64,000 bases of DNA. It comes from Thysanoteuthis rhombus. Its lineage: Eukaryota > Mollusca > Cephalopoda > Oegopsida > Thysanoteuthidae. The notes under the pieces were generated by a model. That model made no database searches. It saw only the letters and a list, made by a program, of their open reading frames with translations, and was not told the DNA's origin. The stretch spans positions 62,501 through 126,500 of the forward strand of contig OY735225.1 in assembly GCA_963457665.1 (NCBI GenBank). Direction: 5' to 3'. The position numbers and the translations under genes were made by a program. This document shows positions 1 through 64,000 of the stretch, piece by piece (position 1 is the stretch's first letter; every line of letters starts with the position of its first letter).

Positions 1-1075
1 AAAAATGACTTTCAAAAACCTCATTTTTGGCATTTATAGGTAATGTCATAAAACTACATTATAGGGAAATATAGATGATCATAGAAAGTCAATTGAATAT
101 AGGAAAACCAATGGTTTCACTGATTTTAGTGCATCAAACTACATCAGAAAGGAACATGATATTGAAATGTAAAAATGACTTTCAAATACCTCATTTTTGG
201 CAATTATAGGCTTTTTTAGAAAATTGGATTATAGGGAAATATAGGTTATCTCGGAAAGTACATTGAATATTGGAAAAAATATGATGTCATCGAATTTAAC
301 ACATCAAACTACATCAGAAACAACCATAAAATCGAGATGTAAAAATGACTTTAAAAAACCTCATTTTTGGCAATTATAGGCTTTCTTGGAAAATTGTATA
401 TTGAAGATAGGAAAACCAAAGTTTTTATAGATATCAGTGCATAAAATACAGAAATGACCATAAAATTGAAATGTAAAAATGACTTTCTAAAACCTAATTG
501 TTTGATATCATCGAATACGTCATGAAAAAAAGTCATGTCTAAAAGTTCCTTGGATATAGGAAAACCAAAGATTTCATTGAATTCGGCACATCAAACTACA
601 TCAGAAATGACCATAAAATTGAAATGTAAAAATGACTTTCAAAACCCTCATATTTTGCAATTATGGGATATCTCATAAAACTAAAGTAAAAGGAAATATA
701 GGTGATCTTGAGAAGTACAATTATTATACGAAAACCAATGAATTCATTCAATCAAGGGCATCAAACTACATCGAAAATGATTATAAAATCAAAATGTAAA
801 ATTGACTTTCAAAAAACTCATTTTTGGCAATTTTGTAAAACTGGCTTTTAGGGAAATATAGGTTATCTCGAAAAATACATTGAATGTAGGAAAAACGATG
901 GTTTTATCGAGTTCAGTGCATCAAACTACATCGGAAACAACCATGAAATTGACCTGTAAAAATGAATATCAAAAACCAGATTTTTGGCAATTATAGGCTA
1001 TATCGTACAACTAAATTATAGGGACATATAGGTGATCTCAAAAAAGACAATTATTATATGAGAACCAATTTCATT
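1..1075. repeat. Diverged satellite block, about 170-bp period
   Basis: About six tandem units. The landmark AAAAATGACTT recurs at 1, 171, 341 and about 475, 627 and 798, giving a 170-bp period with some shortened units. Each unit carries CATCAAACTACATC, then CCATAAAAT, then GTAAAAATGACTTTC, the same order as the 190-bp satellite at 13-24.9 kb, so it is a distant member of that superfamily. The left edge lies outside the window. The short ORFs inside it are not genes. Confidence 0.85.
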
Positions 1076-1078
1076 TAT

Positions 1079-1111
<33 letters not shown>

Positions 1112-1260
1112 ATATATATATATATATATATAATATGAACTGTAGAGAGTGAGACATAATCGGGAGTAAAGTGTATGGAAGTTAGGTTTATTCATCTGTA
1201 AATGGTTCTATTAATGGTCTGGACATGTTTTGAGATGTATTCCAATTTCGGTAGTGCGAG

Positions 1261-1312
<52 letters not shown>

Positions 1313-1320
1313 TTAGAGGT
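1079..1320. repeat. (AC)n and (GT)n microsatellites
   Basis: (AC)n at about 1081-1108, a short (TA)n just after it, then (GT)n at about 1263-1309. The two runs are in opposite phase and could pair as an imperfect inverted repeat. The DNA between and after them to about 1600 is unassigned non-coding sequence. Confidence 0.9.
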
Positions 1321-1612
1321 ATAAGAACATGAGTCTACCACCAGGAGCTTTGCTTTGTGAGCAAAAAATGGTACCTCATCTGCTGGGGGCATCCTGTTGT
1401 ATGAGAGAAAGCTAGCCAGTGATGAAGTCTATGGTTTAGCAGTGGGCCTGGGAGATGACAGAAGATGTCAGGGTAGGAAGGAAGTGATGCAGTGTTAGAT
1501 TGTGTGGGTATGTTAGGGATTGTGTAAATGGAGGGTTGATGAGATTAAAGAACTTCCATAGGAATAGAGCACCCTAGTGGATGGGGAATTCAAGAAGCTA
1601 GATAAATATATC

Positions 1613-1797
1613 GCTTAAATTCAGCCTTACTGACCGTCCAGTTCCGTGCCTGAGCGGTAGTATACCGGCCTCCGGGTCTGAAGCGAAGGCTTGAATCCTG
1701 CCTCGTCGTACCGGATGGGATAATGTATTTTCTATAGCCACGCTGAAGAGTTGTGATACAACGAAACAGCTTTCTGTGGATGACAATAATTATATAC

Positions 1798-1800
<3 letters not shown>
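1613..1800 (+). repeat. tRNA-headed SINE-like element
   Basis: A box-A-like stretch (CTGAGCGGTAGTATA) is followed about 35 bp later by a box-B-like GGCTTGAATCC, and then by a non-tRNA body that runs into (TA)n at 1801-1847. This layout is typical of tRNA-derived SINEs. It does not fold as an intact tRNA with acceptor ends, so I do not call a tRNA gene. The family was not identified. Confidence 0.5.

Positions 1801-1848
<48 letters not shown>
1801..1848. repeat. (TA)n microsatellite
   Basis: An uninterrupted TA run forming the 3' end of the SINE-like element before it. Confidence 0.95.
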
Positions 1849-1849
<1 letters not shown>

Positions 1850-2480
1850 CACGTAGGTAGGTTAATAAGTATCCGATTCACCAAAATAACTCGTGTCTTT
1901 GTTTCACATCTTAAATTAAGAGCTACATGACGATATACACTGCGTGGTCCTTCAGACGTGAAAATATAAACGAAGAAAAAATAAAAATAATTATCAAATG
2001 CAAATGTAAATACTATCATAAGTTTCTTTTAACAAATTTGAAAGTTTTTTATCCATTTAATGAGAAAATTTGTACTCGTATAAAAAATCATAACCTGCAT
2101 ATTTGCACTGAAGGAAAGAAAGAAAGAAAAAAAACACCTACTCATGATATCAAGTACAGGAATAAATCCTGGTAAAATTACATGTCTGAAATTCGCCAAA
2201 ATATTTGGTGCCCTTTTCAATTATCAAAACGAAATGATGGAAGCTCTTATTTCAATTCATTTATTTCATCACCCAAAGATTGCTTTTATCGTAGTTCAAG
2301 TTCTATGTTATATCACAATGACAGAATGAATCACTACCTGGACCGTCTTCTCTATCAAGTTTCAGATCAATTTGACATGGGGATGACTGCTGGAAACTTT
2401 AACCTTCATCTAAGTGATACAGCTATTAGCTAGCAGGATTTGAACCCACGACTTGCAAGCTGTCAATTCCATTTCAGTGA
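1849..2480. other. Unassigned AT-rich DNA
   Basis: Only short open frames with no recognisable protein similarity. A tRNA-like antisense stretch (GGATTTGAACCCACGACTTGC, about 2437-2457, one base over a box-B core) suggests another SINE end on the minus strand. Confidence 0.4.
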
Positions 2481-2482
2481 TT

Positions 2483-2965
2483 CTATTGTACTATACTGCA
2501 TTCGACATTTATGAACGACTGAGTGTTCAAGGTTAGTGAGTTTAGCCAATGCAAGACTTTCTCATATACAGCGTCTACACCTTGTTGTATAATAGCACTA
2601 AGAAATGTTACAGCAAGAGGCATTTTATCTTCTGTTCCGTTTTCTTTTGGTTGATTTACCGAAAGGAGATAGTCAATGATTGTGTAACTTTTTCTGACTC
2701 CAGCCCATTTCTGTGCTCGGTTTTTATCTATCGTTTTGGTGATTTGGTTGGTTTTCACTTTGCTAAAACGTTTGTAGATGCAGTTGATTAAGTTTGTTGG
2801 CTTGTAGCTGTTTAGATATCTGCGTCCCCTTTCTTGTTATAGCATTACGATTGCTGTATTCCTACCTTCTGGGATTACACTTCGACCAAGATATAAGTTG
2901 AATAGAATAGCTAGTTCCCTGGTGATGACTTCACCAGATTTAAGAAGATAATCTTATTGTTAGTA
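2483..2965 (-). pseudogene. Decayed non-LTR retrotransposon reverse transcriptase fragment
   Basis: Read on the minus strand, the conceptual translation shows landmarks of a LINE reverse transcriptase: SGEVITRELAILFNLYL, then PEGRNTAIVML, then SYKPTNLIN (the YRPI/SLL region), then KVKTNQITKTIDKN, then RKSYTIIDYLLSVNQ and KMPLAV. These match the region upstream of and including the start of the palm in RTE-like elements, and they parallel the better copy at 7606-8872. At least one in-frame stop and missing motifs make it dead. It is both 5' and 3' truncated. Confidence 0.7.
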
Positions 2966-2984
2966 AAGTATTATCGTTATGTCT

Positions 2985-3255
2985 CTAACATAGCATAATA
3001 TAAAACAAATAACATTAGGGTTAGGGTTTATGTAATTATATTAGTTTAATTTCTTAAATGGTTTCTAGTATCTACCTTTGGATTATTTTCTAATTTTTTA
3101 AAATCTCATTTAGGACTTTTGATTCATTCATCTAAACAATAACTTTTACTAAATGATAACTACACAGTTATGATTTACCTCTTAAAAAAAAAAAGAATTC
3201 AATGCAAGAGAAATCAATTAATACCACAGTAACGGATCATATTTCCAAGTTTTAT
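2985..3255. repeat. AT-rich dispersed repeat
   Basis: Contains segments (AGAGAAATCAATTAATACCA, CATATTTCCAAGTTTTA) found again near 61705-61760 and 62105-62160, so it belongs to the AT-rich repeat family of the 60-62 kb region. It also holds a two-unit TTAGGG stretch near 3016. Confidence 0.6.
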
Positions 3256-3257
3256 CC

Positions 3258-3655
3258 CATCATCATCATCATCATCATCATCGTCGTCGTCGTCGTCGTC
3301 GTCGTCATCATCATCATCATCATCAGTTTTTTAACGTCCGTCGTTGGATATAGACCTTCCCCAGGATTTGACACACTTCTCTATGATGGGCATCGCGGAG
3401 CCAGTACTTTCTCAACTTGTCTAGTTCGTCTCTCCATCTAATATTCTGCCGGCCTCGGTTGTGCATGTGATCTCGGGGGATCCGTGTCGTGAGTCGTGAT
3501 GTCCATCGGTTGTCTGCAATTCTTGCAACATGGCCAGCCCACCGCCATTTGAGATTTTTAATGGATTCTATGATGTCCCTTACTCTTGTCTTTTCTCAGA
3601 TGTACTGTGATGTCTTGTGGTTTCTTCATGTGAGTCCTTGCATAATTCTTTCTTT
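3258..3655 (-). pseudogene. 3' end of an RTE-like LINE, minus strand, 5' truncated
   Basis: The sequence is the reverse complement of the 3' end of the LINE at 8470-8870 with scattered substitutions. It includes the region translating as RNLKRxWAGHVARI and the terminal trinucleotide tail, here (ATC)n/(GTC)n at 3258-3325. RTE-class elements often end in short simple repeats, which fits. It is a separate insertion from the fragment at 2483-2965, because the element order on the minus strand is wrong for a single copy. Confidence 0.8.
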
Positions 3656-4310
3656 CAGATAGAGGGATTAAAGGGGAGGGATTAGAGAGAGAGAGCACAA
3701 GGGGGAGAAACAGACATACAGAGAGAGAGAGAGAGAGAGAGAGCTAGGAATAGAGAGAGAGTGGAAAGAGATAATAAAAAAAGAGATTGTATGAGGAAGA
3801 GCAACAGACAGACAGACGGAGAGAGTTAGGGATAAAGATAGATTGAAAATGGGGAGGGATGGAGGAAAAGAAGGGAAGAGAAAGAGACAGGGAAAAAAGA
3901 GACGGAGAGAGAAGGGGGCAGGGGGATAAACAAATAGACTGAGGATGGGAAATAAAGGGAGAGAAGGAAAAATGCATGAGAGAGAGAGAGGGGGGATAAA
4001 GGCAAGATAGGCTGTGCGAGTGAGGGATAGAGAGAGTGAGAGAGAAAGGGAGAGAGGAAATAAAGAGAGGGGAAGAGCTAAGATGACAGAGAGTGAGAGT
4101 AAAAAAAGACAGTGAAGGGTAAAGGGGTAGATATATTCAGTTAGAAATAGGGAGGAAAAGAAAAGGAGGAAGATAAACGGGGAAAATGAGAGAATGTGAG
4201 TAAATATTGGGAGAGGGGAAGTTGGAGAGCAAGGGAGTGATAGTGAGAGATGGGTGGAGAAAAGGGGAGAAAGAATACGTCGGTGAAACAGTCACATTGA
4301 GAGTCAAAAT
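3656..4310. repeat. Long GA-rich purine tract
   Basis: About 650 bp of almost pure purine on the plus strand with (GA)n cores near 3719-3743 and 3975-3990. The minus strand gives low-complexity Ser/Pro/Phe-rich frames that are not genes. Such tracts can adopt triplex DNA. Confidence 0.9.
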
Positions 4311-4319
4311 TGGAAAAAA

Positions 4320-7300
4320 ATACAAATTTTAAGATTTTAATCTTCAAATCATAATCTTGAAATTAAGAAAAAATCCAATGCTGATAAAATACTTTCTACA
4401 GAATAAAAATTAAAAATTTACGAATGCATATTGGGCACTTCATAAAGGGTCAGTAGTCTAGTCTCATGAACTATTACCACTGGAAAGAGTTTCATTCTCA
4501 TCAGGTGTCTCATATTTGTGACCTTATGCCAAACTAAGGACAGTAAACATAAAAAAAGGACGCCCCATCATGCAGCCATAGTCAACAAGCAACCCATACC
4601 GACGAGTACGGCTGTTTGATTTTCAGTGGTTATACTTGGGCCTTAGTCGTGTAACCCTTCCACATCGTTGGGTCCAACATCACAGGAGAGGTGGATTGAC
4701 AGAACCTACCCGTCTATAGCAGGCGTAGGTAACTTTTTTGATTTAGTGGGCCACATAGGTAATTTTGCATCTTTATTCAGGTCACGCATTCATTTCAAAA
4801 TATCGATCGTATTCTGGAAGAAATTATATGATATTTTGAATGAATACCTAATTTGGCCACTGGCCACAAGAAATGTTGCTGTGAGCCGAATCTGGCTCTC
4901 GTGCCTGTAGTTACCTGTCAGTGTTCTCCAGCACTCTACCACTGAGTGACGGTGATTGGTAGTAAGTGTACTAAACTTAGCAAATACCTATAAGAGTAAA
5001 TTGCCATCGAGCAATCGCAAGCTAGTCTCGCAGACCCTTACTACTGTAGTTAGTTCGGTCTTCAAGAAGCGCTGAATTGCTGTAGACCTGAGCAATACCA
5101 AGCTATGCTGGGTAAGCAAAAGGCAACGCTGACAGACTACACATTGCTTAAAGTAGGTGAGTTCGCCGTTCAAACAACCCGATACGTAAGGACGAATACC
5201 AGCTTGGAAAAACAGTTTTCCCAGAGAACTATCTTACCACTGAGCAGTTTATAGTCGTTGGTAATATCCATTAAACCTTCGATTATAGCCAGGCACACTG
5301 TGAGGATATTTCGTGTAGACGTATTTTCCAAGACTAGAAAAAAAAAGGAAAAGGAATGCAAGATAAAAATGAGTGTAGATATTAGCTATATATATATACA
5401 AAAAATGGTGCATTTTTGTTTGCTCAAATAAATGCAAATAAAGAAGATCAAGGGAAGTTCGGCAACTAAGCTGTTGTTATCTTACGGAGACAATAAGTGA
5501 GGTTTAGGGATTAGGGTTAGATAATCAGTAAGGGTAAAGATTATTTTGTATTGAAGCTTCTGACTTTTTTTTTTCCATTTAGCAAGATTTTATATTTAAG
5601 TACACAACACACAACCGAAACTTTGTGCAAAACAAAACAACGAAATCAAGGAAATATTATGGAAAGTGAGAATACTGCTTGAGGTTTGGTACTCACTCTA
5701 AAAAAAAAAAAGATTTAATACTAGTCTTAAACAACACTTCTTTGCAAGTTGCGTTGTAAACCCATAAAACATCCCCATCGCTCCAAACGTCCAAGCTTGG
5801 CAAACACTAAACTAGATTCACCTGTGTATATTAGAAGTGATGAGCAAAGATCAAAAGATTAGACCAAATGCCATCGGCCTAATCTAATCTGACATGATAC
5901 TTTATTCTATGGTATAAATAACATTTCACCAATACATGCAATAGTTCGTACACTTCGTCTAACTAAATTCAGTCAAGAACCTTGGTTTTGTTAGAGAATT
6001 AGTTTCTACCATGAAAGCATACATAATTATTGGTTGTTGACAAGGAATATTAAGTGTTATCTCCAATAATCTGGCCTTTTGTGGTAGAGTTTCGATGATT
6101 AGAAAATGTATGTATATTTTATTTGCTGGAAGCAATGTTTGTACATAAATAAGGAAAAGTAATAACACGTCTGTCTCGCCTTTTGTTGGGCATTGATCAC
6201 TCATAGGAAGTCAGAATATTAAAAAAACAAAAAACGAAAACAAGCGTGAATGCTGCCGGATACAAACTAAGGGGTCAATTTACTAGAAATTCACTTAGCC
6301 AATTGACCCCACCCCCAACTAAAAGAACTTTTTGTTGAGGGTAATTTTCAAAAGAAAAGAAAAGTTTTTTGGAGACATAATAAGGACAGAATGTTTATAT
6401 TAGCTCCACTGGTGCGTCTTGTATGTGTGACACACCCATACGTATATAGAGAGCTAGACAAGCAGCCAGACCAACTTGAAACTGAAGAAACCTATGCTGA
6501 CGGTAATGGCCATAGTTTTGGTTGATGGTATCTAATTACCACAACATCCCACTAAATTAAAGCAATTCCTCTGAGAATATGATATCTAAAATGAGGAAAT
6601 ATCGATCATGAGATTTCAGCCTTGCACCTCTTAAAAGTCAGTGTTGGCAACTTGAAAATATTCTGCGCTAGTTCGACTAGGTAAAAGCGTTATTTTTAAA
6701 AAAATAGCTGAAGATAGCAAAAATTTGCCAAACACCGAATTCTCAAAATGATCAAAAAATGTTTTTAAATGGTTTAAAATAGCCAAATATGGCCAAAATG
6801 CTTGCGCTGGTATAGCGTTTTTTATCCATGCCAAGAAAACGTACTAAAGTTGGTACGAAAAGTGCTAAATTAACAATCATAAAGGTATTACTACCTGAGA
6901 CCATGATATAAAAAAAATTAAATTAATTTTGTCACCTCACCTGTTTTACTACGTTGCCATTATTTTGAGGATGCCTACATATAATGATTATCAACGAGCA
7001 GATGTCTCCTGTCATGCTAAAGGATGCAACTTACGTGATAAAATCAAATTTCATTCATGCAGCTCATGTCGTAAAATAGAATTTCATTCATCTTCTTGGT
7101 GTAATAAGAACAAAAACAAAAAAATGAAAATTTGTTTGTGGTAAACAAAACGTTTTCACCAAGGTCATTGCAACGCAAACCTCTACATCCACGAACATGA
7201 GATGTAATGCGTACCCGTATATTTCATATATGTATTTCATATATGTTGTCATCTTTCACAGCACGGATAACCGTTATCCTTAACGGCAAATTATACTTTT

Positions 7301-7400
7301 TTGTCATTACTCTGATAATATGGCATCAAAAAGTAGGTCTCGTTTTCAAGATACATTTTTCTCGGTACCTTGGTAACATTAAACGCTAGTTATTTTCTAT
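4320..7400. other. Unassigned AT-rich DNA with repeat fragments
   Basis: About 4440-4720 contains a SINE-body-like segment (GTGACCTTATGCCAAACTAAG) resembling the bodies of the elements at 33.9 and 36.2 kb. The rest has many short frames, none with a recognisable domain or codon pattern. If the transglutaminase exon at 7.4 kb belongs to a live gene, this is its downstream intron. I could not find the next exon here. Confidence 0.4.
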
Positions 7401-7419
7401 CAGATATCAAATTACTTAC

Positions 7420-7585
7420 GCATCTTTTTCAACGTGCACAATCTCCCATCTGCCGCTCTGCGGGTTTCTCAGCCAATAAACGCGGTCGGAGTTTAATTCC
7501 GGGAAGATGAAGTTAGTGTCAAATACTTGGTTGACTTCTCCATTCTTGATAGCTTTCAACGGAGCTGGTCCACAGCAGAAGAACC
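7420..7585 (-). CDS. Transglutaminase internal exon
   Basis: Read on the minus strand, this 166-bp exon encodes GFFCCGPAPLKAIKNGEV, then FDTNFIFPELNSDRVYWLRN. It matches the region of animal transglutaminases (TGM/factor XIII A type) just after the catalytic core, with the conserved CGPA-x-x-x-AIK-x-G and F-x-F-x-E-x-NSD-x-x-Y pattern. Transglutaminases form glutamyl-lysine cross-links and use Ca2+. The catalytic Cys/His/Asp lie in other exons not seen here. Splice signals are good: acceptor TTTCCAG just before 7585 and donor GTAAGT at 7419-7414. The exon is open throughout. A dead LINE starts about 20 bp upstream of the acceptor, so the normal polypyrimidine/branch region has been replaced. 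It may be one exon of a large intron-rich gene or a stranded duplicate. The identity is firm, the activity unknown. Confidence 0.8.
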
Positions 7586-7605
7586 CTGGAAACAAGCGAA
7601 TTTCA

Positions 7606-8815
7606 CAAAAATCATCACCAACCGAATCACGAGAACACTCGATTAAAACAAGCCATGTGAACAAGCTGGCTTTAGAAGAAGCTACTCGACCATCGACCAC
7701 CCACATCCGATAAATCAGCTGAAAGAAAAAGCAGCTGAGTATAAACTACCACTCGCCGTAGCATTTATCGACTTCAAAAAGGCGTTCGACTCAGTAGAAA
7801 TCCCTACGGTCATGGAGGCCATCAGTCGATAAGGTGTAGATCCAGTATATGTTGAAGAGCTGAAACATATATACAATCACTGCAGCTCCTTTATTAAGTT
7901 ACATAAAGACTCGGACCCCTTTCATCACCAGAAAGGAATAAGACAAGATGATACCAGCTCACCTAAACTCTTCACAGTCTGCCTCGAGATGATCTTCATA
8001 AGACTAGACTGGGAGAATAAAGGAATTAAAATAGACGACGAGTATCTGAGTAACCTCAGATTTGCAGAGAACCTACCCGACCTCCAACAAATGATAGATG
8101 AACTAAATGAAGAGAGCAAAAAAGTAGGCCAACACATAAACTTCAGCAAGACGAAGATCATGTGCAACAAACACATCGGAGATAAAAACACTAAGATCAA
8201 AATCGAGGACACTGAACTGGAGGAAGTAGATCACTGCATCTACCTAGGACAACGAATCTCCATGAGACCCTCAAAAGAAGAAAAAATCAAGCGAAGAATC
8301 ACACTAGGATGGCAAGCCTTTTGCAGAGCAAGCTCGACCTTTAAGAATCCCATTAATCCTAAAGAGAAGGGTGTATAACCAATGCATCCTCCCAAAAGTC
8401 ACTTATGGAGCTGAAACATGGAACTTAACCAAGAGACAGATCCGTAAATTGAGAACCATGCATCACGCACATGAAAGAATTATGCTAGGACTCACATCAC
8501 ATGGAGAGACCACAAGACAGCACAGTACATCTGAGAAAAGACAAGAGTTAGGGACATCAGAGAATCCATTAGAAATCTCAAAAGGCTGTGGGCTGGCCAT
8601 GTTGCAAGAATAGCAGACAATCGATGGACATCGCGACTCACTACATGGATTCCCCGAGACCACATACGCAACCGATGCCGACAAAGTGTTAGATGGAGAG
8701 ACGAACTAGACAAGTTCAGGAAATACTGGCTCCGTGACGCCCATGATAGGGAAGTGTGGCAAAACCTGGGGAAGGTCTATGTCCAACGACAGATACAAAA
8801 AGACTGATGATGATA

Positions 8816-8854
<39 letters not shown>

Positions 8855-8872
8855 ATGATGATGATGATGATT
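7606..8872 (+). pseudogene. RTE-like non-LTR retrotransposon, 5' truncated and dead
   Basis: Plus-strand reading shows ITNRITRTLD, GFRRSYSTIDHPHPINQL, then LAVAFIDFKKAFDSVEIP (reverse transcriptase motif with the first catalytic Asp), GIRQDD, and LRFAEN where active elements have F/Y-ADD, so the catalytic pair is lost. Further on come CNKHIGDKNTKIKIEDTELE, YLGQRIS, VYNQCILPKVTYGAETW, and the C-terminal RNLKRLWAGHVARIADNRW. Several stops and a frame change near 8371 interrupt it. It ends in a (TGA)n tail at about 8806-8872, typical of RTE-class 3' ends. The endonuclease is missing. It lies antisense to the neighbouring transglutaminase exon. Confidence 0.85.
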
Positions 8873-8877
8873 GTAAG

Positions 8878-10311
8878 AAAATGTTGGAAACACTGGTTTC
8901 AATGCCGAAAACGCTCTCGTCACATGCTTTTTCAGCATGCTTTTCACACATATTCACATGTTATTACTACATTCGAGAAAATTACAGAAGGAAACATTTT
9001 AAACATTGCTTTCCACACTCAAAAGTCTCTTTTTTTATCCTTTCAGGCTGGCTTTTGACATTTACTTATATATGAATACTACCTTCGATTAGATTGTTTT
9101 TAATTTCAGCTTTGAAAAGCATCTTTGAAAGGTTATTACCTTTAAAAACTAGGTTTCAAAGCTGAAAAGTCCCTCTTGTTACCCTTTTAGGCTAGGTTGT
9201 GACATGCTGAAAATTTAACCGTATATCATTTATACATTGACAAAAAATCGTCGAAAAACCATGATGACATTGCTTACAGAGCTGAAAAGACCTTTTCGGG
9301 CTCGGTTTTGACATTTAAAGGCGCACTCAAATATCATAAGTTCATTCAAGAAATTGTTGAAAAACCTTGAAAACATTTCTCTTTTGGCTAAAAAGGCTCT
9401 GTTGATGCCCTTTTCGGCATTCTTTAGACATTCGGAAGATAAAATCACGTATTATATTACATTACAGAAAACATGTTCATATATATTCAAGGAAATTGCT
9501 TGAAACTATTGAAAACGTTACTTTCAAAGCCAAAAAAAGGCTTCCCTATAGGTTTTTAGGCTTGGTCTTAACACTTACATGTATAGTATTAGTACATACA
9601 TATAAATTGTTAAAAACCTCTAAAACATTGATTCCAAAGCTAAAAACACTCTTTTCACAGCCTTTTCGGCTTGGTTTTCACACTTTACAAATTCAATCAT
9701 TTATCATTGATACATTGGAGAAAATGGTTAAAAACATTGAAAACACTTGTTTCCGGGCTAGAAAGTCTCTGTTTATACTCTTTCGGGCTTTATTTTGAGC
9801 TTCTCACTCCTATATGATTACTATTTTCAAGATAATCAATGAAAATCTTGAAAACATTGCTTTTAATGCTAAAAAATCTCTGTTCCTGCTTCCTTAGGGC
9901 TTAGTTCTGATATTCGGAAATTAAATCATGTATCATTGCTATATTAGGTAAAATTGTTGAAAAGCCATGAGAATGTGACTTTTCCCAAGCTGAAAAGGCT
10001 TCCCTTCATACCTTTATAGGTTTGGTGTCAACAGTCTGAAAATTGGATCCTATATTATTAGTGCATTCTAGAAAATTATCGAAAAACTTTGAAAACATTG
10101 ATTTCGAAACTGAAAAAGGCTATGTTCATACTATTTCAGGGTAGATTTTCAAACTTTCGAAATTCAATCATGTATTATTATAGTCAGATTTTAAAAAGAT
10201 TGCTCAAAAACATTAGAAACATGGGTTTCCAAAGCAGGAAACGATTTTCCGGTCGTTTTGTTTCACATTTAACACTCCTGTTATTACTACATTCAATAAA
10301 ATTGTTTGGTA
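8878..10311. repeat. Tandem repeat of about 120 bp
   Basis: Units contain TTGAAAACATTG, then AAAGCTGAAAAGGCTCT, then CTTTTCGGCTTGGTTTTGACA, then an ATCATGTATTATTACTACATT-like segment. The TTGAAAACATT landmark recurs at about 9367, 9508, 9615, 9738, 9850, 9967, 10090 and 10213, spaced mostly 112-123 bp. About eleven diverged units. Chance ORFs (9496-9798, 10089-10571) are repeat-derived. No relation to the 190-bp satellite is evident. Confidence 0.8.
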
Positions 10312-10870
10312 CATGCTCCCCGAGCCGTAAGTTGCGTCACTCCGTAAACGCTGTAAGTAGCAGAGAACAAGGGAAAGTCTGTCAGATTGACCAAGCTTTC
10401 AACTCACTATTCTCTATAACCCTTCTTCTACACCTTGTGGAAGTCTCCAATTACAAAACTTGCTGCTCCCCGACCCCTGTCACACGAATTCGATGTTTTG
10501 ACAATATTAGAGGGAGCACCTTCACGGAGAGGCTTATCGTGAAGGAACGTTTGTCCGCCCCGGGAGGTTAGTCGGCAGTAGGCCGTTGTCCGCACCGTGT
10601 TGTGTTTGATGTCCACTTCGCCCGGTTCGGGTGGCAAACGTAATTGTAAACAAAAGGATAACTACGATCTCTTCGTCCTCGTCAGCTCGTCGTCCGCTCG
10701 TCGTCTCCTCGTGTCGTTCCTTCCCAAACGGTGACTCTCTTGATTTCGAACGTAAACATCGACTGGTACTTGTATAGGCTAGCGGTCCCGGCATGTAGGT
10801 AGCCAACCGCAGCCGTCTCTTCGCGTCCGTCCTTACGCTCTGCTGGGCTACGGGAGAGAGAGAGAGAGAG
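10312..10870. repeat. GC-richer repeat block, left part
   Basis: Composition shifts abruptly from the AT-rich surroundings. 10312-10480 is repeated directly at about 11594-11770 (CATGCTCCCCGA, GCGTCACTCC, CTATAACCCTTCTT, CCTTGTGGAA). 10628-10720 resembles the left part of the fold-back element that follows (GGGTGGCAAACGTAAT, CTCGTCGTC). ORFs here are Arg/Ser-rich and inconsistent between copies, so not genes. Confidence 0.6.
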
Positions 10871-12526
10871 ATCACTGGATATCGTGACTTGTTTAACATT
10901 CGGGTGGCAAACGTAATAGTAAACAAATGTATACCTACGATTTCTTCGTCGTCTTCGGCTCGTCGTCTGCTCGCCGTCTCCTCGTGTCTGGGCTCCCCAT
11001 CGCTGGCTGGCTTGCTCGAAGTCCGTCCCGGCTGACAGCTGTCTCCGTCAGCTTGCTTCGTTTATCGTGATCCTGTGGCACCTGCTCTCTTCTCTGGTTC
11101 AAGACTAGGGCGTAAGCTAAGTCTTCCTGTTCTCGTCACGCCTCTGTTCGCCATCTGTCCCGTGTCAGTCCTCGCCTGCCGCCTTGGAGCTTCAACCAAA
11201 AGTGTCCCAAGTTTTCTTCTATGTTTACAGGTCCCCAGCGTCGTACGTTGACCCGTGCACAGGTTGATGTCCACCCAGCACAAACTATTCGTCGTAGCAC
11301 TGATATATACTATTGCTCCGTAACTTGCTGGCAGCCAGTCCGACGGTGCCGCCGCTGTTGTCGTGTTCCTCTGGTTTGCCTTTCCGTCTTTATCCTCCAT
11401 TTTCGCCCGTCGTACGGTTCTCCAATCACCCAGGGGGTCAGCTAGCCCTCTCACTGAATCTGGGGCCTCTTAAGCCGGCTAGCTTGCTACTCACCTGGAT
11501 TCATTGCTGTTCGCCGCTCTCGTGTCTAGGTTGCGTATCGTTCACTTGCGGCGCCACCAGACTGACTTGTCTGAAAATATTCAAAGTCAAACCCATGCCA
11601 TGCTCCCCGACCCGTAAGAAGCGTCACTCCACACGCTGTGCGGACCAAACAATAGTGAAAGTCACTCAGATCGACCTAGCCTTTCAACTCACTTTTTTCT
11701 ATAACCCTTCTTATAGACCTTGTGGAATTCTCCAATCGAGAAACTCCGTGCTCCCCGACCCGTTGCACAGCGGAGGCATGCACCAGACGAGTGCCACCAC
11801 CCTCTCTCTCCCGACTGAATACCCATCCCAAACGCCTACCACGTCGGCCAGAGATCCAGTCACAGTTTTCAGGCTGTCCTAAGGCCACCCACAAAGCCGA
11901 CATCCACGCCCTGGGACAGACAGTACCGACATCCCTCACCAATAACCGTCCCAGCCATGCTACGTGGGCCTTACAACCACCTGATAACACCAGCTCCATC
12001 GATCGATCGATCGAGCGACCGATCTCTGCCTCACGTGCTACGCGTTTCTGGCGGCTGCTACGCAATCGGGAGACGGACGGACGGATGGTGGTGGCACTCC
12101 AACCGTCGATGCCTTCTTCGTTCCGCACACGGATCTGGGAGCATCGAGTCTCTTGATCGGGTCAACGTACGACGCTGGGGACCTGTAAACATAGTAGAAA
12201 ACTTGGGACACTTTTGGTTGAAGCTCCAAGACGCCAGGCGAGGACTGTCACGGGACAGACGGCGAACAGAGGAGTGACGAGAACAGGAAGACTTAGCTTA
12301 CGCCCTAGTCTTGAACCTGAAACAGAGCAGGTGCCACAGGATCACGATAAACGAAGCAAGCTGACGGAGACGGGGATCTGCCGGGACGGACTTCGAGCAA
12401 GCGATGGGGAGCCCAGACAAGAGGAGACAACGAGCAGAGGACCAGCTGAGGACAACAAAGAGATCGTTTACAATTACGTTCGCCACCCAAAGCGATATTG
12501 TTCAACCGGTCACGATATCCAGTGAT
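10871..12526. mobile_element. Fold-back element with inverted arms of about 370-390 bp
   Basis: The ends are exact inverted copies: ATCACTGGATATCGTGAC at 10871-10888 and GTCACGATATCCAGTGAT at 12509-12526. The arms stay alignable inward to about 11262 on the left and about 12162 on the right (for example GTCCCAAGTTTTCTTCTATG against CATAGTAGAAAACTTGGGAC). The central 0.9 kb has no recognisable transposase. This is the structure of a non-autonomous DNA transposon or fold-back element. The family is unknown, and no clear target-site duplication was established by eye. Confidence 0.65.
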
Positions 12527-12938
12527 CTGTCTCCGTCAGCTTGCTTCGTTAATCGTGATCCTGCGATACCTGCTCTCTTCTCAGGTCCAAGGGTAGGGCG
12601 TAAGCCGAGTGTTCCTCTTCTCGTCACGCCTCTGTTCGCCGTCTATTGTAGCCCAGTAGAGCATACGAACGGACACGAAGATACGACCAACAGTTTGTGC
12701 TGGGTGGTCATCTACCTGTACACGGGTCAAACTACGACACCGTGGACATGTAAACATAGAAGAAAACTTGGGACACTTTTTGTTGAAGCTCCAAGACGCC
12801 AGGCGAGGACTGACACGGGACAGACGGCGAACAGAGGCGTGACAAGAAGAGGAACACTCAACTTACACCCTACTCTTGGACCTGAGAACAGAGCAGGTAT
12901 CGCAAGATCACGATGAACGAAGCAAGCTGACGGAGACA
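12526..12938. mobile_element. Second, smaller fold-back element sharing arm sequence
   Basis: Left arm about 12526-12643 (CTGTCTCCGTCAGCTTGC onward) is inverted at about 12820-12938 (to GCAAGCTGACGGAGACA), around a loop of about 175 bp. The arm sequence is the same as part of the arms of the preceding element (CGTCACGCCTCTGTTCGCC), so the two are a nested or tandem pair. No coding potential. Confidence 0.65.
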
Positions 12939-15900
12939 TATCACTAGCTTACATTCAAATCACGCTGAAAGTACCAGTACCACCGATGTTAAGCAGCGTC
13001 GAACCTGATCAATACTTAGATGCTAAAAATGCATTTTCAGCCAATAGAAGCTATTTCCATCAAATTGGGCTAAATCGAAATATACATCAAATCCAACCAA
13101 TTCAATGGTACCGTTGCAATCAGCACGTCAAACTACGCCAGAAAAAAGCCATAAAATCGATAGGTAAAAATGGCATTCAAAATACCATTTTTGACGGTTC
13201 ACTTATGTATGTGCTGGAAGTGCCTTCTCGACCAATAGCAGCTATTTCCATCAAATTGGGCTAGATAAAAAAAAAACATCAAATCCACCCGATCTAATGG
13301 TACCATTGCAATCAGCACGTCAAAGTACACCAGAAAAAGCCATAAAATCAATAGGTAAAAATGACATTCAAAAGACCATTTTTGACAAATCACTTATGTA
13401 TGTGTTAAAAATGAATTTTCGGTCAATATTGGCAATTTCCTTCAGATTGGGCTGAATCGAAAAATACATCAAATCCAGCGATCTAATGGTACCATTGCAA
13501 TCTGCACGTCAAACTACGCCAGAAAAAGCCATAAAATCGATAGGTAAAAATGTCATTCAAAGGACCATTTTTGACGGCTTACTGATGTGTGCGGTAAAAA
13601 TGCATTTTCAGTCAATTTTGGCTATTTCAACCAGATTGGGCTGAATCAAAAATACATCAAATCCACCCGATCCAATGGTACCGTTGCAATCAGCACGTCA
13701 AAGTACACCAGAAAAAGCCATAAAATCGATAGGTAAAAATGACATTCAAAGGACCATTTTTGACAGCTCACTTATATATGCAGTGAAACTGAATTTTCGG
13801 TCAATATTGGCTATTTCCATCAAATTTGGCTGATTCAAAAAAATACATCGAATCCACCCGATCAAATGGTACCGTTGCAATCAGCACGTCAAACTACGCC
13901 ATGAAAAGCCATAAATTCGATAGGTAAAAATGACATTAAAAAGACCATTTTTGACAGCTCACTTATGTATGTGCTGGAAGTGCTTTCTCGACCAATAGGG
14001 GCTATTTTCATCAAATTGGGCTAAATCGGAGAATACATCAAATCCACCCGATCCAATGGTACCATTGCAATCAGCACGTCAAACTACGCCAGAAAAAGCC
14101 ATAAAATCGATAGGTAAAAATGACATTCAAAAGACCATTTTTGACGGCTTACTGATGTTAGCAGCAAAAATGCATTTTCGGTCAATATTGGCAAATTCCA
14201 TCAAATTGGGCTGAATCGAATAATACATTAAATCCATCCAATCCAATGGTACCGTTGATATCAGCACGTCAAACTACGCCAGAAAAAGCCATAAAATTGA
14301 TAGGTAAAAATGACATTCAAAAGACCATTTTTGACAGCTTACTGATGTGTGCGGCAAAAATGCATTTTTGGTAATAATTGGCTATTTCCATCAAATTGGG
14401 CTTAATCGAAAAATACATCAATTTCATCCGATCCAATAGTACCGTTGCAATCAGCACATCAAAGTACGCCAGAAAAAACCATAAAATCGATAAGTAAAAA
14501 TGACATTCAAAACACCATTTTTGACAGCTCACTTATGTATGTGCTTGAAATGCCTTCTCGACCTATAGGGGCTATTTCCATCCAATTGGGCTGAATCGAA
14601 AAATGCATCAAATTCACCCAATCCAATGGTACCGTTGCAATCAGCACGTCAAACTACGCCAGAAAAAGCCATAAAATCGATACGTAAAAATGACATTCAA
14701 AAGACCATTTTTGACGGCTTACTGATGTGGGCGGTAAAAATGCATTTTCGGTCAATATTGTGTAATTCAATCAAATTGGGCTGGATCGAAAAATACATTG
14801 AATCCACCCGATCCAATGGTACTGTTGCAATCAACACGTCAAACTACACCAGAAAAAGCCATAAAATCCATAGGTAAAAATGACATTCAAAACACCATTT
14901 TTGACGGCTCACTTATGTATGTGCTGGAAGTGCCTTCACGACCAATAGGGGCTAATTTAATCAAATTGGGCTGAATCGAAAAATACATCAAATCCACCCG
15001 ATCCAATGGTACCGTTGCAATCAGCACGCCAAACTACGCCAAAAATAGCCATAAAATCGATAGGTAAAAATGACATTCAAAAGACAATTTTTGACAGCTT
15101 ACTGATAAGTGCAATAAAAATGCATTTTCGGTCAATATTGGCTATTTCTATCAAATTGGGATGAATCGAAAAATACATCAAATCCACCCGATCCAATGGT
15201 ACCGTTGCAATCAGCACGTCAAACTACGCCAGGAAAAGCCATAAAATCAATAGGTAAAAATGACATTCAAAAGACCATTTTTGACGGCTTACTGATGTTA
15301 GCAGCATAAATGCATTTTCGGTCAATATTGGCTATTTCCATCAAATTGGGATGAATCGAAAAATACATCAAATCCACCCGATCCAATGGTACCGTTGCAA
15401 TCAGCACGTCAAACTACGCCAGGAAAAGCCATAAAATCGATAGGTAAAAATGACATTCAAAAGACCATTTTTGACAGCTTACTGATGTGTGCAGTAAAAA
15501 TGCATTTTCGGTCAATATTGGCTATTTTGATCAAATTGGTCTAAATCAAAAAATACATCAAATCCACCCGATCCAATGGTATCGTTGCAATCAGCACGTC
15601 AAACTACGCCAGAAAAAGCCATAAAATCGATAGGTGAAAATGTCATTCAAAAGATCATTTTTTACAGCTCACTTATGTATGTGCTGGAAGTGCTTTCTCG
15701 ACCAATAGGGGCTATTTTCATCCAATTGGGCTAAATCGAAAAATACATCAATTTCATCCGATCCAATGGTACCGTTGCAATCAACATGTCAAACAACGCC
15801 AGAAAAAGCCATAAAATCGATGGGTAAAAATGACATTCAAAAGACCACTTTTGATGGCTCACTTATGTATGTCCTGGAAGTGCCTTCTCAACCAATAGGG

Positions 15901-18900
15901 GGTATTATCATCAAATAGGGCTGAATCGAAAAATACATTAAATCCACCCAATCCAATGGTATCATTGCAATCAGCACGTCAAACTACGCCAGACAAAGCC
16001 ATAAAATCGATAGGTAAAAATGACATTCAAATGACCATATTTGACGGCTTACCGATGTGTGCGGCAAAAATGCATTTTTGGTAATAATTGGCTATTTCCA
16101 TCAAATTTGGCTGAATCGAAAAATACATCAAATCCGCCCGATCCAATGGTACCGTTGCAATCAGCACGTCAAAGTACGCCAGAAAAAACCATAAAATCGA
16201 TATGTAAAAATGACATTCAAAACACCATTTTTGACAACTCACTTATGTATGTGCTTGAAATGCCTTCTCGACCTATAGGGGCTATTTCCATCAAATTGGG
16301 CTGAGTCGAAAAATACATCAAATCCACCCGATCCAATGGTACCATTGCAATCAGCACGTCAAACTACGCCAGAAAAGGCAATAAAATCGATAGGTAAAAA
16401 TGACATTCAAAAGATAATTTTTGAAGGCTTACTGATGTGTGCAGTAAAAATGCATTTTCGGTCAATATTGGCTATTTCCATCGAATTGGGCTGAATCGAA
16501 TAATACATAAAATCCACCCAATCCAAGGGTACCATTGCAATCAGCACGTCAAACTACGCCGGAGAAAACCATAAAATTTATAGGTAAAAATGACATTCAA
16601 AAGACCATTTTTGACGGCTCACTTATGTATGTGCTGTAAGTGCCTTCTCGACCAATCGGGGCTATTTTGATCAAATTGGGGTCAATCAAAAAATAAATCA
16701 AATCCACCCGATTCAATGGTACCGTTGCAATCAGCACGCCAAACTACGCCAGAAAAAGCCATAAATTCGATAGGTAAAAATGACATTCAAAAGACAATTT
16801 TTGACGGCTTACTAATAAGTGCAATGAAAATGTATTTTCGGTCAATATTGGCTATTTTGATCAAATTGGTCTAAATCAAAAAATACATCAAATCCACCTT
16901 ATCCAATGGTACCGTTGCAATCAGCACGTCAAACTACGCCAGAAAAAGCCATAAAATCGATAGGTAAAAATGACATTTAAAAGACCATTTTTGACAGCTC
17001 ACTTATGTATGTGTTGGAAGTGCCTTCTCGACCAATAGGGGCTATTTTCATCCAATTGGGCTGAATCGAAAAATACATCAAATCCACCCGATTCAATGGT
17101 ACCATTGCAATCAGCACGTCAAACTACGCCAGACAAAGCCATAAAATCGATAGGTAAAAATGACATTCAAAAGACCTTTTTTGACTGCTTACTGATGTGT
17201 GCGGTAAAAATGCATTTTTAGTAATAATTGGCTATTTCCATCAAAATCGGCTGAATCGAAAAATACATCAAATCCACCCGATCCAATGGTACCGTTGCAA
17301 TCAGCACGTCAAAGTACGCCAGAAAAAACCATAAAATCGATAAGTGAAAATGACATTCAAAAGACCATTTTTGACAGCTCACTTATGTATGTGCTTGAAA
17401 TGTCTTCTCAACGTATAGGGGCTATTTCCATCCAATTGGGCTGAATTGAAAAATGCATCAAATCCACACGATCCAATGGTACCGTTGCAATCAGCACGTC
17501 AAACTACGCCAGAAAAAGCCATAAAATCAATAGGTAAAAATGACATTCAAAAGACCATTTTTGACTGCTTACTGACCTGTGCGGTAAAAATGCATTTTTG
17601 GTCAAGATTAGCTATTTCCATCAAATTAGGCTGAATCGAAAAATACATCAAATCCACCCGATCCAATGGTACCCCTGCAATCTGCACGTCAAACTACGCC
17701 AGAAAAAGCCATAAAGTCGATTGGTAAAAATGACATTCAAAAGACCATTTTTGACGGCTTACTGATGTGTGCAGTAAAAATGCATTTTTTGGGTCAATAT
17801 TGGCTATTTCCATCAAATTGGTCTGAATGGAGAAATACATCAAATCCACCCGATTTGATGGTACCGTTGCAATCATCACGTCAAACTACACCAGAAAAAG
17901 CCATAAAATCCATAGGTAAAAATGACATTCAAAAGATCATTTTTGACAGCTCACTTATGTATGTGCTGTAAGTGCCTTCTCGACCAATAGGGGTTATTTC
18001 CATCAAATTGGGCTGAATCAAAAAATATATCAAATCCACCCGATCCAATGGTACCGTTGCAATCAGCACGTCAAACTATGCTAGAAAAAGTAATAAAATC
18101 GATAGGTGAAAATGACATTCAAAAGACAATTTTTGACAGCTTACTGATGTGTGCGGTAAAAATGCATTTTTGGTCAATATTGGCTATTTCCATCAAATTG
18201 GGCTGAATCGAAAATTACATCGAATCCATCCAATCCAATGGTACCGTTGCAATCAGCTCGTCAAACTACGCAAGGAAAAGCTATAAAATCGATAGGTAAA
18301 AATGACATTCAAAAGACCATATTTGATGGCTTACTGATGTGTGCTGTAGAAATGCATTTTCGGTCAATATTCTCTATTTCCATCAAATTGGGCTGAACGG
18401 AAAAATACATCAAATCCACCCGATCCAATGGTACTGTTGCAATCAGCACGTCAAACTACGCCAGAAAAAGCCATAAAATCGATAGGTAAAAATGACATTC
18501 AAAAGACCATTTTTGACGGCTTACTGATGTGTGCGGTAAAAATGCATTTTCGGTCAAAATTGGCTATTTCCATCAAATTGGACTGAATCGAAAAATACAT
18601 CAAATCCACCTTATCCAATGGTACCCCTTCAATCAGCACGTCAAACTACGCCAAGAAAAAACCATAAATCGATAGGTAAAAATGACATTAAAAAGACCAT
18701 TTTTGACGGCTCACTTATGTATGTGCTGGAAGTGCCTTCTCGACCAATGGCGGCTATTTTCATCAAATTGGGCTGAATCGAAAATACATCAAATCCACCC
18801 AATCCAATGGTACCGTTGCAATCAGCACGTCAAACTACGCTAGAAAAAGCCGTAAAATCGATAAGTAAAAATGACATCCAAAAGACCATTTTTGACGGTT

Positions 18901-19396
18901 TACTGATGTCTGCAGTAAAAATGCATTTTTTGGTCAATATTGGCAAATTCCATCAAATTGGGCTTAATCGAAAAATACATCAAATCCACCCGATCCAATG
19001 GTACCGTTGCAATCAGCACGTCAAACTATGCCAAAAAAAGCCATAAAATCGATCGGTAAAAATGACATTCAAAAGACCATATTTGACGGCTTTCTGATGT
19101 GTGCAGTAAAAATTTATTTTCAGTCAATATTGGCTATTTCCATCAAATTGGGCTGAGTCGAAAAATACATCAAATCCACCCGATCCAATGGTACCGTTGC
19201 AATCAGCACGTCAAACTACGCCAGAAAAAGCCATAAAATCGATACGTAAAAATGACATTCAAAAGACCATTTTTGATGGCTCCCTGATGGAAGTGCCTTC
19301 TCGACCAATAGCAGCTTTTTCCATCAAATTGGGCTGAGTCGAAAAATACATCAAATCCACCCGATCTAATGGTACCGTTGCAATCAGCACGTCAAA

Positions 19397-22300
19397 CTAC
19401 GCCAGAAAAAGCCATAAAATCGATACGTAAAAATGACATTCAAAAGACCATATTTGATGGCTTACTGATGTGGGCAGTAAAAATGCATTTTTGGTCAATA
19501 TTGGCTATTTCCATCAAATTGGGCTGAATCGAAAAATACATCGAATCCACCCGACCCGATGGTACCGTTGCAATCATCACATCAAACTACGACTACGACC
19601 GTTGCAATCAGCACGTCAAACTACGCCAGAAAAAGCCATAAAATCGATAGGTAAAAATGACATTCAAAAGATCATTTTTTATGGCTCACTCACGTATGTG
19701 CTGGCATTGCCTTCTCGACCAATAGGGTCTATTTCCATCAAATTGGGCTGAACGGAAAAATATATCAAATCCACCCGATCCAATGGTACCGTTGCAATCA
19801 GCACGTCAAACTACGCTAGAAAAAGCCATAAAATCGATAGGTAAAAATGACATCCAAAAGACCATTTTGACGGTTTACTGATGTGTGCAGTAAAAATGCA
19901 TTTTCGGTCAATATTGTGTGTGTCCATCAAATTGGGCTGAATCGAAAAATACATTGAATCCACCCGATCCAATGGTACTGTTGCAATCAGCACGTCAAAC
20001 TACACCAGAAAAAGCCATAAAATCTATAGGTAAAAATGACATCCAAAAGACCATTTTTGACGGCTCACTTATGTATGTGCTGGAAGTGCCTTCACGACCA
20101 ATAGGGGCTAATTTAATCAAATTGGGCTGAATCGAAAAATACATCAAATCCACCCGATCCAATGGTACCGTTGCAATCAGAACGTCAAACTACGCCAGGA
20201 AAAGCCATAAAATTGATAGGTAAAAATGACATTCAAAAGACCATTCTTGACAGCTTACTGATGTGTGCGGTAAAAATGCATTTTCGGTCCATATTGGCTA
20301 TTTCCATCAAATTGGGCTGAATCGAAAAATATATCAAATCCACCCGATCCAATGGTACCGTTGCAATCAGCACGTCAAACTACGCTATAAAAAAGCCATA
20401 AAATCGGTAGGTAAAAATGACATTCAAAAGACCATTTTTGACGGCTTACTGATGTGTGCGGTAAAAATGCATTTTCGGTCAATATTGTGTATTTCCATCA
20501 AATTGGGCTGAATCGAAAAATACATCAAATCCACCCGATCCGATGTTACCGTTGCAATCATCACGTCAAACTACGCCGGGAAAAGCCATAAAATCGATAG
20601 GTAAAAATGACATTAAAAAGACCATTTTTGACAGCTCACTTATGTATGTGCTGTAAGTGCCTTCTCGACCAATGGCGGCTATTTCCATCAAATTGGGCTG
20701 AACGGAAAAATATATCAAATCCACCCGATCCAATGGTACCGTTGCAATCAGCACGTCAAACTACGCTAGAAAAAGCCGTAAAATCGATAGGTAAAAATGA
20801 CATCCAAAAGACCATTTTTGACGGTTTACTGATGTGTGCAGTAAAAATGCATTTTTGGTCAATATTGGTGAATTCCATTGAATTGGACTGAATCGAAAAA
20901 TATATCAAATCCACCTGATCCAATGGTACCGTTGCAATCAGCACGTCAAACTACGCCAGAAAAAGCCATAAAATCGATAGGTAAAAATGACATTCAAAAG
21001 ATCATTTTTTACGGCTCACTCATGTATGTGCTGGAAGTGCCTTCTCGACCAATAGGGTCTATTTCCATCAAATTGGGCTGAACGGAAAAATACATCAAAT
21101 CCACCCGATCCAATGGTACCGTTGCAATCAGCACGTCAAACTACGCCAGAAAAAGCCATAAAATCGATACGTAAAAATGACATTCAAAAGACCATTTTTG
21201 ATGGCTCCCTGATGGAAGTGCCTTCTCGACCAATAGCAGCTTTGTCCATCAAATTGGGCTGAGTCGAAAAATACATCAAATCCACCCGATCTAATGGTAC
21301 CGTTGCAATCAGCACGTCAAACTACGCTATAAAAAAGCCATAAAATCGGTAGGTAAAAATGACATTCAAAAGACCATTTTTGACGGCTTACTGATGTGTG
21401 CGGTAAAAATGCATTTTCGGTCAATATTGTGTATTTCCATCAAATTGGGCTGAATCGAAAAATACATCAAATCCACCCGATCCGATGTTACCGTTGCAAT
21501 CATCACGTCAAACTACGCCGGGAAAAGCCATAAAATCGATAGGTAAAAATGACATTAAAAAGACCATTTTTGACAGCTCACTTATGTATGTGCTGTAAGT
21601 GCCTTCTCGACCAATGGCGGCTATTTCCATCAAATTGGGCTGAACGGAAAAATATATCAAATCCACCCGATCCAATGGTACCGTTGCAATCAGCACGTCA
21701 AACTACGCTAGAAAAAGCCGTAAAATCGATAGGTAAAAATGACATCCAAAAGACCATTTTTGACGGTTTACTGATGTGTGCAGTAAAAATGCATTTTTGG
21801 TCAATATTGGTGAATTCCATTGAATTGGACTGAATCGAAAAATATATCAAATCCACCTGATCCAATGGTACCGTTGCAATCAGCACGTCAAACTACGCCA
21901 GAAAAAGCCATAAAATCGATAGGTAAAAATGACATTCAAAAGATCATTTTTTACGGCTCACTCATGTATGTGCTGGAAGTGCCTTCTCGACCAATAGGGT
22001 CTATTTCCATCAAATTGGGCTGAACGGAAAAATACATCAAATCCACCCGATCCAATGGTACCGTTGCAATCAGCACGTCAAACTACGCCAGAAAAAGCCA
22101 TAAAATCGATACGTAAAAATGACATTCAAAAGACCATTTTTGATGGCTCCCTGATGGAAGTGCCTTCTCGACCAATAGCAGCTTTTTCCATCAAATTGGG
22201 CTGAGTCGAAAAATACATCAAATCCACCCGATCTAATGGTACCGTTGCAATCAGCACGTCAAACTACGCCAGAAAAAGCCATAAAATCGATACGTAAAAA

Positions 22301-23993
22301 TGACATTCAAAAGACCATATTTGATGGCTTACTGATGTGGGCAGTAAAAATGCATTTTTGGTCAATATTGGCTATTTCCATCAAATTGGGCTGAATCGAA
22401 AAATACATCGAATCCACCCGACCCGATGGTACCGTTGCAATCATCACATCAAACTACGACTACGACCGTTGCAATCAGCACGTCAAACTACGCCAGAAAA
22501 AGCCATAAAATCGATAGGTAAAAATGACATTCAAAAGATCATTTTTTATGGCTCACTCACGTATGTGCTGGCATTGCCTTCTCGACCAATAGGGTCTATT
22601 TCCATCAAATTGGGCTGAACGGAAAAATATATCAAATCCACCCGATCCAATGGTACCGTTGCAATCAGCACGTCAAACTACGCTAGGAAAAGCCATAAAA
22701 TCGATAGGTAAAAATGACATCCAAAAGACCATTTTGACGGTTTACTGATGTGTGCAGTAAAAATGCATTTTCGGTCAATATTGTGTGTGTCCATCAAATT
22801 GGGCTGAATCGAAAAATACATTGAATCCACCCGATCCAATGGTACTGTTGCAATCAGCACGTCAAACTACACCAGAAAAAGCCATAAAATCTATAGGTAA
22901 AAATGACATCCAAAAGACCATTTTTGACGGCTCACTTATGTATGTGCTGGAAGTGCCTTCACGACCAATAGGGGCTAATTTAATCAAATTGGGCTGAATC
23001 GAAAAATACATCAAATCCACCCGATCCAATGGTACCGTTGCAATCAGAACGTCAAACTACGCCAGGAAAAGCCATAAAATTGATAGGTAAAAATGACATT
23101 CAAAAGACCATTCTTGACAGCTTACTGATGTGTGCGGTAAAAATGCATTTTCGGTCCATATTGGCTATTTCCATCAAATTGGGCTGAATCGAAAAATATA
23201 TCAAATCCACCCGATCCAATGGTACCGTTGCAATCAGCACGTCAAACTACGCTATAAAAAAGCCATAAAATTGGTAGGTAAAAATGACATTCAAAAGACC
23301 ATTTTTGACGGCTTACTGATGTGTGGTAAAAATGCATTTTCGGTCAATATTGTGTATTTCCATCAAATTGGGCTGAATCGAAAAATACATCAAATCCACC
23401 CGATCCGATGTTACCGTTGCAATCATCACGTCAAACTACGCCGGGAAAAGCCATAAAATCGATAGGTAAAAATGACATTAAAAAGACCATTTTTGACAGC
23501 TCACTTATGTATGTGCTGTAAGTGCCTTCTCGACCAATGGCGGCTATTTCCATCAAATTGGGCTGAACGGAAAAATATATCAAATCCACCCGATCCAATG
23601 GTACCGTTGCAATCAGCACGTCAAACTACGCTAGAAAAAGCCGTAAAATCGATAGGTAAAAATGACATCCAAAAGACCATTTTTGACGGTTTACTGATGT
23701 GTGCAGTAAAAATGCATTTTTGGTCAATATTGGTGAATTCCATTGAATTGGACTGAATCGAAAAATATATCAAATCCACCTGATCCAATGGTACCGTTGC
23801 AATCAGCACGTCAAACTACGCCAGAAAAAGCCATAAAATCGATAGGTAAAAATGACATTCAAAAGATCATTTTTTACGGCTCACTCATGTATGTGCTGGA
23901 AGTGCCTTCTCGACCAATAGGGTCTATTTCCATCAAATTGGGCTGAACGGAAAAATACATCAAATCCACCCGATCCAATGGTACCGTTGCAAT
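19397..23993. repeat. 2.87-kb offset block duplication inside the satellite
   Basis: About 19397-21125 recurs at about 22264-23993 with an offset of 2867 bp, including a distinctive partial-unit duplication ('ACTACGACTACGACCGTTGC' near 19588 and 22455). A few differences exist, such as a 3-bp loss near 23325. About 24000-24360 again resembles 19801-20190. Confidence 0.8.
20381..22264. repeat. 942-bp direct duplication inside the satellite (5 monomers)
   Basis: 20381-21322 and 21323-22264 are almost identical, sharing a diagnostic CGCTATAAAAAAGCC start and differing by isolated bases (for example CAGCTTTG versus CAGCTTTT). Five monomers moved as one unit, a higher-order repeat much younger than the monomers. 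Confidence 0.85.
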
Positions 23994-24860
23994 CAACACG
24001 TCAAACTACGCTAGAAAAGCCATAAAATCGATAGGTAAAAATGACATCCAAAAGACCATTTTTGACGGTTTACTGATGTGTGCAGTAAAAATGCATTTTC
24101 GGTCAATATTGTGTGTGTCCATCAAATTAGGCTGAATCGAAAAATACATTGAATCCACCCGATCCAATGGTACTGTTGCAATCAGCACGTCAAACTACAC
24201 CAGAAAAAGCCATAAAATCGATAGGTAAAAATGACATCCAAAAGACCATTTTTGACGGCTCACTTACGTATGTGCTGGAAGTGCCTTCACGACCAATAGG
24301 GGTTAATTTAATCAAATTGGGCTGAATCGAAAAATACATCAAATCCACCCGATCCAATGGTACCGTTGCAATCAGAACGTCAAACTACGCCAGAAAAAGC
24401 CATAAAATTGATAGGTAAAAAGGACATTCAAAAGACCATTTTTGACGGCTCACTTATGTATGTCCTAGAAGTGCCTTCTCGACCAATGGGGGCTATTTTC
24501 AGCAAATTGGGCTGAATCGAAAAAATACATCAAATCCACCCGATCCAATGGTACACTTGCAATCAGCACGTCAAACTACGCCAGAAAAAGCCATAAAATC
24601 GATAGGTAAAAATGACATTCAAAAGACCATTCTTGACAGCTTACTGATGTGTGCGGTAAAAATGCATTTTCGGTCAATATTGGCTATTTCCATCAAATTG
24701 GGCTGTATTGAAAAATACATCAAATCCACCCGATCCAATGGTACCGTTGCAATCAGCACGTCAAACTACGCTAGAAAAAGCCATAAAATCGGTAGGTAAA
24801 AATGACATTCAAAAGACCATTTTTGACGGCTTACTGATGTGTGCGGTAAAAATGCATTTT

Positions 24861-25081
24861 GCTCTGTCTCTTCATTGCACAGGCCACATCCATTAGGGTA
24901 ACAATGTTTCGTTTCGTCCGTACAGTTTAGGTGATGGCAACACATGGTTTAGACAAGAGATACGCCTAGTAGCAGCCCTGCTACCCGGATGGTGGGTAGC
25001 AATCTTGTTGATACCCTGACTGTGTGACTTGAGGTGACGCTTGTTGCCTCCTTTTCCCAAATGTTTTGCACTCGGAGACAT
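24861..25081 (-). pseudogene. Histone H4-like pseudogene truncated by the satellite array
   Basis: From the ATG at 25081 the minus strand reads MSPSAKHLGKGGNKRH, then SHSQGINKIATHH, then TRRISCLN. This is the best-preserved canonical H4 tail in the window (compare the LGKGGAKRH and KRISGL landmarks of H4). Most of the long central histone helix is deleted, about 54 nt by comparison with the 35-kb copy, and the frame shifts. The following frame gives TLMDVACAMKRQS, matching the third helix of H4. The gene then stops dead at 24861, where satellite begins, so the C-terminus and 3' stem-loop are gone. Upstream it keeps TATAAA in the context AGCTGTATAAA and the start context CATTCATCATGTC. Confidence 0.85.
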
Positions 25082-25127
25082 GATGAATGCTTGTAGCTGA
25101 AGTGTCTGAATAGATGGATAATATCAC

Positions 25128-25136
25128 TTTATACAG
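25128..25136 (-). promoter_or_regulatory. TATA box of the 25-kb H4 pseudogene
   Basis: TATAAA on the minus strand, about 47 bp upstream of the ATG, within AGCTGTATAAA. The same context occurs in all the other H4-like promoters here (26.9, 35.5, 37.3, 46.1 and 63.1 kb). Confidence 0.7.
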
Positions 25137-25139
25137 CTT

Positions 25140-26500
25140 TGATATTTGAATATGCAGACGTAGTAGGGAACACCTCACTTAATAGAAAAGGTGATTCAAT
25201 GACCGATGGAAATTGTCATCGTCATTATGACCCACGAAACAAGCACCAAACACAATAGTTTTATTTTCAAAGCTATATTCTGACATTTGTTTAATTGCAA
25301 TTATTTTTTATGATATTTGATTATATAAAATACGTTGTTTCAACGATAGAAGTGTTAGAATAATCATGAAATCATTATATATTCCATTATTGATCATTTT
25401 GGGGGTATGGTGTCATTGAGAGGTTGCTCATTAAATAGTGTGTTGGGAAGATTTTCTCTTATGAAGTAAAATTTCAAAAAGACACAATGAATAGTGGCGA
25501 GAAGGCTTCCACGATTTCCCGAATATTTTAGATTATTTTCAAGACTTTTCCGGTTAGAATATTCATTTAAATCTTACATAATAATCCAAAATATATATCA
25601 TGTATTGGTTCAAAGAACTGGTCGAAATTAGCCTTCTTTTGAATCATGAATGGAAACGAATTTTACAATGTTTCCGTGATTGAAAGATAATTCAATGCAA
25701 TCTAAAAATATAAGTGAAATAAAATCAAAACAAGAAAGTAGTTTTGGGAAGGGACGTGATTGCTTTTTTTTTAATTTTTAACTTCTTGAAATCAGAATTC
25801 GGGACTCAGCTTACCCTAAATAAGTAACGTTGAAGACTTTTGTCGAATGAATTAATTAATAAACTTATAATTGCAGTATTTTAAAACTAAACCCTACTAG
25901 TCAACAACTTTGCAGTTTTCCAATGTTTTTTTCCCCCAAAGAAAGCAAAACAAAACAAAATGATTCCATTCCAAACTGCCTCGAAATTATTATAAAAGCC
26001 ACAATTACCACTTTATCAGGTTAACTGTTTTTTTCATGAAAGCAAGGAAAACTTCGCTGACCTCCAATGACTGAGCAAGAAGAAAACGCCAAAAACATTG
26101 TATAATTTGTAATATTGAATTTTTGAAAAAATGAAAATAGAGACAGAAAATTATTTTTATATTTCAAATTGATAATCTGTTTTGCAGGGTAAAATTAAAA
26201 ACATATGTATTGGAAAATGCTCATATTATACCGAAATTATATTCGATGAATAAATATTATAAAATGTACTTGCATTTTTAAGGTCAGAATATAATTTTTT
26301 AAAACATGTAATTTCTGTGCTGATTTAGTAGACTCTAATTATGATGAGACATTTACAAATACTCTTGAAAATTACAACAAGAATTAGGTACAACTGAGAA
26401 TTTTTTCCCATCATTAATGCTTGAATTTGTCTAGCGAAATAATCACAACAACAAATATTCTCTCATTTATTTGATTTCAGTTGTTAATAATCAATATGTA
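25140..26500. other. Unassigned AT-rich DNA
   Basis: No gene, satellite or histone landmark seen. Many stops in all frames. The segment separates the satellite-truncated H4 relic from the first copy of the 10.4-kb duplication. Confidence 0.5.
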
Positions 26501-26893
26501 TATTAGATAATATCTTGAAACTATTTTAATAAATTATTCATAATTCCTGATAGATAGTTTTCATATTTGCTTATTTGTTTTTTCTTACTTTGTTATTATT
26601 TACACTTTTTTTTTTACATCGTTAAACTGTCGGATTACCTTTATATATGTACTATAGTATCATTGCTCTGAAAATGAAAGATAGTGAAAAAAAAGTTAAT
26701 GAAAGCTATTTTTAGAATCTGATAGATTTCCAAAAATAGATAAAAATCTCAAAATAACATTACTATATTAAAAGTGTTTTAGGGTTTCATACGCATGGTT
26801 GGTATTTTTTTAATGTATAAACCAGTTGGTTTAGAAAAAAGCGGGCTCTGTTGTCCAGCGTATATTCATGGGTCATTAGATCACCCTTCCTAC

Positions 26894-26899
26894 CACGTG
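26894..26899. promoter_or_regulatory. E-box CACGTG upstream of the H4-like gene
   Basis: A perfect CACGTG 100 bp upstream of the ATG, also present in copy B at 37264. Possible bHLH or USF-type site. Function not shown. Confidence 0.35.
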
Positions 26900-26930
26900 A
26901 CATGCTTACTACTACGTCCGCACAAAGCTG

Positions 26931-26938
26931 TATAAATA
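26931..26938 (+). promoter_or_regulatory. TATA box of H4-like gene, copy A
   Basis: TATAAATA in the context GCTGTATAAATAG, 63 bp before the ATG. This leaves a short leader of about 30 nt, as is usual for replication-dependent histone genes. Confidence 0.75.
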
Positions 26939-26993
26939 GATATACTTCATCCATTCGAACACCCCAGATGACTAGAAGCTTGACTCCCTCATC

Positions 26994-27269
26994 ATGTCTA
27001 AACGAGGAGAAGGAAGCGTAAATGGTGATCGTCAGTTTGACAATAATGACAGCAAGCCTGCTACCAACCGTTTGGCTTGCAGGTGTGGTGATCAGTGTAA
27101 ATTTGATCCAGAATACGAGGCGACCCATCAGGTCGAGATTTACATTACAATGGTTGTCCATGGTATCATCTCTCACGCTGTGCTGACCAACAAGGAAACT
27201 ATCACCATAATGGATGTTGACTATGCGCTCAAGAAAAATGGAAGAGCTTTCTTCGGATTGGGAGGTTAG
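26994..27269 (+). CDS. Divergent histone H4-like protein, copy A
   Basis: A 91-aa intact frame (H4 is 103 aa). Residues 21-32 (KPATNRLACRCG) match the first histone-fold helix of H4 (KPAIRRLARRGG). About 39-66 (PEYEATHQVEIYI through SHAVL) is the long helix, and ITIMDVDYALKKNGR followed by FFGLGG is the third helix and C-terminus, close to H4 TAMDVVYALK and YGFGG. About 12 residues are lost relative to H4: part of the tail and the YTEHA loop. The tail (MSKRGEGSVNGDRQFDNN) has lost nearly all acetylatable lysines. A nucleosomal role is inferred from the fold only. TATA box, short leader and histone 3' stem-loop support transcription as a replication-dependent histone. No intron. The ATG sits in TCATCATGTC, shared by its relatives. 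Three extra Cys (29, 31, 35) are unusual for H4. Confidence 0.85.
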   Translation: MSKRGEGSVNGDRQFDNNDSKPATNRLACRCGDQCKFDPEYEATHQVEIYITMVVHGIISHAVLTNKETITIMDVDYALKKNGRAFFGLGG

Positions 27270-27292
27270 ACATTGAAATATTGTCACTAAAC

Positions 27293-27308
27293 GGCCCTTT
27301 TTAGGGCC
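27293..27308 (+). promoter_or_regulatory. Histone mRNA 3' stem-loop
   Basis: GGCCCTTTTTAGGGCC: six perfect base pairs around a four-T loop, 23 nt after the stop and followed by ACCCA. This is the SLBP-bound 3' end signal of metazoan replication-dependent histone mRNAs. A purine-rich AGGAAAAG follows about 12 nt later, in the place of the histone downstream element bound by U7 snRNA. Confidence 0.92.
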
Positions 27309-27419
27309 ACCCACTTTCTAGGAAAAGTTTATTCACTTCTTACAAGAAATGCAGTAGAATGTTTATCTAATATGGCTACATATTAGATTGTGACTTCAAA
27401 ATGGAGTAGTTTTCCTTCG

Positions 27420-27508
27420 TCTTATTTTCTTTTCTTCCCATCAATACAACTTTTAGATTATGTCTTGTCGGCCTTCTTAGCACCTTTCAAAATAATTCAA
27501 GGGGTCAT
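27420..27508 (-). pseudogene. Histone H2B N-terminal relic
   Basis: The minus strand from ATG at 27508 reads M-T-P-stop-IILKGAKKADKT-stop-SKS, then DGKKRK-stop. It follows the Lys-rich H2B tail (KGAKKAGK and DKKRKRRRKES landmarks). Stops at codons 4 and 17 and the missing histone fold make it dead. The TGA at codon 4 is shared with the H2B relics at 29156 and 35648. Promoter remnants lie to the right up to about 27610. Confidence 0.6.
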
Positions 27509-27509
27509 C

Positions 27510-27615
27510 GTAGTTTGTGTGATAGGAGTAATGTTGATAATGTAGAAGTCGGCTCTCACGGCAGCTCTGTAGATTTTTGACTTTGGTCAGAAAATAACAC
27601 CAAAGGCAAGTTTTG
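27510..27615 (-). promoter_or_regulatory. Partial H2A/H2B promoter module
   Basis: Carries the GTCGGCTCTCACGGCAGCTC and GGTCAGAAAATAACACCAAA segments of the divergent promoter described at 28923-29155. The E2F-like site and the H2A side are gone, replaced by the rearranged H4 sequence that follows. Confidence 0.6.
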
Positions 27616-27659
27616 AAAAACGATTAAAAAAAATTAACTTATTCCAATGCATATCTTGT

Positions 27660-27728
27660 AGATATTGATTAGATAGTTCGTAGAAAGTGGCTGACCCTAA
27701 AAAGGGCCATTCTGAGACAATATTTTAA
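27660..27728 (-). pseudogene. Inverted H4 3' end abutting a headless H4
   Basis: The reverse complement matches the 3' trailer of the local H4-like genes (AATATTGTCTC, stem-loop, then CACTTTCTACG). The stem-loop at 27693-27708 is slightly decayed (GGCCCTTTTTAGGGTC). It shows that an H4-like gene on the minus strand once ended here. Confidence 0.75.
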
Positions 27729-27959
27729 TACAAGTTCAACTGCAAGCCTCTTACACGCCGTCGTTCTCGCAAAGTTCGTGTCCAGCGTACATCTATTGTC
27801 GAATACGAAGGAAATCGACTGTTTAGAATTTACCGAGAGAAAGTTATCCGTGATGCAGTCTCCATTGCCGAGCAAGCCGAAAGAGAGTATGTCAGCTTCG
27901 TGGATTTGTTCGATGCACGCAAGAAAAATATCAGATTTCTGTGTGGCCTGGGCGGTTAA
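27729..27959 (+). pseudogene. Headless histone H4-like gene, copy A
   Basis: An open stretch of 76 codons without a start codon: YKFNCKPLTRRRSRKVRVQR, then VEYEGNRLFRIYREKVIRD, AVSIAEQAEREYVSFVDLFD and FLCGLGG. It aligns through all three H4 histone-fold helices (H4 landmarks KPAIRRLARR, VIRDAV, TAMDVV, YGFGG) and is Arg-rich at its start. An in-frame TAA immediately precedes it, and the tail, ATG and promoter are replaced by an inverted H4 trailer. It ends with a proper stop and stem-loop. The histone-fold part is uninterrupted, so the break is recent or the piece is used some other way. Confidence 0.8.
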
Positions 27960-28005
27960 ATATTGAAATATTGTCTCTAAACGGCCCTTTTTATTTTCTC
28001 TAAAC

Positions 28006-28021
28006 GGCCCTTTTCAGGGCC
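28006..28021 (+). promoter_or_regulatory. Histone 3' stem-loop with partial tandem copy
   Basis: GGCCCTTTTCAGGGCC followed by ACCAAA, the metazoan consensus. A half stem (ACGGCCCTTTTTATTTT) precedes it at about 27981-27997. Copy B at 38343 lacks this, so it is a small tandem duplication private to copy A. Confidence 0.9.
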
Positions 28022-28089
28022 ACCAAATTTCTATGAAGTCTTTTTCCAATCTCTACAAGATAAGCAGTAAAATGTTTATCTGATATATA

Positions 28090-28790
28090 GACCTATCCAA
28101 ACACTCATTTTCCGACGCTTTATTTCATAAACATTTTTTTTTTCAATTTTTTCTTTCCAAAATTTTAGCTTGCAAGAAAAATGTCTAAGTTTTTTCGTCT
28201 ATAGAAAATGAAATCATTATAAATCTTAACTTAGAATTGAATTGCTTCAAGTCAATATTTACATTTTATCGACGAGACGTCAAACATTATGCACTAATGA
28301 GGTGTAGTTAATCTACCATACAGTTTGTCAACACTCCGTCCACTACTGTAATACGGTGGCAAAAGGAAACATTATTTTCTATGATTCGAGTTGAAAATCT
28401 TTAATTATGTTAACAATAATAAATCTCGAAAGATATTATTTTGGATGTATCAAGAATGCGTCTAAAAAAACCTCTTAATCAGTTTAGTATTAAACAAAGA
28501 GTATTTCATTTGGCTTCTTTAATTCCATATTTGTAAAATAGCTTCCAATGAAACACAAACAAAGAAATAAGTAGACATAAGATATTGTAAATTGATATTT
28601 TTCTTCTTATCATAATTATTTGAAGTATTTTTGTAATCTCTATGTATAAAAAAATATAATGTTGGTATTGTTTTTCATTTTACAGGGAATAGCCCCCAAA
28701 TATCAGTTGGCAACACTTTGTTTTTTTTTCAAGTTATTAAAATAGAATGTCAAAGTGAAACTTTTACTCCGACACACCGGGGTTTTCTTT
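28090..28790. other. Spacer between histone relics
   Basis: AT-rich sequence shared with 38410-39130 in copy B. No gene recognised. Confidence 0.5.
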
Positions 28791-28799
28791 CTCTAAAAT

Positions 28800-28922
28800 G
28801 TAGTAGCTGGGGGCATAGTTGCCTTTGCGAAGAAAACGGTTGATTACAACAGACAAGGTCGCATGGGATCAGTGAGTCTTACTTTTCCCCGTTAATTTCC
28901 CTCCCTTACCACGCCATGACAT
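28800..28922 (-). pseudogene. Histone H2A N-terminal relic
   Basis: From ATG at 28922 the minus strand reads MSWRGKGGKLTGKSKTH-stop, then SHATLSVVINRFLRKGNYAP. It follows the H2A landmarks SGRGKGGK, GKAKTRSSRAGLQFPV and RLLRKGNYA. A TGA at codon 18 and loss of everything after KGNYA make it dead. It is divergent from the H2B relic that starts at 29156, the usual animal H2A-H2B pair arrangement. Confidence 0.7.
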
Positions 28923-29155
28923 CTTTTTGTAGGTATAATGTACAATGAGATGATAAGTGGGAGTGTCCTGACACCAAGTTTGAATAGGCTCAACAGTAGG
29001 CTCCTAACACCAGCTGACATTTTAGCGCTCATATTTTCAAAACTTGTGTTTTGTGTTATTTTCTGACCAATCAAAAGTCAGCAAAGTGCAGAGCTGCCGT
29101 GGGAGCCGACTCTTACATTATCAATGTATCATTTATTTCTCTTATATAAACAACG
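28923..29155. promoter_or_regulatory. Divergent H2A/H2B promoter module
   Basis: In order on the plus strand: GTACAATGAGATGATAAG, GTAGGCTCCTAACACC, an E2F-like site region (CATTTTAGCGCTCATATTTTC), CCAAT in CTGACCAATCAAAAGTCAGC, the CTGCCGTGGGAGCCGACT box and TATATAAA at about 29143-29150. Nearly the same 230-bp module occurs at 31140-31342, 35660-35881, 39256-39445, 40855-41033 and, shortened, 41975-42098. Confidence 0.65.
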
Positions 29156-29220
29156 ATGGCCCCTTGAATAAGTTTGAAAGGTGCTGACAAGCCAAAATCT
29201 AAAGGTAGATTTTGTATTAA
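29156..29220 (+). pseudogene. Histone H2B N-terminal relic
   Basis: M-A-P-stop-ISLKGADKPKSKGRF, a degenerate Lys-rich H2B tail. It shares the TGA at codon 4 with the other H2B stubs. It runs into unrelated AT-rich sequence and has no fold domain. Confidence 0.55.
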
Positions 29221-29432
29221 GTGTCTGAATTGTGACACAGTTAATGTCACGTTTTAATTATTCAAAGTCGGACTGTACATTTGTAACAAAAAAAAAAAAG
29301 TTTTATTTCTGAAAGTATTGCTTTGGAGATTTCATATTCAGAAATTTACTTAACGAATAATAACTGATTCAAATTATTCAAATAAATTATGACTAAAACA
29401 GTAAGGAGCCATTTAGTTAATTGAGTAAATAT

Positions 29433-29457
29433 TATATATATATATATATATATATAT
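29433..29457. repeat. (TA)n microsatellite
   Basis: Short TA run. The corresponding run in copy B (39712-39898) is about 185 bp. Confidence 0.9.
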
Positions 29458-29559
29458 CATTTTGTTAATTGGGTGAACATTTTATATCTACATATATGTG
29501 TGTGTGTGTGTATGTATATATACATATATATGTATGTATCATATGTATACACACAAATT

Positions 29560-30100
29560 AAGTTTCTCATTCGAAGCTTATTTGTAAATATGGAAGCCCA
29601 GAGGCAACTCAAATATTCTTTGTTTAATGGTGAACCAATTGAAAGAGTCACTATTCACGATATATGTAGATTTTATCATTGTTAATAGAAGTAAAGATTT
29701 TCAATTTTAATCACAGAAAATTATTTTCTTTCTCCGTTATATTACAGTAGTCAACGAAACGAGTTGTTCACAAGCTGTATGGCAGACGATCTGCACCTCG
29801 TTGATATATAATGATTTACGTTTCAAGAATAAAAAATAAACATTGACTTTAAACAGCCCAACTCTACGTTATGCTTTTTAATGTTTTTCTTATCTTTAGA
29901 CAAGAAAATACATATTTTTCTTCTAAGTAAAACAGAATAATTTTTTAAAAATCAATTATGTTTATGAAATAAGGTATAGAAAAATGTTCTAAATTGTTTG
30001 GACACGTTTATATGGTAGATAAACATTTTACTGCATATCTTGTGAGAACAATTGAAAAAACTGTTCGTAGAAATTGTGTGGCCCTAAAAAAAAAGAAAAT
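29560..30100 (-). pseudogene. Trailer of a lost minus-strand H4-like gene
   Basis: 29650-29830 matches 34720-34865 (CAGTAGTCAACGAAAC, CACAAGCTGTATGGCAGAC). 30010-30095 matches the sequence downstream of the 35-kb H4 pseudogene (ATAAACAT, TTACTGCATATC, then GTGGCCCTAAAA). The last piece is the distal half of a histone stem-loop on the minus strand, but no coding part follows. This 730-bp part is missing from copy B. Confidence 0.6.
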
Positions 30101-30229
30101 AAATATTTCTAATAATGGAATAGAAAATATAAATTAGAAAAAATATAATTAATGAGAATAATGAATAATTGATTAAAATTATATCAAAAAAATATTCAGC
30201 ATACACATTGATTATTACCTGCCAAAATC

Positions 30230-31130
30230 AAATAACAGAGAGAATTTTTGTTTTTGTGATAATTTCGCCGGACAAATTCATGTATTACTAGATGGAATAG
30301 GGCCTCAGATGTGCCAATCAAAAAATGTCCAACGGTATTTGTGTAAATTCTATCATCATTAAAGACAACTAAATTAACACGGAAATATAAACTGTCAAAA
30401 AATTATATTCAAATTATTTCAAAACGGAAATATATTTGATGATACTTATCAATACGTTATTGTTTTGTCGATAAAATTGTTAGAATAATATTTTTTTAAA
30501 TTCTATGCTGCTAGACTGTAGGATTCAAAATATTGAACATTCCATCTTTGTTTTGTTTTTGTTTTTTTTTTTACTATCATGCATTTTTTTTGTTGGTTCC
30601 TTCTTTAAAATTAAAGTAAATTTAAAAGAAAATATAAAGACCGTGTAGCGGATGTCTTTCCTAGGTTTCTTCATAGCTTTTCTTTGTGATTTTATATTCA
30701 TTTTCTTATTCCAAGTTGATTTTATGATTCGTAACGCGCTTACAAAATCAGTTGAACTACATTTATACACAAAATAGTTGATTTATTTTTGTTTCTATTA
30801 TATTTCCCGTAAAAAAATATGGCGATTCTCAGGGGAAGATGCTAAATCAGACGAACATCGTTTTTCCTTCTTTCAGAAATTGAATGATTTAATAGATTTT
30901 CAACACTAAGATGATGAAACCAGCAGATAATCATAAAAAAAAACAAATGAAAGCCATGGAGTCATGTTTAAAGGGAGATAAGTCATTATAACTTGACACT
31001 GCAACAAAAACATTGATAAACCCAGACTCGTTATTAAATATAATTACATGTATATCTTTATTAGTGCAGTTAATTAGTCTGTGTACTATTCAAAATCTAT
31101 CTATTCGAAGCCTTATTATTAATTGATATT
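30230..31130. other. AT-rich spacer
   Basis: Shared with 39940-40850 in copy B at near identity. No gene recognised. Confidence 0.5.
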
Positions 31131-31139
31131 TTTGCGGTA

Positions 31140-31342
31140 TAACATATGTTGATAAAGGAAAAGTCGGCTCCCACGGCAGATTGTTGACTTCTGATTGGTT
31201 AGAAAATAACATAATAGGCAAGTTTTGAAAATGTGAGCGCGAAAATATCAGCTGGTGTCGGGAGCCTACTGTTGAGCCTATTCCTACCGGGTGTCAGGGG
31301 GCTCCTTCTTATCATTACATTGTACATGATACCTACAGTGAG
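31140..31342. promoter_or_regulatory. H2A/H2B promoter module, plus-oriented H2A
   Basis: Contains GTCGGCTCCCACGGCAG, CCAAT in reverse (GATTGGTTAGAAAATAAC), a good E2F-like site (GAGCGCGAAAATATC at about 31233-31247) and GGAGCCTACTGTTGAGCC. The H2B coding side to the left has decayed beyond recognition. Confidence 0.6.
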
Positions 31343-31470
31343 ATGTCATGCCGTGGGAAGGGAGGAAATGTAACTGGATAAAGTAAGACTCGCTCATCTC
31401 ATGCGACCCCGTCTGTGATGATAAACCGTTTTTTTTAGGAATGGTAACTATGCCCCTGTTTACTATGTAA
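31343..31470 (+). pseudogene. Histone H2A N-terminal relic
   Basis: MSCRGKGGNVTG-stop-SKTRSSHATPSVMINRFF-stop follows the H2A N-terminus (SGRGKGGK, KTRSSRAG). The TAA at codon 13 is also present in the relics at 35882, 41034 and 42099. No H2A fold follows. Confidence 0.7.
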
Positions 31471-31724
31471 ACGTGGTCATCAAATTAAATCGGGGGCTGG
31501 GTTTAGTCATATGAAAACCTTTCTTCCTTCTGATATTTAGAATGGGACAATTAATAATAGACTCTGTCATCTATCAAATAAAATAAAAACAATTCTTTGA
31601 TTCAAACAAAAATTCACAGATCGATGTATTACCGATGAAAATTTATAATACGATTTATCACATTCATTTTCTATTATCCCAGCCTTTTACACTATCTGTT
31701 AGAACATACACACTCACACACACG

Positions 31725-31725
31725 C

Positions 31726-31773
<48 letters not shown>

Positions 31774-31870
31774 GTACACATATGTATACATATATATATA
31801 TACATATATATATACATATATATATATACATACATATATATATATACATACATACATATATATATACATT

Positions 31871-31946
<76 letters not shown>

Positions 31947-32011
31947 CATATATATATATGTGTGTATGAATGTATATATACATAAATCATTTGAGTAAAT
32001 CTAATAGAACT

Positions 32012-32107
<96 letters not shown>

Positions 32108-32162
32108 AGTTCTATTAGATTTACTCAAATGATTTAATCATTTGAGTAAATCTAATAGAACT

Positions 32163-32234
<72 letters not shown>

Positions 32235-32250
32235 AGTTCTATTAGATTTA
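31725..32250. repeat. (TA)n-rich tract with nested palindromes
   Basis: (TA)n and (TACATA)n from 31725 to 31982. Then TCATTTGAGTAAATCTAA plus ATAGAACTGG flanks two long (TA)n runs (about 32014-32105 and 32166-32232) in alternating orientation, giving arm, TA, inverted arm, arm, TA, inverted arm. Copy B (41420-41690) has only one arm after its TA run. Confidence 0.9.
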
Positions 32251-32554
32251 CTCAAATGATTTATGGCAGACTTTCCTTTCCAATAATCGGACGAATAATT
32301 CGACAATAAAATGAACTATTAAATGAGTTTGACGCTTTATTTTTGTGGGGTACCGATTTCTTGTGGGAATGTCTTGGCTTTTCTCCAATTTTTGCATGAT
32401 TCCCAAATCTCCAAAAATCAAAGATAAAAACGCGTGCCATTTCATCTATTCAAAAAATAAAAAATAAAAACAAACCTACCACTAACACATTTTAAATTGC
32501 CTTACACTAATAGATATATGCAGACTAATATTTTTAAAGGAGTAATTTTTCAGA

Positions 32555-33890
32555 GCATCTTTTTTTCCAAATTTACAGCTACTTCCAGTATCAAATAGAG
32601 AAATACTTTGATTGGTGGGGTTTTTGATGAAGTCCACTTAAGGTATTTCTATACCAATCAAAAGAAGTCAGTATTTACTGAAGAAGACAAGATTATTCAT
32701 AATAAGACATTGAAAACTATCCAGAGCCTTTCTTCGGTCCCACAAGGGAAAAGACACAGTTTGCTACTCTCAAAATATTCAGGTTATTTGAGAACTCAAC
32801 ATTATCTGACTTCAGTTTTAATGAACTCCATACATGTTAGAAATAATCAAGCTCAAATATCATACTATTGTCCCATAGCGAGGTGCCCTACATATTTAGG
32901 AAGATGAACTTAGATTGGTACAAAACCACAAACTTAGAGGCATGAAGCGGGGATCGAACCCACTCTTACAGTAGTAATGGTCCGTCGAGATCGCTGATTA
33001 TTACGCCATGGGATCGGAAGTAATTTTCCAAATATTTACCATGGAAGTAAAAAAAAAAATTTATTTCTTATTTAATTGGATTCATTCCATATAAAATTGA
33101 AATTTAATTCCAGAACATTTTGATATGAAAATGAATACAAGTTCTTTCATATGAGTTGATAATTTGAATATTACGTTAAAAAGCCTACTTGAAATTTTTA
33201 ATTGTGAATTATAAATAAGCTGATATTCGCTTCAGAATGTAAAATAGTTATTCCCTCGGGACACCAACGGCCAAAGTTTGATTACGGCTAAAAGCTAGAA
33301 TTTCGATCGCCAATTTTTAGGGACAGTACAAAACTATCTACCCAACCTCATTTTGCCAGAATTAGAGAATAAGGTTTTTACATGAGTATTGGTATTCCAG
33401 GGGGTAGTATGATTGCCTGCCACGCATGAGGTCTGCGTTCGCTTCTAGGCTTACACGAGTGATTTATTACTTTCCGGGTAAAAGAGCTAATCCACAGTCG
33501 GTACATTTTTGATTCCCTCAAAAATTCAAAACATGTACGCCCAAGAAAGATTAATAAAAACTAGAATTTAAGTAAAGTTAACAGGCATTAAATTACACAT
33601 TGAACTCAGAGAAAAATACTTTGATATGAATCGTCTGTACTTTGGCTGTATTCGAAGCCCGACCGCTGGTGTCGTGAGGAGATAATTATCTCACCAATCA
33701 AACAATAAATACAAGAGTATTCATTATTCATTTTTCAAATATTCAAGTAGGTTTTTTAAATGTATTAATCAAATTATCAGTGGTCATGAAAAAGGATAAA
33801 CTAATTTTTGAGTTAATTCTTCATATTAAATACAATTTGAAAAAAGCAATGATTTTAAATACATATAATTCATTTAGAAATATAGTTCCA
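32555..33890. other. Repeat-rich DNA between the two duplication copies
   Basis: A 99-codon frame at 32608-32907 has no recognisable domain, so I do not call it a gene. 32930-33010 reads on the minus strand as a tRNA-like SINE end (GGGTTCGATCCCCGC). 33390-33475 has another weak tRNA-like stretch. 33710-33890 is the left part of a segment repeated at 36020-36180. Confidence 0.5.
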
Positions 33891-33894
33891 ATCG

Positions 33895-34190
33895 TATGGT
33901 GCAATAATCAGTCAGCTAATCATTGAAGACCATTACTACTATAAAAGTGGGTTCGATCCCACTTATGTAGTACCAAATTCATGGTTTTGTCAAGTGAATA
34001 TCTAATGCATCTGATCGTGGAACTGTGTGTGAAGTTCGATCATCACTGCTGGGCTCTGTATTTTTGACCTTGTGCCAGACTAAAATGAGCTGATTAACAC
34101 CTACACTGGGCACTCGACTTCCGTGTAAATTTTGAGTAAAACTATTAATATTCGTTTGCCTTAGCTTTATGGGTGAGCGTAGTATTTCTG
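33895..34190 (+). repeat. SINE-like element
   Basis: A tRNA-like head with box B GTGGGTTCGATCCCAC is followed by a body containing GACCTTGTGCCAGACTAAAA and CACTGGGCACTCGACTTCC. Nearly the same element lies at 36185-36480, and both sit in a shared duplicated segment. No intact tRNA. Confidence 0.6.
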
Positions 34191-34309
34191 GAAAAATCAT
34201 TTCGATTGACAATAAAAGTGAAACAGTTAAATATATTTTAGATTTGTAATTCAGGCTCTTTTTTTTCAAAGCCAAAATTCAAAATTTCTTTCATGTGATT
34301 GTATCCCAC

Positions 34310-35100
34310 CCAATTAATTGTAACTGTGGACAATATTGAGCTTTATACACATGAAAAATATATCCGTGAAAAATATATCCGTGAAAAATATTTTTACTAT
34401 TTTGAAAAAGAATCTGAGAGGATCAGTTTGAAAGAGTTACTCATAAATTCTTTTGAAAAACTTGAAAATAAATTATATATTGTTTTTCTCCGGATTTTTC
34501 AATTTTATCTGCTAACTTTTAATTTCTAATAGCTCCCATAAAAAAGAAAAAGAATATTACGATTTAGATTTTTAAAATATTTCGATTACTTTTGGGAATT
34601 CTTATTTTATTGTTTCACGATCTGAAAGAGACTGATATATTATTATAATATCAAGTAGGAAAAAACTAACACCTTTTGAAAGAGACATTCTAGACACAAT
34701 TCCTGATCCATCTAGGTTTTATTATTGCTAACATAAGTAAAGTTTTTCAAGTTCAATCACAGAAAATACTATATCTCTGTCCGTATATTACAGTAGTCAA
34801 CGAAACAAAGTGTTCACAAGCTGTATGGCAGACTCTCTGCATTTCATTGGCGTCTTATAATTTACTTTTTGCGATAAAATGTTAGGATTGACTTAAAAAC
34901 AGTCAACCTTTACGTTATGATTAATAATTTGATCTTTTTATTCTGAGAAAAAAAAGGTGATATTTTCTATCAAACAGGATTAAAAGAGAAGAATTAACAA
35001 AAAATGAATTTAATTTCATATAATAAGGAGTCGTAAAATGTTCTAAAGTGTTTGGGTACAACTATGTATTAAATAAACATCTTACTGCATATCTCGTAAG
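34310..35100. other. AT-rich DNA with repeat of the H4 trailer flank
   Basis: The open frame at 34299-34529 has a short tandem REKYI repeat and no known domain. From 34720 the sequence is the downstream flank of the minus-strand H4-like gene, shared with 29650-30100. Confidence 0.5.
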
Positions 35101-35128
35101 AATAAGAAAAAACTGTTTGTAGAGAGAT

Positions 35129-35148
35129 GATGGCCCTAGAAGGGACTG
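35129..35148 (-). promoter_or_regulatory. Decayed histone stem-loop of the 35-kb H4 pseudogene
   Basis: The minus strand reads AGTCCCTTCTAGGGCC. Compared with GGCCCTTTTCAGGGCC it has lost the first G, gained a G-T wobble and has a C-A mismatch next to the loop. Confidence 0.75.
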
Positions 35149-35170
35149 TTTAAAGACACTATTTAAATAT

Positions 35171-35460
35171 TTAACCTCCCAGGCCGTACAGAGTTCTGCT
35201 GTGATTATTAAACGCATAAGTCACATCCATTAGGGTGACAGTCTCACTGTGGGCCCGTATGGCGTAGGAGACAGCATCACGGATAACGATCTCAAAGTAA
35301 ATCTGAAAAACGTGGTGGGTCGCTTCATAGTTTAGACCAGATGTAGCTGAACACGAACTTTGCGGCTGAGATGGCGGGTAGCAGGCTTGCAATTGTACTT
35401 GTGTAGGTAAGAATGACGATTGGCACCTCTCCTTCGTAATCTTCTCCTACATGTAGTCAT
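35171..35460 (-). pseudogene. Histone H4-like gene with Arg-rich tail and one-base frameshift
   Basis: From ATG at 35460: MTTCRRRLRRRGANRHSYL, then KYNCKPATRHLSRKVRVQ in one frame; then SGLNYEATHHVFQIYFE, IVIRDAVSYAIRAHSETVTL, MDVTYAF and RTLYGLGG in the next. The second part is very close to H4 (VIRDAVTY, TVTAMDVVYAL, RTLYGFGG). Comparison with the 27.7-kb copy places the lesion at CAGCGTACATCT against CAGCTACATCT near 35345, a single missing base. The tail is Arg-rich, almost protamine-like, where H4 has GK repeats. TATA box and leader are kept but the stem-loop is decayed. A sequencing error at one base would make it an intact gene of about 96 aa. Confidence 0.85.
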
Positions 35461-35515
35461 GATGAACGTTCCAAGCTGAAAATCATCCGAAGTACCCGAA
35501 TGGGTGAAGCATATC

Positions 35516-35523
35516 AATTTATA
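35516..35523 (-). promoter_or_regulatory. TATA box of the 35-kb H4 pseudogene
   Basis: TATAAATT in GAGCTGTATAAATTG on the minus strand, about 56 bp upstream of the ATG. Confidence 0.7.
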
Positions 35524-35559
35524 CAGCTCATACTTAGTTCCATGACTTTGTACAATAAG

Positions 35560-35648
35560 GTTTTTATCTATTTTCTTACTATCGCCTCTACCTTTAGATT
35601 TGTCTTGTCGGTCTTCTTAGCACCTTTTGATATAATTCAAGACGTCGT
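35560..35648 (-). pseudogene. Histone H2B N-terminal relic
   Basis: The ATG has become ACG. The minus strand reads T-T-S-stop-IISKGAKKTDK and, after a one-base shift, KSKGRGDSKKIDK. It has the same TGA at codon 4 as its relatives. The stub has no fold domain and is divergent from the H2A relic at 35882. Confidence 0.6.
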
Positions 35649-35659
35649 CGTTGTTTTTG

Positions 35660-35881
35660 AGATATAAATAACAGATATGTTGATAATGTCAAAGTCGGCT
35701 CCCACGGCAGCTCTGTAGTTTGTTGACTTTTGATTGGTCAGAAAATAACACAAAAGACATGTTTTGAAAATGTGAGCGCTAAAATATCAGTTGGTGTTAG
35801 GAGCCTACTGTTGAGCCCATTCATACCTGGTGTCAGGACGCTCCCACTTATCATTGCTTTGTACATCATACCTACAGCTAG
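35660..35881. promoter_or_regulatory. Divergent H2A/H2B promoter module
   Basis: TATA-like GATATAAATA near 35663, GTCGGCTCCCACGGCAGC, CCAAT in reverse (TGATTGGTCAGAAAATAAC), an E2F-like site (GAGCGCTAAAATATC), GGAGCCTACTGTTGAGCC and the H2A-proximal TGTACATCATACC. Confidence 0.65.
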
Positions 35882-36005
35882 ATGTCATGGCGTGGTAAGG
35901 GAGGAAAAGTACCTGGATAAACTAAGATTCGCTCATCTCATGCGACCCCGTCTGTAGTGATGGAGCGTCTTTTTTGCAAAGGCAACTATCATCCTGTCTA
36001 CTTGG
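35882..36005 (+). pseudogene. Histone H2A N-terminal relic
   Basis: MSWRGKGGKVPG-stop-TKIRSSHATPSVVMERLF, then CKGNYHPVYL. The KGNY and PVYL landmarks are both H2A, with the intervening AERVGAGA-like loop deleted. TAA at codon 13. Confidence 0.75.
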
Positions 36006-36019
36006 ATAGTCAAACAATA

Positions 36020-36480
36020 GAAAACAAGTGCATTTATTATTAAAATACTAGGTTTTTTAAACTTAATAATGAAATTGTCAACGATAATTAAAAAGATTAC
36101 ATTGGTTTTTGGATCAATTTTCCTACTATTAAATTCAATTTTGAAAAAGCAATGATTTTGAATATTCATTTAGAAATATACTTCCGATTCTATGGTGTAA
36201 TTATCAGTAAGCTAATCACGGCAGCCCCTTGCTACAGTAAAAGTTAGTTCGATCCCAACAGGGTATAACCAAACTCATGCTCTTGCCTGATGAATATCTT
36301 AGGCATCTGACCAAGGGACTGTGTGTTAAATTCGATCATCACTGACAGGTTCTGTATTTTTGACCTTGTGCCAGACTAAAATGAGCTTATTAACTCCCAC
36401 ACTGGGCACTCGACTTCCACGTAAATTTTCAGTAAAAGTATTCATATTTGTTTGCGTTAGCTTTATGGGTGAGCGTAGTA
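36020..36480 (+). repeat. Duplicated segment with SINE-like element
   Basis: 36020-36180 resembles 33710-33895. 36185-36480 carries the SINE-like head (AGTTCGATCCCAAC) and body (GACCTTGTGCCAGACTAAAA) seen at 33895-34190. Confidence 0.6.
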
Positions 36481-36499
36481 TTTCTGAAAAAATCATTTT

Positions 36500-36880
36500 G
36501 ATCGACAATGAAAATGAAACAGATATATTTTAGATTCGAAATTCAGGTTCTTTTTAATTTTAAAGCTAGAATATTTTAAATTCTGAAATGTTCCATGTGA
36601 TTGTATCCCACCCACTTAATTGTAACAGTGGACAATATTGAGTTTTATATGCATTAAAAATTCATCTTTTCCTTTATCACTTTCAAAGAGATTTCAGGAT
36701 CTGTTTAATAATATTAGAACAATAAGGTTATTAATAGTGATGAGCGGGTCATGTCCTATCTATTTACTTCACTACCTTTGGCGCACCTTGTCATCATACT
36801 GTAAGTAGGTTCTTCACAGGGAATTTCCGACACGAGGTTTACAGAGAAAAAATTGGAGAAAGAGACCCACAAAAAATTTT
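36500..36880. other. Spacer shared with 42460-42640
   Basis: Segments such as CTTTCAAAGAGATTTCAGGATCTG and TAGTGATGAGCGGGTC recur near 42475-42545. No gene recognised. Confidence 0.45.
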
Positions 36881-37300
36881 ATTAGATGATATCTTGGAAC
36901 TATTTTAATAAATTATTCATAATTCCAGATAGATAGTTTTCATGTTTGCTTACTTGGTTTTTCTCACTTTGTTATTATTTACACTTTTTTTTTAAACTGT
37001 CGGATTACCTTTGTATATGTACTATAGTATCATTGCTCTGAAAATGAAAGATAGTGAAAAAAAAGTTAATGAAAGCTATTTTTAGAATCTGATAGATTTC
37101 CAAAAATAGATAAAAATCTCAAAATAACATTACTATATTAACAGTGTTTTAGGGTTTCATACGCATGGTTGGTATTTTTTTAATGTATAAACGAGTTGGT
37201 TTAGAAAAAAGCGGGCTCTGTTGTCCAGTGTATATTCATGGGTCATTAGATCACCCTTCCTACCACGTGACATGCTTACTACTACGTCCGCACAAAGCTG

Positions 37301-37308
37301 TATAAATA
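37301..37308 (+). promoter_or_regulatory. TATA box of H4-like gene, copy B
   Basis: TATAAATA in GCTGTATAAATAG, the same position relative to the ATG as in copy A. Confidence 0.75.
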
Positions 37309-37363
37309 GATATACTTCATCCATTCGAACACCCCAGATGACTAGAAGCTTGACTCCCTCATC

Positions 37364-37639
37364 ATGTCTAAACGAGGAGAAGGAAGCGTAAATGGTGATC
37401 GTCAGTTTGACAATAATGACAGCAAGCCTGCTACCAACCGTTTGGCTTGCAGGTGTGGTGATCAGTGTAAATTTGATCCAGAATACGAGGCGACCCATCA
37501 GGTCGAGATTTTCATTACAATGGTTGTCCATGATATCATCTCTCACGCTGTGCTGACCAACAAGGAAACTATCACCATAATGGATGTTGACTATGCGCTC
37601 AAGAAAAATGGAAGAGCTTTCTTCGGATTGGGAGGTTAG
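37364..37639 (+). CDS. Divergent histone H4-like protein, copy B
   Basis: A 91-aa frame identical to copy A (26994-27269) except Tyr50 to Phe and Gly57 to Asp, both in the long central helix. These are the only two nucleotide differences I see in 276 bp, and both change the protein. The Asp at 57 matches the Asp of the VIRDAV motif in canonical H4, so copy B may carry the older residue. Promoter, leader and stem-loop are preserved as in copy A. Its role is inferred only from the histone fold. Confidence 0.85.
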   Translation: MSKRGEGSVNGDRQFDNNDSKPATNRLACRCGDQCKFDPEYEATHQVEIFITMVVHDIISHAVLTNKETITIMDVDYALKKNGRAFFGLGG

Positions 37640-37662
37640 ACATTGAAATATTGTCACTAAAC

Positions 37663-37678
37663 GGCCCTTTTTAGGGCC
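37663..37678 (+). promoter_or_regulatory. Histone mRNA 3' stem-loop, copy B
   Basis: GGCCCTTTTTAGGGCC followed by ACCCA, unchanged from copy A, with AGGAAAAG downstream. Confidence 0.92.
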
Positions 37679-37789
37679 ACCCACTTTCTAGGAAAAGTTT
37701 ATTCACTTCTTACAAGAAATGCAGTAGAATGTTTATCTAATATGGCTACATATTAGATTGTGACTTCAAAATGGAGTAGTTTTCCTTCG

Positions 37790-37985
37790 TCTTATTTTCT
37801 TTTCTTCCCATCAATACAACCTTTAGATTATGTCTTGTCGGCCTTCTTAGCACCTTTCAAAATAATTCAAGGGGTCATCGTAGTTTGTGTTATAGGAGTA
37901 ATGTTGATAATGTAGAAGTCGGCTCTCACGGCAGCTCTGTAGATTTTTGACTTCGGTCAGAAAATAACACCAAAGGCAAGTTTTG
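37790..37985 (-). pseudogene. H2B N-terminal relic and partial promoter, copy B
   Basis: Matches 27420-27615 with minor changes and has the same KGAKKADK stub and stops. The H2A side is missing here too. Confidence 0.55.
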
Positions 37986-38029
37986 AAAAACGATTTTAAA
38001 AAAATTAACTTATTCCTATGCATATCTTG

Positions 38030-38092
38030 TAGATATTTCGTAGAAAGTGGCTGACCCTAAAAAGGACCATTCTGAGACAATATTTAAATACA
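38030..38092 (-). pseudogene. Inverted H4 3' end, copy B
   Basis: Reverse complement of an H4 trailer. The stem-loop has decayed further (GGTCCTTTTTAGGGTC). It sits directly against the headless H4 that follows. Confidence 0.7.
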
Positions 38093-38319
38093 AGTTCAAC
38101 TGCAAACCTCTTACACGCCGTCATTCTCGCAAAATTCGTGTCAAGCGTACATCTATTGTTGAATACGAAGGAAATCGACTGTTTAGAATTTACCGAGAGA
38201 AAGTTATCCGTGATGCCGTCTCCATTGCCGAGCAAGCTGAAAGAGAGTATGTCAGCTTCGTGGATTTGTTCGATGCACGCAAGAAAAATATCAGAATTCT
38301 GTGTGGCCTGGGCGGTTAA
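38093..38319 (+). pseudogene. Headless histone H4-like gene, copy B
   Basis: Same structure as 27729-27959 with a few substitutions (HSRKIRVK, RILCGLGG). In this copy the upstream TAA is absent, so the frame is open leftward to a GTG at 38047 through the inverted trailer. That extension is not histone-like, and GTG is an unlikely start in animals. No promoter. The histone fold is intact. Confidence 0.75.
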
Positions 38320-38342
38320 ATATTGAAATATTGTCTCTAAAC

Positions 38343-38358
38343 GGCCCTTTTCAGGGCC
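38343..38358 (+). promoter_or_regulatory. Histone mRNA 3' stem-loop
   Basis: GGCCCTTTTCAGGGCC followed by ACCAAA, without the half-copy seen in copy A. Confidence 0.9.
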
Positions 38359-39129
38359 ACCAAATTTCTATGAAGTCTTTTTCCAATCTCTACAAGATAA
38401 GCAGTAAAATGTTTATCTGATATATAGACCTATCCAAACACTCATTTTTCGACGCTTTATTTCATAAACATTTTTTTTTTCAATTTTTTCTTTCCAAAAT
38501 TTTAGCTTGGAAGAAAAATGTCCAAGTTTTTTCGTCTATAGAAAATGAAATCATTATAAATCTTAACTTAGAATTGAATTGCTTCAAGTCAATATTTACA
38601 TTTTATCGACGAGACGTCAAACATTATGCACTAATGAGGTGTAGTTAATCTACCATACAGTTTGTCAACACTCCGTCCACTACTGTAATACGGTGGCAAA
38701 AGGAAACATTATTTTCTATGATTCGAGTTGAAAATCTTTACTTATGTTAACGATAATAAATCTCGAAAGATATTATTTTGGATGTATCAAGAATGCGTCT
38801 AAAAAAACATCTCAATCAGTTTAGTATTAAACAAAGAGTATTTCATTTGGCTTCTGTAATTCCATATTTGTAAAATAGCTTCCAATGAAACACAAACAAA
38901 GAAATAAGTAGACATAAGATATTGTAAATTGATATTTTTCTTCTTATTATAATTATTTGAAGTATTTTTGTAATCTCTATGTATGAAAAATATAATGTTA
39001 GTATTGTATTTCATTTTACGGGGAATAGCCCCCAAATATCAATTGGCAACACTTTGTTTTATTTTCAAGTTTTTAAAATAGAATGTCAGTGAAACTTTTA
39101 CTCCGATACACTGGGGTTTTCTTTCTCTA

Positions 39130-39255
39130 AAATGTAGTAGCTGGGGGCGTTGTTGCCTTTGCGAAGAAAACGGTTGATTACAACAGACAAGGTCGCATGG
39201 GATCAGTGAGTCTTACTTTTCCCGTTAATTTCCCTCCCTTACCACGCCATGACAT
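39130..39255 (-). pseudogene. Histone H2A N-terminal relic, copy B
   Basis: Counterpart of 28800-28922. MSWRGKGGKLTGK is followed by a one-base deletion (CCCG where copy A has CCCCG), so the frame is lost. KGNY codons remain near 39150. Confidence 0.65.
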
Positions 39256-39500
39256 CTTTTTGTAGGTATAATGTACAATGAGATGATAAGTGGGAGCGTC
39301 CTGACACCAGGAATGAATAGGCTCAACAGTAGGCTCCTAACACCAGCTAACATTTTAGCGCTCATATTTTCAAAACTTGTGTTTTGTGTTATTTTCTGAC
39401 CAATCAAAAGTCAGCAAAGTGCAGAGCTGCCGTGGGAGCCAACTTTTACATTATCAATGTATCATTTATTTCTCTTATATAAACAACGATGGCCCCTTGA
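39256..39500. promoter_or_regulatory. Divergent H2A/H2B promoter module, copy B
   Basis: E2F-like (CATTTTAGCGCTCATATTTTC), CCAAT (CTGACCAATCAAAAGTCAGC), the CCGTGGGAGCC box and TATATAAA near 39478. The H2B stub after the ATG is cut to a few codons by a deletion of about 44 bp. Confidence 0.6.
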
Positions 39501-39708
39501 ATTTGAAATTGTGACACTATTAATGTCACGTTTTAATTATTCAAAGTCGGACTGTACATTTGTAACAAAAAAAAAAAAAGTTTTATTTCTGAAAGTATTG
39601 CTTTGGAGATTTCATATTCAGAAATTTACTTAACGAATTATAACTGATTCAAAATTATTCAAATGAATTATGACTAAAACAGTAAGGGGCCATTTAGTTA
39701 ATTGGGTA

Positions 39709-39900
<192 letters not shown>

Positions 39901-40854
39901 TTTTGTTAATTGGGTGAACATCTTATATCTACATCAAATAACAGAGAGAATTTTTGTTTTTGTGATAATTTCGCCGGACAAATTCATGTATTACTAGATG
40001 GAATAGGGCCTCAGATGTGCCAATCAAAAAATGTCCAACGGTATTTGTGTAAATTCTATCATCATTAAAGACAACTAAATTAACACGGAAATATAAACTG
40101 TCAAAAAATTATATTCAAATTATTTCAAAACGGAAATATATTTGATGATACTTATCAATACGTTATTGTTTTGTCGATAAAATTGTTAGAATAATATTTT
40201 TTTAAATTCTATGCTGCTAGACTGTAGGATTCAAAATATTGAACATTCCATCTTTGTTTTGTTTTTGTTTTTTTTTTTACTATCATGCATTTTTTTTGTT
40301 GGTTCCTTCTTTAAAATTAAAGTAAATTTAAAAGAAAATATAAAGACCGTGTAGCGGATGTCTTTCCTAGGTTTCTTCATAGCTTTTCTTTGTGATTTTA
40401 TATTCATTTTCTTATTCCAAGTTGATTTTATGATTCGTAACGCGCTTACAAAATCAGTTGAACTACATTTATACACAAAATAGTTGATTTATTTTTGTTT
40501 CTATTATATTTCCCGTAAAAAAATATGGCGATTCTCAGGGGAAGATGCTAAATCAGACGAACATCGTTTTTCCTTCTTTCAGAAATTGAATGATTTAATA
40601 GATTTTCAACACTAAGATGATGAAACCAGCAGATAATCATAAAAAAAAACAAATGAAAGCCATGGAGTCATGTTTAAAGGGAGATAAGTCATTATAACTT
40701 GACACTGCAACAAAAACATTGATAAACCCAGACTCGTTATTAAATATAATTACATGTATATCTTTATTAGTGCAGTTAATTAGTCTGTGTACTATTCAAA
40801 ATCTATCTATTCGAAGCCTTATTATTAATTGATATTTTTGCGGTATAACATATG

Positions 40855-41033
40855 TTGATAAAGGAAAAGTCGGCTCCCACGGCAGATTGTTGACTTCTGA
40901 TTGGTTAGAAAATAACATAATAGGCAAGTTTTGAAAATGTGAGCGCGAAAATATCAGCTGGTGTCGGGAGCCTACTACCGGGTGTCAAGGGGCTCCTTCT
41001 TATCATTACATTGTACATGATACCTACAGTGAG
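40855..41033. promoter_or_regulatory. H2A/H2B promoter module, copy B
   Basis: Counterpart of 31140-31342, with the E2F-like GAGCGCGAAAATATC near 40942 and reverse CCAAT. It lacks the short TGTTGAGCCTATTCC segment. Confidence 0.6.
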
Positions 41034-41165
41034 ATGTCATGCCGTGGGAAGTGAGGAAATGTAACTGGATAAAGTAAGACTCGCTCATCTCATGCGACCC
41101 CGTCTGTGATGATAAACCGTTTTTTTTAGGAAAGGCAACTATGCCTCTGTTTACTATGTAAACGT
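41034..41165 (+). pseudogene. Histone H2A N-terminal relic, copy B
   Basis: MSCRGK-stop-GNVTG-stop-SKTRSSHATPSVMINRFF. Beyond the shared TAA at codon 13 it gained a TGA at codon 7. Confidence 0.7.
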
Positions 41166-41416
41166 GGTCATCAAATTAAATCGGGGGCTGGGTTTAGTCA
41201 CATGAAAACCTTTCTTTCTTCTGATATTTAGAATGGGACAATTAATAATAGACTCTGTCATCTATCAAATAAAATAAAAACAATTCTTTGATTCAAACAA
41301 AAATTCACAAATCGATGTATTACTGATGAAAATTTATAATACGATTTATTACATGCATTTTCTATTATCCCAGCCTTTTACACTATCTGTTAGAACATAC
41401 ACACTCACACACACGC

Positions 41417-41419
<3 letters not shown>

Positions 41420-41507
<88 letters not shown>

Positions 41508-41538
41508 TGTAATATATATACATATACATATATACATA

Positions 41539-41572
<34 letters not shown>

Positions 41573-41608
41573 CATATATATATATATACCTACATATATA
41601 TATACATT

Positions 41609-41659
<51 letters not shown>

Positions 41660-41660
41660 A
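41420..41660. repeat. (TA)n-rich tract
   Basis: Counterpart of the tract at 31725, ending in one CCAGTTCTATTAGATTTAC arm and without the extra palindromic unit. Confidence 0.95.
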
Positions 41661-41978
41661 GTTCTATTAGATTTACTCAAATGATTTATGGCAGACTTTC
41701 CTTTCCAATAATCGAACGAATAATTCGACAATAAAATGAACTACTAAATGAGTTTGACGCTTTATTTTTGTGGGGTACCGATTTCTTGTGGGAATGTCTT
41801 GGCTTTTCTCCAATTTTTGCATGATTCCCAAATCTCCAAAAACCGAAGATAAAAACGCGTGCCAATTTCATCTATTCAAAAAATAAAAATAAAAACAAAC
41901 CTACCACTAACACATTTTAAATTGCTTTACACTTATAGATATATGCTGACTAATATTTTTAAAGGAGTAATTTTTCAG

Positions 41979-42098
41979 ACAAAAAACAAGTTTTGAAAAA
42001 CGTGAGCTCTAAAATGTCAGCAGGTGTCAGGAGCCTACTGTTGAGCCTATTCAAACCTGGTGTCTTATCATTTCATTGTACATGATAGCTACAGCAAG
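41979..42098. promoter_or_regulatory. Shortened H2A promoter module
   Basis: Keeps GTTTTGAAAAACGTGAGCTC (E2F-like site mutated), GGAGCCTACTGTTGAGCC and TGTACATGATAGC. The CCAAT side is lost at the duplication breakpoint. Confidence 0.55.
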
Positions 42099-42230
42099 AT
42101 GTAATGTCGTGGCAAGGGAGGAAAAGTAACTGCATAAAGTAAGACTCGTTCACCTCACGTGACCCTGTCCGTTGTAATCAACCGTCTTCTTTGCAAAGGC
42201 AACTATGCCCCCAGCTACTACATTTTAGAG
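42099..42230 (+). pseudogene. Histone H2A N-terminal relic
   Basis: M-stop-CRGKGGKVTA-stop-SKTRSPHVTLSVVINRLL, then CKGNYAP. The H2A landmarks RGKGGK, KTRS, RLL and KGNYA are readable. TAA at codon 13 is shared with the other plus-strand relics, and TAA at codon 2 is private. Confidence 0.75.
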
Positions 42231-42629
42231 GAAGAAAACCCCAGGGATTCTGAGTAAAAGCTTCATTAATATCAATCCAATATATTAAAACATTTCTGTT
42301 TGAGGAAATAGTTTGAATTTTCAATTTGTTAAATTGTGAATAAAAAACGAATTATAAACTTTCCTCCAGAATGAATAATATTCACAGAATAGAAAATACC
42401 AATAACACGAAATAAACATCTGAAGAAAGTCTAGGAAGTGACCTGATTGGTTTTATTCATTTCTTTCTTTATCACTTTGAAAGAGAGTTCAGGATCTGTT
42501 TTATGATATTAAAATGATAAGGTTATCAATAGTGATGAGCAGGTCTTGCCCTTTCAATTTACTTTACCTCCTTGAGCACACCTTTTCAGCATACTGAAAG
42601 GAGGTTCTACACAGGGAGTCCCCGACTCG

Positions 42630-42770
42630 AGGTTTAAATAGGCTCTACAGTAGGCTCCTGACGGCTTATAATATTTTAGCACTCGCATTCTCAGAAATTT
42701 ACTTGTGTCTTATTTTTTGACCGATGAAAATTCAATTAATTACAGAGCTGCCATGGAAGTCAATTTGGCT
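42630..42770 (+). promoter_or_regulatory. Remnant H2A/H2B promoter module
   Basis: TAGGCTCTACAGTAGGCTCC, ATTTTAGCACTCGCATTCTC (E2F-like site lost), a decayed CCAAT and CAGAGCTGCCATGGAAGTC follow the same order as the module at 28923. Confidence 0.5.
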
Positions 42771-43118
42771 CATGTATATTTAGACTATGAATTTAAAGTA
42801 TGATTTTAATTAAAAGGTATATTCAAAGAACATATTCATCAGATATTGACGTATATTAATGTATATCTAGAGCATAAATTTGAAGTATGATTTGAATTAA
42901 AAGGTATATTCAAAGAACATATTCATCAGATATTAACGTATATTAATGTATATTTTGAGTATAAATTTAAAGTATGATTTGAATTAAAAGGTATATTCAA
43001 AGAACATATTCATCAGATATTAACGTATATTAATGTATATTTTGAGTATAAATTTAAATTATGATTTTAACTAAAAGGTATATTTAAAGAACATATTCAA
43101 CAGATATTAACGTAATAA
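42770..43118. repeat. 87-bp tandem repeat, four copies
   Basis: TAAAAGGTATATTCAAAGAACATATTCA and its surroundings recur at about 42812, 42899, 42986 and 43073, exactly 87 bp apart, nearly identical apart from the last unit. It begins in the decayed H2B side of a promoter module. Confidence 0.9.
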
Positions 43119-43174
43119 AAGAAATTAAACCTTTTTCATTCAAAATTAGAAAAAGAATTCTGCAATTTCGTGTC

Positions 43175-43395
43175 GATTTTCAGGGCCACCAACTTTCTAT
43201 GAAGTCTTTTCGAATCTTTACAAGATAAGCAGCAAAATGTTAATCTGATATATAGACCTATCCAAACACTCATTATCCGACACTTTATTCTATAAGCATT
43301 ATTTTTTTCCCAGTTTTTTCTTTCCGAAATTTTGGCTTGGAAGAAAAATGTCCGAGTTGTTTCATGTATAGAAAAAGAAAACACTATAAATCCTA
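43175..43395 (+). pseudogene. Trailer of a lost plus-strand H4-like gene
   Basis: TTTTCAGGGCCACCAACTTTC is the distal half of a histone stem-loop plus flank, and the following 200 bp matches 38350-38560. The coding part and proximal half stem are replaced by the 87-bp repeat and AT-rich DNA. Confidence 0.7.
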
Positions 43396-43403
43396 ACTTA
43401 GAA

Positions 43404-45487
43404 TGTATGTGCTAGAAATGCCTTCTCGACCAATAGAAGCAATTTTCATCAAATTGGGCTAAATCAAAAAATGCATCAAATCCATCAGATCCAATCGTAC
43501 CGTTGCAATCAGCACGTCAAACTAAGCCAGAAAAAGCCATAAAATCGATAGGTAAAAATGATATTCCAAAGACCATTTTTGACGGCTCACTTATTTATGT
43601 GCCAGAAGTGTTACCTCGACCAATAGCGGCTATTTCCAACAAATTGGGCCTAATCGAAAAATATATCAAATCCACCCGATCCAATGGTACCGTTGCAATC
43701 AGCATGTCAAACTACGCCAGGAAAATCCATAAAATCGATGAAAATGACATTCGAAAGACCAATTTTGACAGCTTACTTGTGTATGTGGTAGAATTGCCTT
43801 CTCGGTCAATTATGGCTATTTCTTTCAAATTGGGCTAAATCGAAAAATATATAAAATGCAGCTGATCCAATGGTACTGTTGCAATCAGCACGTCAAACCA
43901 TGCCAGAAAAATCAAGAAAATATAGGTAAAAATTATATTCAAAGAAGCATTTTTGACAGTTCACTTATGTATGTGCTAGAAATACCTGCTCGGTCAATCA
44001 CAGTTATATCCGTGAAATTGAGCTGAATCAAAAACTACATAAAATACAGCCTATCCAATGGTACTTTTGCAATCTGCACGTCTAACTACGCCAGAAAAAT
44101 CCATGAAATCGATAGGTAAAAATGACATTCAAAAGACCATTTTTGACGGCTTACTTATGTATGTGCTACGAGTGCCTTTTCCACCATCAGCTGCTATTCC
44201 AATCAAATTGTTTTAAATCAAAAATACATCGAATCTTGCTGATCCAATGGTACTGTTGCAATCAGCACGTCAAAATACGCCAGAAAAGCCATACAATCGA
44301 TGGGTAAAAATGACATTCAAAAGACCATTTTTGATGGCTTACTTTTGTTGAGCTTGGAGTGCCTTAGCGACCAACAGCAGCTATTTCCCTCAAAATGTGC
44401 TAAATCGAAAAATACATCATATGCAGCCGAGGCAATGGTACTGTTGCAATAAGCACGCCGAATTACGCCAGAAAAAGCCATGAAATCGATAGGTGAAAAT
44501 GACATTCGAAAGACCAGTTTGACAGCTTACTTATATATTTGCTAGAAGCCCCTTTTCGAACCAAAGCGGCTATTTCTATCGAATTGGGCTAAATTGAAAA
44601 ATAAATCAAATCCAGCCGATCCAGTTACATTCGAGACAACATTTTTGACAGCTTACTTGTGTATGTGCCAGAGGTGCCTTCTCAGTCAATTTTGGCTATT
44701 TTCGTCAAATTAAGCTAAATCGAAAAATACATCTAATGCAGCCGATCCAATGGTACAGTTGGAATCAGCATGTCAAACCATGCCAGAAAAAGCCATAAAA
44801 TCGATAGGTAAAAATGACATTCGAAGGAGCATTTTTGACGGCCATTTCATGTATGTGCTAGAAGTGCCTATTTGGTCAATAACGGCTATTTCCGTGAATA
44901 TGGGCTAAATTGAGAAGTACATCGAATACAGCCAATCCAATGGTACCGTTGCAATCTGCATGTCGAAATAAGCCAGAAAAAGCCATAATATAATGAGGTG
45001 AGAAAAAATTCAAAAGACCATTTTTAGGGCTTACTTATGTATATCCTAGAAATGCTTTCTCGGTCGATAGTGTCTATTTCCATCAAATTTGGCTAAATGA
45101 GAACTACGTCAATAACAGCTGATCCAATTGTACTGTTGCAATCAGCACGTCAAAGTAAGCCACAAAAAGCCATAGAATCGATAGTTAAAAATGACATTTG
45201 AAAGAGAACTTTTGAATGCCCACTCATGTATTTTCTAAAAGTGCCTTTCAGTCAAATCGGGCTGAATCGAAAACTATATCAAATACAGCCGATCCAATCG
45301 TACCATTGCAATCAACACGTCAAACTACACCAGAAAAAGCCACAAAATTGATAGGTAAAAATGACATTCAAAAGACCATTTTTGAGGGCTCACTTATGTA
45401 TGTGCTAAAAGTGCGTTCTCGGTCGATAGTGGCTTTTTCCGTCAAATTGGGCTAAATCGAGAACTATATCAAATCCAGCCGATATAC
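43404..45487. repeat. Diverged 190-bp satellite block
   Basis: About eleven monomers of the 13-24.9 kb satellite (GTACCGTTGCAATCAGCACG, CATAAAATCGATAGGTAAAA), much more diverged from each other. It abuts an H4 trailer on the left and a broken H4-like gene on the right. Confidence 0.92.
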
Positions 45488-45507
45488 CCCATCCCCCCTC
45501 AGACTCC

Positions 45508-45720
45508 ATGTCAAATTTTTCTTTTGAGAAAATGAATACTTCAGAAGATTTTAACTTACAAACATTCCTCATGTCTGGAGATGAAGAAACTGGAGAGCAG
45601 TTTCAAAATGAACGTGGCAAGAGTCATCGAGAGATACTCAGAGATTATGTTCAGGGTTCCAACCTTTCACTGATCAAGGGAGAAGGTGATCTCAAATCAA
45701 AAATTTGTTCTGATAAGTGA
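45508..45720 (+). pseudogene. 5' half of an acidic-tail H4-like gene (plus strand)
   Basis: The gene's own ATG is at 45571 (CATTCCTCATGTCTGGAG). It reads MSGDEETGEQFQNERGKSH, then REILRDYVQG and LIKGEGDLKS, then leaves the histone sequence. The 129 bp 45571-45699 is an inverted copy of 46054-45926. An upstream in-frame ATG at 45508 adds 21 non-histone residues. After the break the DNA matches 59820-59935 inverted. No promoter or stem-loop. Confidence 0.75.
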
Positions 45721-45800
45721 TATATCAAAAACCATTTTAGCAAATTCTGTCGGCAATTTACATGCATTCTATTTTGTTACATTCCTTTTCAAACCTTTTG
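45703..45800. repeat. Fragment shared with 59820-59935 in inverse orientation
   Basis: GATATATCAAAAACCATTTT, TTCTGTCGGCAATTTACATG and CTTTTCAAACC recur as reverse complements at 59820-59935. It forms the spacer between the two head-to-head H4 halves. Confidence 0.75.
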
Positions 45801-45834
45801 AAAAAAAATTGTAGAATTTAATCATTAATTAAAG

Positions 45835-46054
45835 ACTTGTAAGCATACATTGCATTTGCAGCATTACGGGCTAGAATTTTAGAGCAACGTTCACGTCGTT
45901 CCTCATCAGATTTAAGCGCTGAAAGTGATTTGAGATCACCTTCTCCCTTGATCAGTGAAAGGTTGGAACCCTGAACATAATCTCTGAGTATCTCTCGATG
46001 ACTCTTGCCACGTTCATTTTGAAACTGCTCTCCTGTTCCTTCGTCTCCAGACAT
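45835..46054 (-). pseudogene. 3'-truncated acidic-tail H4-like gene (minus strand)
   Basis: From ATG at 46054 it encodes 78 residues matching the 63-kb gene (MSGDEGTGEQ, SHREILRDYVQG, DEERRERCSKILARN, AMYAYKSL) with one early difference (Asn31-Leu in place of Asn-Pro). It breaks off at TCTTTAATTA and ends two codons later. The third helix, stem-loop and normal trailer are absent. Promoter with TATA and two E2F-like repeats is intact upstream, so a truncated transcript is possible. Confidence 0.8.
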
Positions 46055-46270
46055 GATGAATGCTTGGTAGTGTGAAACTGGCTGACTGATAGCTTTCCTT
46101 TTTATACAGCTCCGATATTAGTTTAACAGGCAGCAGTCAGCGCAGAACGTAGGCTCCTAGTTCAGGTGTGTGCTTAGTTGAATTTTCATTGGTTACAAAT
46201 TACACACATTTTTGTTTTTGAAAATTTGAGCGCGAAAATATCAGCAGTTTGAGCGCGAAAATATCTATAG
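46055..46270 (-). promoter_or_regulatory. H4-like promoter with two E2F-like repeats
   Basis: On the minus strand: E2F-like TTTTCGCGC twice within a 23-bp tandem unit (about 46225-46270), CCAAT in GTAACCAATGAAAATTC, AGGAGCCTACG and GCTGTATAAAAAGG. It matches 63070-63345, which has four E2F units. Confidence 0.75.
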
Positions 46271-48000
46271 TTTGCAAGCCGCATGTCTCTGATTCCAACG
46301 TATCAGTAAGCACATTCCATTACTCGCCAATTACAATGAAAGTGGAGATAAGTGAAAATTAAAGAAGCTTCCTTTTAGTCGATTATTTATTACAACTTTT
46401 TGAATTCATTTAAACTTTTTACTTGTTTCATTGCAGCGTTGACCTGGGATAGAGAACGACTAAAGAAAAAGACAGAAATATACAGTAACAAAAATGTGAT
46501 GTGATGTTTTTTACCATTTAGCAGTGATTTTTCTTACCATTTCTATTATTCTTTGACCCTATCCCAATTTTGATTTCGGTTAAGAAAACAACGTAACAAC
46601 ACGATGGAATAAAATAGTAGTTGTGATTTAATGATATTCACTCCATCTTTTCTTAACAAAAATTATTTTTCAAAAACTTTATCTCAATCTTTTTGTTTTC
46701 AATCTGAGTTTGAGAGAGAGATGGAAGTAAATAGTAGTGAAAATGTAATGTGATCTCTACCACTAGTGATGTGTGCTATTATTTTCACAACTTTTTACCA
46801 TAAATTCAATATTGAATGTGTCTCATCGAAAATTTGATTTAGTCTAAAAATAAAACAAAATAAACATTAAAAAAGGACTATGGGAATACATAGTGATGAA
46901 ATGTAATGTGATTTTTACGAATATTTTCACTAGTTTTTACCTTTGATTCGATATAATATGGGTCTTAATAGTGATTTGAATTCCTCTGAAAATAAGACAA
47001 AAAAATTACGATGGAAATAAATAGTTGTTAAACTTCTATGCTGTTAACATGTTTTTGTTGAAAATTTCTCTTCTTCAAACTTCTATCCTGAATTTTTAGG
47101 TTTAATCAGAATTTTAGAAAAAGATGGACATAAATAATAGTTAAATCATAATGTTATTTCTACCATTAGTGATTTCTCTTACTATTTTTACTACTTCTTA
47201 CCTTAGAGTCTATATTACGTCTAATCACAAATTTTATTTACTTTGAGAAAGCAACATAAAATTACGATGAAATTAAAAAGTAATTGTAATTATTTGATAT
47301 CCACATTTTTTTCTGAAAAAAAAAAATTAATCTCAAACTTTTAGTTTTTTATCAAAATTTACAAAAAGGACAGACATAAATAGAAGTGAAAATGTAATTT
47401 GATTCAGACTGAAAAAACAATATAAAATTAAATACTAGTTGCAATTAAATGATATTCACATTAGTTTTCCCTTCAAAGAACTTGAAAAAGTAATTAATCT
47501 CAAACTTTAAGTTTTCTATCATAATTAAAAAAAAAAAAGATAGACATAAAAAGTAGCAAAAATGTAATGAAATTTATACCACTAGTGACTATTTTTACTA
47601 TTTTATACCTCGTATTCGATATTGAAAGCGTCGTATTATTAATTTGATTTGGTCTAAGTATTAAACAACCAAATTTTGTTGGAATTAAATAGTTGCTAAA
47701 ATTGTATAATATTCACATTTTTTCTTAGTTTTCAATCCCAGATTAAATTTGTAAAGTAATTAAATACTTGTAAATAGAGGGATAGATTTAATGAGATGTA
47801 TTTTATTTTATTGATCGTTACTATGATTTACGTTCAACTTTTTACTTGATTCATTTCAAATGGACTCAGGCTACAAAACAACTACACAATTACGATGTGT
47901 GTCATTTTTGTTATAATTTAGAAGAATTTCATAATTTTTTTACAAAAGTTTATCAAACTGAATCTTCACCAAAATTTCTTCGCTTATTCTGCAAAATCGA
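46271..48000. repeat. AT-rich degenerate tandem repeat family
   Basis: 46271-46410 continues the duplication with 63340-63480. Then come loosely repeating units of about 150-250 bp with GATGGAAATAAATAGTAGT, GAAAATGTAATGTGAT and TTTTTACC. 47040-47560 matches 63481-64000. The same family fills much of 59550-62250. Confidence 0.65.
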
Positions 48001-51000
48001 AATTTAGAGGCATGCACACCCCAAAAATATCATATGGGACGCCCCCCTGATGCAACATATAATCTATAGTAATATTTGTTTGTCCATGCCTCTTCCACGC
48101 TAAATTCATAATGCCTATTGACCTAATATTTGACATAGAATCAAAATTAATCAATTTCCCATATCAGCTAAGTTTGGAAATCATTTGAAGTCACCAGAAG
48201 TCATACTATAGCCAACCTTCGGTTCAGAACAAATCTAAAATATTTCTCATTGCAAATGGAAAAAAAAGATGTCTCACAATAAGATGAATTCTTATGAAGT
48301 TTCAGGCATTTTTTTTTCTAAAGAGACACGATCACATTTACGCATCAACCAGTTATCTTTTAGGTTGTAGCAGTCACAACGCTCGTGAACATACATATCT
48401 TTTTAAGTCTATTCCCAACAAACATCTTTCATTGCATTTTTTACTGAGTTTGATTGAAAAAGTATTGATTCACTATTAAAAGTGTGTACATATTTTGTCC
48501 CTGGAAAAGAATATATTGACTACTAAAAAAGGAAATACAACAAGGAATGATAGCTCTTTCACTAATCCTAAAATGTACAATCAAAGGTTTACACTTCATT
48601 TTATAAGAGCCTTTCCTTGTGCTGTAATGAAGATTCAGAAAAACAAGGGAGAAAACTTAGAATATATAAAAAAAATTTCAACTCTTTCTTTACGACGTAG
48701 TATTTTTTTGCAACAGAACAATTTTTAAAAAATATCTTCCAATTGAAAACAAATTATCCCCCGAATCTGGTCAACGCTTCCAAAGCCCATCCATAAAGTT
48801 TCATTAAAATTCATTGAAATCATTTAGATATAGTGAGTGGACAGACGGACAAGCCAAAATACATATACCTCTTCTAACTTTGTTGGAATTATATATACAA
48901 AATGAAAAACTTAACGAATCAGCTGAATACCTGTCATAATGGGCAATATGAAATTATTGTAAAAAAAATGTAATCCTGTAAATAAGCAGCACAAAATCGC
49001 AATCAATATTTGAACAACATGAATTTTATTTGATATATCTTATCATTAAGAAGTTTGATTTATTTACTTTTTGTTTGCAGTTTTAGAAATAATCAACCTT
49101 CTCGATTGTAAAGTTCTCCACCATATTCTCTGCAATAACGTATTTCATTTCACGGTTGCATATCAGTGGCAGCAATAGAAGGAACAAGAGCCACAAGACT
49201 GGATTCAAATAGAACTCCTTTATTTTAATAATTTAGTTGAGCGAAAATACATCGCGTAGTCTTCGCTTGAAGACAAACGAAACGAAATCCTCACTCACAT
49301 CTATGCAAGTTACAATGGTTTTTGGACAAAAATCATCGGTCAGAAGAAATATTTGGAGCTACTGTTAACTTTTCAACTGATGTTTTCTGTCCACATTAAG
49401 AAACCATATGAAATTCCATATATGATTAATACAAACTTAGTTGGAACATTCGGAATTACTGTTATCCTTTATACTGATGGTTTTTGTCAAAATTAAGATA
49501 CTATATGATAGTACATATTTAACTAATGCAAATACATATATTGTGTCCAACACTTTTAAATTCATTCCAACCATTTAAAGACTGAACACTTGTACATCTG
49601 AAGAGTTTTGGACGAATTTGCCTTCTCAGAAGTGTCAGTCGAAAAGCTTTCAAGATTTGTTTTACAACTAAAACTTCAAACTTTAACTTTTTACTGATTT
49701 TGCTATGCACTTGCTAAGTAGTATAGTATTTAGATTCTGTACAATTAAAAGATGTTTCAAAATTTGTCCTCATTTGTGTAAGTGAAATTGATCAGGAACA
49801 ATTAATTCATTGCGATCTTTCTTCGTACTATTCAGGCAAAGAAGGCAATGAAATGAACGTGGTAAATATTTTGAAGTTTACTTCCTTGCTAGCTTAAAGT
49901 AGCTAATTTTTTTTCTCGGTCTTTCTTTTTCTGCTGTGTGAAAATTGTCACTTTTTAGCGAGAACCACAATTCGGGAGCCTTATTGGATATGATTTTAAA
50001 TAAATTTGAAATAAATGTCCAAAGAATCTACCTTACTTCCCACATCAAATATTCCTCTCGAGATGAATTCCTGTCTAGATGAATTATTACAAAATGTAAC
50101 TTGAATTCGCCTAAACTTGACTACCATATGCGTGAGTTATGAAATTTTATGCTGATTTTTACCAGACATAGAAATTTCTTGAATGTCGATTTTGCTGTGA
50201 AATTGTATCCACATTATTCAAACATACTGTTTAACGATGTTGAAATTATTTGGGCAAAGAGAAAAATGACTTTCATTCGGTAAAACGCCTTATTTTCAGT
50301 TCTTCTCTCTTATATTCTTATATGCTGATAAGAAATAGACGTTGAAAATATGAAATTCTGATAGATTTCAAAGTAAATATTGAATTTGACTGATTCTTTT
50401 TTTCTAATTTCTAATCGTCAGATTGCACAGGAATCTTTTTTCTTCCTCCACCAAAGTACATTCCCACTGAATGCTTGCACAGATGTGAACTAAAAATTGT
50501 TTAGAGATAATTTTTGCATAGACTTTCTCCATGACTTACTTCACTATATTAATATAGTAAAGTATGATTAAATCGGTGATGCTTTTATGGTTTTCAACTA
50601 CTTTATTCGGTTTCAATAAAAATAAACCTTATTTGGTATTTGCGATATGTTGACATAAATCAATAACTCCAATCAATTCAGATTATTGAAATTACTGGAT
50701 AGAATTAAATAAAAACTTTTTACTATATTATTCTAGGTGAAAAACTTACTGTGTTTGGGATGGATAGATTAACTAGAAAGTGACTCGGAGGAGTCAGCTG
50801 GAGAGGTATGTATTTTTTTCTTTATTTTATTGTTTTATTCAGTAAATGCTAGATCGACGGTGGTTTCATAAACATCTTGTGCTGAGCTAGTGTTGGCACA
50901 AGGCTCAGCTCTTGGAGCATCTACAGAAATTGAGCTCCATTGTTATAACTTGAGGGGGCGAGTATAGTAGCCTGTACTCAGCAATGACGTGATACTCATT

Positions 51001-51560
51001 GGTTAGGGATTTTATGTTTTGAGGCTGAAAGTTTCAAACAAATCTTTCTGAATATTGATTAACTGAAACAATTGCACTTCATGTCTGATGATATATTGAT
51101 ATAGTTGAACCAGTGTCCTCATCTTGCTGTCCCAATGAATAAAAATGACCGTTTCATTTTATTGATATCAACTGTTCAGTGTATATTAGGTAATTATTTC
51201 ATATTATGATGAATGCAATTTTAATTTCAAAATTAAACAAAATAGTCTCTATAGTTCATTGTATCCCTTTTAGGTTTGATTATGATTCTATCATTAAATT
51301 CACTTTTAATAATCGAATGTTTGGCTAAACTTACTGAAATACTTATTCTGAAGGCATTCATAAGTTTTTTGATATTTTATTATATAGTCACTTTTGAACA
51401 TTTCTCCAGTATTTTTATTACATAATTCAACCTTTTAGTACAATACTTGAGCAAATTTCCTCTTCCTTTAGATGATAAATCTGTTTTTTTACAATGCCTG
51501 CCATGAATTTGAAGCTTTCATTTATTTTATGAGTTGGTATTTATTCAATTTTTTTAATTA
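48000..51560. other. Unassigned AT-rich DNA
   Basis: 48770-48895 contains a typical dispersed-repeat end (GTGGACAGACGGACAAGCC). 50740-50812 has splice-like signals around a non-open stretch. Two small open frames at 48294 and 48495 show no domain. No supported gene. Confidence 0.4.
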
Positions 51561-51573
51561 CTTTACAGGATGT

Positions 51574-51703
51574 ATGCCCTACCAACGACTCGTCGAATTC
51601 TATCGATATCCTAGTCGAAACGTTGGATAATTATCTACCAAAATGGCTTATTGAGGAGTTATTCAAATTAAAAGTGACTTATTTTTTCTTTGGTTGTCTG
51701 TGA
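51574..51703 (+). other. Possible terminal exon, unidentified
   Basis: A good acceptor (TTAATTACTTTACAG) is followed by an open frame DVCPTNDSSNSIDILVETLD then NYLPKWLIEELFKLK, ending at a TGA near 51703. Composition is more protein-like than the surroundings. I do not recognise it, and no partner exon was found. Confidence 0.2.
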
Positions 51704-51704
51704 T

Positions 51705-53340
51705 ATTTTCAAGATCAATACAATTTATTATAGACTTTTGAATTGAATTCATTGTTTTGTGTTTTTTAATTTTTTATTTAATGATTTGGATGTTATTTTC
51801 CGCAGCCTTCTTCAGCCTGTTATATTCAGTAATGTTTGAATTTAGAACTGAACCCTTTATATCTTCATGGGTAAACTTCTTATTTCTCTATCCATGCTAC
51901 AGATATCTCTTCTGGAGAATTTATTCCTGTGTTTTTGTTGTTTTTTTTTTGTTGTTGAATGGAATGAAATTTAAAGGAGAAAGTTAGAAATTGACAAAAG
52001 CAGTGCAGGTACTGCTTGAATATGTATGTATTTTTTAAACACACAAAGAGTCACTTCGTTTCTATTTTTGCTCAAACGCCCTCCCACTTTTATGACATTT
52101 GCACCTTCAAATGTTGGAGTTCTTTATCTTTATCTCTTTCCTTGAAAGATCAACTGTCATGAAATACATTTTGATACGCTACCTGCAGTTTTTTTAATTC
52201 TGGAATAAAGAATTTCAAAAAGTGCTCATTTATTCATTTGGTGCATATTGCAGAACAATTACCAAATATATCGAGCATCACTATCTGAGTAGTTTAGAAA
52301 TAGCCTTTTTTCAAGACGGTACTGGTTTTCTATATGGTTTTAAAATCCGGCTACAATACACATTCTGAATTGAAATATGTATCTATGATTCTCAACCTCC
52401 AAGGATGTTCTCGTTGGATAACTTGGCGGCTACGAATTGTTCGAAATAATATCGCTCAAACAGCAAATTGAGTATGCATTACTGTAAAATGCTTTTATTT
52501 TTTGCCTGGCACACCGGCCATGGCGTCTGCAAATAGACCAAGATGACGTGTACTTCATTCTGAATAATCTGAAATAACTTTTTAAAGACTGGTTTCTTGA
52601 TAGTTCTTTGAAATCTGGGTCTCATTTCGATTCAAACTTTATCAACCCTCTAAATACACCTGGATTTCCTGAATCCTCCTTTTCATTTTGTCTACGTCAA
52701 GAAATCATAAAGTTTCCACAAAATGTGATGTAGTCAATTATCTTGGATAAAATATCACGATTCTCGGTAACCTTCCTGTTTAGCTTATTGATCAAGTTCA
52801 TTGGTTCAAGTTTTTCTTTATTATCTACGCTTAATAAAAGCAATAAGGCAACCATATTGTTATACTTCTTTGACGTTTCATCTTTATCAGGGTTTTTTCA
52901 TTTTATTTATACTTTTAAAACTGTCTTTTGTACATGTTACAGCACCTGGGTAAGTGAGCGAATATATGGTGAATTTTCGAACAATGCTCAAATAAGGCAC
53001 AACTTAGCAATCAGATTCCTGAACTCATGCAGTATTTTTGATTAATTAAAGAAAGAAGATATAATGTTTTTAAAATACAACTATATCTTTTTCTTCCTCT
53101 TCTTTACAGATTGGATCATAAAGACGAACAAAGTTAATTATAGAGTTTTTCATGAAAGAGAATGTTAGTTTTGCTAAAAACGTGGGAGGGCCTGTGTCTG
53201 CTCGGACCCTCCGACGTCACAGGTCCTATAAATGCATTTGTTAATTCAGATATATATTTCACCTTAATTATGTTGGGGGGGGGCCTCAATGCCCCCTTTG
53301 TGGCTCTCTGGCCCTGCCTCTATATGAATAGGTAAACGAA
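51705..53340. other. Unassigned AT-rich DNA
   Basis: Open frames at 51757 and 52743 are Phe/Leu/Ser-rich chance frames in AT-rich DNA. A poly-G run at about 53275-53282 marks the edge of a different repeat. Confidence 0.4.
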
Positions 53341-54085
53341 ACGCCATCAGGTGTTGTGACGCCATGAAGGTAAGAGGAGGCATGACCAGATATTTCAATA
53401 GTCATGACACGGCGCCTTAAAAAGACTTTTTTGACCGGTAGTGCGGCGGATATATTAGGAGATCATAGATAATCATCGAAGTGAATAAATGGAAAGAAAC
53501 ACTCAAGGACAGCCATAAGATAATTGGTTAACTCAGCAAGATGAACTTGTGTCCTTAGTGGATTCGAGGCAGTTAGGGTCACTGACCTAAAAAATTCAGC
53601 GAGCCCAGCTGCGACCTTACAAGAGAGTATATGACCCAGAACGCCTTAAATCGGTCATATGAACAAAATAAACCGCCAAGCACACTAAGATCTGTGATCC
53701 CCGCAATATTTCTCGACCATTCTCGCTGCTCCTGTGAATATCTGTTTAAAGTTTAGCCCACGTGTGGATTTCGAGGAGATAATTGCCTTGGTGTCGCTTA
53801 GGTGCACCCAAGTTCATCTTGCCTGGCTCACCAATTATCCTAGGACCGGCCCTAAGCGCTAGTTCCCTTCCCTGGGGCATTGTACAAAAAATGCTATATA
53901 CATTCATGTATATCAGTGGCGGCAAGAACAGAGAACACAATGACCCCGACCGGCTTAGGTTGGTCGAATCGACGAATTAAACCCCAAAGATTTTCGGGGT
54001 GATTGAGCTCTCTTCTAGGGTTTCGGCACTGTTTTTCGAGGCTAGAGTCACGCTTGCTACTTTGATTGTATAAATCCCGATCGTG
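53340..54085. repeat. Dispersed GC-richer repeat
   Basis: Segments CATGACACGGCGCC and GCAAGATGAACTTGTGTCC, and inverted GTGAGCCAGGCAAGATGAAC, recur at 57265-57300, 57425-57440 and 57680-57790. It also carries a GGTTGGTCGAATCGACGAATTAAACCCC segment. Likely a transposable-element fragment of unknown class. Confidence 0.5.
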
Positions 54086-54720
54086 TTATCATCAGGGGTG
54101 ATCAATTAATTATATGATTTATTATCGTAAATAGAGTGGATCCATTTGATTTTCCCTGATTCTCTTTTGACTGCAGACATGAAAGGTCACTTACATTCGT
54201 CATCACCTTACCGTGTAGCAAATTAATCCCAAACAATAGTCAATAAGCTCTCTTTAATGTTCCATTAAATTTCAAAAAACACCAGTTGACTTTTCATCTC
54301 TAATCACAGCGATATGGTCATTTTTACATGACCATATTATAACGTTGTTTTTTTTCCATGAATTATCTATTGTAAAATTTGTACAATAAGATTTAGTATT
54401 TGAAATATCATATATAAGATTTATGAAGGAAGAAATATGCCTCCGATCGTTTGTTAGATGTAAGCGAAAATGTAATTGAAGCAGTACAATACAATTCATA
54501 AACTAAATTTCATTGTCTTTGTTCATAATATGTCTTTACACTTATGATCGTAAGTAAAAACAAATGTAGAGAGAAAAGAGAATTCATCAATGTAGTTTAG
54601 CAAGTTGGCAAAAATTCTTCAAGTGACAAAACAATTTATGATGAATTTTCCTTTTTTTACTAACTTTAAAGAAAGCACCAAGACTTTTTATCTCAAATGT
54701 TTTGATGAAATATTGTATTT
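54086..54720. other. Unassigned AT-rich DNA
   Basis: No gene or repeat landmark recognised. Confidence 0.4.
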
Positions 54721-54724
54721 CCAA

Positions 54725-57005
54725 ACACACTGGTTGAATTCTTGTTTCCTGTAACTGATGCAACCAGGTTATTTGAACAGGGCCTTAATTTTATAATCCA
54801 TTTCATAATAAAATTCATCTATTGTAAAATTAAAAATGTATGTTCTATTTATGTACGACAAAATTATGTATCTAATACATATATGTTTCAACTTATACAC
54901 TACGTAGAACAATTTTGAACAAAAGAAGAATTGCAATCTTTATTACAACACAAGTACAAATAATTAATACAACATTTTATTGTAACTACATCCCTAAAGA
55001 TTTTCAGCTAACAGCTAAATCATATATAATGTGTCTATACACATACGAACGTATATATATCCAAAAGTTCTTGAATTTTTTTGATTGAGAGATACCTTTT
55101 CGTATCCTCCATACATTTATGTATTCCCACACTTTTGGCCATCCACTATCTCCGAAAGTTATCAAATAATTCCAAAGACATTTTTTCAGGAAGGGATTAG
55201 CCTACTATAGAGCGTAAAAATCACATTCAGATAAAAATGTAAAAAAAGGTATTATTTTAACTATCACTGAGATATTTTTGTTTTTTGGTTGTAGTTTCTT
55301 AGATGAAGGTAAAGAAATTGGAGAAAATGGACAAAAATATTTCCGTGAATATGAGCTATCTTGGAAAATACATTGAAAATAGGAAAACCAATGATATCAT
55401 TGGAATCATCTCATCAAACTACATCAGAAACGACCATAAAATCAATATGAAAAAAATGACATTCAAAATCACATTTTTGGCATATATAGGCTATCTCGTA
55501 GACCTGTAATCCCGGTAAATATCAGCTCTTTCCATACATATGAGCTATATCGAAGAATATGTTGAATATAAAAAAATAATGATATCATTGGAATCAGTGC
55601 ATCAAACTACATCAGGGATGTCCATAAAATCGATATGTAGAAAAAGCATTCAAAATCACATTTAAGGCATGTATAGGCTATGTTTTAGAAGTGCATTTGA
55701 AGCAAATATCGGCTATTTGCAAGAATTGCATTTTCAAAAAATATGACCAATCTAAAAAAATACATCGAATATAGCAAAACCAATGACATCATCGGAATCA
55801 ATGCATCAAATTTCATCAAAAACTCACATAAAATCAATATGTAAGAATGACATCCGAAATCACATTTTTGGTATGTATAGGCCATGTCGTAGAACTGCAT
55901 TTCTGGCCAATATCGGCAATTTCTGTGATTATGAGCTATCTCGAAAAATATATCGAATATAGCAAAACTAAGGACATCATTGGAATCAGGGCATCAAACT
56001 ACATCAGAAACAACCATAAAATCGATATGCAAAAATGACATTCATAATCACATTCTGGCATGTGGCAAAAGTTCATTTGAAGCAAATATCGGCTATTTGC
56101 AAGAATTGCATTTTCCGAAAATATCAGCTAACTCAAAAAATACATTGAATATAGCAAAACCAATAACTTCAATCGAATCAGTGGTTCAAACTACATAAGA
56201 AACGACCATAAAATTGATATGTAAAAATGACATCCAAAATCACATTTTTGGCATGTATAGGCTGTGTCGTACAACTGCATTCCAAGCCAATATTGGCTAT
56301 TATCTGTGAATATGAGCTATCTCGACAAATACATAGAATATAGCAAAACCAATGACATCATTGGAATCAGTGCACAAAACTACATAAGAAACAACTATAA
56401 AATCGATATGTATGATTGACATTCAAAATCACATTTTTGGCATGTATAGGCTATGTCATAAAACTGCATTTCCAGCAAATATCGGCTATTTGCAAGAATA
56501 GCATTTTCCAAAACTATGAGCTAACTCAAAAAACAAATCGAATATGGCAAAACCAATAACATCATTGGAATCAGTGCATCAAACTAGTGGTTGAATTCTT
56601 GTTTCTCATAACTGATGCAACAAGGTTATTTCAACTGGGTCTTAATTTTACGATTAATTTCACAATACATCTATTGTAAAATTAAAATCATATGTTCTAT
56701 TTATGTACGACAAAATTCTGTATTCGATATATATTTTTGTGCACTTATATACTAGGCATGAACAATTTTAGAGAAAGAAGAATTACGATCTATATTATTA
56801 TCTCCGACTGGTATCATTGAATTCAGATGACATTTTGTCAAGAAGGTGTTGGCCTACTATAGAGTATAAGGATCACATTGAGATTAGAAATGTAAAAAAA
56901 TGTCCATATAAAATCCTTGTACTCTTTCACTGAGATATTTTTGTTTCTCAGATGTTGTTTCTTAGACGAAGGTGAAAAATTGAATAAAATTGACAAAAAT
57001 ATTTA
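54725..57005. mobile_element. Satellite-bearing repeat flanked by direct copies
   Basis: 54729-54950 (TGGTTGAATTCTTGTTTC, CTATTTATGTACGACAAAAT) recurs at 56588-56760. 55180-55330 (GCCTACTATAGAG, CTGAGATATTTTTGTTT) recurs at 56840-57000. Between them lies a satellite block. The layout resembles molluscan mobile elements that carry an internal tandem-repeat core. The class is inferred. Confidence 0.5.
55330..56587. repeat. 190-bp satellite block, distinct subfamily
   Basis: About six to seven monomers. GACATTCAAAATCACATTTTTGG-like steps (core ACATTCAAAATCACATTTT) occur at about 55457, 55649, 55849, 56037, 56229 and 56418, about 190 bp apart. CATCAAACTACATCAGAAAC and CCATAAAATCGATATG link it to the blocks at 1-1075 and 13-24.9 kb. 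Confidence 0.88.
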
Positions 57006-57009
57006 TTCT

Positions 57010-57490
57010 TGAAACTTTTACATGTTTTATCTAGAATACAATCAAAAGAACAAATTTGAGTAACAGCATTTAATTCTATTATAGAAATTTATAACAAGAA
57101 TAGAAGTTTCAAGCCGAAAAATAACCGATAAAACATTCATTTTTATGAGGGTTGAAAATTGGACGAATTGTGGGCAGGGGCCAAGTCAGACCTAGTGCCG
57201 CCACTGACATACATAATAGTGAATACAAATTTAAGAAGAGGCGAAGAAACTGGCGCCATAGGCAGGCCCTAGGTTACTTGGCGAGCCAGACAAGATGAAC
57301 TTGAATGCCCTTAGCGACATCAGGTCTGATTTTGTTGTGATAAGAAAAAAAATTTTTCTGTGAAAGAGTCTTTCAAAGCGTAGCTAAATCAAAACAAATC
57401 AAAAGGATAATTGATGACTCGGGAAAGATGAACTTGTGCCCTCAAGAACACCTGCTGTCATATGGTTGTGATATTCTCCCAATGCATAGC
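57010..57490. repeat. Dispersed repeat fragments
   Basis: GGCGAGCCAGACAAGATGAA and AAAGATGAACTTGTGCCCTC match the repeat at 53.3-54.1 kb. No gene. Confidence 0.45.
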
Positions 57491-57497
57491 CTAACTG

Positions 57498-57498
<1 letters not shown>

Positions 57499-57568
<70 letters not shown>

Positions 57569-57575
57569 TATATAT

Positions 57576-57651
<76 letters not shown>
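57499..57651. repeat. (TA)n microsatellite
   Basis: About 150 bp of TA with two short (CA) interruptions. Tyr/Ile frames are artefacts. Confidence 0.97.
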
Positions 57652-57653
<2 letters not shown>

Positions 57654-57654
57654 C

Positions 57655-58350
57655 ACCCAGTTATCATTGACCAGGTGATGTGATGCTATGAAGGGAAGAG
57701 GAAGCGTGACCTGATATTCCAAATGTTGTGTCACGGCACCCGAGAGTGAATTTCTTCCCCCTGATATTCAAATAGACATGACACAGCGTCGGGTAGTGAC
57801 AATCTCTTATCCATTCGACCGACTTAGGAGGGTTGGGGTCATAGTCTTCTCTTCTAAAGTCTCAGCTGGGCTCTTTGTGTTTCGTGAGGGTAAAGACATG
57901 GTTGCTATTTTGGTTGCATATTGTAGCCAAATTCGGGAAAACTTGCCTTTCTGAAAAGCATTTGGCCATCAACTTTCTTTTTGGCAAAACTTTTTTTCCA
58001 AACAGATATTTAGGAATTTGTTTTATATTTGTTTTCCATTTAATCTCAACAATAATTTTGAAAAAAAAGAAAAAATAGGTACTCTACTTTTTTTCAATTT
58101 GTATAAGTTTTGATTCCTTTGAGCTATATGGAAAAAAAATTCCCCAGTCCTTCCTCTTGTTGATTGATCACCCCTAATAATATCTTAATCTTTAATAAAA
58201 AGTAAACCTTCACCGAATTTGTGTCCTCCTCCCCTGGAAATATATCCTCTTGTTTACCCTCCCCCAACAAATATATCCATTTACACCCCGCCAACAGATA
58301 ACAATTAGTACACAAAAGAAATGTAATAAAAGTAGTAACTCTCTCCCCTT
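57655..58350. repeat. Dispersed repeat and unassigned DNA
   Basis: 57665-57910 has GTGATGCTATGAAGGGAAGA, GACATGACACAGCGTCGGG and CGACCGACTTAGG, in common with 53.35-54.0 kb. The remainder to 58350 has no recognised content. Confidence 0.45.
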
Positions 58351-58399
58351 AGTATATTTTTGTCTCTTCTAGAGGTTATTACAGAAGGTTGGGCATTAC

Positions 58400-58475
58400 C
58401 TTTGGTCAACACGACGTCATTTCCAGTCATCTCCTTTATAATGGATGGCATATCATCCCAGTGTGCAATGTTTCC
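58400..58475 (-). other. Possible internal exon, unidentified
   Basis: On the minus strand a 76-bp open stretch reads GNIAHWDDMPSIIKEMTGND then VVLTK. It is bounded by an acceptor (GAATGCAG) and a donor (AAAG, then GTAATG). The amino-acid composition is protein-like and unlike the surrounding low-complexity DNA. I do not recognise the protein. Confidence 0.3.
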
Positions 58476-58544
58476 CTGCATTCACACGTGCTCTCGATGG
58501 AAGCAACGACTCAGAAATCTATCATCTCTGATAATTGACCACCA

Positions 58545-58725
58545 ATATGTATATATATATATATATATGTGTGTGTGCGAAATTGTGGATGGGCGTGTGT
58601 ATGCTGTTGTAAATGTTATGTCTGCTTGTGCATGAGTGTGATTGTGTGCCTGTTTGTGTGCGTGCATGTAAAAGAGTACGTTTGGAATTGTGTGCGTGTG
58701 CAGTGTGTGTTGTTTGGTGGGTATA
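58545..58725. repeat. (TA)n then TG-rich tract
   Basis: (TA)n at 58548-58568 is followed by about 150 bp rich in TGTG. The frames here are low complexity. Confidence 0.8.
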
Positions 58726-58929
58726 CATACTTATGGATATACATACTTCGACGCAACATTGATGCCAGTTTATATAGATAAAACTATTTTTATGCAAATT
58801 TCAGTTTGTTGTTGTTATTTCCGCATTTTTTCCCACTGCAGAGAAAAACAGCCGGTAAAACTTATTTTCTTATCGACAATAAATACGCAGAGAGAAAGAG
58901 AAAAAATATATTTCGTTTTTTTTCAAAGA

Positions 58930-61360
58930 AAACACAAGTAAGTAAAATGACACAAATAAGCACAGAAAGAAAGATACAATAAACAGAGTAAAAAGAGAAG
59001 CCAATTACTCCAAGCCAGTATTGCCAAATTCATTTGCAAGTTCATATCTGAAATTCAGTAAAAAAGAAAAAAATCTAAAAACATCTAGATTCACCAGGTA
59101 CATACAGGGATATTTTGACAAATTCAATTGTAGGCTTACATTTAAAATCCAATAAAAAACATCTTAAAACATCTAAATTCGATGGATATATACATATATA
59201 TATATATATATATAAGGATACATTCAATGGTGAGTGCAGCTTTAATTAGCGTGGGAATCGATTTAATGATGTTGAGGTATTTCAGGACAAATTAATGTCA
59301 CTTGATAAGGGGATCAATTTAAGGCAAAATCACGCAATTATATGTAAATAAAAAATCAGTGAGTTGTATTTTATGCATTTTAAAATTTTTTCTACGGATA
59401 CCAAAGTTTGATCTCAAAAGTTCAATAAACCACAGGATTTATCGAACACTCCAACAACCACTGCCTTCGAGAGTTTGAGTTTAGTTCATGTTACGTAAGC
59501 AGAGCATATCCTCAACAGGATTTTAAAAGACAAAATTATTGGGGATTACATTTACATATCAATTATTGTTAACTTTTCAATTCATTTAAATTTTCTGGTT
59601 TTATATATCTATTTTGATTTGGGATGAAAAAACTAGGACAAAGTTCAATTCTTGATAATTTCACATTCATCTGAATTTTTGAAGTTTTTATCAAAATTAA
59701 CAATTGGAATGAAAAAAAAAACAAATTAAGAAATCAACATGCAGGTAATAAGTAAACATCATTTAATAAAATTCATATATTTTATCAAATAATATGATAT
59801 TCTAGATTGAAAATGATATCAAGTTTTTTTCAAAAGGTTTGAAAATAAATTTTAAAAAATAGAATGCATGTAAATTGCCGACAGAATTTGCTAAAATGGT
59901 TTTTGATATATCACTTATCAGAACATGCATTAATCATGAAAAGAAGTAAAAAGTGAATCAGATTCATCATGATCTATTGATTATTACTAATTTTTACCTT
60001 CATTTTTACTCAAAATTTGTTGTTCTTATTTTGACTCGGTTCAAAAACAACTGGAGAGAAGGATGGAAATAAAACATAGTGAACTTGTAATGAGATTTTT
60101 GAGTATTGATCATTAACTTCCTTTGAATATTTTGTGGTCTTATAACTCTAACTTTGAAATTATGGTAGAATTAAATAATACTTAAAATATAATGATATTC
60201 ACTTTTTTCTTGTCAATTGTTACTAATTTTTACATTCATCCTATTTATTAGTTTGAACCACAAATTATTCTTGAGATGAAAAAAAATAAATAAATAAAAA
60301 CGACCAGAAAATCAAGATGCTTAATAAAGGGTATTATGGAACCCTGAACATAACCCCTTTTTTTAATCACAATTCCTACCGACGATGAAAAAAAAAATGA
60401 AATAAAACAATTACAATGTCGGTAAATAGTAGGCAAAAAACAACAAATTGTATTTTATTTTATAATTAGAAATCCATTTTACTTTCAACACCAACTTCGA
60501 GGTTTTGACACAGGATAAAAAAAACAACTAAGACCTGAAGATGCAGCTAAACATGAAATGCAATAAGTTACGTTTCATTTCTTAATCGTTGTTACATTCT
60601 ACCTTCATCATATTTTATGATTTTTTATCACATTCTGGACTTGGGCTAAATAAAAACAATAGTTAACAAAGTTTAATGAGATTATTTGATTCATTTATGT
60701 ATTAGTACTTCTCAACCTTATCTTAGTTTTGAAGGCTTTTTTTATCACAATTCTGACTCTGGATGAAAAAATCATGAAAAAATCATGAAAAAATCAAGAT
60801 GCAGGTGAAAAAGAGGTAAAATTCATTAAATTATTTTTAATACGATGTAGGGAAGATCATCTGAATTTTAAAGTACCAGACATTTGCTTAATTAATGTTT
60901 AAAAATTTTACCGTGTAAGATACTTTTAAAAAAAATGGATGTATTTATCTACTTACTTAAAAGTCAGGGAGAATGTAAGCATGATAAATTTAATAAATGA
61001 CAACAGGTGCCATTTCTTATTTACATATAGAAATATAATTTTATTCACTTCAATTTTAAATTGTAAACAATAAAAAAAAAGTAAATGTAATTTTTGTTTT
61101 GAAAGATTTTAAATAATGCCAAATGAATGTATCCATTTACTTATTGAGGAGTTTATCAGTTTCAAATTGATAAACCAAGTAATATTAGATCCAAGATGGA
61201 ATTGGTATTTTGAAAGATACAATTGACCCGTAATAACTTATCTAAAAATGTACGTAGCAAAATATGGGATTTGAAAAATTTCCTTTCATTCTAATTTCAA
61301 AATGAGAGACTGTAATACAAGAGTAACATTGTATAACATATTTTGGAATAGAGTGAGAAA
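58930..61360. repeat. AT-rich repeat region
   Basis: 59190-59213 (TA)n; 59820-59935 is the inverted partner of 45703-45800; 59550-61000 carries units of the family at 46.4-48 kb (GATGGAAATAAA, AATGTAATGAGAT, TTTTTACCTTCA). No gene. Confidence 0.5.
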
Positions 61361-61369
61361 ATGTTCGTG

Positions 61370-61475
61370 GAACGTGGCTTGCCCTGAAAGGGGCCGTTAT
61401 GAAAAAAATATTTTAAGATTTGACCTCTGAAATCTTATATTTCGTGCAAAAGTCCTAGAGCAATGTATACGATGG
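61370..61475 (-). pseudogene. 3' end of a decayed H4-like gene
   Basis: The minus strand reads GCACGAAATATAAGATTTC (the place of the H4 RTLYGF codons), a non-coding stretch, then GGCCCCTTTCAGGGCA, a decayed histone stem-loop, then CCACGTTCCACG. No upstream histone fold can be read. Confidence 0.55.
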
Positions 61476-61479
61476 TTAA

Positions 61480-62600
61480 AGTTTTATCACAGTTTTGACT
61501 CAGGAGAAAAAAAAAACCAATTAAACACTAAATTTTCAACTTCATCTTATTCTTTAATTTTTTGAATCACACTCAAATACTTTGATTGACAAATATTCAT
61601 TTGGTTAATTACTTTCACTTGTGTTTTTCTTTAGGAATTCATCTATACTTAGCTAGATAACAACTCCACAATGATGATTTACGTCCGTTTCTGATGTAAA
61701 ATAATGTCAGAGAAATCAATTAATACCAGTGTAACGAATCATATTTTTCAGTTTTAGTTCAATGCAGCTTGGCCATCTGAATTGTAAAGTAACACATATC
61801 AGTGAAATGTATTTTATCTTTATAATTAGTACTCGTCTTTTCCTCACGCTTCATCTTGAAATTTCTTTTCACACTTTTGACACGGTAGAAATTTAGAAAA
61901 AAACAATTGAAGATGCAGGTAAATATTACAGAAAATGTAATGATATTAATTCAATTTCCCTAATAAGTGTTAGTATCTACCTTCAACTTACTTTTTAATT
62001 TTCTAATCACATTTAGGACTTTTGATTCATTTATCTCGACAATGAATTTTGCTAAAAAAACAACGATATGGTAATGATTTATGCCCTTTCCAATATAATC
62101 TGATGTCAGAGAAATCAATTAATACCAGAGTAATAATCATATTTCCAAGTTTTAGCCCAAAGTAGCGAAAGCCATCTGAATTGTAAAGTAACACATATTT
62201 ACCAAATCGTTGTTTCAAAATTTCACAGTCAAATACTTTTTAATAGATCAATGTATTCGTCTACTGACTTACTGATCATCGGGTATGTAAGATTGTAGAA
62301 TTTAATCATTAGCAACAGGAGATATCTTCAACTTACATAGACAAAAAACTGATTTTCTTCACTTGAATAATAAATTGTAAATAATCAAAAAATGCATGCG
62401 TACTTTTGCCTCGGAAATAGTCGAATATTGCCAAATAATGTATCCATTTACTTATTGTGTAGTTTATCAGTTTAACATTTGTGAAGAAAAATACTATTAT
62501 ATCGAAGAAGGAAATTATATTTTTTAAAAAAAACACTTCTGACCTGTAATGGTTTCATTAAAAAGTGTACATAGCAAAATATACGAATTAAACGTTTTGT
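61480..62600. repeat. AT-rich repeat region
   Basis: 61700-61760 and 62100-62165 repeat AGAGAAATCAATTAATACCA and CATATTTCCAAGTTTTAG, shared with 3200-3255. 60900-61150 resembles 62210-62480 (AATGTATCCATTTACTTATT). These may be older copies of H4 trailer flanks plus spacer. No gene. Confidence 0.5.
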
Positions 62601-62695
62601 TTTTCTCAGATTTCAAAATTATAGAGCGACTTCTTTGAGTAAGAGTGTACTATACATGTTGTAACTATGAGAAAAAGTTTTCGGAGAAAGTGGGT

Positions 62696-62711
62696 GGCCC
62701 TGAAAAGGGCC
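62696..62711 (-). promoter_or_regulatory. Histone mRNA 3' stem-loop of the acidic-tail H4
   Basis: GGCCCTTTTCAGGGCC on the minus strand, about 50 nt after the stop, followed by ACCCACTTTC and a purine-rich GGAGAAAG-complement region (CTCCGAAAAC). Perfect consensus. Confidence 0.92.
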
Positions 62712-62759
62712 GTTATGAGTAAATATGTTTTATATTTACTCGCTGAAACTTTACAGAGA

Positions 62760-63065
62760 TCAGCGTTGTGTCTTGATGGCATGGACAATGTCCAACGCAC
62801 ACACGGGATCTTTGACGATGTTTTTGCCATCACGAATAATTAAAGACTTGTAAGCATACATTGCATTTGCAGCATTACGGGCTAGAATTTTAGAGCAACG
62901 TTCACGTCGTTCCTCATCAGATTTAAGTGCTGAAAGTGATTTGAGATCACCTTCTCCCTTGATCAGTGAGGGGTTGGAACCCTGAACATAATCTCTGAGT
63001 ATCTCTCGATGACTCTTGCCACGTTCATTTTGAAACTGCTCTCCTGTTCCTTCGTCTCCAGACAT
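62760..63065 (-). CDS. Acidic-tail histone H4-like protein
   Basis: A 101-aa intact frame from ATG at 63065. The tail [19 protein letters not shown] is acidic where H4 has [30 protein letters not shown] matches H4 [27 protein letters not shown] through AMYAYKSL takes the place of the long helix, and [12 protein letters not shown] matches TAMDVVYALKRQGR. It lacks the C-terminal TLYGFGG used to dock H2A, because CGA became TGA; the ancestral codons are still readable after the stop. Promoter (four E2F-like units, CCAAT, TATA) and stem-loop are the best preserved in the window. H4 membership is inferred from collinear landmarks, and chromatin function is not demonstrated. A 3'-truncated twin lies at 45835-46054. 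Confidence 0.85.
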   Translation of the reverse strand: [101 protein letters not shown]

Positions 63066-63345
63066 GATGAATGCTTGGTATTGAAAATATCTTATGAACT
63101 GGCTGACTGATAGCTTTCCTTTTTATACAGCTCCGATATTAGTTTAACAGGCAGCAGTCAGCGCAGAACGTAGGCTCCTAGTTCAGGTGTGTGCTTAGTT
63201 GAATTTTCATTGGTTACAAATTACACACATTTTTGTTTTTGAAAATTTGAGCGCGAAAATATCAGCAGTTTGAGCGCCAAAATATCAGCAGTTTGAGCGC
63301 GAAAATATCAGCAGTTTGAGCGCGAAAATATCAATAGTTTGCAAG
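63066..63345 (-). promoter_or_regulatory. S-phase-type promoter with four tandem E2F-like sites
   Basis: A 23-bp unit is repeated four times (63246, 63269, 63292, 63315). Three units contain GAGCGCGAAAA (E2F consensus TTTTCGCGC on the minus strand) and one has GCGCC. CCAAT lies at 63209-63213 in GTAACCAATGAAAA, AGGAGCCTACG near 63168-63178, and TATAAAAAG near 63120-63128 in GAGCTGTATAAAAAGG. The ATG context is CATTCATCATGTC. Confidence 0.8.
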
Positions 63346-64000
63346 CCGCATGTCTCTAATTTCAACGTATCAGTAAGCACATTCCATTACTCGCCAATTA
63401 CAATGAAAGTGGAGATAAGTGAAAATTAAAGAAGCTTCCTTTTAGTCGATTATTTATTACAACTTTTTGAATTCATTTAATGCTGTTAACATGTTTTTGT
63501 TGAAAATTTCTCTTCTTCAAACTTCTATCCTGAATTTTTAGGTTTAATCAGAATTTTAGAAAAAGAAGGACATAGATGATAGTTAAAGCATAATGTTCAT
63601 TCTACCATTAGTGATTTCTCTTACTATTTTTACTACTTCTTACCTTAGAGTCTATATTACGTCTAATCACAAATTTTATTTACTTTGAGAAAGCAACATA
63701 AAATTACGATGAATTTAAAAAGTAATTGTAATTATTTGATATCCACATTTTTTTCTGAAAAAAAAAATTAATCTCAAACTTTTAGTTTTTTATCAAAATT
63801 TACATAAAGGACAGACATAAATAGAAGTGAAAATGTAATTTGATTCAGACTGAGAAAACAATATGAAATTAAATACTAGTTGCAATTAAATGATATTCAC
63901 ATTAGTTTTCCCTTCAAAAAACTTGAAAAAGTAATTAATCTCAAACTTTAAGTTTTCTATCATTATCAAAATAAAAAAAAGATAGACATAAAAAGTAGCA
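63346..64000. repeat. Upstream flank duplicated at 46 kb
   Basis: 63346-63480 matches 46271-46412, and 63481-64000 matches 47040-47560. The roughly 630 bp between these pieces at 46.4-47.0 kb is absent here. AT-rich repeat family, no gene. Confidence 0.8.

Follow-up and report, generated by a model that had tools for sequence, protein, structure and literature searches.

Histone orphons, the dispersed derivatives of histone genes that lie outside the main clusters, are usually relics. Variants of histone H4 have been described as rare (PMC10878826, PMC8015243). Human H4G (H4.7, H4C7) is an H4 paralogue without the C-terminal tail and is said to be nucleolar (PMC10878826, PMC8015243). The testis-specific H4t of Oikopleura dioica, called the first reported animal variant by its authors, has three residues changed relative to H4 (PMC3156773). 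In fungi, H4E is a divergent paralogue of H4 that is retained clade-wide with its own intron/exon organisation and whose function is not known (PMC10878826); the passages on H4E in that source make no mention of a histone stem-loop or of subtelomeric amplification. Trypanosoma brucei has a specialised variant, H4V, that is 80% identical to the organism's own canonical H4 (PMC10878826). As far as these sources describe them, none of H4t, H4G, H4E and H4V combines with an amplification or an acidic tail of the kind reported below. The literature matches listed included no H4 variant that was cephalopod or subtelomeric, and no paper combining 'histone h4 variant' and 'cephalopod' was found.

The DNA analysed here, called the window, is a stretch of 64,000 nucleotides of the oegopsid squid Thysanoteuthis rhombus (C30:62501-126500 in an assembly that comprises 514 contigs and 2.73 Gb). 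At 62760..63065 on the minus strand, stop included, it carries a 101-codon H4-derived ORF with an acidic tail, recognised by its intact frame and its similarity to H4. This ORF is very probably a member of a multicopy, H4-derived family of protein-coding genes located mostly near chromosome ends, within which it belongs to the subfamily designated A. A selected H4-derived protein with an acidic tail is unexpected, H4 being among the least variable of animal proteins. Like H4G, the squid protein is truncated at its C-terminus, but it does not otherwise keep an H4-like core: its identity to H4 is about 38% over aligned residues, compared with about 85% for H4G, from which it also differs in its acidic tail, in an insertion in helix 2 and in its dozens of copies. 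It resembles H4t in being an animal variant, H4E in being a divergent paralogue and H4V in its probable specialisation. The family is dispersed like the orphons, but unlike these its subfamily A is under purifying selection.

The frame from the ATG at 63065 down to 62760 (-) is intact and encodes 101 amino acids, as the initial annotation had stated, and its similarity to H4 chains in the PDB is weak, the best match having E 5.7e-4. When a human H4 sequence was run against the window by tblastn, without composition correction, the acidic ORF was matched at E 2.9e-6. The acidic tail also stands: residues 1-21 contain five acidic and three basic residues (net -2), in place of the basic N-terminal tail of a working H4, while the entire protein has a net charge of +3 and a pI of 9.0. 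A protein of the second subfamily, B (copy L070), matches H4 in the PDB at E 3.8e-9, so that the family descends from H4 and does not resemble it by chance. Comparison of a profile of the acidic family with a five-sequence alignment of H4 and H4-like proteins gave a probability of 28.4%, against at most 0.52% in all 20 column-shuffled controls. A chance ORF was ruled out by the H4 similarity of the window and B proteins together with the histone 3' stem-loop. A viral histone was also considered; 32 stretches in a viral contig collection fitted a search pattern and none was confirmed as a relative. In Pfam the window protein had no match up to E 1, and two B-type proteins, two of the family termed fam3 and one of the family termed fam2 had none above the cut-off; this says little, because fam3, which is clearly H4-like, escaped Pfam as well. 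For neither the acidic protein nor fam2 did protein-database searches return a homologue, though squid proteins may be few there.

The history of the gene can be followed by comparison with the canonical H4 of the same genome, which is identical to human H4 in seven of the eight loci read (97% in the eighth) and is accompanied by a divergently placed H3 gene in seven of the eight, with none at L001. A DNA alignment of a canonical locus (L005), an A locus (L017) and a B locus (L070) is continuous over promoter, ORF and stem-loop. The acidic gene evidently originated from a replication-type H4 gene and was inherited together with the promoter modules and 3' stem-loop. In this alignment helix 2 has gained 11 codons, next to a segment that resembles IRDA, and there is a two-codon deletion; helix 1 of subfamily A lacks three codons and its arginines are gone. 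The codon for R95 has changed from AGA to TGA, and a second stop stands at the position of Y98. The stop deprives the protein of the last eight residues of H4 (RTLYGFGG), and a relic of this end can be read beyond it at 62739..62759 (-), as SL*SFSE where H4 has TLYGFGG and as SL*DFSD in several other copies. R45 is replaced, and so are K79 and R92 if the gaps of the DNA alignment are right. Protein alignments give 11 to 13 inserted residues and a four-residue deletion, and HMMER spreads the difference otherwise; of this, the net gain of residues alone is firm, its exact placement varying with the alignment.

The basic patch KRHRK of H4 has been partly replaced and reads KSHRE in the acidic protein. 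A 13-residue segment that aligns with its H4 counterpart is kept in all five members compared. Judged by alignment, most of the working surfaces of H4 are lost, namely the basic tail, the helix-1 arginines, R45 and the C-terminal RTLYGFGG. With helix 1 shortened, helix 2 enlarged and the end gone, the protein falls short of the complete H4 fold with C-terminal tail that a working H4 has, and the proposal in the initial annotation of a nucleosomal H4 altered by a reversal of tail charge alone is not supported. An AlphaFold model, whose input alignment consisted of window sequences only and was itself poor, reached a pLDDT of 52.6 and a pTM of 0.32, so that the histone fold stays predicted only. 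The low-confidence helices of the model (residues 19-29, 38-45, 50-78 and 90-99) follow one another in an order resembling that of H4.

The initial annotation had also described a full histone-gene setting, and its promoter elements and 3' stem-loop are found at the locus. On the minus strand, a TATA box lies 62 bases upstream of the ATG (63120..63127) and a CCAAT box 148 bases upstream (63209..63213), both identified from the sequence and from comparison of loci. Further upstream, about four tandem copies of a 23-bp unit with an E2F-like GCGC core occupy 63246..63341 (-); 12 other aligned loci have two, one or no copies of this unit. Judged by eye, the canonical H4 genes of the same genome have the same kinds of upstream element. 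Downstream of the frame, the histone 3' stem-loop GGCCCTTTTCAGGGCC (62696..62711 (-)) lies inside an Rfam Histone3 match at 62672-62716 (-) that scores 37.6 bits (E 2.1e-7; gathering cut-off 34). It is followed by CTTTCTCCGAAAACT (62676..62690 (-)), a stretch resembling the histone downstream element that may act as one; the canonical locus L005 has CTTTCTACGAAAAGT in its place. One open frame, from which the absence of introns was read, and a histone 3' stem-loop are the marks of a replication-dependent histone gene, and both are present.

These elements are common in the family. A stem-loop pattern that tolerates one or two changes is present in 42 of 50 family loci; of the eight others, L036, L078, L084 and L085 have a stem-loop that by eye is slightly different, L070 has one with an altered loop, and none was seen in L086-L088. 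The TATA box is found 42-63 bases upstream in 27 of the 32 A-type loci with an open CDS, and the remaining five (L015, L016, L027, L031 and L069) have neither TATA nor upstream homology. In these five and in L082, homology to the window locus begins 23-33 bases before the ATG. This breakpoint is recurrent and replaces the promoter.

The gene does not stand alone and is one of dozens of copies, most of them near contig ends. The initial annotation had missed this multiplicity, as well as the rebuilding of the core, the loss of the C-terminal end and the window's further H4-like sites. A search of the squid's own genome with the window protein returned 57 matches. Full length and freedom from stops are combined in 39 of them, and 12, counting that of the window, encode an identical protein. 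Several family copies are interrupted by stops. Among the 54 matches on chromosome-size contigs (C45, for example, measures 38 Mb, and C64 0.12 Mb), 43 lie at most 1 Mb from a contig end, across 16 different ends, two lie about 1.16 Mb from an end and the other nine occupy interstitial positions on C26, C37 and C39. Five contig ends were read. TTAGGG repeats stand at two of them (the start of C3 and the end of C11), and the others consist of satellite of the 190-bp type (C30), Ns (C10) and other sequence (C40). The A-type genes sit inside longer segments that they have in common with the window locus, with an identity to it of about 91-97% in the main ones, so the acidic gene is carried along in duplicated blocks. 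Subfamily B retains helix-1 sequence such as LIRRLARKGG and looks nearer to H4, or to the ancestor, than A. The window contains two further acidic H4-like copies: one at 45827..46054 (-) that is truncated at its 3' end and retains the upstream region, and a partial, inverted one at 45540..45699 (+) in which homology stops short of the promoter.

The window's subfamily A is under clear purifying selection. The initial annotation had treated the gene as apparently expressible and had counted a ratio near 1 of nonsynonymous to synonymous rates (omega) against this reading; the ratio found in A is well below 1, as would be expected of a constrained gene. The 41 CDS collected reduced to 27 unique sequences and, after L080 was dropped for its shifted end, to 26 (18 A and 8 B); L073, which has a stop and 95 codons and is not full-length, was retained among the latter. 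For the 18 sequences of A, omega was 0.167 (lnL -700.66, against -717.16 at omega 1; LRT 33.0). Constraint on the eight B sequences is weak (omega 0.53, LRT 5.5), and for all 26 together omega was 0.342 (LRT 31.3 against omega 1). In the fits at omega 1, kappa was scanned over a grid and the tree was fixed. None of these values is the ratio near 1 of a pseudogene, and it is subfamily A that carries the argument for selection.

Site counts agree for A. Across 31 A-type loci, the variable sites at first, second and third codon positions number 7, 4 and 23 (101 sites each), third positions thus varying about four times as often as the other two; the 3'UTR has 10 variable sites in 48. Upstream densities of 77/115 and 20/35 were set aside, since in four of the 31 loci the upstream sequence is unrelated. 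Among the variable codons of A, 20 have synonymous changes only and 13 have nonsynonymous ones, which for an expected synonymous share of 0.24-0.30 gives a binomial P of 7e-6 to 2e-4 (0.05-0.24 for B). Within codons 1-30 of A the counts by position are 1, 0 and 5. When A and B were pooled with four stop-containing copies, 29 sequences in all, no third-position excess was found (41, 36 and 44 variable sites over codons 1-100). L069 was left out of both the 29-sequence and the 31-locus counts because its upstream region differs. Between A and B, pS is 0.018 and pN 0.073 in codons 1-30, compared with 0.279 and 0.106 in the remainder. Conservation of the tail between the subfamilies was therefore rejected as proof of protein selection, synonymous sites being nearly unchanged too, and their near-identity suggests gene conversion or constraint at the DNA level. 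Gene conversion among the copies is likely, and perhaps only some of them are functional.

The acidic family is accompanied by others. Two intact genes of fam2, a divergent H4-like family 38% identical to H4 over aligned residues, lie at 26994..27269 (+) and 37364..37639 (+), with stem-loop matches at 27288-27333 and 37658-37703, respectively, and with a promoter motif, TTACTACTACGTCCGCA, that resembles that of canonical H4. When 150 of 262 candidates in the squid's own genome were scored, at least 41 fam2 matches were without stops, covered at least 90 of 91 residues and had 84-100% identity; at least 25 of these lie at C45:12.52-13.16 Mb, and fam2 is also found on C14 and C13. The stem-loop pattern is present in 29 of 30 fam2 loci, for which omega was 0.59 (LRT 5.2), and fam2 is less constrained than subfamily A. 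Locus L089 (10 kb, C45:13147001-13157000) has, along with two H2A-like fragments, three intact H4-like genes that belong to the fam2 and fam3 types and are all provided with a stem-loop; its two intact fam3 genes share 52% and 45% of their aligned residues with H4. The presence of fam2 and fam3 beside the acidic family, of which acidic A/B and fam2 proved to be multicopy, implies that several H4 lineages have diverged within this genome. It is conceivable, and we suggest it with reserve, that oegopsid squids maintain, in parallel, three or more H4-like families of rapid divergence (A/B, fam2 and fam3) that share histone 3' stem-loops with canonical H4 and serve a special chromatin state, for example in the germ line or at chromosome ends, with the acidic member acting as an anti-nucleosomal or open-chromatin protein.

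Other histone pieces of the window are broken. They comprise fam3-type pieces without a 5' part (27744-27956 and 38104-38316, both (+)) or frameshifted (35174-35490 (-)), a broken H4-like relic with a histone-type promoter that abuts a satellite array (24858-25082 (-)), and H2A- or H4-like N-terminal fragments (28812-28922 (-), 39217-39255 (-) and 42108-42209 (+)), the two longer of which have a stop.

Taking these data together, the explanation that we favour, with some confidence, is a selected multicopy H4-derived family whose protein has a specialised role other than that of bulk H4. The abundance of such broken pieces in the window also suits a different account, in which the ORF is an H4 relic in decay that recent segmental duplications have spread close to chromosome ends, its open frames reflecting recent copying and its constraint the memory of an older functional gene. 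The truncated C-terminus and broken helix 1, the copies with stops, the close similarity of the duplicated segments, the weak constraint on B and fam2 and the loss of the third-position excess when broken copies are pooled are all what such decay would produce. But the low omega, with its LRT of 33, and the roughly fourfold variability of third positions were obtained within A alone, that is, after the rebuilding of the gene, and we consider a decaying relic unlikely. It is somewhat easier to envisage, as a possibility short of our preferred one, that function is confined to a single master copy or a few of them and the others are passengers homogenised by gene conversion. The 12 copies with an identical protein would fit such homogenisation, as would the inverted pairs of C14, C15 and C30, whose members are separated by about 3.7-4.9 kb, and open copies without a promoter exist; A lineages on other contigs nevertheless keep nonsynonymous change low, with synonymous and nonsynonymous differences from the window copy of 12 and 1 for L029, 11 and 4 for L036 and 6 and 5 for L038.

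Quite improbable, in our assessment, is a true nucleosomal H4 variant whose sole change is that its tail is acidic instead of basic. The tail charge, the 13-residue segment kept in every member compared and the H4-like helix order of the low-confidence model would accord with it, but helix-1 residues are deleted, helix 2 has an insertion, and the lost RTLYGFGG belongs to the region of H2A docking and Asf1 binding (PMC3439350). The C-tail of H4 contacts Asf1 and the H2A docking domain, and in yeast the C-tail point mutant G94P remains able to bind Asf1 and to form nucleosomes (PMC3439350), so that an altered C-tail is not an absolute bar. H4 residues 16-24 form the basic patch that meets the acidic patch (PMC10878826). 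With the C-tail lost and this patch partly replaced, a plain nucleosomal role is unlikely for the squid protein. A specialised H4-derived protein made through the mRNA pathway of replication histones appears to fit better than a normal nucleosome with a reversed tail.

For this specialised protein we can offer a mechanism only tentatively. The gene would be transcribed in S phase from its histone-type promoter, and its mRNA would be handled via the stem-loop, as other histone mRNAs are by the SLBP/U7 route. The product would probably not be bulk nucleosomal H4. It would most likely retain some histone-fold pairing through helices 2-3, probably with H3, and would be expected to lack H2A docking, Asf1 binding via the C-tail and acidic-patch stacking as in H4. 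The result may be open or short-lived particles, or a decoy on the chaperone side, limited to certain contexts, for instance the germ line or the early embryo. A selected, amplified family that lacks both the basic tail and the C-tail as well as the arginines of helix 1, existing beside an H4 identical to the human one, suggests that an H4 copy could escape constraint and gain another role, and it makes the dispensability of individual H4 contacts directly testable.

Tandem satellite with a period of about 190/380 bp occupies 13021-24860, 43403-45483 and 55348-56586 of the window, and the first 600 bases of C30 (L090) resemble it. Mitochondrial sequence is also present in the assembly. COX1 is open under the invertebrate mitochondrial code, with two copies on C514, and on C198 COX1 copies recur with a period of 20,544 bases; C198 has the look of a concatemer that the assembly retained. 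The oegopsid Chiroteuthis picteti has a mitochondrial genome of 20,851 bp with six duplicated genes, cox1 included (PMC7800340).
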